From the NCBI GenBank assembly GCA_017398805.1, contig JAFQEZ010000047.1, positions 1 to 35,091 on the forward strand: a DNA stretch of 35,091 nucleotides. Reading direction: 5' to 3'. Under the pieces are notes generated by a model, which did not search any database, was not told the DNA's origin, and worked only from the letters and a program-made list of their open reading frames with translations. Source of the DNA: Bacteroidaceae bacterium. GTDB lineage: Bacteria > Bacteroidota > Bacteroidia > Bacteroidales > Bacteroidaceae. Each line of letters begins with the position of its first letter. The first letter of the stretch is position 1. Below are positions 1 to 35,091 of the stretch, piece after piece. The translations under genes and the position numbers were made by a program.

Positions 1-1
1 C

Positions 2-802
2 TCGACGCTCAAGCGCAACTACGACGGATACCACTTCGACCGTAGAAAATCTAGTGGCATATACAACCCGTTCAGTGTACTGAACACCTTGTCAAAGAGG
101 ACATACGGCAGCTACTGGTTCAATACCGGCACCCCCACATACCTTGTAGAACTGATAAAGAAAGCCGATTTCAATATCGAAGAACTTTCGGACTATGTAG
201 CAAGCGAGGACCAGCTGAACAGCATTCATGTCGATGACATCGACCCCATCCCCGTTCTCTACCAGAGCGGTTACCTCACTATTGCCGATTATGACAAAGA
301 GTTCGACCTCTTCACCCTCAATTACCCCAACGAAGAGGTTAAAGCCGGCTTCATAAACTTTCTGTTGCCCTTCTACTCAAAAGTCAAAGATAAGCAGGCA
401 CAGGCTATAATAAGCAAGTTTGTAACAACTGTAAGAAGCGGCAAAGCCGATGATTTCATGCGCCAGTTGCAAAGCCTTATGGCCGGTATCCCGTACGAAA
501 TCATCAAAGATACAGAAAACCACTACCAGAATGTCATGTACATCATAACAAAACTTATGGGCTTATATGTACAGGCAGAATACAGGACATCGCACGGAAG
601 AATAGACCTTCTCATCGGGACCAGTGAGTATGTATATATAATCGAACTCAAGTTTGAAGGAAGCGCCGAAGATGCTCTGGCGCAGATTGACGAAAAACAA
701 TACACTCTTCCTTTTGCTGTCGACAACAGGAAAATAGTGAAGATAGGCGCGAATGTTTCAAAGGAAACAAGAAACATTGAAAAATGGATAATTAAAGAAT
801 AA
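2..802 (+). CDS. AAA-ATPase-like / PD-(D/E)XK nuclease-domain protein, 3' part
   Basis: The reading frame is open from base 2, so the gene begins left of the window and only about 266 codons are visible. The first visible residues include an NYDGYHF motif typical of the AAA-ATPase-like family (PF09820). The C-terminal part has GRIDLLIG followed by IIELKF, which matches the Asp and Glu-x-Lys of the PD-(D/E)XK fold (PF08011/DUF1703-like). Proteins of this architecture are greatly expanded in Bacteroidetes genomes. Their function is not established, though an ATPase plus restriction-like nuclease fold suggests a role in DNA metabolism or defence. The Walker motifs must lie upstream and cannot be checked here. 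A TTG at 89 is in frame, but conserved sequence continues upstream of it, so it is not the start. The isomerase gene begins 29 bases downstream on the same strand. Confidence 0.85.
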   Translation, partial: STLKRNYDGYHFDRRKSSGIYNPFSVLNTLSKRTYGSYWFNTGTPTYLVELIKKADFNIEELSDYVASEDQLNSIHVDDIDPIPVLYQSGYLTIADYDKEFDLFTLNYPNEEVKAGFINFLLPFYSKVKDKQAQAIISKFVTTVRSGKADDFMRQLQSLMAGIPYEIIKDTENHYQNVMYIITKLMGLYVQAEYRTSHGRIDLLIGTSEYVYIIELKFEGSAEDALAQIDEKQYTLPFAVDNRKIVKIGANVSKETRNIEKWIIKE

Positions 803-831
803 GTGTAATCACATTTAGACACACATTGAAT

Positions 832-1779
832 ATGACAGACGTAATAAGCGTAGCAAAGAAGTGTTTTCAGGACGAGGCAGAGGCAATATTGAACCTTATA
901 CCCAAGCTTGACGAAAACTTTACAAAGGCCATTGAACTTATAATAGAGAGCAAGGGAAGACTCATAGTAACGGGTGTGGGAAAATCGGGCCACATCGGAG
1001 CAAAGATTGCCTCAACAATGGCAAGTACCGGAACACCGGCATTCTTCGTGAATCCGCTCGATGCTTTCCACGGTGATCTTGGCATGATTTGTGAAGGTGA
1101 TGTGGTGCTTGCGATTTCAAATTCGGGACAGACCGATGAACTTCTGCGTTTCATCCCTATGCTTACCGACCGCAAGATTCCTATAATATCAATGTCGGGT
1201 AATCCCCAGTCACTGCTTGCCAAGTATTCCGATTGTCACCTTGATATCTCTGTAGAGAAGGAGGCGTGTCCGCTTAATCTTGCACCGACATCCTCAACGA
1301 CTGCCACTTTGGCTATGGGTGACGCTATTGCCTGTGCTTTGATGACAGTACGCGACTTCAGGGCAAAGGATTTTGCAAAATTTCATCCGGGTGGCTCTCT
1401 CGGTCGCCGTTTGCTTGCAAAGGTGAAGGATTACATGATAAGCGAGAATTTGCCTATTGTGACACGCGAGTCAAAGATAAGCGACACTTTGTTGCAGATA
1501 AGCCGAACAAAGATGGGTATTGCTGTTGTTGTAGAGAACGGTGAGATTCTGGGTGCTGTTACCGATGGTGATATACGTCGTACAATGCAGCGCGATCAGG
1601 ACCGTTTCTTTGAACTTACAGTAAAGGATCTGATGAACAGCAATCCGAAAACCATCAAGGAAGAGGCTAAGTTGTCACAGGCCGAGAAGATAATGCGCCA
1701 GCACAATATCAATTCGCTCATAGTGGTGAATGCTGAGAACCGCCTTGTTGGTGTGATTGACGCATTCAGCTGTTTCTGA
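832..1779 (+). CDS. kdsD: Arabinose-5-phosphate isomerase, KpsF/GutQ/KdsD family (SIS + two CBS domains)
   Basis: This enzyme interconverts D-ribulose 5-phosphate and D-arabinose 5-phosphate, the first committed step toward Kdo for LPS or capsule. The 315-residue length fits the family. The N-terminal SIS domain (about residues 30-170) carries GVGKSGHIG at 48-56 and the HGDLGM motif with the likely catalytic His80. Two CBS domains fill about 200-315 (DYMISENLPIVTRES..., DLMNSNPKTIKEEA...). A TTG two codons earlier (826) is in frame, but the ATG at 832 is the normal family start. A nucleotide-sugar cytidylyltransferase follows on the same strand after a 109-bp repeat-bearing spacer, which supports a role in activated Kdo or nonulosonate supply. 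A GutQ-like catabolic role is possible but less likely here. Confidence 0.93.
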   Translation: MTDVISVAKKCFQDEAEAILNLIPKLDENFTKAIELIIESKGRLIVTGVGKSGHIGAKIASTMASTGTPAFFVNPLDAFHGDLGMICEGDVVLAISNSGQTDELLRFIPMLTDRKIPIISMSGNPQSLLAKYSDCHLDISVEKEACPLNLAPTSSTTATLAMGDAIACALMTVRDFRAKDFAKFHPGGSLGRRLLAKVKDYMISENLPIVTRESKISDTLLQISRTKMGIAVVVENGEILGAVTDGDIRRTMQRDQDRFFELTVKDLMNSNPKTIKEEAKLSQAEKIMRQHNINSLIVVNAENRLVGVIDAFSCF

Positions 1780-1817
1780 TATGTTTATCTTGCTGATTGT
1801 CTGAGCACTGCCTGCAG

Positions 1818-1880
1818 TTTTCACCTTACAGTTTTCACCTTTCACCTTTCAGTTTTCACCTTTCAGTTTTCACCTTTCAG
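1818..1880. repeat. Heptanucleotide tandem array (family B), 9 units
   Basis: Nine consecutive 7-bp units alternate mainly between TTTTCAC and CTTTCAG, with one CTTACAG and one CTTTCAC. The array ends 8 bases before the ATG of the cytidylyltransferase gene at 1889, so it occupies the spacer where that gene's leader would lie. The reverse complement of the same unit family (GTGAAAA/CTGAAAA) recurs at the right edge of the window. Confidence 0.9.
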
Positions 1881-1888
1881 TTTATATA

Positions 1889-2527
1889 ATGAAGACCGTA
1901 GCATTTGTACCAATACGCCTCAACAGCAAGAGAGTAGTAGGGAAGAACCTTAAGCCTCTTGGCGGAAAACCGCTTATGTGGTATATCCTTGAGACGCTTG
2001 TCAAGGTTAAAAGCATTGACGAGGTATATGTATATTGCAGCAGCGAGGAGATTATACCACATCTTCCTGCAGGTGTAAAGTTTATGAAACGTAGTGAGTG
2101 GCTTGACCGTGACGAAACGCTTGGTGAAGAGATTTACGATGCCTTTACAAAGGATGTAGAGGCCGATGTTTATATGCTTGCTCACACAACATCGCCATTC
2201 ATAAAGGCAGAAACAATTGAAACTGCGATAGATAAGGTGGTTTCCGGTGAATATGATTCTGCATTCAGTGCGCAGAAGATACAGACGTTCTGTTGGCACA
2301 AGGGTGCGCCGCTTAACTATGACCTCAAGAAGATACCGCAGACGCAGAAGATTGAACCTGTATATGTCGAGACAAGTGCATTCTACATCTTCCGTCGTGA
2401 GTTGTGGTGTGTAGATCACCAGCGTGTGGGCTTCAATCCTTATATGGCGATAATTGATCCGATAGAGGGTATAGATATCGATTATCCCGAGGACTTTGCA
2501 TTTGCCGAGAAGGTGATAAACCTTTGA
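1889..2527 (+). CDS. CMP-acylneuraminate/Kdo-type cytidylyltransferase family protein
   Basis: The 212-residue protein belongs to the CTP_transf_3 family (PF02348), which transfers CMP from CTP to an acidic sugar such as a sialic acid, legionaminic acid or Kdo. The N-terminal PIRLNSKRVVGKN fits the nucleotide-binding signature. The C-terminal PIEGIDIDYPEDF motif is typical of the NeuA/NeuA-like branch. The upstream gene makes arabinose 5-phosphate, which favours a Kdo or related ulosonic acid, but the sequence looks closer to acylneuraminate enzymes and the substrate cannot be fixed. No nonulosonate synthase or Kdo-8-phosphate synthase lies in the window. The first ATG after the heptad array is the only sensible start. 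The SIMPL gene follows closely. Confidence 0.85.
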   Translation: MKTVAFVPIRLNSKRVVGKNLKPLGGKPLMWYILETLVKVKSIDEVYVYCSSEEIIPHLPAGVKFMKRSEWLDRDETLGEEIYDAFTKDVEADVYMLAHTTSPFIKAETIETAIDKVVSGEYDSAFSAQKIQTFCWHKGAPLNYDLKKIPQTQKIEPVYVETSAFYIFRRELWCVDHQRVGFNPYMAIIDPIEGIDIDYPEDFAFAEKVINL

Positions 2528-2574
2528 CGCCTTTATTGTAAATGTTTTTTGCAAACAATATAATTAGAAACTTT

Positions 2575-3303
2575 ATGGATAACTGTGAGAACAAGAAAAA
2601 ATGCAAGATAGGCAGCATAGTTGTTGCTGTTGCAATAATGGTGGGCCTTATTGTGCTTGGTGTATGTATTTCTAACGGATTCGGCAAGATTGCCGATGCA
2701 GACCGCTACGTAACGGTCAAAGGACTTGCCGAGCGCGAGGTTATGGCAGACAAGGTGACATGGACAATCCCTTATTTCTGCGTCAGCAATGACATTCAGG
2801 ATTTGTATGAGAATCTTGAAAGTGACCAGGAGATGATAATGTCGTTCCTTATTGAGAACGGTATCGAGGAGAGCGAGATATATACATCTACACCCTCTAT
2901 CACCGACCGCCTTGCAGGCCAGTATACACCGGACCGTCTTGAATACCGTTATAGCGGCCGAAGTGCCATAACTGTATCGACTTCAAAGGTTGATGTTGTC
3001 ATAGAGATGATGAAACAGGAGTTTCGTCTTATCAAAGATGGCATTTCAATAGGCGCAGAATACAGTTCCGGCAGTTCGGCTTCTTTTGAATTTACCGGCC
3101 TTAACAAGATAAAACCTGAGATGATTGAGGAGGCAACGCGTAATGCGCGCGAAGTTGCCAATAAGTTTGCTCAGGATTCCGGCAGCGAGCTTGGCGGAAT
3201 AAAGAACGCAAATCAGGGCCAGTTCAGTATCGACAGCGAGGAGACAACACCACAAATAAAGAAGATACGTGTTGTAACTACGGTGGATTATATACTGAAG
3301 TGA
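2575..3303 (+). CDS. SIMPL-domain (DUF541) membrane-anchored protein
   Basis: The product has a short charged N-terminus, one hydrophobic anchor (IVVAVAIMVGLIVLGVCI) and a periplasmic SIMPL domain that opens with RYVTVKGLAEREVMADKVTW, the family signature. SIMPL proteins (PF04402, such as E. coli YggE) are linked to oxidative stress tolerance, and their biochemical role is unclear. I chose the ATG at 2575 (242 residues) because a charged N-terminus then precedes the anchor and the upstream sequence is A-rich. An ATG at 2542 would add 11 residues. The gene ends inside a 26-bp palindrome that separates it from the convergent msrC-like gene. Confidence 0.88.
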   Translation: MDNCENKKKCKIGSIVVAVAIMVGLIVLGVCISNGFGKIADADRYVTVKGLAEREVMADKVTWTIPYFCVSNDIQDLYENLESDQEMIMSFLIENGIEESEIYTSTPSITDRLAGQYTPDRLEYRYSGRSAITVSTSKVDVVIEMMKQEFRLIKDGISIGAEYSSGSSASFEFTGLNKIKPEMIEEATRNAREVANKFAQDSGSELGGIKNANQGQFSIDSEETTPQIKKIRVVTTVDYILK

Positions 3304-3323
3304 TGCGCTATAGCGCATCACTT
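3298..3323. terminator. 26-bp perfect palindrome, bidirectional terminator between convergent genes
   Basis: AAGTGATGCGCTA is followed directly by its exact reverse complement. The palindrome includes the TGA stop of the SIMPL gene (3301-3303) and lies 18 bases from the stop of the convergent sulfoxide reductase gene. No long T-tract is present, but the dyad is strong in both directions. Confidence 0.75.
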
Positions 3324-3341
3324 TAAGCAATGCGGCTCTGT

Positions 3342-3809
3342 TTATAGTAACCCGACAATCCTTTCGAGCCACAACTTATCTGTGGCATCGAATGTTGCCA
3401 GGTGCTCGCTGTCAATGTCAAGTACAGCGGCAACCTCCCCATTCTTGATTACGGGTACAACTATCTCACTTTTGGATGCACTGCTGCATGCTATGTGTCC
3501 GGGGAATTTCTCTACATCCGGTACAACCTGTGTCATAGCCTCTTTCCATGCTGTGCCGCATACTCCACGTCCGTATGCTATGCGGCTGCATGCAAGCGGT
3601 CCCTGGAACGGTCCCAATATAAGCTCACTGTCAATTACACGGTAGAATCCCGTCCACCAGAAGCCGAAAGTTGTGTGGATCATGGCTGCGACATTTGCCA
3701 TATTTGCAATAGCATCATCCTCGTTCTCTACAAGAGCAACAATCTGTTTGTAGAGTAGGGCATATTTCTCATCCTTGCCTCCTTGAGATATCTGTAATTC
3801 CTCTGCCAT
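3342..3809 (-). CDS. msrC: Free methionine-(R)-sulfoxide reductase (GAF-domain fRMsr)
   Basis: This 155-residue single-GAF protein should reduce free methionine-(R)-sulfoxide to methionine. The three cysteines of the family are present in context: C74 (GPLACSRI), C84 (GRGVCGTA) and C108 (GHIACSSASKSEIVVP), matching the C84/C94/C118 set of the E. coli enzyme. The downstream IVVPVIKNGEVAAVLDIDSE stretch is also characteristic. It is the last gene of a minus-strand operon, 14 bases after the regulator gene and behind hemerythrin and feoAB. This places methionine repair with iron and redox functions. An older annotation for such proteins is simply 'GAF domain protein'. Confidence 0.93.
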   Translation of the reverse strand: MAEELQISQGGKDEKYALLYKQIVALVENEDDAIANMANVAAMIHTTFGFWWTGFYRVIDSELILGPFQGPLACSRIAYGRGVCGTAWKEAMTQVVPDVEKFPGHIACSSASKSEIVVPVIKNGEVAAVLDIDSEHLATFDATDKLWLERIVGLL

Positions 3810-3823
3810 CGGTATAAAACTCT

Positions 3824-4414
3824 TTAGAAATCGGACATGTCGACCAGCTTGTTCATAATGGCATATACGGTAAGTCCCGGTATACTGTTTATACCGAGTT
3901 TCTGTGATATGTTCCTGCGGTGCGAAATGACAGTGTAGATTGAAATGTTGAACTCATCGGCAATCTCCTTGTTGGTCATTCCCTTTGCAACTGCAGCAAG
4001 TATGTCGCGTTCGCGTGCCGAAAGTTCGTTGAGGTCGTTCTTTGGAGTGTTGGCATTCTCCTCGATTGCGTTCTTCAGTTTCTGTATTATACGAGGTGCG
4101 TTGTCGTATATTCCTATGCATTCATTATACTGTCTGAGCACGTTCTCTTCATAACTGCTATGGGTGAGCGCAACGATGGCAGCATCCGTACCTCCAAAGT
4201 AGGAACGTATGTCGAGCCTTTCGTTGTAGTCAACAACAGCAGGGTTTATGATTATGATATCAAAATTGCCGTTTACGGTACTGAAATAGCTGGGGTTGCT
4301 GAGTGTCTGCACAATTGTGAATTCGGGGTTCTTGTTTATGATTGCCCCGATACCTGTTGCGACAATCTCGGACGGTTCTATCAGTACTATCCTGTATTTT
4401 CCCTCCTTATTCAT
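3824..4414 (-). CDS. LuxR/NarL-type regulator with degenerate receiver domain
   Basis: The 196-residue protein has a receiver-like N-terminal domain (about 7-118) and a C-terminal LuxR helix-turn-helix (about 130-192: LSARERDILAAVAKGMTNKEIADEFNIS). The phospho-acceptor Asp appears to be replaced by Asn57: in FDIIIINP the residue five after the conserved Asp is Asn. The usual N-terminal acidic pair reads Glu-Pro. It is therefore probably a pseudo-receiver not controlled by normal phosphorylation. The start at 4414 overlaps the last 8 bases of the hemerythrin gene and suggests translational coupling. An in-frame alternative start at 4438 is less likely. It may regulate its own feoAB-hemerythrin operon, which is inference from position. 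Confidence 0.88.
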   Translation of the reverse strand: MNKEGKYRIVLIEPSEIVATGIGAIINKNPEFTIVQTLSNPSYFSTVNGNFDIIIINPAVVDYNERLDIRSYFGGTDAAIVALTHSSYEENVLRQYNECIGIYDNAPRIIQKLKNAIEENANTPKNDLNELSARERDILAAVAKGMTNKEIADEFNISIYTVISHRRNISQKLGINSIPGLTVYAIMNKLVDMSDF

Positions 4415-5111
4415 GGCTCTTCTCCATTTTTTCGACAAGCGGTATAAGCAGTTTGTTCTCTATGAGTGAGTGCTTACGCAGGTCATTCTCTACATTGTAA
4501 ATCCTGTTGAGCAACTCGAAACGCAGTGGCGACGAGTACTCTTCGCTAAGGTATTTTATGACGATGTTCTTAAGGTCGTTCAGCTTCTCGTTTATGTTGC
4601 TGTGGTTTTGTCCGAACTGTCCTATGTTGTATTTCCCGTTATCACCCTTGTCCTTTGCTGTCAGGCTCTCGATGTACGGGAATACAATCTCCTCCTCGTA
4701 TCTGAAGTGGTTGGTCACTTCGTTGTCATAATCGTCGTAGAACTTGTCTATGAGTCTGCGGCTTACATCGTCAATCTCCTTCACAAGGTTATGGACACAG
4801 TCGTGTATGCCCGGGAAACAGGTTGTCGTGTAGTATCGGTGCGATGCACGCAGATAATTTGTTATGCTCTGTATGTCGTTCTCGCTGAGCGTGTCAATTT
4901 GCGGCACATAGTCGCGGAACGAGTAGATGTTACATATTATAAGGAACAGCTCTGCCGAGATATTATATTTTTTACAAATTTCTGCAACTGTAGCCTCTCC
5001 GAAGCCAAGCTTGATGTCAAGGCGTTGGAGTATTGACAGAAGGCTGCCGTCACTTGCTATGAGGTCGGCAACCTTCATGCGTCGGGTGTAGATTGTTTCA
5101 CTGTTGTTCAT
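4407..5111 (-). CDS. Hemerythrin-domain, RIC/YtfE-like di-iron protein
   Basis: The 234-residue protein has an N-terminal segment (about 7-60) resembling the ScdA/YtfE N-domain, but without the paired cysteines of E. coli YtfE. It is followed by a four-helix hemerythrin domain. Candidate di-iron ligands are H91, H103 or H107, H135 with E139 (NHFRYEEE), H170 (QNHSNINEKL), and H214 with E218 (KHSLIENKLL). Family members repair iron-sulfur clusters after nitric oxide or oxidative damage, or sense oxygen or NO. The gene begins 32 bases after feoAB and overlaps the regulator gene by 8 bases, so the three are surely co-transcribed. The ATG at 5111 gives the expected N-terminus, and the longer frame up to 5228 lies inside feoB. 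Confidence 0.87.
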   Translation of the reverse strand: MNNSETIYTRRMKVADLIASDGSLLSILQRLDIKLGFGEATVAEICKKYNISAELFLIICNIYSFRDYVPQIDTLSENDIQSITNYLRASHRYYTTTCFPGIHDCVHNLVKEIDDVSRRLIDKFYDDYDNEVTNHFRYEEEIVFPYIESLTAKDKGDNGKYNIGQFGQNHSNINEKLNDLKNIVIKYLSEEYSSPLRFELLNRIYNVENDLRKHSLIENKLLIPLVEKMEKSHE

Positions 5112-5143
5112 GGTCTTTCGTTTTATAGTTGTTGAGTAAATAC

Positions 5144-7606
5144 TTAAAATAATCCCCAGATTGTGTATACTGCAAATCCTGCAATCCATGCTACTGCCGT
5201 GTTGTAGGCAATGGAGAATAGTGCCCAACGTTTGCTGCCGGTCTCATCGGCTATCGCCGAGATTGTTGCAATACATGGGAAGAACAGCAGTATGAAGACA
5301 AGGAATGCTGCTGCCGAGCGTGGGGTAAAGTCGCCCGAATGTTGCAAATCCTGTTGTATGCTTTCATCTGAATCGCTGCTGTAGAGGACTCCAAGCGTAC
5401 TCACTACAAGCTCCTTTGCCGGTATACTTGTTATGAGCGCAATGCTTGAACGCCAGTTCTGACCCAACGGTTCAAGTACCGGCTCAACCGCGTGTCCTAT
5501 CATTGCAATGAAAGAGCTCTCGTTGATACCATCACTCTGTTCTCTGTTCTCTGTTCTCTGTACTCTGTACTCTGTACTCTGTTCTCTGTTCTCTGTTCTC
5601 TGTACTCTGTTCTCTGTACTCTGTACTCTGTTCTCCGTTCTCTCCTCCGGTCTTGGATAGTAACTAAGGAACCAGATGACAACAGTAGATAACAGTATGA
5701 CCGTACCTATCTTCTTTACGTACTGTGCACACTTGTCCCACATGTGGCGTAGTGTTGCGCTGAGTGTAGGCAGACGGTAGGGCGGCAGTTCCATAACAAA
5801 AGGCGTCTCATCCTTAGGGAACTTTGTAAGTCTTAGCAAGCGTGCTGTAATAATTGCGACAGCAATGCCGAGCAGATATAACCCTACAAGAACTATTGCT
5901 GCGTGGTCGGGGAAGAATGCTCCTGCAAAAAGTACCATCACCGGCAAGCGTGCACTGCACGACATGAACGGTGTCACAAGAATCGTTATCAGTCGGCTGC
6001 TGTGACTTTCGATTGTACGGGTTGCCATGATTGCCGGCACATTGCAACCGAATCCCATAAGCATCGGGATGAACGATTTGCCGTGCAGGCCCATTTTGTG
6101 CATCAAACGGTCCATGATGAACGCGGCACGCGCCATGTAGCCCGAATCCTCCATCAACGATATGAAGAGGTACAATATGAGTATCTGTGGAATGAATACG
6201 GCGACACTGCCGACGCCGCTTATTATTCCGTTGACAATAAGGTCCTGCATAGCACCGGCAGGAATCGCTGCTGCAGCCTCTTCTCCTATCCATCCGAATA
6301 GCATCTCTATCCACTCCTGTGGATATGCTCCAAGCATGAACACCGAACTGAACATCACCCACATGACAAGTATGAAAAGCGGAAAACCGAGCCAACGGTT
6401 TGCCACAAGCCTGTCAATGCGGCGTGTCTTCTTCTGGGTATCCTTGTTGCCGGGCTTGTATGTCTCCTGTAGCGCACCGTTTATAAATCCGTACTTTGCG
6501 CCGCTTATGGCTGTCTCGACGTCGACACCTATCTGTGACTGCACTTTTTTGGAGTTGTTATGTGCGATATGTTGCCAACGTGGCAACTCCATGCATCTGT
6601 TTAGCTGGTTGACAACCTCCTTGTCGCCTTCGAGCAGCTTCAATGCCCAATAGCGTACGGGGAACTGTTGCGGAAGGTCATCGGCCTTGTGCAGTTCTGC
6701 CGACAATGGTGCCAACTGCTCCTCGATGATATTTCCGTAGTTGATGTGGATGTGTCTTATTGTCTTGTTGTTCCCCTCGAAAAGGTCGATGATAGTATCA
6801 AGCAACTTGTCGAGTCCTTTGCTGTTCTTTGCCACTGTGGGAATCATCGGGATACCCATCATCGCTCCCAAATGCTCATAGTCTATCTCTGCACCGCTGG
6901 CAAGCAACTCGTCGTACATGTTGAGCGCAACGACTGTGCGCAGGTTCATGTCGATAAGCTCTGTGGTGAGGTATAAGTTGCGTTCAAGGTTCGATGCCAC
7001 AACTGAATTTATTATAATGTCGGGCATCTGCTCAAAAAGATGACGGCGCACATAAATCTCCTCGGGAGAGTATGCGGCAATGGAGTATGTGCCTGGGAGG
7101 TCGGTCAGGTTTATACGGTATCCTTTGTAGTTGAAACTGCCGACTTTTGCATCTACGGTCACACCGCTGTAGTTGCCCACATGCTCGTTCTGGTTAGCAA
7201 GGGCATTGAAAATTGATGTCTTTCCGCTGTTGGGGTTGCCAACCAATGCCACATTTATGACATTGTTTCTGCGTGTCGAAATCTTTTTCAAAGTACAGCT
7301 TGCACAACTGTTGCCGCTGCATGTCTCGCATATCGACATGCTTGTGAATGTAGGAGCCGGTGTAAGCTCTTTCTTTGCCTCCTCTTCGGGCAGAACCTCA
7401 ATCATGGCAGCCTCACTGCGACGTAACAGCACGTCATATCCCATGACATGGTATTTCACAGGGTCATGCATTGGAGAGTCAAGCACCGACTTGACCTTCT
7501 CGCCACGTATGAACCCCATCTCCATTATTCGCTTGCGGAATCCTCCGTGTCCCGAAAGGCGCACAATGACAGCGGTCTCTCCATTTCTCAGTTCCGACAG
7601 TTTCAT
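5144..7606 (-). CDS. feoB: FeoA-FeoB fusion, ferrous iron transporter, with heptapeptide insert
   Basis: An 820-residue fusion imports Fe(II) across the inner membrane. Residues 1-75 are a FeoA (SH3-like) domain. A linker at about 93-104 holds four cysteines (CETCSGNSCASC). The G domain has G1 GNPNSGKT at 123-130, G3 DLPGT at 169-173 and G4 NMYD at 229-232. The permease has Gate-type motifs around GFGCNVPAIMATRT and FFPCIATISAI. Between two membrane segments, about residues 656-691 are a low-complexity run of five heptapeptides (TENREQS type) encoded by 15 heptanucleotide repeats. This run is not part of the FeoB fold as I know it. The start at 7606 fits the FeoA domain and lies just downstream of a consensus promoter. 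The longer frame to 7735 would extend past that promoter. Confidence 0.95.
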   Translation of the reverse strand: MKLSELRNGETAVIVRLSGHGGFRKRIMEMGFIRGEKVKSVLDSPMHDPVKYHVMGYDVLLRRSEAAMIEVLPEEEAKKELTPAPTFTSMSICETCSGNSCASCTLKKISTRRNNVINVALVGNPNSGKTSIFNALANQNEHVGNYSGVTVDAKVGSFNYKGYRINLTDLPGTYSIAAYSPEEIYVRRHLFEQMPDIIINSVVASNLERNLYLTTELIDMNLRTVVALNMYDELLASGAEIDYEHLGAMMGIPMIPTVAKNSKGLDKLLDTIIDLFEGNNKTIRHIHINYGNIIEEQLAPLSAELHKADDLPQQFPVRYWALKLLEGDKEVVNQLNRCMELPRWQHIAHNNSKKVQSQIGVDVETAISGAKYGFINGALQETYKPGNKDTQKKTRRIDRLVANRWLGFPLFILVMWVMFSSVFMLGAYPQEWIEMLFGWIGEEAAAAIPAGAMQDLIVNGIISGVGSVAVFIPQILILYLFISLMEDSGYMARAAFIMDRLMHKMGLHGKSFIPMLMGFGCNVPAIMATRTIESHSSRLITILVTPFMSCSARLPVMVLFAGAFFPDHAAIVLVGLYLLGIAVAIITARLLRLTKFPKDETPFVMELPPYRLPTLSATLRHMWDKCAQYVKKIGTVILLSTVVIWFLSYYPRPEERTENRVQSTENRVQRTENREQSTEYRVQRTENREQSDGINESSFIAMIGHAVEPVLEPLGQNWRSSIALITSIPAKELVVSTLGVLYSSDSDESIQQDLQHSGDFTPRSAAAFLVFILLFFPCIATISAIADETGSKRWALFSIAYNTAVAWIAGFAVYTIWGLF
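5535..5639. repeat. Heptanucleotide tandem array (family A), 15 units inside feoB
   Basis: Fourteen exact CTCTGTT or CTCTGTA units plus one CTCCGTT unit make 105 bp, which is 35 codons. On the coding strand the repeat contains no stop in any frame. Just beyond it the two alternative frames stop at once: TGA at 5534-5532 in one and TGA at 5502-5500 in the other. A gain or loss of one or two units would therefore end FeoB shortly after residue 690. Shorter versions of the same unit lie at 12899-12915 and 29214-29250. Confidence 0.95.
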
Positions 7607-7635
7607 CTCTTTTACTATTCCTTGTTGCCGTAGGT

Positions 7636-7656
7636 TATTTTTGCTATGCAAAAATA
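7636..7656. promoter_or_regulatory. Perfect 9-bp dyad over the feoAB core promoter, candidate operator
   Basis: TATTTTTGC and its exact reverse complement GCAAAAATA are separated by TAT. The right arm contains the whole -7 element of the feoAB promoter, and the expected transcription start falls within the left arm. This is a good place for a repressor or activator. It does not resemble a canonical Fur box, so the regulator is unknown. Confidence 0.5.
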
Positions 7657-7679
7657 GTTCACTTTCCCCTTTTTGGCAA
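7649..7679 (-). promoter_or_regulatory. feoAB operon promoter, Bacteroidetes type
   Basis: On the minus strand a TTG at 7679-7677 is followed by exactly 20 bases and then TATTTTTG (7656-7649), matching the -33/-7 consensus TTG-N20-TAnnTTTG. Transcription would start near 7642, about 36 bases before the chosen start codon. Confidence 0.75.
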
Positions 7680-7786
7680 TAGTTGTTTTTTTTAAAATGA
7701 TGCTTCTTGTAGTCATTTGTGGTGATTGTTTTCAAAATTCCTCACATCTTGCTATGCAGTAGTATCTATTTCATAACATTTTATGA

Positions 7787-7817
7787 TTGTACATCCCCGT
7801 TTGCAGCATTAATTTTG
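7787..7817 (+). promoter_or_regulatory. Orphan consensus promoter reading rightward into non-coding DNA
   Basis: TTG at 7787-7789, a 20-base spacer and TAATTTTG at 7810-7817 match the Bacteroidetes promoter perfectly on the plus strand. No plus-strand protein gene lies downstream: the next genes are all on the minus strand. It is most simply the promoter of a small RNA. Confidence 0.65.
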
Positions 7818-7823
7818 CATCGT

Positions 7824-7941
7824 GGGGTTAAGCCTCCCACATGAATAAACCGAACAAATGAATTGTATTATCCCGTCCTTCTGAACGAGGACAAAAATGG
7901 ACTGAGGAGAACGTTTAGCCGTCGTTCTCCTCAGTCTCTAT
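7824..7941 (+). ncRNA. Candidate small RNA, about 115 nt, divergent from feoAB
   Basis: The predicted start near 7824 follows a consensus promoter. The transcript could form a short 5' hairpin (GTGGG 7822-7826 with CCCAC 7836-7840, if the start is a base or two earlier), a middle hairpin (GTCCT 7875-7879 with AGGAC 7888-7892), and a strong 14-bp terminator stem at 7900-7936. Two tiny overlapping reading frames are present (6 codons from 7841 and 8 codons from 7858), so a leader peptide is an alternative. It matches no RNA family that I recognise. The weak U-tract on this strand is the main point against it. Confidence 0.45.
7900..7936 (-). terminator. Strong hairpin terminator, probably used from both strands
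   Basis: GACTGAGGAGAACG (7900-7913) pairs perfectly with CGTTCTCCTCAGTC (7923-7936) around a 9-base loop. Read on the minus strand it is followed by CATTTTTG, so it should end transcription from the gene at 8065-8433. Read on the plus strand it would end the candidate small RNA. The remainder of the 7607-8064 gap is AT-rich with no other gene seen. Confidence 0.8.
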
Positions 7942-8064
7942 CTAATTAGTTGTCAGTAAAGGAAGTTCTATTAACCAAAAACCAAATACTTATTTATCAT
8001 TAACTTAACCTATTAACCTAAACCTTCTAAAACATTATATATCGAACTTCCATTTTTATTTTTC

Positions 8065-8433
8065 TTAGTCTGCTATGAGTGATATCAATGCCGCAATGCC
8101 GAGTACAGTTACCGCTGCGTCAGCTGCAGGATTGTCATAATAATCTCTGCGTACCGGTGGAGGTGGAGGTGGTGGAGGGCATGGACGCGGTGCAGGACGG
8201 TTCACAACCACAACAGGGCGGTTTGGCCTGTAATCCGGTCTGTCTGGTTTGCCTGGCTTGCCCGGTCTGTAATCCGGCTTCCTGTTATCCTTCTTTCCTA
8301 TCTTATAACCTCTCTTCTCCTTACCTCTGTTTTCCACTTTAGGCTTGGCATTGCCCTTATCATTGTTTGCCATACTCTGTGCAGGTATAAGCATTCCGCC
8401 TATCAACGCTGCAATAATCATCATCTTCTTCAT
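8065..8433 (-). CDS. Small secreted proline/arginine-rich protein, unknown function
   Basis: The 122-residue product has a clear signal peptide (lysines, then a hydrophobic run ending near SMANND). It continues as a basic region with repeated KPDYRPGKP / RPDYRPNRP-like units, a run of eight prolines and a short hydrophobic C-terminus (AVTVLGIAALISLIA) that could be a membrane anchor. I recognise no family. The basic, proline-rich middle is expected to be unstructured in the periplasm and could bind peptidoglycan or polyanions, but this is a guess. It has its own consensus promoter and terminator, which supports it being a real gene. The downstream leader-side sequence contains a large inverted repeat. 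Confidence 0.75.
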   Translation of the reverse strand: MKKMMIIAALIGGMLIPAQSMANNDKGNAKPKVENRGKEKRGYKIGKKDNRKPDYRPGKPGKPDRPDYRPNRPVVVVNRPAPRPCPPPPPPPPVRRDYYDNPAADAAVTVLGIAALISLIAD

Positions 8434-8481
8434 AGTCGTAATCTTTAATGGTTAAACCTGTTTTTATCTCTTTGTCTACCG

Positions 8482-8512
8482 CAAAGATATTGACACAAAA
8501 ATCCCCCTGCAA
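8482..8512 (-). promoter_or_regulatory. Promoter of the small proline-rich protein gene
   Basis: On the minus strand TTG (8512-8510), a 20-base spacer and TATCTTTG (8489-8482) match the Bacteroidetes consensus exactly. The transcription start would be near 8475, leaving about a 40-base leader. Confidence 0.75.
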
Positions 8513-8539
8513 CGTTTATTTCCTATTCGTTGCAGGGGG
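8503..8539. repeat. 12-bp inverted repeat overlapping the -33 box, possible operator
   Basis: CCCCCTGCAACG (8503-8514) and its reverse complement (8528-8539) flank a 13-base AT-rich spacer. The left arm covers the -33 TTG of the adjacent promoter. A second small palindrome, GGGGAAATCCCC, sits at 8556-8567. Because these lie upstream of the transcription start they are more likely binding sites than part of the leader. Confidence 0.55.
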
Positions 8540-8587
8540 AATCCCTAATATGTATGGGGAAATCCCCTTTGTTGGTTAACTAAAAAG

Positions 8588-9107
8588 GTGATGTCTGCGT
8601 TATGCGTCAAGTCGTAAATCCTCATTTACTCATAGTAAACTCCGGTTTACGCCTTTGTCGCAAGCCTTGCCCTCCCACTTTTTATTTAACCAACACCAAA
8701 GTGATGTCTGCGTTACGCGACAAGTCGTAAATCCTCATTTACTTATAGTAAACTCCGGTTTACGCCTTTGTCGCAAGCCTTGCCCTCCCACTTTTTATTT
8801 AACCAACACCAAAGTGATGTCTGCGTTATGCGTCAAGTCGTAAATCCTCATTTACGTTTAGTAAACTCCGGTTTACGCCTTTGTCGCAAGCCTTGCCCTC
8901 CCTCTTTTTATTTAACCAACACCAATGTGATGTCTGCGTTATGCGTCAAGTCGTAAATCCTCATTTACTTATAGTAAACTCCGGTTTACGCCTCTGTCGC
9001 AAGCCTTGCCCTCCCACTTTTTATTTAACCAACACCAAAGTGATGTCTGCGTTACGCGTCAAGTCGTAAATCCTCATTTACTCATAGTAAACTCCGGTTT
9101 ACGCCTC
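8588..9107. repeat. 113-bp tandem repeat array, four full copies plus one partial
   Basis: The sequence GTGATGTCTGCG starts at 8588, 8701, 8814, 8927 and 9040, exactly 113 bp apart, and the last copy stops after about 68 bp at the end of the nan operon. Each unit contains two adjacent hairpins, GTAAATCCTCATTTAC and GTAAACTCCGGTTTAC, joined by a variable ACTCATA-like linker, then CGCAAGCCTTGCCC and a TTAACCAAC tail. GTTGGTTAA just left of the array (8570-8578) is the inverse of that tail. Units differ by a few substitutions only. Small in-frame openings in each unit are a by-product of the repetition. No separate gene is seen in the 8434-9112 gap. Confidence 0.95.
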
Positions 9108-9112
9108 TGCTG

Positions 9113-11629
9113 TTACTTGCACTCCTTTGGGCTTGAGACAAGTGAGAAGAGCCATGCGGTAATTATACTCACTACCATGCCGATAGCTCCGTAAAGGAGG
9201 AAATTGGCATCGGTGTATGCACTCAACAGGAATACAGCGACCTCTCCGGCAATGAAACCTACAAGTGCTGCATATCCCCTGACACGCTTCATGAATACGG
9301 CAATGAAGAACAGGCCTCCCAAACCACTGGTAAGCAGTCCCAGTATCTCGTTGAAGAAATCAAGGAACGACTGTATATCCCATGTGGCCATGAACAGGGC
9401 AAGCAACAGACCGATCATACCGCTGACCACAGATGCCCAACGGGCTACCGAAACCAACTGCGAATCTGTTGTGGATCTGCGGAAACGCTTCCAGAAGTCA
9501 ATGGAAAAGGCTGTCGCCACACTGTTGATATTGCTCGAAATGGTACTCATGGTTGCTGCAAAGATAGCCGCAATGAGAGCGCCTGCTACACCTGCCGGCA
9601 TCTGGCTCATCATGAAGAACGGAAAAATGGCATCAGATTGTCCCATTGTCACGTCAAGTTCTGTCGGGTGGGTCTTGTAGAAGGTGTAAAGGCCTGTACC
9701 TATCATATAGAAGGCAACAGATACGAATACACTCATAAGTCCGTTGACAAGAATTCCACGGCCGGCAGATTTCTCGTCGGCTGTAGTGAGGTAGCGTTGG
9801 ATGACTGTCTGGTCCGAGGTATATGAAATAAGGTTGTTGGCCAAGCCGCCGAGTATGATTACCCACCACGTGGCCTGCGACCAGGTACTGCTCAGGTCGA
9901 ACAGCCGCAGCTTGTCGTTTTCCAATGCGATGTCAATGCATCCGCTTATTCCACCTTCAGTACCGACAGCAAGGTATACAACAGCAAATATCGCTCCAAA
10001 AACAAGTATCAAGCCTTGTACAACGTCGCCCCATATAACGGCTTCCACGCCGCCCATGGTACAATAGATGATTGTGACCAGTCCCATAAGGACTATACAC
10101 ATATAGATATCGATACCGGTTACGGCTGTAAGCGCCAATGATGGCAGATAGAGCACGATGGCCATGCGTACTATCATGAATATACAGAAGAACGTTGAAG
10201 CCAACATACGGGTGAAGAGGTTGAAACGTACCTCAAGAACTTCGTATGCGCTGGTGACGTTGAGTTTGCGGAAGTAGGGGAGATAGTATTTGATGACTGG
10301 GAAACTTACTAAGAGTATCATCCACAGCATCGGGTAGTATGTCCAGTCGGTTGAGTAGGCTTTGGCAGGAATGGTCATGTAGGTGATGGCAGAGAGCATT
10401 GTGGCATATATGCTGATACCGGCAGCCCACCATGGGATGCGTCCACCGCCTTTGAAAAAGTCTTCACTGCCGTTCTCTTTGCGCATGAAGTAGAAACCCA
10501 TGCCCAACATTGCAATAAGGTAGAGTACGAGGATTGTCCAGTTGAGCCATCCGAAGTTCTTGTCGTTGCTCACTTCAATGTGTGTCACGTCGGCACTGCG
10601 CACACCGGGCATAAGTTCGCCTCCGCTGTATATCCATCCCTTACCGTCCTCTGTAGGGGTAAGACAAGCTCCGGCACGGGCCAGTTTGCTGTCACCGGGG
10701 ATCAGCCCCCATGAATCGGTGATTGTATGGTAGGTGAGTACTTCCTTGCGGAAACGGTACCATTCCGGGTCGTGACGCAGGTACATGCTGTCCTTTTTTC
10801 CCTCTATTGCATTCAGGAAGATATCATGGTCGACACCACCGAAGAATGCTACATGGCTGTAACCTACAGGAGTGCATGTACTGCCCACAATGGCCTGTAT
10901 CTTCTGCTCCTGTTTGCCGTCGACACTCTTGCCTGTTCTTGCCAAAGTCGGTGATGTGCGTTTCCATTGCTTGGATGTCACGTCACCTTTTTTAAGTTCT
11001 GCAATGGGGATGAACACGCCATCGGTATGTACCATCGGGCTCATTCCTTCGTCCTTGGATTGGTATCCGCCAAATATAAATAGGTTGTAGCCTGTGGCGG
11101 TGTTCTGCACCGCCATGCATGGCTGTATGCGGCAATCATCGGGTATCGTGCCTACTTTGTCCCATGCTTTGCCATTGCTGGGGATCGGTATTGCGTATAC
11201 GTCCTTGTTGGGGATGCTGTTGCTTTTTCCTCCGGCAATCCAGAGCATGCCGTCATGGTAGGTTGCTGCAAAGTTGTCCAATGCTTTGGGTAAGGATGGG
11301 AATGGGGTGGATGTACCATCTGTGACATTGATGAGAGTACACTCGCTTAGTGAACCGGTTTCGTCCATTCCGCCCAGATAAACGTAGCCATCGGGAACTT
11401 GTACGCTTGCTCCGTAGGCACGAGGGTAGTATACTTTCTTCCCGCCGTCGGCGCATGGGACGTCAGGAAAGTCGCATCCTCCGTAGGTGGTCAGTTCGCC
11501 ATTGACCAGGCCTGCATAATGACCCGAAACGGCTCTCTTAATGGGTTTGGCGGATGATACGGTAATCCTGTTCTGCGCCATGCAAATCATTGAGCATAAC
11601 AAGAGTGACAGTATGAGATGTTTTTTCAT
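9113..11629 (-). CDS. NanM-like sialic acid mutarotase fused to sodium/solute symporter
   Basis: The 838-residue protein starts with a signal peptide (to about residue 18, CMAQ). A Kelch-type beta-propeller of the cyclically permuted mutarotase family fills about 20-350 and contains repeated GG-containing blades (TYGGCDFPD, YLGGMDE, WIAGGKS, FGGYQS, FFGGVDHD). From about residue 360 a sodium:solute symporter (SSS) domain follows with about 13 membrane segments, including GGRIPWWAAGISIYATMLSAITY. The propeller would sit in the periplasm and interconvert sialic acid anomers before uptake. This domain pairing is known in Bacteroidetes. It begins 10 bases after nanE, so it is the third gene of the nan operon. 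The substrate is inferred from the neighbours and the NanM homology. Confidence 0.9.
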   Translation of the reverse strand: MKKHLILSLLLCSMICMAQNRITVSSAKPIKRAVSGHYAGLVNGELTTYGGCDFPDVPCADGGKKVYYPRAYGASVQVPDGYVYLGGMDETGSLSECTLINVTDGTSTPFPSLPKALDNFAATYHDGMLWIAGGKSNSIPNKDVYAIPIPSNGKAWDKVGTIPDDCRIQPCMAVQNTATGYNLFIFGGYQSKDEGMSPMVHTDGVFIPIAELKKGDVTSKQWKRTSPTLARTGKSVDGKQEQKIQAIVGSTCTPVGYSHVAFFGGVDHDIFLNAIEGKKDSMYLRHDPEWYRFRKEVLTYHTITDSWGLIPGDSKLARAGACLTPTEDGKGWIYSGGELMPGVRSADVTHIEVSNDKNFGWLNWTILVLYLIAMLGMGFYFMRKENGSEDFFKGGGRIPWWAAGISIYATMLSAITYMTIPAKAYSTDWTYYPMLWMILLVSFPVIKYYLPYFRKLNVTSAYEVLEVRFNLFTRMLASTFFCIFMIVRMAIVLYLPSLALTAVTGIDIYMCIVLMGLVTIIYCTMGGVEAVIWGDVVQGLILVFGAIFAVVYLAVGTEGGISGCIDIALENDKLRLFDLSSTWSQATWWVIILGGLANNLISYTSDQTVIQRYLTTADEKSAGRGILVNGLMSVFVSVAFYMIGTGLYTFYKTHPTELDVTMGQSDAIFPFFMMSQMPAGVAGALIAAIFAATMSTISSNINSVATAFSIDFWKRFRRSTTDSQLVSVARWASVVSGMIGLLLALFMATWDIQSFLDFFNEILGLLTSGLGGLFFIAVFMKRVRGYAALVGFIAGEVAVFLLSAYTDANFLLYGAIGMVVSIITAWLFSLVSSPKECK

Positions 11630-11639
11630 AAGCAGATTC

Positions 11640-12815
11640 TCATTTTGTCAATATGTTACACAACTCGAATGATTTTATCATCATTCGTGGAATGTGGAAA
11701 GGTCCTTTGAAAATGTTGCCTTTTGCAGGCTGTGCCACAGTTCCGTCACGGTGCAGATAGCCATACCACTCTCCGAATTCTGTATCGGGGAAGTGTGCAT
11801 ATGTCCACTCGCTTATCTGCTTGTGCCATATGAGGTACTTGTCGTCTCCGGTTGCCTCGTATGCATACAGTGTGGCAATGATGGCTTCGGTCTGCGGCCA
11901 CCAGAACTTCATGTCCTGCGAGTAATCCTGCGGTGGCAGGTTGCGGCAGTCGCGGAAGTTTATTATACCTCCGTACTGCTTGTCCCAACCCCATTCCCAC
12001 GACCAGTCAAGAATCTGAAGGGCCTGTGCGGTAATCTCCTTGTCCCATCCGCGGTATTTTGCCTCCTCGAGCAGGAACCATGCGGTCTCAATGCAGTGTC
12101 CGGGGTTTATGAGGCGTCCGTTGATTGTGTCTATGAACTCTCCGTTAAGGCCTACTGTCTCAAGCAGTGCTTTGAACTCCGGCTTCATGAAATCCTTGAG
12201 CGATGCTATCGATTCATTTATCTGCCGGTCGAGTACAGGGTCGCTGATGACATTGCGTATGCGTGATGCCGTGTTGATGAGAATCATTACAAGCGAGTGC
12301 CCTTTTGCTTCCATTGCAGGCAGGTACTTTGGCTCCATGTAGCCCGGAGTAGCAACGAACTTACGGATGTCTTTGAAAAGCTTGAGTGCCTTTTCGGCAT
12401 ATGTCATGTCACCGCTTGCCTTTGCATACTCAGCCATGGCGATTGCTGCAAAACTCTCCGAGAATACATAGCGGCGTTTGCGCAGCGGTGTGCCGTCTGC
12501 CATTACTTCGAAGTACATCCTGCCGTCGGTGTCAAAGCAGTGTGCCTCAATGAAATCTATTGTACTTTTTGCAGCAGCCAGCCACTCGGGGTTTTTCTCT
12601 ATGGTGTTGTAAGCAAAACTGCAAACAAAAGCAAAACGGCCCTGGAACCATACCGATTTTGTGCTGTCGATGAGAGAACCGTCGCGGTTGACGCATGTAT
12701 ATACACCACCGTTCACACGGTCAAGACCATTCTTGATCCAAAAGGGCATTATGTCATTTACAAGGTCGTCACGGTATTTCTGTGACCAACCTTCGAGATA
12801 TTCTTTCCAATTCAT
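11640..12815 (-). CDS. nanE: N-acylglucosamine 2-epimerase (AGE family)
   Basis: The 391-residue enzyme belongs to the AGE/renin-binding-protein family and should convert N-acetylmannosamine to N-acetylglucosamine. Features in place include WFQGRF around R60, the GHCIETAWFLLEE motif with H240, and the C-terminal KGPFHIPRMM motif with H374. These correspond to the catalytic histidines of the (alpha/alpha)6-barrel family. Its position between the sialate lyase and the transporter makes the ManNAc epimerase role very likely. Bacteroides use this AGE type rather than the proteobacterial NanE. The upstream 110-bp spacer to nanL carries repeats. Confidence 0.93.
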   Translation of the reverse strand: MNWKEYLEGWSQKYRDDLVNDIMPFWIKNGLDRVNGGVYTCVNRDGSLIDSTKSVWFQGRFAFVCSFAYNTIEKNPEWLAAAKSTIDFIEAHCFDTDGRMYFEVMADGTPLRKRRYVFSESFAAIAMAEYAKASGDMTYAEKALKLFKDIRKFVATPGYMEPKYLPAMEAKGHSLVMILINTASRIRNVISDPVLDRQINESIASLKDFMKPEFKALLETVGLNGEFIDTINGRLINPGHCIETAWFLLEEAKYRGWDKEITAQALQILDWSWEWGWDKQYGGIINFRDCRNLPPQDYSQDMKFWWPQTEAIIATLYAYEATGDDKYLIWHKQISEWTYAHFPDTEFGEWYGYLHRDGTVAQPAKGNIFKGPFHIPRMMIKSFELCNILTK

Positions 12816-12866
12816 AGTGTCTTGTCTTTATTGTAATTCCAATTAAAAGTTCCCTCTCCTTGGGAG

Positions 12867-12915
12867 GGGGCGGACACGCCGGTACCGCCCCTACGGTGTC
12901 TGTACTCTGTACTCT
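12867..12915. repeat. GC-rich inverted repeat and short heptad run between nanL and nanE
   Basis: GGGGCGG (12867-12873) pairs with CCGCCCC (12885-12891) and resembles GC-rich dispersed intergenic elements of Bacteroidales. About 2.4 units of the CTCTGTA heptad follow at 12899-12915, the same unit as in feoB. The stem lies inside the operon and could act as a processing or stability element. Confidence 0.6.
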
Positions 12916-12925
12916 TTTGGGCTTT

Positions 12926-13843
12926 TTAGAATTTATTGCAACGTTCAAAGAAATTGATAGCCTCAAGCTCCTTGCGCATGGCAGCCTCCTCTTCGTCGGT
13001 CATGTTCTGGAACGGGGTGCGGTTCTTGCCAAGGTCAAGGCCTATGAGTTTCATTATGCGCTTTCCGCCCACGATGTTGCCGCGGTAGTGGCAGATGACG
13101 TTGATTACTTCCTGTGAGAAGTTCTGCAACTCGCGTGCCTTCTCAAGGTCACCCGCGTTCCATGCGTCGATGATGCCGGCGAGATTGCAACCGTTGTAAT
13201 TGGTCGTTCCTCCGATGCCACCCTGTGCACCGCCCATGGCAAGGCAGGGAAGGATTGTCTCGTCCTGCCCGTGGAGCATGTCGAACTTGCCGTTCTTGTA
13301 GAGACGGCACTGGTTATATTCGTAAAGGCTCTCGAAGGTATACTTGATTCCAGCGAAGTTTGGGATGCGGCCGTCTACAGCCTCAAGGAACTTTACCATT
13401 GGCAGGAATGCACCGTTGAATGCAGGGATGTGATAGAAGTAGAACGGCAGTTCCGGAGCAGCCGATGCAATCTCCTCGCAATACTTGACGAGTTCTTCTA
13501 CGCGGCCTACCTTTGGGAACGGAGGTGCCATGGCGCCGATTCCGAACACACCCATCTTCTGTGCATGTTCAGCCATGCGGCGGCTTGACTTCACGCATGT
13601 GCTGCCCACATGTACGATAATCTTGAAACCCTCGGGTGCTGCTGCAACCCATGCTTCGGTCAATTTTATGCGCTCCTCTTCGGTGAGCATGTAGCCTTCG
13701 CCCGATGAACCGTTGATGAATACACCCTTCATGCCGTTCTTTGCCAGCATCCTTGCGTATGCAGGAATAGGTTCGTAATTCACTTCACCGTTCTCGTAGA
13801 ATGGGGTGAAGGGAGCGTCGATAAGTCCGATAATCTTTTCCAT
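12926..13843 (-). CDS. nanL: N-acetylneuraminate lyase (DapA/NAL superfamily)
   Basis: The 305-residue TIM-barrel aldolase splits N-acetylneuraminate into N-acetylmannosamine and pyruvate. The substrate carboxylate loop reads SSGEG at 46-50, Y137 sits in FYFYHIP, and the Schiff-base lysine is K167 in FAGIKYT. FYFYHIP and SSGEG favour sialate lyase over dihydrodipicolinate synthase, and the neighbouring epimerase and transporter agree. It is the first gene of the minus-strand nan operon and is divergent from the HAD gene. I could not find a consensus promoter in the 153-bp AT-rich gap. Confidence 0.94.
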   Translation of the reverse strand: MEKIIGLIDAPFTPFYENGEVNYEPIPAYARMLAKNGMKGVFINGSSGEGYMLTEEERIKLTEAWVAAAPEGFKIIVHVGSTCVKSSRRMAEHAQKMGVFGIGAMAPPFPKVGRVEELVKYCEEIASAAPELPFYFYHIPAFNGAFLPMVKFLEAVDGRIPNFAGIKYTFESLYEYNQCRLYKNGKFDMLHGQDETILPCLAMGGAQGGIGGTTNYNGCNLAGIIDAWNAGDLEKARELQNFSQEVINVICHYRGNIVGGKRIMKLIGLDLGKNRTPFQNMTDEEEAAMRKELEAINFFERCNKF

Positions 13844-13996
13844 ATATATTTAAATTACAGTTTGAATATTTTATTGATGTTTTAACCTACAAAAAAAAGA
13901 AAAAATATCTTTAAACGCAAATTTGAATGTTGAAATGTGGCAGCGGAAATGTGACTGTATGGATTTTTTCCGTATCTTAGCAAAAAGATTGAAGAG

Positions 13997-14620
13997 ATGA
14001 TAAAGGACTTGGTATTCGATTTCGGAGGAGTGTTGACAACCATTGACACAGAGCGCGCATTGCAGAAATTCCGCGAACTCGGAGTTCCTGCTCCCGAGGA
14101 GTATATAAATTCATATTGCCAGAAGGGACCTTTCTTTGAACTTGAGAACGGCGACATCGATGCAGATGAGTTCTGTAAACGTCTGAGCGTGATATGCGGT
14201 AGGGAAGTGGCCTTTGAACAGGCAAAGGATGCGTGGTTGGGTTTTCTTGTAGAGATACATGTGCATCTGCTGGAATACCTGCAGACACTGCGTGGCAAAT
14301 ACCGCCTTTCGGTGCTCAGCAATACGAATCCCTTTATACAGAGTTGGGCGCTTACGCCCGATTTTACTCCTGGCGGCAAGTCGCTTGCAGATTATTTCGA
14401 CAATCTTTTCTTCAGCTACCGCATGCGCTGCTCGAAACCAAGCAGCGAAATATACCTCAGAATGCTTGACGATGGCAATATGAAGGCCGATGAGACACTC
14501 TTTGTCGATGACGGTGCTGCCAACATTGAGGCTGCTGCAAATGTGGGTATCAGAGTGCTTAAGGTTGAGAACGGCAGCGACTGGCGTTCTGCACTTGAAA
14601 CCGAACTTTTGGGAAATTAA
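13997..14620 (+). CDS. HAD-superfamily (subfamily IA) hydrolase
   Basis: The 207-residue protein shows HAD motif I as DFGGVL (D8), motif II as LSNTN, the motif III lysine in CSKPSSEIY, and motif IV as FVDDGAANI. An alpha-helical cap fills about 15-95. HAD-IA enzymes are mostly small-molecule phosphatases, and the FDFGGVL form is common among YihX-like sugar phosphatases. The substrate cannot be deduced. It is divergent from nanL and 14 bases upstream of the M64 peptidase gene, so these two are probably co-transcribed without an evident shared function. Confidence 0.9.
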   Translation: MIKDLVFDFGGVLTTIDTERALQKFRELGVPAPEEYINSYCQKGPFFELENGDIDADEFCKRLSVICGREVAFEQAKDAWLGFLVEIHVHLLEYLQTLRGKYRLSVLSNTNPFIQSWALTPDFTPGGKSLADYFDNLFFSYRMRCSKPSSEIYLRMLDDGNMKADETLFVDDGAANIEAAANVGIRVLKVENGSDWRSALETELLGN

Positions 14621-14634
14621 AAAACATAAATACA

Positions 14635-15966
14635 ATGAAAAGGACATTTCTGCTATTGGCAGCCGCTATGCTGCTTTTCTCATGCTCTTCGGGGCGCAAG
14701 GTGGTTGAACTCACCAGATTAGTTCCTGCCGAGGAGGTGACGGTAAATTATGATGAGTGTTTTACCGGCAAGACAATGCGATTCGATTTTCATCATGCGG
14801 GTGACAGTGAAAACGAAACATACTATTTCGACAAACTCATACGCGAAGGCGACTGGGCCGGTTCACGTGTCTCTCTCATAAATCCTTTCGATTATGGCGA
14901 ACAGCATTTCCGTATCATTGACAACGCTACGGGAAAACTTATATACAAGAACAACTACTGTACGCTCTTCAACGAGTGGCAGACAACACCCGAGGCAACT
15001 GCCACACAGCGTTCTTTCCCCGAAGGTGTGATATTCCCGGAACCAAAGAACGACTTTACTATTGAGTTCTATGCACGCGACCACAAGACAAAAGTGTGGG
15101 AAAAGAAATATTCTCAGAGCATTAAAGTCAAGGATTTCAATATCTATCCAGCCGTAACGCCTTATGAGAGTGTTGACATACATATCGGCGGTGATATCGC
15201 CAACAGTCTCGATATCGTTCTGTTGCCCGATGGCTTTACAGCAATCGAGAGGGAGAAGTTTATGTCTGCATGCAAGATGTGGAGCGATGCCCTTTTCTCA
15301 TATGCACCATTCACTCAGAACAAGAACCGTATCAATGTACGTGCGGTGTGGGCGCCATCACAGGAGAGCGGCATAAGCGTTCCCGGAAAAGGGGAGTGGA
15401 AAAATACTCTTCTCGGCTGCAGGTTCTACACCTTCAACAGCGAGCGCTATCAGATGACCGAAGAGTTCCAGAAGGTCCGTGACGTGGCATCATCGGCACC
15501 GTACGAGTGTATATATATATTGACAAATACCGACAAGTACGGAGGTGGTGGCATCTATAACTATTACGGACTTGGTTCTGCAGGCAAGACCGGCAAAACC
15601 GGCGAGGTGTATGTACACGAGTTCGGCCACTCGCTCATGGGACTTGGTGACGAGTATGTTGAGATTGGCAATACCGTAAGCGCTCTCTACCCCGAGGGTG
15701 TCGAACCCTGGGAGGCAAACCTTACACGTTTTGTCAACTTCCACGGCAAGTGGGAGAATAGGATTGCCGAGGGTACTCCTGTCCCTACAATCAAAAAGGA
15801 TGGAACAACAGAAAAGGATTGGAAAATCGGTGCATATGAAGGTGGCGGTTATCTTGAGAAGGGAATCTATCGCGGATGGCCTGAATGTATGATGAAGGCA
15901 CTGACCAATTTCTGCCCGATATGCCAGGAGGCGATAAGCAGGTATCTTGATTACATGTGCAAATAA
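14635..15966 (+). CDS. M64-family (IgA-peptidase-like) zinc metallopeptidase lipoprotein
   Basis: The 443-residue product has a lipoprotein signal peptide with lipobox Cys17 (LLFSCSSG). A beta-rich N-terminal domain runs to about residue 170, and a peptidase M64 domain (PF09471) follows. The zinc site is HEFGHSLMGLGDEY: H328, E329 and H332, with D339 as the likely third ligand. The founding family member cleaves IgA, but most Bacteroidetes homologues have unknown substrates, so IgA cleavage should not be assumed. The mature protein should be membrane-anchored in the periplasm or at the cell surface. Its stop codon lies within a 54-bp perfect palindrome. Confidence 0.9.
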   Translation: MKRTFLLLAAAMLLFSCSSGRKVVELTRLVPAEEVTVNYDECFTGKTMRFDFHHAGDSENETYYFDKLIREGDWAGSRVSLINPFDYGEQHFRIIDNATGKLIYKNNYCTLFNEWQTTPEATATQRSFPEGVIFPEPKNDFTIEFYARDHKTKVWEKKYSQSIKVKDFNIYPAVTPYESVDIHIGGDIANSLDIVLLPDGFTAIEREKFMSACKMWSDALFSYAPFTQNKNRINVRAVWAPSQESGISVPGKGEWKNTLLGCRFYTFNSERYQMTEEFQKVRDVASSAPYECIYILTNTDKYGGGGIYNYYGLGSAGKTGKTGEVYVHEFGHSLMGLGDEYVEIGNTVSALYPEGVEPWEANLTRFVNFHGKWENRIAEGTPVPTIKKDGTTEKDWKIGAYEGGGYLEKGIYRGWPECMMKALTNFCPICQEAISRYLDYMCK

Positions 15967-16014
15967 ATCAAACACGGAGAAACCGACGTCGGTTTCTCCG
16001 TGTTTGATTTATTT
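15961..16014. terminator. 54-bp perfect palindrome, bidirectional terminator
   Basis: The 27 bases 15961-15987 are followed without a gap by their exact reverse complement 15988-16014. The centre is CCGACGTCGG. Outer AAATAAATCAAA and TTTGATTTATTT sequences supply T-rich tails on both strands. The palindrome contains the TAA stop of the M64 gene and ends 18 bases before the stop of the convergent lipoprotein gene. Confidence 0.9.
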
Positions 16015-16032
16015 AACGCATTTTGCATTGTC

Positions 16033-16965
16033 TCATTCAACATACTTTATCTCTGTTCTGCGGCCTGTTCCGTCGGTGAATGCTACGGGGCAATTCTGAC
16101 TGTCGAAACTCCACTTGCCATAAAGGTACTTGGGGGCACCCTCTTCCTTCACGATATTGCCTTTGCTGTCTCTCTCTACAATCGCCAGAGGAAGGTACGG
16201 ACTTGTTGCGCCGAGCATTCCGAAGGCTGCCAGCTGGTACGAAGCGTAGTATTCTGTACGGTTGGCATATGTAGCCTGCTCAACACCCCAGTAGCCGAAG
16301 TAACCCGAGAAGTCGAAGTTTGTCTTGTTTCTGGTTGATGAATACCTCACATCGTTCTTGCGGTCGAGCATGACGGAGTCATTCTCGGCATCCATAGCCA
16401 TATACTTTATATATCCTGTGACATTGCCCGATGCGTCACGCGAAGGCGTGATGATGAGACCTGCATCGGTATATGCCCTTTGGAGCTGTGTCGCGGAGTA
16501 TTCGAGGTCCATTGATGATATCTCGGCCAGTGTGCCGTTCTCATTGAAAACTCCATAATCCTTGCCTCGCTCTGTTGTGTTCCAATCCGGAAATTCGGGA
16601 TATTCGCGCGATAGGGTATATTCCACGCGGAACTTCTCATTGTCGAAATAGTAGTTTGCCTGCGAGGTTATGTAGCACTTGTAGTAACGTACCACATTGT
16701 CGAACTGTACTGCGCGGTGGTGTACAATGTTTGAATTTATCTGCTTGATGCGACCCTGCGTGTCATATTCAAAGTTATGCTCCCATGAGTAGTCGCGGCC
16801 CTCGACACTGTTTGTCGTCTTGATTTGTGCAACCATTCTGCGGCCCGGTACAGGTTCGTACGGTGAAACTGCTGTGTTTGCGTTGTAATCGTCATCATCA
16901 CTGCATGCAACAAGACTTGTGGACACAAGCGCCATCAACAGTATGTAAAAAAAACTCTTCTTCAT
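16033..16965 (-). CDS. Surface lipoprotein, DUF4595-like
   Basis: The 310-residue protein has a lipoprotein signal with Cys21 followed by SDDDD, the acidic pattern that exports Bacteroidetes lipoproteins to the outer surface. The rest alternates short beta-strand segments with YD..GR-type turns (FEYDTQGRIKQI, ERDSKGNIVKEE, FTDGTGRRTEIKY). This resembles the DUF4595 and RHS-like domain families common in this group. Function is unknown. No operon partners are present: the gene is convergent with the M64 gene and divergent from the dnaJ-like gene. Confidence 0.8.
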   Translation of the reverse strand: MKKSFFYILLMALVSTSLVACSDDDDYNANTAVSPYEPVPGRRMVAQIKTTNSVEGRDYSWEHNFEYDTQGRIKQINSNIVHHRAVQFDNVVRYYKCYITSQANYYFDNEKFRVEYTLSREYPEFPDWNTTERGKDYGVFNENGTLAEISSMDLEYSATQLQRAYTDAGLIITPSRDASGNVTGYIKYMAMDAENDSVMLDRKNDVRYSSTRNKTNFDFSGYFGYWGVEQATYANRTEYYASYQLAAFGMLGATSPYLPLAIVERDSKGNIVKEEGAPKYLYGKWSFDSQNCPVAFTDGTGRRTEIKYVE

Positions 16966-17020
16966 ATTTGTGCTCTTATAAATTACAAACGCGAATATAG
17001 TTCATTTCGGTCTTAATAAC

Positions 17021-17028
17021 CAAATTTA
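17021..17028 (-). promoter_or_regulatory. Possible -7 element for the DUF4595-like gene
   Basis: TAAATTTG on the minus strand matches TAnnTTTG exactly, 55 bases before the start codon. No TTG is seen 20 bases upstream, so support is partial. Confidence 0.35.
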
Positions 17029-17106
17029 TCACGTTAATTAATATTGTATACCGGGGACTGAAACTTCCCGATGCTTCCGTTGTTATAGTTTTCAAAGCAC
17101 TCAATT

Positions 17107-18003
17107 ATGGCATTTATAGATTATTACAAGGTTCTCGGTATTGATACCAATGCTTCCCCCGATGATATAAAGAAAGCATACAGGCGCCTGGCAGTCCGTT
17201 ATCACCCTGACAAGAACAAGGACAATCCCCAGGCCGAGGAGCGTTTCAAAGAGATAAGCGAGGCATACAGTGTACTTGGCGATGCCGAAAAACGTCGCAA
17301 ATATGATGAATATGGCGAGCACTGGATGCATGCCGATGAGTATGAGGCGCAGCGTAGCCGTTACAGCAGTGGCGGAGGGTTTGATTACGGTGGCTTCGGT
17401 GGCTTCGGAGATTTTTCAGGAAACAGTTATAACAGCAGCGGTTTCAGTGATTTCTTCGAACAGCTTTTCGGCAGCGGTGCATTCGGTACACGTAGCAGCG
17501 AAGTGGGGCGCGATATACAGGCTACCCTTGAGATTACACTGCGTGATGCAGCCGTCACACACAAACAGACATTTACTGTGGCAGGGGAGAGTATACGCAT
17601 AACAGTACCTGCCGGCATTGCCGACGGACAAAAAATACGTATCAGGGGCAAAGGGGTACCGTCGCCCTCAGGCAAAGTGCGTGGTGACCTTTATATAACC
17701 TTCAAAGTGCTGCCCGATAATCTCTTTACCCGTAGCGGAGATAATCTTTACACTGTGGTCAACGTAGATGTTTTTACACTTATTCTTGGCGGTGAGGCTG
17801 ATGTGCCTACCCTTGATGGGAATGTAAAGATAGCCTTGAAACCGGATACCAGGCCAGACAGCAAGCTCCGTCTTCGAGGAAAGGGCTTCCCCTTGTACAA
17901 GCAACCGGCTAAGAGGGGTGACCTTATTGTTGTCGTGAAGGCAGCGCTGCCTGTGCTGGATGAGGTACAGAGAAAAGAATTAAAGAAAATAATGAACAGG
18001 TAG
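17107..18003 (+). CDS. cbpA: CbpA-like DnaJ co-chaperone
   Basis: The 298-residue protein has an N-terminal J domain (about 4-68) with the HPD motif at 33-35. A Gly/Phe-rich linker follows (about 80-125: [15 protein letters not shown]). The C-terminal substrate-binding domains (about 130-290) include [17 protein letters not shown] and LKLRGKGFP-like motifs. The cysteine zinc-finger repeats of true DnaJ are absent, which makes it a type II, CbpA-like J protein that stimulates DnaK. It is monocistronic, and its stop codon lies in the loop of a terminator hairpin. Confidence 0.92.
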
Positions 18004-18020
18004 TGCCTGTTCATTATTTT
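17986..18020. terminator. 15-bp stem hairpin terminator at the end of cbpA
   Basis: AAAATAATGAACAGG (17986-18000) pairs perfectly with CCTGTTCATTATTTT (18006-18020) around the loop TAGTG, which contains the cbpA stop codon. A-rich and T-rich outer stems suit bidirectional use against the convergent fabG. Confidence 0.85.
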
Positions 18021-18170
18021 ACATGTTTCAGTTCGGTTTGCTCCCAAAATGACAATTTTTCGTGGAAAGGGATTTCTCACTATCGTTATTCGCGTAACTC
18101 ATCGAAAACCTCTTTTGATTTTTTCATTAAGGTATGGTCGAAATGACATTGTCGGCCTTTTTTGCTTTTA

Positions 18171-18917
18171 TCAGCAACTCATCGCACCGCAGCAGTTGAT
18201 GACTTGTCCGCTAACGTATGCCGACATGTCACTGGCAAGGAAGAGTGCCACATTGGCTACATCCTCTGGGTTGCCGGCACGGCGCAAAGGTATTGTCTTT
18301 GCCCACTCGGCACGCATCTCCTCGGGAATGGCACTCGTCATGTCCGTGACAATGAATCCCGGTGCAATGCAGTTTGCTCTGATACCTCGCGGGCCCATTT
18401 CCTTGGCTATTGACTTTGCAAGGCCTATGAGTCCGGCCTTAGATGCTGAATAGTTGCACTGTCCGGCATTGCCGTTCTCACCTACAACCGATGACATGTT
18501 TATGATGCTTCCGCCGCGCTGCTTTGCCATGAAAGGCACTACCGCGCGCGTGAAGTTGAATGCCGACTTAAGGTTGGTGGTGATTACTGCATCCCACTGC
18601 TCCTCAGTCATTCGCAGTATGAGGCCGTCCTTGGTTATTCCGGCATTGTTCACGAGCACGTCGATACGTCCGAAATCCGCTACGACCTCCTTTACCACCG
18701 CATCGGTAGCCGCAAAGTCGGCCGCGTCGGCGGCATATCCCTTGCATTTCACTCCCAATGCCTCAATCTCCTTGACGAGTTCTTCGGCATTGCTGTTTAT
18801 CTGACGGTAAGTGAATGCCACATTGGCTCCTGCCTGTGCAAACTTTACCGCTATGGCGCGGCCTATTCCCCGTGTCGCTCCTGTTACAAGAGCGGTCTTT
18901 CCTTCCAAAAGTTTCAT
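18171..18917 (-). CDS. fabG: 3-oxoacyl-[acyl-carrier-protein] reductase
   Basis: The 248-residue short-chain dehydrogenase reduces 3-oxoacyl-ACP with NADPH in fatty acid elongation. It has the cofactor loop TGATRGIG at 12-19, NNAG in the fold core, and the catalytic tetrad N115, S142 or S143, Y156 and K160 (NYSASKAG). Length and motifs fit FabG closely. The C-terminus reads GQVINCCGAMSC instead of the more usual GG, a small variation. The gene is monocistronic here, which is common for fabG in Bacteroidales. Other SDR substrates cannot be fully excluded. Confidence 0.92.
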   Translation of the reverse strand: MKLLEGKTALVTGATRGIGRAIAVKFAQAGANVAFTYRQINSNAEELVKEIEALGVKCKGYAADAADFAATDAVVKEVVADFGRIDVLVNNAGITKDGLILRMTEEQWDAVITTNLKSAFNFTRAVVPFMAKQRGGSIINMSSVVGENGNAGQCNYSASKAGLIGLAKSIAKEMGPRGIRANCIAPGFIVTDMTSAIPEEMRAEWAKTIPLRRAGNPEDVANVALFLASDMSAYVSGQVINCCGAMSC

Positions 18918-18946
18918 GATGTGTATATTAAAACAACTTCTTATTG

Positions 18947-18979
18947 CGAAGATAATTCATTACCTTGAAATTACGGCAA
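18947..18979 (-). promoter_or_regulatory. Possible fabG promoter
   Basis: On the minus strand TTG (18979-18977) and TATCTTCG (18954-18947, one mismatch to TAnnTTTG) are 22 bases apart, slightly longer than in the other promoters here. The 18918-19223 gap otherwise holds only this element, the rightward promoter at 19122 and AT-rich DNA. Confidence 0.4.
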
Positions 18980-19121
18980 TTTTTAACCATGAAAGTGTGC
19001 GAAATATCATTAATTGAATTGTACGAATTTACTGGATTTTAGTTTTTTAACATTTGTGCAAATGTTTGATTTTTAAAAGTTTTGGTGTATGTATGTGGCT
19101 GATATATAACTATATATCTGT

Positions 19122-19152
19122 TTGTGTGATTGCAAATTTTTGATTAATTTTA
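19122..19152 (+). promoter_or_regulatory. Promoter of the small coiled-coil protein gene
   Basis: TTG at 19122-19124, a 20-base spacer and TAATTTTA at 19145-19152 match the consensus with one mismatch. The start would be near 19159, leaving a leader of about 65 bases. Confidence 0.6.
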
Positions 19153-19223
19153 CATGTGAAGGTAAGGCCTTATGGCTCATTCTGTAGCCTGTGGGCATGT
19201 ATAATTATCAAAAGAAAATTTTT

Positions 19224-19532
19224 ATGAACAAGATCTATTCAGAGCCTATCCTTAAGGCTGAATCATTGGTTGAAGGTGTAAAGAAACAGGCCGATGCGCT
19301 TGCAAAGAAGGGTATTGCTGTCGATGCCGGGAGATTGTCGGATGCGTGCCGTGCGCTTGAGCAGGCTGGCGAGGCGCAGGATGCAGCAGAGGCAAAATTG
19401 AAAGAGGTGCGCGAGGCAGCACATGCTCGCCTTGAGGAACTCAAAGAGGTTTTCAATGCTTCAAAAGCACCGATCAAGCAGAACTTTCCGCCTGAAGTGT
19501 GGCTCTCTTTCGGCATCCAGGACAAGAAGTAG
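19224..19532 (+). CDS. Small conserved-looking coiled-coil protein, unknown function
   Basis: The 102-residue cytosolic protein is rich in Ala, Glu and Lys. About 15-80 form a long amphipathic helix likely to be a coiled coil or helical hairpin (SLVEGVKKQADALAKKG ... EVREAAHARLEELKEVF). It ends with PPEVWLSFGIQDKK. I recognise no family. The ATG at 19224 was chosen over the in-frame one at 19191 because its product starts directly with the helical region. It has its own promoter and a 42-bp palindromic terminator, so it is very likely expressed. Confidence 0.75.
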   Translation: MNKIYSEPILKAESLVEGVKKQADALAKKGIAVDAGRLSDACRALEQAGEAQDAAEAKLKEVREAAHARLEELKEVFNASKAPIKQNFPPEVWLSFGIQDKK

Positions 19533-19549
19533 CAAGGCTTATGTTGTGA

Positions 19550-19591
19550 TACAATAAATGCGATGGGCAATTGCCCATCGCATTTATTGTA
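19550..19591. terminator. 42-bp perfect palindrome, bidirectional terminator
   Basis: Twenty-one bases centred on GGGCAA and TTGCCC are perfectly self-complementary, with AATAAATGCGATG / CATCGCATTTATT arms. It lies 17 bases after the small coiled-coil gene and 19 bases before the stop of the convergent lipoprotein gene. Confidence 0.9.
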
Positions 19592-19610
19592 GTTATTATC
19601 TTGTTAAGAA

Positions 19611-21773
19611 TCAGTTCTTTTTGTAGAGTGTAGGCATTGTACCGCGAGCATCGGGATATACTCCGTAGCTGTTGTAATTGCTGTCGAACTGCATGAACTT
19701 GCTGTTGTATGTATTTGTAATCTTTGCAGTGCCGTCTGCGTTGAACTCAATAGTCCATACACCGCCCTCTGCCGGGAGAGTAGTGTCAAGGTTCACGCTA
19801 TTAAAGTTGCCTGTCATGTAGAGGTAACGGCCAAGAGCGTCCTTGATGCTGTAACCGCCGTCAACAGCCTCAATAACGAATACGTTGTCATCGGTTGTGT
19901 TGATTACACCGTTAGCGGGTGCAACTGTTGTCACAGGCAGATAGCCATAACTCTTTGATGCATCGAGTGCTGTTGCCTGGTTGGTGCCTGCTACGATAAG
20001 GTACTGTGCACCGGCTGTAATTGATGTAACGGCCGTGAAGTCAAATTTGTCGGCAGAAGGAGTCTCAGGCTCTTCGCCGCCTTCCTCTTCGCCACCTTCT
20101 TCGTTACCGCCACCGGAGATTGAACCGTCGGTTGTTGTCAATGAAGCATCGTCAACGAGGAATGAAGCACCGTTGCCGGCCTTGTTGTTCATAATGACAA
20201 ATGCAACCTCTGTCTGCTCTGTGAGGGTAAACTCGTATACTCTTGCTGTCCACTCTGCAGGTGCTGCTGACGCAGCTGCTGTCTCGTAAGTGTACTTGCT
20301 TGAAACTGCCTGGCCATTCTCGATGGGCACGTATCCGATACGGCAAAGACCTGCGTCGGCTCCGTTTGCCTTGAAATATATGCTGAATGTATATGTGCCG
20401 GCTGCAAGAACATAGCTCTGTGATGCAAGGCGCTTGTTGCTGTTTGCAACGCCTGCTACTGCGATAGAGTAGTTGCCTGTGCGCGCGTCAGTGCTCTGCG
20501 AAACAGTTGCATTGTGCCCAGCTGGGCCTGCCCATGCTACAGCTGCACTTCCGTTCCAATCCTCGAAACTGCCGTTTGTGAGCATGTTCTCACCGCTTGG
20601 AACAACAGGTGTATCGGGTGTATCAGGAGTCTCGGGCTCCTCAGGTGTCTCGCCTGTAGCTGCACCGTGTGCAACAACGAAGTTCTTCACTTCCCATGTA
20701 CCGGCCTTTGTTGTCGCATTATAACGGAGTGCAAAAGTAACGGTGCTCTTGCCAAGGAAATCGGCAGGAACTGCTACGTTGGCCTTGTAGAATGTATTCC
20801 AGTCTGCACCCTCTACGGCACCGTAAGGAATATTCACCCAAGATGCTGTTGCAACATCGCCAGAGAAGTCGTTGCAGATGAGCAACTGGTGGTTGTCGGC
20901 AACCTTACCGCTCTCGGCATAACGGATGATATACTCGAATGCTACATATGCCTCTGTCTCGTTTGTGAGGTCGATTGTAGGTGAAACAAGCCAGCTTGTA
21001 GCCTCCATGTTTGTATCAGCCTTGCCGTCACCGTCTGTGTCAACATATGAAGTTGCCTTTGCTGTGCTGTAGTCTATAATCCAAGGATAGTTGCCAACGG
21101 TCTGATGTGTTGTGAATGCACCGAAGCTTGTTGCGAATGTCTCGCTGATGTATGCACCCTCGGGAGTCTCGGGCTCTTCGGGTTCTGCTGCTGTGCCGTG
21201 TGCTACCTTGAAGTTCTTTACCTCCCATGTACTTGCTTTTGTTGTGGCTGTGTAGCGGAGTGCGAAAACGACACCGCTCTTGCCGAGGAACTCTGCAGGA
21301 ACTGCAACGTTTGCCTTGTAGAATGTAACCCAGTCGGCACCTTCTACTGCACCGTAAGGAAGGTCGGTCCATGTTGCTGCAGTAGGGTCACCGGCATAGT
21401 CGGCGCTGATGAGCAACTGATGGTTGGCTGCAACCTTACCGCTCTCTGAGTAGCGGATGATGTACTCGAATGCAGCATATGCCTCAGTTTCCTCAGTGAA
21501 GTCTACCGGAGCAGATATAAGCCAGCTTGTAGCCGCTTTGTTTGTACCGTCGACATAAGATGTTGCCTTTGCAGTCTTGTAGTCGATGATCCATGGAGTC
21601 TCGCCTACAGTCTCGATTGGAGTAAATACACCGAAGTCCGATGCAAATGTCTCATTGATGTAAACACCCTTTCCGCCGTTTACAGGGAAATCGTATGGCG
21701 AGTCGGGTGTGTCTGTACACGCGGTGAACGCGAACAGAGTCATCGCTGCCAAAAATAAATTCTTGAGTTTCAT
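19611..21773 (-). CDS. Four-domain surface lipoprotein with duplicated choice-of-anchor J-like domains
   Basis: The 720-residue protein has lipobox Cys19 (FTACTDTPD). Two jelly-roll-like domains at about 37-193 and 207-370 are nearly the same in sequence (FYKANVAVPAEFLGKS against FYKANVAVPADFLGKS). They resemble the cleaved-adhesin/choice-of-anchor J group. A CBM4/9-like domain follows at about 396-548, then a Glu/Gly-rich linker. The last domain, at about 580-720 (YLIVAGTNQATALDASKSYGYLPV...), is a type that recurs in Bacteroidetes surface proteins. Pro/Glu/Thr linkers separate the domains. It is the last gene of the receptor operon, 34 bases after the DUF5689 gene, and probably binds the substrate at the cell surface. 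Confidence 0.85.
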   Translation of the reverse strand: MKLKNLFLAAMTLFAFTACTDTPDSPYDFPVNGGKGVYINETFASDFGVFTPIETVGETPWIIDYKTAKATSYVDGTNKAATSWLISAPVDFTEETEAYAAFEYIIRYSESGKVAANHQLLISADYAGDPTAATWTDLPYGAVEGADWVTFYKANVAVPAEFLGKSGVVFALRYTATTKASTWEVKNFKVAHGTAAEPEEPETPEGAYISETFATSFGAFTTHQTVGNYPWIIDYSTAKATSYVDTDGDGKADTNMEATSWLVSPTIDLTNETEAYVAFEYIIRYAESGKVADNHQLLICNDFSGDVATASWVNIPYGAVEGADWNTFYKANVAVPADFLGKSTVTFALRYNATTKAGTWEVKNFVVAHGAATGETPEEPETPDTPDTPVVPSGENMLTNGSFEDWNGSAAVAWAGPAGHNATVSQSTDARTGNYSIAVAGVANSNKRLASQSYVLAAGTYTFSIYFKANGADAGLCRIGYVPIENGQAVSSKYTYETAAASAAPAEWTARVYEFTLTEQTEVAFVIMNNKAGNGASFLVDDASLTTTDGSISGGGNEEGGEEEGGEEPETPSADKFDFTAVTSITAGAQYLIVAGTNQATALDASKSYGYLPVTTVAPANGVINTTDDNVFVIEAVDGGYSIKDALGRYLYMTGNFNSVNLDTTLPAEGGVWTIEFNADGTAKITNTYNSKFMQFDSNYNSYGVYPDARGTMPTLYKKN

Positions 21774-21807
21774 GATTGTTATTTTTTTTGATTGTTGTTG
21801 TTACTCT

Positions 21808-22635
21808 TTATTCGGCAATCTGCTCGATGTCGCTTGTTGAGCTTATTACAAACTGCCAGTAATCCTTGAATCGTGTGAGCACACCGTTGATGTTGAGCTT
21901 GCCGTCAGGCATAGCCTCGTTTGCGAAGTCGGCATATGTGCTCATTCGCAGTACAAGGTTGGTCTTGCCCATCTTTATGTGGCGTTCTACAACGTTGTTG
22001 TATGCAAGTTCCTCCGGTGCCCACAATGCTGTACCGTCGGCCTCGGTAATCTCTACATTCTCAAGACGTACGAACTTGGCAAGATTGTCCTTGTTCTCGT
22101 TTGTAAAGAATGATTCGTCAATTACCTCAGGAGTCATCTCTGGCTGTGTCTTGTCGGGTGCACCGATAAGGCGTACATGTTTGGGGAAGACGCTCTTGCC
22201 CATACGGCCGATGCTGCCCTCATAAAGACCGCCTACCTGTGCCATGTATCCGTAACCACCTACATGAAGGCCCTTGCAGTCGATGCGTACGCGCTGGCCT
22301 ATCGGCAGGGTAGCGTAGAGGCCTACATCGTTTACACCTATTATTATAGCACCGGTCTCATCATTGATGATGAACTGCTTGTAAACGTTGCCAGTCTCGT
22401 CGTTGGCAACCACAACACCTTCTATGATGGTCTCGTCGGTCACCTCCTTGGCACCGTTTGCCGAAATTGTTGACTTGTATTCTGCTTTCAGGTCGGCAAT
22501 AGTCGTGTTTGCCTCGCCAATCTCGTTGTTGCCGAACGGGGGCTCCTTGAAATCGGGCTCGTCAAAGTCATTCATGCACGATGTCGCTGTAAAGAGCGAG
22601 AGTGCAAGTACTGATAGATATTTTATTGCTTTCAT
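21808..22635 (-). CDS. DUF5689-domain lipoprotein with OB-fold-like region
   Basis: The 275-residue protein has lipobox Cys20 (ATSCMNDFDEPDF), and the acidic residues after it suggest surface export. The central part (IIEGVVVANDETGNVYKQFIINDETGAIIIGV ... IGQRVRIDCKGL) is typical of DUF5689 and looks like an OB-fold, the type found next to extracellular nucleases. It is the middle gene between the TonB-dependent receptor (21 bases upstream) and the four-domain lipoprotein. A role in binding the ligand, possibly nucleic acid, is inferred from fold type and neighbours, not demonstrated. Confidence 0.85.
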   Translation of the reverse strand: MKAIKYLSVLALSLFTATSCMNDFDEPDFKEPPFGNNEIGEANTTIADLKAEYKSTISANGAKEVTDETIIEGVVVANDETGNVYKQFIINDETGAIIIGVNDVGLYATLPIGQRVRIDCKGLHVGGYGYMAQVGGLYEGSIGRMGKSVFPKHVRLIGAPDKTQPEMTPEVIDESFFTNENKDNLAKFVRLENVEITEADGTALWAPEELAYNNVVERHIKMGKTNLVLRMSTYADFANEAMPDGKLNINGVLTRFKDYWQFVISSTSDIEQIAE

Positions 22636-22656
22636 ATTCTTTATCTCCTTTTTATA

Positions 22657-25278
22657 TTAGAAACGGAAACCGATGTTCAAGTAAGCATTGAATGCGTTGG
22701 CATAGTAGAGGAACGGGTTCTTTGAGAACTTGTATGTGCGTGCCTCGCCGTCGGCATAGCTGTCGCCACGGTTCTGTTCATAACCTCCGGTAATCATCTT
22801 CTGGTTGTTGAGGATGTTGTTGAGGCTGAGGTTGATGTTGAGTCTCTTGCCGCCTCTGAGGTTGATGCTCTTGCCGATAGATGCGTCTACCATGAAGTCA
22901 CCGCGTCCCTTGAACTGTGAAGGAAGGTTGAGGACCTCCTTGCCTGTGGTAGCGTCAATGACAGGCTTGCCTACAACGCTCTCAAGGCGTGCATACTTAG
23001 ATGCGTCGATGTAGATGTCGTCATAGTAGTTCACGTTTGCGCTCAAGTACCAGCCGTTCACGTTGTAGTCAACGCCAAGGCTTAATGCTGTGAGCGGTGT
23101 ACCGTCAACCTTTACACCGTCCATGTATACCTTGTCGTTCATTACTACCTTCTCGTTCTCGCTGATGAGGAAGCCCTTTGCGTTGTCGGTATACTCTGCG
23201 TTGCCCACTGATGCAACAGCGTTGAAAGAGAGCGCTGATGTGACGTTGTATACGATTGCAGCCTCAACGCCGTAGTGTACCTTGTTCACGCCTGTCATCG
23301 TAAGGTATGTGAACTGTGACTGAAGGTCGTTGTAGAATGCATTCTGCTCAACAAGGTCGTTAAGCATTGTGTAATATCCTGTAAACTTTGCTGTGACAGG
23401 GCCTGCAGCGATTCTGTAAGATGCCTCTGCACTGAAGATGTTCTCATTCTCGAGACCCTGAACGAAGTCGTTGCGCATACGGGGAGCGATGAATGAGTTA
23501 TATGCGATAGGCGCGCGGTTCTCGAAACCTGCACCCAAAGAGAGGGTGTTGTATGCATTGAATGTGAATACCATGCCGAGCTTTGCACCACCGCCAAGGA
23601 AGTATGCTGTGCCGCTGCTGCCCTTCGAGAACTCCATTGCGCGTCCGTTACGCATGTGTCCGTAGCGCTCCATTGTGGTACCCTCAACATTAGCGCCAGC
23701 AAAGAGGTGGAAAATGCCCTTGTTGAACTGGTGCTGATAGAAGAGGTTCGCCTTGTTCACGTAGAGGTCGTAATCGTATCCGAATACATCATCCTCCTTG
23801 ATCTGACGGTTGGGGTTGTCGACATCGTTCTGTACGTAGTCGCTGCTGGGGCCGAAGTCACCCACAGAGAACTTGTCGATGTCGGTGTACTTGTCTGCAC
23901 CCAAAAGGTCGCTCATGGTCTTGTAGTGCATTCCCTTTGTTGTGCCCAGGTTAAGTCCGATTGTACCGGTATTGCTCTTGTTGTACTCGATGTTCAATGT
24001 AGAACCGAGGTTGAGTGCGAGCTGGTCGTTGTGACGACGCTCTACATAGTAGAGGCACTCGCCGCCTACTGCATTGGCCTGGCTGTTCGCAAAGTACATA
24101 TAGTCCCAGTTGAGCTGGCGGTTTGCCTTGCTTGCCTTCCAGTAGTTGTAACGGGTCATGTAGTCGTTGTACTCGTCGTCGGTTGGGGTATACTCAAGAT
24201 CCCAAACGTCATATGCCGCACTTGGCAGGTTCTGGTAGTAGTTGGGACGTGGGTCGGCAGCATTACCGTTCCAGCCGAGGGCTGTTGTGCTGTACATCGA
24301 GTATTTGCCGAACAGTGATGTTGTCAACTGCATATCGTCGTTGATCTTATAGTCCCATGTGAGGAGCAGCGAAGGCTCGAATGAGTTTACGACACGTGCA
24401 TTGCGCTTCTCGCCATCCTGATAACCCCAGTTAGGGTTGTAGTAGTGGCTGCCTGCAAGCCAATAGGCCTCCTCTGTGGCAGCGCCCTGCTGTGCACGCT
24501 CTGTTGGAGAACCCCAAGTCGCGATAGAGATGCTGTGCTGGTCGTTGATCTTCTTCTCGGCAGCAAGGAAGTAACCGAGTGAGTTGTAGAATGTACCTTC
24601 GATAACACCCTCGTTTGCCCAACGGTAGGATGCAGATGCTGTGAATGCCCAGCCGTTTTCCATAAGTCCGGTAGAGCCGGTGTACATGAGGCGTGCAAGG
24701 TAGTTGCGGTTACAGCCTACAAGAGACATCTTGTTGCCTGCGGCATACTGGCTCGCACGCATGTTGATGTTGCTTGCGCCACCTATGGTGCTGAAACCGA
24801 AACGGTTGTGCTCAAGGAATGTCGCACCCTCCTTGTTACGGGTAGCGTCGTTGAGACCGCCGATCATGCCGTAGCTGAACTGGCCTCTCTCGGCATCGTT
24901 CAACATCACACCGTTGGCATACACGTTGTTGTACATTGACTCATAGGCACGGATGCGGAAACGCATGGGGCTGAAGAGGTAGCCTACCTCTGAGAGGAAG
25001 TAGTCATCGTTTGATGATACCATAGCTGTTGTACCTGCGTAATCATCATCATCGCCCAGCTGGCCTTCGGAGAATGTGTACGATTCGTTGTTGTCGTCAC
25101 TTATAGTGATGACGTTGTCCACTTTCGCATCCTTGTTAAGGAGCGTGTCGGCATAGAGCTGACGTGCAGGCGGCTGTTTTATCAAGCCGTCCTTGGTTGA
25201 CTGTCCTTGTGCGTTGACACCTGTTATGCAGGCGAAACATAGTGACATGAACAGTGCAAATTCAGATAATTTGACCAT
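22657..25278 (-). CDS. TonB-dependent outer-membrane receptor
   Basis: The 873-residue protein has a signal peptide ending near GVNAQGQS. A plug-like region follows (FRIRAYESMYNNVYANGVMLNDAERGQ), then a long beta-barrel with alternating aromatic strands ending in Phe (NAYLNIGFRF), as expected for an outer-membrane barrel. The N-terminal carboxypeptidase-like domain found in SusC proteins is absent, so this is not a SusC-type receptor. An acidic stretch (GQLGDDDDYAG) lies before the plug. I could not identify a TonB box with confidence. It is the first gene of a three-gene operon and is divergent from an exported nuclease/phosphatase. The ligand is unknown. Confidence 0.92.
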   Translation of the reverse strand: MVKLSEFALFMSLCFACITGVNAQGQSTKDGLIKQPPARQLYADTLLNKDAKVDNVITISDDNNESYTFSEGQLGDDDDYAGTTAMVSSNDDYFLSEVGYLFSPMRFRIRAYESMYNNVYANGVMLNDAERGQFSYGMIGGLNDATRNKEGATFLEHNRFGFSTIGGASNINMRASQYAAGNKMSLVGCNRNYLARLMYTGSTGLMENGWAFTASASYRWANEGVIEGTFYNSLGYFLAAEKKINDQHSISIATWGSPTERAQQGAATEEAYWLAGSHYYNPNWGYQDGEKRNARVVNSFEPSLLLTWDYKINDDMQLTTSLFGKYSMYSTTALGWNGNAADPRPNYYQNLPSAAYDVWDLEYTPTDDEYNDYMTRYNYWKASKANRQLNWDYMYFANSQANAVGGECLYYVERRHNDQLALNLGSTLNIEYNKSNTGTIGLNLGTTKGMHYKTMSDLLGADKYTDIDKFSVGDFGPSSDYVQNDVDNPNRQIKEDDVFGYDYDLYVNKANLFYQHQFNKGIFHLFAGANVEGTTMERYGHMRNGRAMEFSKGSSGTAYFLGGGAKLGMVFTFNAYNTLSLGAGFENRAPIAYNSFIAPRMRNDFVQGLENENIFSAEASYRIAAGPVTAKFTGYYTMLNDLVEQNAFYNDLQSQFTYLTMTGVNKVHYGVEAAIVYNVTSALSFNAVASVGNAEYTDNAKGFLISENEKVVMNDKVYMDGVKVDGTPLTALSLGVDYNVNGWYLSANVNYYDDIYIDASKYARLESVVGKPVIDATTGKEVLNLPSQFKGRGDFMVDASIGKSINLRGGKRLNINLSLNNILNNQKMITGGYEQNRGDSYADGEARTYKFSKNPFLYYANAFNAYLNIGFRF

Positions 25279-25372
25279 AATATATATATAATGTTTTAAA
25301 ATATAGTCAGTTGTGGTTTTATTTCAAGTGTTGTTTGTGAACAAATGTCAAACCAAAGACCTAAATAACATA

Positions 25373-25403
25373 CAAAGATGATAAAAAGTTATTGTTCTGG
25401 AAA
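25373..25403 (-). promoter_or_regulatory. Possible promoter of the receptor operon
   Basis: On the minus strand CATCTTTG (25380-25373) differs from TAnnTTTG at one base and has TTT (25403-25401) 20 bases upstream in place of TTG. Support is weak but the position, about 88 bases before the start codon, is reasonable. The 25279-25552 gap is otherwise AT-rich with no gene seen. Confidence 0.3.
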
Positions 25404-25552
25404 GTGTTGGGCGCTTTTTTTATTGACAGATTGTAAAATTCGTTTCTTGAATGATTTTTTGAGGAGTTCGTTATGGTTGTAATGATAATATTTGCTAATT
25501 TTACACCAATATTTCGGTACTATGGCAATAAATGATTAATTTAAAACGCAAT

Positions 25553-26593
25553 ATGAGAAAATTTAATTTGTTGTACCTCCTCTCTCTGTTGTTTGTGTTT
25601 GTATTTACAGCAAACGCGCAGGAGAAGAAGTACGAAGTTTACAGCGTAGGTTTCTACAACCTGGAAAATCTGTTCGATACGATCCATGATGCCGGAAAGA
25701 ACGATTTCGAGTTTCTTCCTGACGGTACAAACAAGTGGGGAACGCTAAAGTATACCAACAAACTCAAGAACATGGCGACAGTGCTGAATGAGATGGGTAC
25801 AGATGTGTTGCCTGTAGGTATGGCAGCAGTGGGCGTTTCAGAAATCGAGAACAGCCGTGTGCTCCACGATCTGGTGAATCATGAGATTCTTGCTCCACGC
25901 GGTTGGGATTTCGTGCATATCGAAGGTCCCGATAAACGTGGTGTCGATTGTGCACTCCTTTACAATCCAAAACTCTTCAAGCCGACAAATTCAATGCTTG
26001 CGCCTTATACGACTGTTGACAACGATACCACCTACAAGACCCGTGGATTCCTTGTCGTTACAGGCGAAATGGGTGGCGAGACAGTCCATATTATTGTCAA
26101 CCACTGGCCTTCACGTTATGCGAAGTCCCCGGCACGTGAACGCGCAGGCATACTTGTCCGTGAACTCAAGGATTCGATAATGAAATCACAGCCCGATTCA
26201 AAGGTGATCATAATGGGTGACATGAACGATGACCCTGATGACAAGAGTATGAAGACATGTCTTGGTGCTGTACGTGAGAAGAAAGATATAAAAGGTGATA
26301 CAGACCTTTATAACCCATGGTGGAATATCCTGCGCAAGAAAGGTCATGGAACTCTCAAATATAAGGGCAAATGGAACCTCTTCGACCAGATTGTGCTCAG
26401 CGGTAACCTTGTAGGTGATGACCGTTCAACATTGAAGCTCTACAAGACCGAGATTTTCTCACGTAACTACATGTTCCAGCAGGAGGGCCGCTACAAAGGC
26501 AATACAAAACGTACCCATGCAGGTGGAGTATGGCTCAACGGCTATAGTGACCACTTGCCTGTGATTGTGTATTTGTTGAAGGAAGCAAAATGA
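25553..26593 (+). CDS. Exported endonuclease/exonuclease/phosphatase family protein
   Basis: The 346-residue protein begins with a signal peptide (LLYLLSLLFVFVFTANAQ). The family fold follows with YNLENLFDT, SEIEN, an HIIVNHWPSR catalytic region, GDMNDDPDD and the terminal SDHLPV, all standard metal and catalytic motifs of the DNase I/exonuclease III/phosphatase superfamily. It should hydrolyse phosphodiester or phosphate ester bonds outside the cytoplasm in a Mg-dependent way. The exact substrate is not fixed by sequence. The ATG at 25553 gives a clean signal peptide, while an ATG at 25532 adds seven residues. It is divergent from the TonB receptor/DUF5689 operon, and such nucleases are often found near these genes. 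Confidence 0.9.
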   Translation: MRKFNLLYLLSLLFVFVFTANAQEKKYEVYSVGFYNLENLFDTIHDAGKNDFEFLPDGTNKWGTLKYTNKLKNMATVLNEMGTDVLPVGMAAVGVSEIENSRVLHDLVNHEILAPRGWDFVHIEGPDKRGVDCALLYNPKLFKPTNSMLAPYTTVDNDTTYKTRGFLVVTGEMGGETVHIIVNHWPSRYAKSPARERAGILVRELKDSIMKSQPDSKVIIMGDMNDDPDDKSMKTCLGAVREKKDIKGDTDLYNPWWNILRKKGHGTLKYKGKWNLFDQIVLSGNLVGDDRSTLKLYKTEIFSRNYMFQQEGRYKGNTKRTHAGGVWLNGYSDHLPVIVYLLKEAK

Positions 26594-26635
26594 TCGGTTT
26601 GTGATAACACGCAATCTGCTGTGTTGCATTGGATT

Positions 26636-26706
26636 CTAAGGCTCAGTCGAGTACGTCGTGTACACTCCTTACGCCTTAAATCCATGCGCCTTGCATCTTG
26701 TAACGT
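26636..26706. repeat. Diverged relative of the 113-bp repeat unit
   Basis: The run from TCTAAGGC through GTACACTCCTTACGCC to GCGCCTTGCATC has the same order of landmarks as the tandem array (GTAAACTCC, TTACGCC, then GCCTTGC), but with many differences. It follows the exported nuclease gene, again at a gene 3' end. Confidence 0.4.
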
Positions 26707-26760
26707 AAACGACCCATTTCGTCATTAAAACCGGGCATTTCGTATAAAACAGCCCTTTAC

Positions 26761-26791
26761 TTTTCTCAATCACCTTTTTATGCTATCTTTG
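26761..26791 (+). promoter_or_regulatory. Promoter of the Ser/Thr kinase gene
   Basis: TATCTTTG at 26784-26791 matches the -7 consensus exactly, and TTT is found 20 bases upstream at 26761-26763 in place of TTG. A start near 26798 would give a leader of about 25 bases. Confidence 0.55.
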
Positions 26792-26822
26792 TAGATATAT
26801 AATACAACAGACACAAAACACT

Positions 26823-28811
26823 ATGCATTTACCGGTTGGGACACTTCTGAAGAATGGAGATTATAGAATAGAAAAGGTACTCGGTCAGGGCGGCTTCGGT
26901 ATAACCTACCTTGCCGAACAGACAGGTCTCGGCCGCAAGGTCGCCCTCAAGGAGTTCTTCATGCAGGAACACTGTAACCGCGATGCGGACACCGCTCAAG
27001 TTTCCGTCCCCTCTGACGGCAGCAGAAAACTCGTCGAGCGCTTCCGTCAGAAGTTCCTCAAAGAAGCAAGGCTCATAGCCTCCTTCGACAACGGCAACAT
27101 CATAAAGATTTTCGATGTCTTTGAAGAGAACGGCACCGCCTACTATGTAATGGAATACCTCGAAGGCAAGAGCCTCAAGGCAATGGTAGAAGAGGGCGGA
27201 GCATTGGCAGAATCCACAGCGCTGAAGTACATCCGTCAGGTAGCCGACGCCCTTCGCGAAATCCACTCCCACAACCTTCTTCACCTCGACGTCAAGCCCG
27301 CCAACATAATGCTCAACCGCAAGGGCCAGGCCGTACTCATCGACTTCGGCATCTCCAAGCATTATGACGAAGGCGGTCATCAGACCAGCAGCGCCCTTAT
27401 AGGCACCAGCGAAGGCTACGCCCCCTTGGAACAGTACGAAGCCGGCGCCCTCGATAGCTTCACCCCTGCCACCGATATATACGCCCTCGGCGCCACACTA
27501 TTCTTCCTGCTTACCGGCATCCGCCCGCCCAAGGCAGGTGATGTCATGAATGACGGCTTGCCCGTGTTGCCACAGGAAATATCACCGGCAGTACGTAATG
27601 CGATAGATGTTGCCATGCAACCACGCAGGAAAGACCGCCCCCAAAGCATTGCCGATTTCTTGGCTCTGCTCGGTGGCGTGGCACCACGCACCGGCGGGGC
27701 AGCAGTTCCCGGCATGGCAGCTGAACCTATGGCTTTTGCCAATGACGCGGCTACGGAAATATCACCCGTACATGATGTTCTCCCTGCACCTTCAAGACAG
27801 ACACCGCCTCCCGCCGTAGAGGCCCCACGCAGGGATGCACCCGCTCCGGAAAGAAAATCCAGTGACAACAGGAGTGGAACCCCAAAGAAAAGCAAAGCAC
27901 CGCTTATCCTGCTTTTGTTGTTATTTGTTGCCGTCATAGCCGGTGGGGCATGGTACATTACCAATGTCAGCGGTGGTAATGACAATGGTGCTAATGGCGG
28001 AAATGCAATGAAAGAGACCGCTGTTGATGATGTGGTTTTGGAGCGAGATAGAGATGGTAATGACAATGGTGCTAATGGCGGAACTGCAATGAAAGATACC
28101 GTTGTTGATGATGTGGTTTTGGAGCGATATAGCGGTAGGAACGGCAAATATGGCTTCATAGACAAGAGCGGCAATGTGGTCGTTCCGTGCAAGTATGGTA
28201 ATGCATGGAGCTTTTCCGAAGGCCTGGTTGCTGTTGAACTTGACGGCAAATGGGGCTTCATAGACCAGAGCGGCAATGAGGTTATTCCGTGCAAGTATGG
28301 TAATGCATGGAGCTTTTCCGAAGGCCTGGCTGCTGTTGAACTTGACGGCAAATGGGGCTTCATAGACAAGAGCGGCAATGTGGTCGTTCCGTGCAAGTAT
28401 CATGCTGCACGCAGTTTCTCCGAAGGTTTGGCTGCAGTGCGTATTGGAGGTTGGGAAACTGGCAAATGGGGCTTCATAGACAAGAGCGGCAATGAGGTTA
28501 TTCCGTGCAAGTATGATGGTGCAGGCAGTTTCTCCGAAGGCCTGGCTGTTGTTGAACTTGACTACTATTGGGGCTCCATAGACAAGAGCGGCAATGTGGT
28601 TATTCCGTGCAAGTATGATAATGAATACAGATTCTCCGAAGGTCTGGCTGTTGTTAAATTTGACGGCAAATATGGCTTCATAGACAAGAGCGGCAATCTG
28701 GTTATTCCGTTTAAGTATGATTATGCAAACGATTTCTCTGAAGGCCTGGCGCATGTTGGACTTGACGGCAGATATTTTTATATTGACAAGAGCGGAAACG
28801 AAACAAAGTAG
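26823..28811 (+). CDS. Membrane Ser/Thr protein kinase with seven WG repeats
   Basis: The 662-residue protein opens with a Hanks-type kinase domain (about 14-285). It has the glycine loop GQGGFG at 21-26, K43 in VALKEF, the catalytic loop HLDVKPAN (D156, K158, N161; the usual HRD Arg is Leu) and IDFG with D174. A Pro/Ala-rich linker, a membrane segment at about 361-379 and an extracytoplasmic part follow. That part begins with a 27-residue tandem duplication (NDNGANGG...) and ends in seven WG repeats (441-662: KWGFIDKSGNEVIPCKY...). The design suggests that the WG region senses a ligand and signals inward. Codons in the kinase part are strongly C-ending, unlike the WG part, which hints at a mosaic origin. 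It has its own promoter and terminator. Confidence 0.92.
   Translation: MHLPVGTLLKNGDYRIEKVLGQGGFGITYLAEQTGLGRKVALKEFFMQEHCNRDADTAQVSVPSDGSRKLVERFRQKFLKEARLIASFDNGNIIKIFDVFEENGTAYYVMEYLEGKSLKAMVEEGGALAESTALKYIRQVADALREIHSHNLLHLDVKPANIMLNRKGQAVLIDFGISKHYDEGGHQTSSALIGTSEGYAPLEQYEAGALDSFTPATDIYALGATLFFLLTGIRPPKAGDVMNDGLPVLPQEISPAVRNAIDVAMQPRRKDRPQSIADFLALLGGVAPRTGGAAVPGMAAEPMAFANDAATEISPVHDVLPAPSRQTPPPAVEAPRRDAPAPERKSSDNRSGTPKKSKAPLILLLLLFVAVIAGGAWYITNVSGGNDNGANGGNAMKETAVDDVVLERDRDGNDNGANGGTAMKDTVVDDVVLERYSGRNGKYGFIDKSGNVVVPCKYGNAWSFSEGLVAVELDGKWGFIDQSGNEVIPCKYGNAWSFSEGLAAVELDGKWGFIDKSGNVVVPCKYHAARSFSEGLAAVRIGGWETGKWGFIDKSGNEVIPCKYDGAGSFSEGLAVVELDYYWGSIDKSGNVVIPCKYDNEYRFSEGLAVVKFDGKYGFIDKSGNLVIPFKYDYANDFSEGLAHVGLDGRYFYIDKSGNETK
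27975..28136. repeat. 81-bp tandem duplication inside the kinase gene
   Basis: GGTAATGACAATGGTGC starts at 27975 and again at 28056, and the two 81-bp copies differ at only a few bases. The duplication is in frame and doubles a 27-residue extracytoplasmic linker just outside the membrane. Confidence 0.9.
28143..28808 (+). repeat. WG-repeat coding array, seven units of about 30-37 codons
   Basis: Seven copies each encode a GFIDKSGN..IPCKY...FSEGLA pattern. The first two are nearly the same at the DNA level, which suggests recent expansion by unequal recombination. One unit carries a five-residue insert (GGWET). Confidence 0.9.
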
Positions 28812-28827
28812 AATACTTTTATCTGTT

Positions 28828-28869
28828 AAACCGCTGCTGGATTATAACCCCGCAGCGGTTTTTGTTTTG
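28828..28869 (+). terminator. Intrinsic terminator of the kinase gene
   Basis: AAACCGCTGC (28828-28837) pairs with GCAGCGGTTT (28852-28861) around a 14-base loop, followed by a T-rich tail (TTTGTTTT). Confidence 0.85.
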
Positions 28870-28911
28870 CGTTGCTGACCATACCTTAATCAAAAAATCA
28901 AATGATGTTTT

Positions 28912-29122
28912 CGATATGCAAAGCGAGTCAATGACCACAAAGAACAAAGTTACGTTATCGCGAGCTTTGCCGCAGACGGTCAAGCGTAGCATAGCCGCAG
29001 GTTATGCCGCTTGGGTTGCGATATGCAAAGCGAGTCAATGACGTGGTTAAAGTTCCGTTATCGCGAGCTTTGCTGCAAACGGTCAAGCGTAGCATATCCG
29101 CAGGTTATGCCGCTTGGGTTGC
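28912..29122. repeat. Direct repeat of about 107 bp, two copies
   Basis: CGATATGCAAAGCGAGTC begins at 28912 and 29019. Both copies run through TATCGCGAGCTTTGC and GTCAAGCGTAGCATA to TGCCGCTTGGGTTG. The middle 15-20 bases differ. Shorter or diverged relatives lie at 29399-29435 and near the right edge of the window. The 28812-29455 gap contains only this element, an inverted repeat, a heptad run and the partial copy; no gene was seen in it. Confidence 0.9.
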
Positions 29123-29128
29123 GTTTTT

Positions 29129-29206
29129 AGATCCTTCGGCTTCGCTCAGGATGACAGCATCGCAGTTTTTGCGCGAATTTGTCATGCTGAGCGCAGTGAA
29201 GCATCT
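29129..29206. repeat. Imperfect inverted repeat, dispersed GATCCTTCGG...GGATGACA type
   Basis: The arm 29129-29156 (AGATCCTTCGGCTTCGC then TCAGGATGACA) and the arm 29180-29206 are imperfect reverse complements around 23 bases. This type of palindromic element is widespread in intergenic DNA of Bacteroidetes and other bacteria. Confidence 0.75.
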
Positions 29207-29213
29207 CATAAAA

Positions 29214-29250
29214 GAGTACAGAGAACAGAGTGCAGAGTACGGAGTACAGA
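29214..29250. repeat. Heptanucleotide run (family A), five units
   Basis: GAGTACA, GAGAACA, GAGTGCA, GAGTACG and GAGTACA follow each other. This is the same unit family, on the opposite strand, as the 15-unit array in feoB. Confidence 0.85.
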
Positions 29251-29398
29251 TTAAGATATCTTGTAACGGTTGTTGCATCCCACCGGCAGAAATAATCTCT
29301 AAACTTATCGGCACCGATAAAATCACAACGTAAATCCCTGCTGTTTGTCGGCCGTGGAATCAAACGAGATTCCTCGTCGCTTCGCTCTGTAGACAGCA

Positions 29399-29435
29399 TC
29401 GCGAGCTTTGCCGCAAACAGTCAAGCGTAGCATAG
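29399..29435. repeat. Partial copy of the 107-bp repeat
   Basis: TCGCGAGCTTTGCCGCAAAC followed by AGTCAAGCGTAGCATAG repeats the middle of the 28912-29122 element, just 20 bases before the 3' end of the superoxide dismutase gene. Confidence 0.8.
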
Positions 29436-29455
29436 TTCCCTCGTTATTTTTGTAT

Positions 29456-30073
29456 TTATATGTCGAGTCTGCTTTCGACCATTTCCCAGTCGACGATGTC
29501 CCAAAGTTTTTTCACGTGCTCGGCACGGCGGTTCTGGTAGTCGAGATAGTAGGCATGTTCCCATAAGTCTATGCCGTAGAGCGGTGTCATTCTGTGGCGT
29601 AGTGGCGAGTCACCGTTGGGGCAGCTGATGATGTTCAGTTTGCCACTCTCCTCCTGGGCCAGCCACACCCAACCGCTTCCGAAAAGTGATGCGGCGGCAT
29701 CTTCCATCTTTCTCTTGAGGGTGTCGAAGTTCCCGAAATCGAAATGGATGAACTCCCTCAGGTTGTGTCCAGGGCGGTTGTTTCCTTGTACATGTGGCGT
29801 GAATTGCTCAAAGTAGAGCAGGTGGTTCAAAACTTGCCCGGCATTGCTGAGCATGGGACCTGGCGGTGCTTGGGTAATAATCTCCCTCAGGCTCATATCC
29901 TGATATTCGGTGTCGGCTACGTTCTTGTTGAGGTTGTCGACATACGTTTGAAGATGCTTGCCAAAGTGTATTTCCATCGTGCTTTGGCTTATCACAGGTG
30001 CAAGTGCCCCGGCTGGGTAGATGAGTGCAGGCATCTGGAACTTGGTATGCGTCTCTTTGATTAAATTGCTCAT
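29456..30073 (-). CDS. sodB: Superoxide dismutase, Fe or cambialistic type
   Basis: The 205-residue enzyme converts superoxide to oxygen and hydrogen peroxide. Metal ligands are H36 (IHFGKH), H84 (NHLLYF), D169 and H173 (DLWEHAYYLDYQ). Gln80 in NAGQVLNH takes the position used by Fe-type enzymes, and Gly occurs where Mn enzymes carry their Gln (PNGDSP), so iron or either metal is likely. The sequence closely resembles the SODs of Bacteroides and Porphyromonas. It has no signal peptide and is cytosolic. It is divergent from uvrD and monocistronic. No consensus promoter was found in the 193-bp gap on this strand. Confidence 0.95.
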   Translation of the reverse strand: MSNLIKETHTKFQMPALIYPAGALAPVISQSTMEIHFGKHLQTYVDNLNKNVADTEYQDMSLREIITQAPPGPMLSNAGQVLNHLLYFEQFTPHVQGNNRPGHNLREFIHFDFGNFDTLKRKMEDAAASLFGSGWVWLAQEESGKLNIISCPNGDSPLRHRMTPLYGIDLWEHAYYLDYQNRRAEHVKKLWDIVDWEMVESRLDI

Positions 30074-30213
30074 GGTTCGGAATGTTTTTTTACGTTAGGC
30101 TATGTCTCCTAAACAAGGTTTGTGCCCCGATGTTCGCAAATATGGCGTATTTAGACTATCTTCACCTTTGGCGCAGTAAACTATGCACTCGCTGTAAAAA
30201 ATAAAAGCAAGCT

Positions 30214-30244
30214 TTTCTTTTTCGCTCGTTTATTGTTACCTTCG
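30214..30244 (+). promoter_or_regulatory. Possible uvrD promoter
   Basis: TTT at 30214-30216, 20 bases, then TACCTTCG at 30237-30244 (one mismatch to TAnnTTTG). A start near 30251 would give a very short leader. Confidence 0.4.
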
Positions 30245-30266
30245 CAAAATAATACAAGAATTATAG

Positions 30267-32648
30267 ATGATAAATTACGAAGAAGAACTTAACGGGGCGC
30301 AGTTTGATGCTGTACAATATCTTGACGGGCCTTCGCTGGTGATTGCCGGTGCCGGGTCGGGAAAGACCCGTGTGCTCACATATAAGATTGCCTATCTGCT
30401 TGAACATGGTTTTGAACCGTGGTCAATCCTTGCACTTACCTTTACCAACAAGGCGGCAGGAGAGATGAAGGAAAGAATCGCTGCACGTGTGGGGGGGAGG
30501 GCTGCGTCCATGCTTTGGATGGGGACTTTCCATTCGGTGTTCTCCAAGATTCTCCGTCGCGAGGCGCATCACATAGGGTATGACCCGCAGTTTACCATCT
30601 ATGACCAGACCGATTCCCGCAGCCTTGTCAAGAGCATCATTAAGGAGATGCAACTCGATGACAAGGTGTACAAGCCCAATGCTGTTGCCGAGAGGATTTC
30701 ATCGGCAAAGAGTGCGCTCATATCGCCAAGCGACTATGAGAATGACCAGGGGCTGCGACGCGATGACCTTCATGCAAGAATACCATCGACTTACGAGATT
30801 TATAAAAGGTATGCCGAGAGATGCCGCCTTGCGAATGCTATGGATTTCGATGACCTGCTGGTGAATACCTATCGTCTGTTCCGCGACTATCCCGATGTAC
30901 TTGATCAGTATGTTGCCCGTTTCCGTTATGTATTGGTCGATGAGTTCCAGGATACCAACTATGTTCAAGGCTGTATAGTTTGGCAATTGACACAGGCTCG
31001 CAAGGCTATATGTGTTGTGGGCGATGATGCTCAGAGCATCTATTCGTTCCGTGGTGCGAATATAGGCAACATACTCGGTTTTACCGATCGTTATGGTGGG
31101 GCAAGAATCTTCAAACTCGAGCAGAATTACCGTTCGACAAAGATGATAGTGAATGCCGCCAACAGCCTTATTGCGCGGAATCAGGAGCAGATAAAGAAGA
31201 GTGTCTTTTCGGACCGTGGCGAGGGTGAACCGCTCCAGCTATATTCGGCATATTCCGATTTTGAGGAGGGTGAGATCGTCGCTAACAAGATCTCAGAGCT
31301 GCGCCGTCGCGAGGGGCTCGAGTTCAAGGATTTTGCAATCCTTTACCGCACCAATGCACAGTCGCGTGTTTTTGAGGAGGCTTTTCGCAAACGCGCGTAC
31401 CCTTACCGAATCTTCGGCGGTCTTTCATTCTACCAGCGCAAGGAGATCAAGGATATAATCGCATACTTCCGACTGATATGCAACAATAGTGATGAGGAGG
31501 CGTTCAAACGAATAATAAACTTTCCTGCACGTGGCATCGGTGACAAGACTCTGCAGAAGGTGAAGGATGCCGCCATGGAGCGCGGAACCAGTTTCTGGAA
31601 AGTAATAGCAGATCCCTTCCAACCACCCCTGGATGTAACAAAAGGAACATTCTCCAAACTGCAGCTTTTTGCGGCAATGATAGAGCGTTTTGCAGGATAT
31701 GCATACGAGAAGAGTGCCATTGAGACCGCACGTCTTGTTCTGCAGGAGAGTGGTATGCTCATGGAGTTCAATAACGATAACAGTGTCGAGGGCAAGGCGC
31801 GTCAGGAGAATGTGCAGGAACTTATGAACGGTATTGCGGACTTTGTCGATGTTCGTCGCGAGGAGGGAAACAGCAACGACAAACTTGTGGATTTCCTCTC
31901 CGAGGTTGCGTTGATAACCGACCTTGACGCCAAGGATACCGATGACGGCAACCATGTGACACTGATGACGATACATTCGGCAAAAGGTCTTGAGTTTCCC
32001 ACTGTGTTCATCGTTGGCCTTGAGGAGGACCTCTTCCCCAACCAATGTGCGCAGACTTCGTTGCGTGAACTTGAGGAGGAACGCCGTCTTTTCTATGTGG
32101 CGATAACCCGTGCCAAGGACCATTGTGTGCTATCGTTCGCGAAGAGCCGTTACAAGTACGGGCAGTTCAACTTCTGTGAACCGAGCCGTTTCATAAAGGA
32201 GATTGACACGCGTTATGTGGCATTGCAGGGCGCTGTGCAGCAGAAACCGCAGCAACAGCCGTTCCGCAGTGGAGGCCTCTTCAGCGGTACTAATTCTTTC
32301 GGTACCCGTCGTGCTGCAGTACAGCCGTCGGGCAGTACCCCCTCGATTCAGCATCAACCGCAACAGAATGCAGCGGAGCAGGGAAAACGTGTCATCAGCG
32401 CTTCTTCATTAATGCAGAAACCTGCCAACTTGCGACGTGTCTCAGATGTGGAGCGTGATTTCTATGCCCCCAAGGTCAATCCGGCAGCGTTGAGTGTGGG
32501 AATGGTTGTGCAGCACGACCGCTTCGGTGTGGGCGAGGTGCAGGCAACCGAGGGTTCCGGCGAGAATGCCAAGGCTACGATAAAGTTCCAGAATGCAGGT
32601 GTGAAGACCCTGCTGCTTAAATTTGCAAAACTAAAAATTATAGGATAA
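30267..32648 (+). CDS. uvrD: UvrD/PcrA-type ATP-dependent DNA helicase
   Basis: The 793-residue superfamily 1A helicase unwinds DNA 3' to 5' in repair and replication restart. Motif I is GAGSGKT at 28-34, motif Ia TFTNKAAGEM, motif II VDEFQDTN near residue 225, motif III GDDAQSIYSFRGA, motif IV EQNYRST, motif V TIHSAKGLEFPTVF and motif VI RRLFYVAITRAK. A Gln-rich low-complexity linker (about 655-715) leads to a C-terminal PcrA-like Tudor-type domain (VGMVVQHDRFGVGEV...). PcrA and UvrD cannot be told apart by motif alone. Its stop codon overlaps the nspC start by one base. Confidence 0.95.
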   Translation: MINYEEELNGAQFDAVQYLDGPSLVIAGAGSGKTRVLTYKIAYLLEHGFEPWSILALTFTNKAAGEMKERIAARVGGRAASMLWMGTFHSVFSKILRREAHHIGYDPQFTIYDQTDSRSLVKSIIKEMQLDDKVYKPNAVAERISSAKSALISPSDYENDQGLRRDDLHARIPSTYEIYKRYAERCRLANAMDFDDLLVNTYRLFRDYPDVLDQYVARFRYVLVDEFQDTNYVQGCIVWQLTQARKAICVVGDDAQSIYSFRGANIGNILGFTDRYGGARIFKLEQNYRSTKMIVNAANSLIARNQEQIKKSVFSDRGEGEPLQLYSAYSDFEEGEIVANKISELRRREGLEFKDFAILYRTNAQSRVFEEAFRKRAYPYRIFGGLSFYQRKEIKDIIAYFRLICNNSDEEAFKRIINFPARGIGDKTLQKVKDAAMERGTSFWKVIADPFQPPLDVTKGTFSKLQLFAAMIERFAGYAYEKSAIETARLVLQESGMLMEFNNDNSVEGKARQENVQELMNGIADFVDVRREEGNSNDKLVDFLSEVALITDLDAKDTDDGNHVTLMTIHSAKGLEFPTVFIVGLEEDLFPNQCAQTSLRELEEERRLFYVAITRAKDHCVLSFAKSRYKYGQFNFCEPSRFIKEIDTRYVALQGAVQQKPQQQPFRSGGLFSGTNSFGTRRAAVQPSGSTPSIQHQPQQNAAEQGKRVISASSLMQKPANLRRVSDVERDFYAPKVNPAALSVGMVVQHDRFGVGEVQATEGSGENAKATIKFQNAGVKTLLLKFAKLKIIG

Positions 32649-33823
32649 TGTACAAGATAAATGATATGGTAGACAAGGTGCCTTCACCCTGTTATGTTAT
32701 GGAAGAGTCTCTGCTGCGCAGGAATCTTGCGCTTATAAGTCGTGTGGCAAGTGAAGCCGGGGTAGAGATAATCCTTGCGTTCAAGGCGTTTGCGCTTTGG
32801 AAAAGTTTCCCCATTTTCCGCGAATATATAAATTCGGTTACAGCAAGTTCCATTCATGAAGCGCGTCTTGCATTCGAGGAGTTTGGCAGTAGGGCGCATG
32901 CTTTCTCTCCTGCATACACCGTCGAGGAGTTCGGTGAAATGATGCGTTGCAGCAGCCATATATCATTCAACTCCCTGACGCAGTATGAACGTTTCTATCC
33001 TATGACAAAAGATGCCGGGCATGATATATCGTGCGGAATACGCATAAACCCTGAATATTCCGAGATTGAAACAGAGTTATATAATCCTTGTGCTCCAGGC
33101 AGCCGTTTCGGTGTTACCGCCGACCTGTTGCCCGAGGAACTGCCTGCCGGCATCGAAGGCTTCCATTGTCATTGCCATTGCGAATCGAGTTCATATGCGC
33201 TTGAGAATACTCTGGTGCATATCGAGGAGAAATTCGGCAAGTGGCTTCCGAAAATCAAATGGTTGAATCTTGGAGGCGGTCATCTGATGACGCGCAAGGA
33301 TTATGATGTGGATCATCTTATCGCTCTGCTCAAAGCTCTGCGCAGCCGTTATCCCAATCTTCAGGTTATCCTTGAACCGGGTTCGGCATTCGCTTGGCAG
33401 ACAGGTACGCTCGTCTCCGAGGTTGTGGATATCGTGGAGAGCCGAGGCATTCGTACCGCTATCCTCAACGTCAGTTTCACATGTCACATGCCCGATTGTC
33501 TTGAGATGCCGTATCAGCCGGTAGTGACAGGTGCTGACTCGCTTGATGCAGATGCTGTAAAAGGCGCTCCGTTTGAGGAGAATATCTACCGCTTGGGCGG
33601 CAACAGCTGTCTTAGCGGTGACTACATGGGCTGCTGGAAATTTCCTGAACCGCTGAAGGTGGGCGATAGGGTTGTGTTCGAGGATATGATACACTATACC
33701 ACTGTAAAGACAAATATGTTCAACGGTATATCGCACCCAGGCATCGCATTGCTCCATGAGAATGGTGAACTCGAGATGTACAAGGTTTTCAAATATGAGG
33801 ATTACCGCGACAGAATGTGCTGA
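32648..33823 (+). CDS. nspC: Carboxynorspermidine/carboxyspermidine decarboxylase
   Basis: The 391-residue PLP enzyme of the alanine racemase-fold group decarboxylates carboxyspermidine or carboxynorspermidine, the last step of the alternative polyamine pathway used by gut Bacteroidetes. The PLP lysine is K46 in LAFKAFALWK. EPGSAFAWQTG binds the cofactor phosphate, and the GGNSCLSGDYMGCW segment carries the conserved cysteine region. The start ATG overlaps the uvrD stop (TAATG), so translation is probably coupled although the functions are unrelated. The partner dehydrogenase is not in the window. Confidence 0.94.
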   Translation: MYKINDMVDKVPSPCYVMEESLLRRNLALISRVASEAGVEIILAFKAFALWKSFPIFREYINSVTASSIHEARLAFEEFGSRAHAFSPAYTVEEFGEMMRCSSHISFNSLTQYERFYPMTKDAGHDISCGIRINPEYSEIETELYNPCAPGSRFGVTADLLPEELPAGIEGFHCHCHCESSSYALENTLVHIEEKFGKWLPKIKWLNLGGGHLMTRKDYDVDHLIALLKALRSRYPNLQVILEPGSAFAWQTGTLVSEVVDIVESRGIRTAILNVSFTCHMPDCLEMPYQPVVTGADSLDADAVKGAPFEENIYRLGGNSCLSGDYMGCWKFPEPLKVGDRVVFEDMIHYTTVKTNMFNGISHPGIALLHENGELEMYKVFKYEDYRDRMC

Positions 33824-33862
33824 TGGTTGCTAAAAATGTGCTTCTAAAAAAGGCCGAAAAAA

Positions 33863-33893
33863 TTGATATTGTGCCATATTCTTGTTAATTTTG
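33863..33893 (+). promoter_or_regulatory. Promoter of the SPOR lipoprotein gene
   Basis: TTG at 33863-33865, exactly 20 bases, then TAATTTTG at 33886-33893: a perfect match to the Bacteroidetes consensus. The start near 33900 leaves about a 32-base leader. Confidence 0.8.
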
Positions 33894-33931
33894 CCGAAGT
33901 TTTGAAAAATAATCAGTAATACAATAATTTT

Positions 33932-34423
33932 ATGAAGAAGATTCTTTTTGTAGCAGTAGCAGTTTGCTCTATGTTCGTGTTCGATTCTTGTAAGTCAAAG
34001 GAAGACCTTTACAAGACAGCTTATGACAGCGCCCGTCAGGATGAGGCCGAGGGTCAGGGACAAGAGAGTGAGTTCATTGAGATTGCTCCTGTACAGTCAA
34101 CAACTTCTCAGCTTAAGGATGTTGATGACAGCTATCGTACCGAGAAGGTAGTACTTTCAGAGGGTGCGGACGGTTCGCTCAAAGCTTACAGCGTCGTTTG
34201 TGGCAGTTTTGGTGTAAAGGAGAACGCAGACAAGTTGCGTAAGTCTCTCATCAATGAGGGGTATACAGCAATCGTAGTCCAGAACCCTGCAACAGGTATG
34301 TACCGTGTGGTTTGTGCTTCTTATGACAGCCGTCAGGAGGCAGCAGAGGCTCGCGCACAGTTCAAGGCCGATCACCCGGACAACAGCGACTTCCAGAAAG
34401 CTTGGTTGCTCTACAACAAGTAA
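33932..34423 (+). CDS. SPOR-domain lipoprotein
   Basis: The 163-residue protein has a lipoprotein signal with Cys20 (FDSCKSK) and an acidic, flexible middle. A C-terminal SPOR domain (about 84-160: KAYSVVCGSFGVKENADKLRKSL...YRVVCASYDSRQEAAEARAQ) follows. SPOR domains bind denuded septal peptidoglycan, so a cell-envelope or division role is likely. The lysine after the lipobox suggests it stays in the periplasm rather than on the surface. It is preceded by a consensus promoter and followed by a strong terminator, so it is monocistronic. Confidence 0.92.
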   Translation: MKKILFVAVAVCSMFVFDSCKSKEDLYKTAYDSARQDEAEGQGQESEFIEIAPVQSTTSQLKDVDDSYRTEKVVLSEGADGSLKAYSVVCGSFGVKENADKLRKSLINEGYTAIVVQNPATGMYRVVCASYDSRQEAAEARAQFKADHPDNSDFQKAWLLYNK

Positions 34424-34445
34424 TCCCCCTGAAATTGGATACAAG

Positions 34446-34481
34446 GCGGCAGGTCTGGAAACAGAGTCTGCCGCTTTTTTT
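34446..34481 (+). terminator. Intrinsic terminator of the SPOR gene
   Basis: GCGGCAG (34446-34452) pairs with CTGCCGC (34468-34474), with a nested TCTG/CAGA stem in the loop, and is followed by seven T residues. Confidence 0.88.
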
Positions 34482-34525
34482 GTTGCTTTTTTGCCTTTGA
34501 TAGGTTACTCTTGGAATAAAAATAT

Positions 34526-34533
34526 TATCTTCG
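34526..34533 (+). promoter_or_regulatory. Possible -7 element of ruvX
   Basis: TATCTTCG has one mismatch to TAnnTTTG and lies 20 bases before the ruvX start codon. No TTG is found at the expected distance. Confidence 0.3.
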
Positions 34534-34553
34534 CAGTTTGAAATGGTATTGTT

Positions 34554-34970
34554 ATGGCGCGTTTGTTGGCTATAGATTATGGAAAAAAGAGGACCGGGTT
34601 GGCTGTATCTGATGAGATGCAGATTATAGCCGGTGGCTTGACGACTGTCCCTACTGTGGAATTGATAGGTTTTATTCTTGATTACATGAAGAAGGAACCT
34701 GTCGAACGTATAATCGTCGGCCTACCCAAACAGATGAACAATGAGCCGTCAGAGAATATGCGTCGCATTGAACCTTTCGTCAACCGTTTGCGTAAACTCC
34801 TTCCCGATACACCGGTGGAGTACCATGACGAGCGTTTTACATCAGTCTTGGCGCAGAGGACGATAATAGAAGCCGGAATAAAGAAGATGGCACGCCGCAA
34901 CAAGGAACTTGTAGACGAGGTGAGCGCGACAATCATACTGCAGTCATATATGGAAAGCAGGAGAATGTGA
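34554..34970 (+). CDS. ruvX: RuvX/YqgF family Holliday junction resolvase-like protein
   Basis: The 138-residue RNase H-fold protein has the N-terminal AIDYGKKRTGLAVSD motif (D8), the core strand IIVGLPKQMN, the DERFTS motif and the terminal DEVSATIILQSY. These are the standard RuvX/YqgF signatures. Homologues act in 16S rRNA 5' end maturation or as putative resolvases, and the name reflects homology. It is preceded by the SPOR gene's terminator and probably has its own weak promoter. Downstream lies only repeat DNA to the window edge. Confidence 0.93.
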   Translation: MARLLAIDYGKKRTGLAVSDEMQIIAGGLTTVPTVELIGFILDYMKKEPVERIIVGLPKQMNNEPSENMRRIEPFVNRLRKLLPDTPVEYHDERFTSVLAQRTIIEAGIKKMARRNKELVDEVSATIILQSYMESRRM

Positions 34971-34972
34971 AT

Positions 34973-35050
34973 GCGAAGCTTCGACAATCCTTGCAGCAAC
35001 AGGTCAAGTGTAGCACCGCGCTGGTGGTGCCGCTTGGGTTGCGGTAGGCA
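34973..35050. repeat. Diverged copy of the 107-bp repeat family
   Basis: GGTCAAGTGTAGCACCGC and TGCCGCTTGGGTTGCGG share the order and spelling of the 28912-29122 repeat (GGTCAAGCGTAGCATA...TGCCGCTTGGGTTGCG). It starts within a few bases of the ruvX stop codon. Confidence 0.65.
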
Positions 35051-35056
35051 AGGTTT

Positions 35057-35091
35057 GTGAAAACTGAAAAGTGAAAACTGAAAACTGAAAA
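35057..35091. repeat. Heptanucleotide array (family B), five units, cut by window end
   Basis: GTGAAAA, CTGAAAA, GTGAAAA, CTGAAAA and CTGAAAA run to the last base, so the array probably continues. It is the reverse complement of the unit family at 1818-1880. Confidence 0.9.

What the first reader, a model, noticed from the sequence alone, without database searches (positions are those of the whole stretch)
5535..5639. Possible phase-variable FeoB through a 15-unit heptanucleotide array
The array is 105 bp, so it happens to be in frame. Its 7-bp unit is not a multiple of three, and it is open in all three frames. The two alternative frames downstream stop at 5534-5532 and 5502-5500. Any gain or loss of one or two units would remove about the last 130 residues, including the second Gate region. 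Slipped-strand repeats of this kind control phase-variable genes in other bacteria. A phase-variable iron permease, with hemerythrin, regulator and msrC downstream in the same operon, would be unusual.
Basis: partly seen in the sequence, partly recalled or inferred. Interest (0 to 1): 0.78.

Follow-up and report, generated by a model that had tools for sequence, protein, structure and literature searches.

The report
Heptamer repeat array inside FeoB loop
A 15-copy, 7-base repeat sits in frame inside the ferrous-iron importer gene of an uncultured gut bacterium; it belongs to a repeat family scattered through related bacteria and lengthens a tolerant loop of the protein, and no switched-off copy was found, so a true on/off switch is possible but not supported.

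Summary
Window 5535-5643 holds a period-7 array (unit ACAGAGA/T on the gene strand, 15.6 copies) inside an intact FeoA-FeoB fusion gene. Gain or loss of one or two units stops translation at 5534-5532 or 5502-5500. The phase-variation reading is weakly supported. The array is one of at least 34 clusters of this heptamer in the genome, two of them inside conserved coding sequence. The family occurs in 16 of 44 genomes of the genus (uncultured Bacteroidaceae, largely from ruminant gut) and 1 of 57 others searched. In FeoB it fills a loop that is hypervariable in length. Of 44 genus genomes, 38 have a readable loop: eight carry ACAGAG-type arrays (about 8-20 units), two a GGTGAAA-type heptamer, one a remnant, and all 38 are in frame. 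In neuO, a proven heptamer switch, 42 of 64 genomes are OFF. The array is also impure and late in the only FeoB found. Best reading: a slippage-grown, dispersed repeat, tolerated and frame-filtered in a flexible, probably periplasmic loop; FeoB is its recurrent coding site. A mostly-ON switch is not excluded (OFF share up to about 30%), because no within-species data were available.

The parts
5144..7606 (-). feoAB fusion gene (ferrous iron permease with N-terminal FeoA domain), intact; the open frame extends upstream to a TTG at 7735
   Evidence: translation; Pfam FeoA 44-114, FeoB_N 161-315, FeoB_Cyto 333-427, Gate (2 stretches, best 513-607), FeoB_C 616-668; only strong FeoB_N match in the assembly (194.5 bits, next 64.9)
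5535..5643 (-). heptanucleotide array, unit ACAGAGA/ACAGAGT (gene strand), 15.6 copies, translated as RTENRVQSTENRVQRTENREQSTEYRVQRTENREQ
   Evidence: (TRF)
5516..5653 (-). whole variable loop (residues 695-740 of the 863-codon frame) between the helix ending WFLSYYP and the conserved SFIAMIG block; inferred periplasmic
5532..5534 (-). TGA met after loss of two units or gain of one unit
5500..5502 (-). TGA met after loss of one unit or gain of two units
29211..29251 (+). second, short ACAGAG-type array in the window; overlaps only short unverified ORFs (90 and 109 aa)
12899..12915 (-). minimal TCTGTAC copies (2.4; ACAGAG on the minus strand) beside a G+C-rich stretch that recurs between arrays on contig C21
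1815..1883 (-). GGTGAAA/ACTGAAA-type heptamer array between the ORFs 826-1779 and 1889-2527 (cytidylyltransferase)

Best explanation
The array is a local copy of a dispersed heptanucleotide repeat family of one genus of uncultured gut Bacteroidaceae. Shown: the family is scattered over the genome, mostly outside conserved coding sequence; it recurs in the same FeoB loop in several species with different unit numbers; every readable loop is in frame. Inferred: units are gained and lost by replication slippage or unequal recombination; in the FeoB loop, a length-tolerant and probably periplasmic segment, only states that keep the downstream helices in frame persist, so unit changes are balanced by threes or by indels in the flanks. 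The translated product is a hydrophilic, probably disordered TENRVQ/KEQRAK heptad that lengthens the loop. The array is thus mainly a tolerated, frame-filtered passenger; any OFF cells would be a by-product of slippage rather than an evolved switch.
For: 140 matches (48 forward, 92 reverse; up to 3 mismatches) to four tandem units in the own genome against 0 for the reversed control. In the 24 stretches read around the listed places (the list of places was capped) these form 34 clusters; feoB and one linker (C64:35793) lie inside conserved coding sequence. The degenerate four-unit pattern occurs in 16 of 44 genus genomes and 1 of 57 others; in G004 and in the one outside genome (G100) it is not above the reversed control, and five of the 16, the own genome among them, have some control hits. 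A second heptamer, GGTGAAA, occurs in 18 of 44 genus genomes and 2 of 57 others (own genome 52 hits against 20 control hits, G020 1 against 1), and in the same FeoB loop of two species. Loops in frame in 38 of 38, 15-62 aa long, period-7 signal clearly above 300 shuffles in 10 of 38 and barely in an eleventh. Of 64 parsed loops outside the genus 49 are 11-16 aa, the longest 67; the two there with repeats have periods 9 and 15. In-frame heptamer arrays also in a kinase linker and an MnmA-like enzyme. mutS1 is present in the own genome, so loss of MutS is not the cause.
Against: The feoB array recurs in 7 of 9 compared relatives (8 with a remnant), while six other, extragenic arrays of this genome are seen beside the best homologue in only 3 of 51 cases. 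That persistence could mean selection for the array rather than tolerance, though 7 of the 9 relatives were known to carry the feoB array when chosen. In the window's array no stop occurs in any frame, while 26 of 36 other array segments of the genome contain one; about 3 would be expected, so this is weak. G039 shows its strongest internal periodicity at 5 units (35 bp), so frame-changing steps probably did occur.
Confidence: 0.7

Rival explanations
1. Phase-variable FeoB: slipped-strand changes in unit number switch the importer ON and OFF reversibly, as in neuO, and OFF cells gain under iron or oxidative stress.
For: Unit length not divisible by three, early stops in both other frames, large differences in unit number between species, recurrence of the array in the same loop, a likely 5-unit step in G039. 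Precedent: neuO, heptanucleotide in the coding region, ON when the number is divisible by 3 (PMC13001214, passages seen).
Against: 0 OFF of 38 readable loops (0 of 8 with ACAGAG-type arrays of about 8-20 units); with the neuO ON share of 22 of 64 the chance of 8 of 8 ON is about 2e-4 if species were independent, which they are not fully. Array impure, late in the gene, in the only strong FeoB found in an 87% complete assembly. Same family in intergenic DNA and in a kinase linker.
Confidence: 0.15
2. The encoded charged heptad loop is selected for its own sake (for example to tune iron access or trimer contacts at the periplasmic face), and slippage adjusts loop length in steps of seven residues.
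For: Persistence in feoB compared with other sites; hydrophilic loops rich in Glu, Arg, Lys and Gln in the array species, also where the units differ (ACAGAG, AAAGAG, GGTGAAA). The neuO paper cites earlier work that repeat length raises activity (PMC13001214, passages seen).
Against: Species of the same clade do without it (7 of 18: G040, G023, G005, G019, G026, G024, G022); loop length is otherwise loosely constrained (11-67 aa outside the genus).
Confidence: 0.12
3. Assembly artefact: a metagenome assembly misjoined intergenic heptamer arrays into feoB or miscounted units.
For: The genomes are drafts of many contigs; the named ones are metagenome assemblies; the contig of G012 ends at the loop.
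Against: Eight species carry the array at the same place and in frame, with flanks intact; three of these contigs are seen with record titles in another collection (L082, L083, L084), by length the same assemblies as G030, G037 and G042. Exact unit numbers remain uncertain.
Confidence: 0.03

Closest known systems
neuO of E. coli K1 (heptanucleotide AAGACTC in the coding region; PMC13001214, passages seen)
   Same: Seven-base unit inside a reading frame; full-length product depends on unit number modulo 3; wide range of unit numbers (3 to 53 there, about 8 to 20 here).
   Different: neuO repeats lie in the 5' region, vary within a strain (21 repeats in 93% of cells), and 42 of 64 complete genomes are out of frame; here the array is late in the gene, impure, one of dozens in the genome, and 0 of 38 loops are out of frame.
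Dispersed heptanucleotide repeats: TAACTGA of Beggiatoaceae, Cyanobacteria and five Bacteroidetes (PMC4679880, passages seen); GGGAATC of Xanthomonas and GGGGA(C/T)T of Nostoc (PMC4692102, passages seen)
   Same: Seven-base period, many sites per genome, over-represented outside coding DNA, patchy distribution.
   Different: Different units; here one site lies in frame inside a conserved transporter and recurs there across species.
Haemophilus influenzae heptanucleotide SSRs, including AACAACC tracts at a TonB-dependent iron receptor gene (PMC2651432, passages seen)
   Same: Heptamer tracts near or in iron-uptake genes, with strain differences in unit number.
   Different: Outer-membrane receptors and adhesins (hmw), not FeoB; a frame shift at an internal heptamer tract was reported for hmw1a of one strain.
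Bacteroides fragilis FeoAB fusion (PMC8980893, search listing and start of abstract seen)
   Same: FeoA and FeoB fused.
   Different: Its loop was not examined here.

Membership tests
Slipped-strand phase-variable (contingency) locus | Tandem repeat in the reading frame whose unit is not a multiple of three, with early stops in the other frames | tested here: met
Slipped-strand phase-variable (contingency) locus | OFF (out-of-frame) alleles exist | tested here: not met
   0 of 38 readable loops among 44 genus genomes; 6 unreadable: G004, G018 and G028 without a FeoB match, G008, G012 and G027 cut by contig ends. One genome per species only.
Slipped-strand phase-variable (contingency) locus | Unit number varies within one species or culture | not testable with these tools
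Slipped-strand phase-variable (contingency) locus | Pure, uninterrupted tract (usual) | tested here: not met
   A or T at the seventh base; at most 3 identical units in a row
Slipped-strand phase-variable (contingency) locus | Tract near the 5' end or promoter (usual, not strict) | tested here: not met
   Array at residues about 697-733 of 863
Dispersed heptanucleotide simple-sequence repeat family | Same seven-base unit at many places in the genome, above chance | tested here: met
   140 matches against 0 control; at least 34 clusters
Dispersed heptanucleotide simple-sequence repeat family | Mostly outside conserved coding sequence | tested here: met
   Of 34 clusters read, feoB and C64 lie inside conserved coding sequence; C53 and C22 lie near an end of ORFs of 187 and 184 aa; C88 lies in an upstream extension of an MFS frame; the others overlap no ORF of 180 aa or more by more than about 25 bp. 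ORFs, not called genes; Pfam on ten of them
Dispersed heptanucleotide simple-sequence repeat family | Lineage-restricted | tested here: met
   16 of 44 genus genomes, 1 of 57 other family or order genomes; but the same unit also occurs in 9 IMG/VR contigs of varied G+C content, so not exclusive
FeoAB ferrous iron permease | FeoA domain, FeoB G domain, Gate and FeoB_C domains in one frame | tested here: met

The most novel reading that the evidence does not exclude
A clade of gut Bacteroidaceae uses a stop-free heptanucleotide repeat as a spreading length-and-frame module: it repeatedly seeds the FeoB loop, where slippage both tunes loop length in seven-residue steps and throws off a minority of iron-import OFF cells, which would be a slipped-strand switch of a housekeeping metal importer.
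Probability: 0.14. Interest if true: 0.8.

Novelty: new variant of a known kind. Interest (0 to 1): 0.45.

Why it matters
It shows how a period-7 repeat, mostly kept out of coding DNA here, can settle in a conserved membrane transporter when it meets a length-tolerant loop, and that this is seen in eight species. It gives a natural test of whether frame-changing repeats in a housekeeping gene are filtered passengers or a bet-hedging switch, and it warns against calling phase variation from a single genome.

Tried and rejected
Loss of mismatch repair as the cause of repeat spread: rejected for MutS, since mutS1 is over the cut-off in the own genome and in 40 of 44 genus genomes; mutL was not looked at. 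Array confined to feoB: rejected. Array unique to this genome: rejected. Growth only in steps of three units: not supported; the strongest internal periodicity is 6 units in G037 and G000 but 5 in G039 (which mends a misregistered row for G039). Mobility on viruses: arrays of the same unit occur in 9 IMG/VR contigs of G+C content 0.33-0.65; nothing seen links them to the bacterial arrays. FeoB in viral contigs: no pattern match. Papers holding the array letters: 7, all for one 12-base string, none for the other three strings; titles are on unrelated subjects (listing only). FeoB with phase variation: 35 papers hold both terms, 20 listed; no title shown joins them (listing and abstract starts only). 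Searches for heptanucleotide repeats; passages also seen in PMC4235727 and PMC11868660, where nothing shown concerned FeoB or heptamers in Bacteroides. Fold of the loop: not obtained.

Full report
What is there. The gene on the minus strand from 7606 (first conserved Met; the open frame starts at a TTG, 7735) to 5144 encodes a FeoA-FeoB fusion with the expected Pfam domains. It is the only strong FeoB_N match in the 2.71 Mb, 87% complete assembly. At 5535-5643 a period-7 array of 15.6 copies lies in it, with unit ACAGAGA or ACAGAGT on the gene strand. The segment is far beyond chance: period-7 score 73 against at most 11 in 100 Markov windows. Changing the unit number by one or two stops translation at 5534-5532 or 5502-5500 with proteins of 729-749 aa.

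Where it lies in the protein. The array fills residues about 697-733, in the loop between the helix that ends WFLSYYP and the conserved block SFIAMIG. Hydropathy places that helix directly after a 41-residue loop, net positive, that contains ETPFVMELPPYR. If that loop and both protein ends are cytoplasmic, as predicted for the ends of Pseudomonas FeoB (PMC4847171, passages seen), the array loop should face the periplasm.

Relatives. The genus has 44 genomes here, the window's included. In 38 the FeoB loop is readable; three have no FeoB match (G004, G018, G028) and three are cut by contig ends (G008, G012, G027). Loops run from 15 to 62 residues. Ten of 38 have a period-7 signal clearly above 300 shuffles and one (G020) barely: eight ACAGAG-type arrays (G000, G031, G030, G042, G037, G033, G039, G003; about 8 to 20 units), two GGTGAAA-type (G011, G034), and the G020 remnant. 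All 38 loops are in frame. My parser asked for an open frame across the loop, but one search supports this independently: in 30 genomes both halves of FeoB were matched as separate pieces and report the same open frame, and in 8 one piece spans the loop. On the FeoB tree the arrays fall in a clade of 18 species, 7 of which have none; ACAGAG and GGTGAAA types sit in one small group (G034, G003, G011, with arrayless G023), so arrays were gained, lost or replaced more than once. Outside the genus 49 of 64 parsed loops are 11-16 residues, the longest 67 (10 of the 80 loci were not parsed); the two coding repeats found there have periods of 9 and 15 bases, as expected when only in-frame units are allowed. 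Eight loci match genus contigs by length; seven of these are titled Bacteroidaceae from water buffalo, sheep, yak, cattle or roe deer gut, one Bacteroidales without a stated source.

The repeat family. Four tandem units with up to 3 mismatches occur 48 times forward and 92 reverse in the own genome, with 0 for the reversed control. The listing of places was capped, so the 34 clusters read in 24 stretches are a lower bound. feoB holds one of the two longest uninterrupted segments (111 bp, no stop in any frame); the other, on C63, is 125 bp with five stop triplets. Apart from feoB, one cluster lies in frame in a linker of a 537-residue open frame (C64:35793-35826), and one lies before an MFS gene within an upstream extension of its frame (C88); C53 and C22 lie near an end of ORFs of 184-187 aa. 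The degenerate four-unit pattern occurs in 16 of 44 genus genomes and 1 of 57 others, with control hits in G000 (3 against 44), G004 (3 against 2), G031 (4 against 73), G032 (1 against 3), G042 (1 against 27) and the outside genome G100 (2 against 2); so G004 and G100 do not count for much. The second heptamer, GGTGAAA, occurs in 18 of 44 and 2 of 57; its control is less clean (G000 20 against 52, G031 4 against 10, G040 1 against 12, G020 1 against 1, and one or two hits in five genomes without matches). In one place (C26) units of the two types grade into each other, which suggests that period seven is kept while the unit drifts.

Is it a switch? For: the geometry, the large unit differences between species, recurrence at one place, and a 5-unit periodicity in G039. 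Against: no OFF allele in 38 loops. In neuO, a well documented coding heptamer switch, 42 of 64 genomes are OFF (PMC13001214, passages seen); with that rate 8 of 8 ON has probability about 2e-4 if the species were independent, which they are not fully. Eight of eight ON still allows an OFF share up to about 31%. The array is impure and late in the gene, and heptamer arrays sit in frame in a kinase linker of G042 and, of a GAGAGTT type, in an MnmA-like tRNA enzyme of G019. Within-species counts, the decisive test, were out of reach.

Is it selected? In nine relatives the feoB array is present in 7 (8 with a remnant), while six other, extragenic arrays of this genome are present beside the best homologue in 3 of 51 (all three before the MFS gene); the C64 linker array was looked for and found in one relative, G020. 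The nine were chosen among near relatives, 7 of them known to have the feoB array, so the contrast is inflated; the windows were only 260-501 bp, and orthology was judged by the best protein match alone (65-91% identity), for C53 in a different neighbourhood. Slower decay in coding DNA (only in-frame deletions survive) explains it as well as positive selection does. The window's array lacks stops in all frames whereas 26 of 36 other array segments in the genome have one; about 3 expected, so only suggestive, and the loops of G037, G039 and G003 do hold off-frame stops in or at the edge of their arrays.

Verdict. A real and unusual feature: a frame-changing heptamer repeat living in a conserved iron importer in several species. 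The best reading is a tolerated, frame-filtered member of a dispersed repeat family; a phase switch is possible at low probability.

Noticed in passing
L254:10565-10619 (-), L256:365-391 (+), L257:9167-9193 (-): Three IMG/VR contigs carry (ACAGAGA)n arrays within open frames of C5-cytosine DNA methyltransferases (PF00145), in L254 and L257 near residue 252. SSRs in methyltransferases are typical of phase-variable systems (recalled), so these look like better switch candidates than FeoB.
   Followed up: partly
window 8588-9106: A 113-bp unit repeated 4.6 times at 96% matches between the 122-aa ORF 8065-8433 and the sodium:solute symporter gene 9113-11629.
   Followed up: no
window 35058-35091: The contig ends inside a TGAAAAC heptamer array (4.9 copies), so heptamer arrays may be breaking this assembly.
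   Followed up: no
L250 (G019:C55:16899-17048): MnmA-like enzyme (tRNA_Me_trans) with a GAGAGTT-type heptamer array, partly with a 21-bp super-unit, in frame from about residue 127 of the open frame.
   Followed up: partly
L249 (G042:C80:14364-14513): Ser/Thr protein kinase with an in-frame ACAGAG/ACAGAT heptamer array in the linker after the kinase domain.
   Followed up: partly
L193 (G000:C88:26936-27025), L197, L198, L203: Heptamer array upstream of an MFS transporter gene, found at the same place in three of nine relatives, in the same orientation relative to the gene.
   Followed up: partly
L187 (G000:C21:63-330); window 12860-12915: Short heptamer arrays sit beside a recurring G+C-rich stretch (CCGTAGGGGC...), possibly one composite extragenic element.
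   Followed up: no
window 26823-28811: Protein kinase followed by WG beta repeats with an 81-bp and a 102-bp coding tandem repeat.
   Followed up: no
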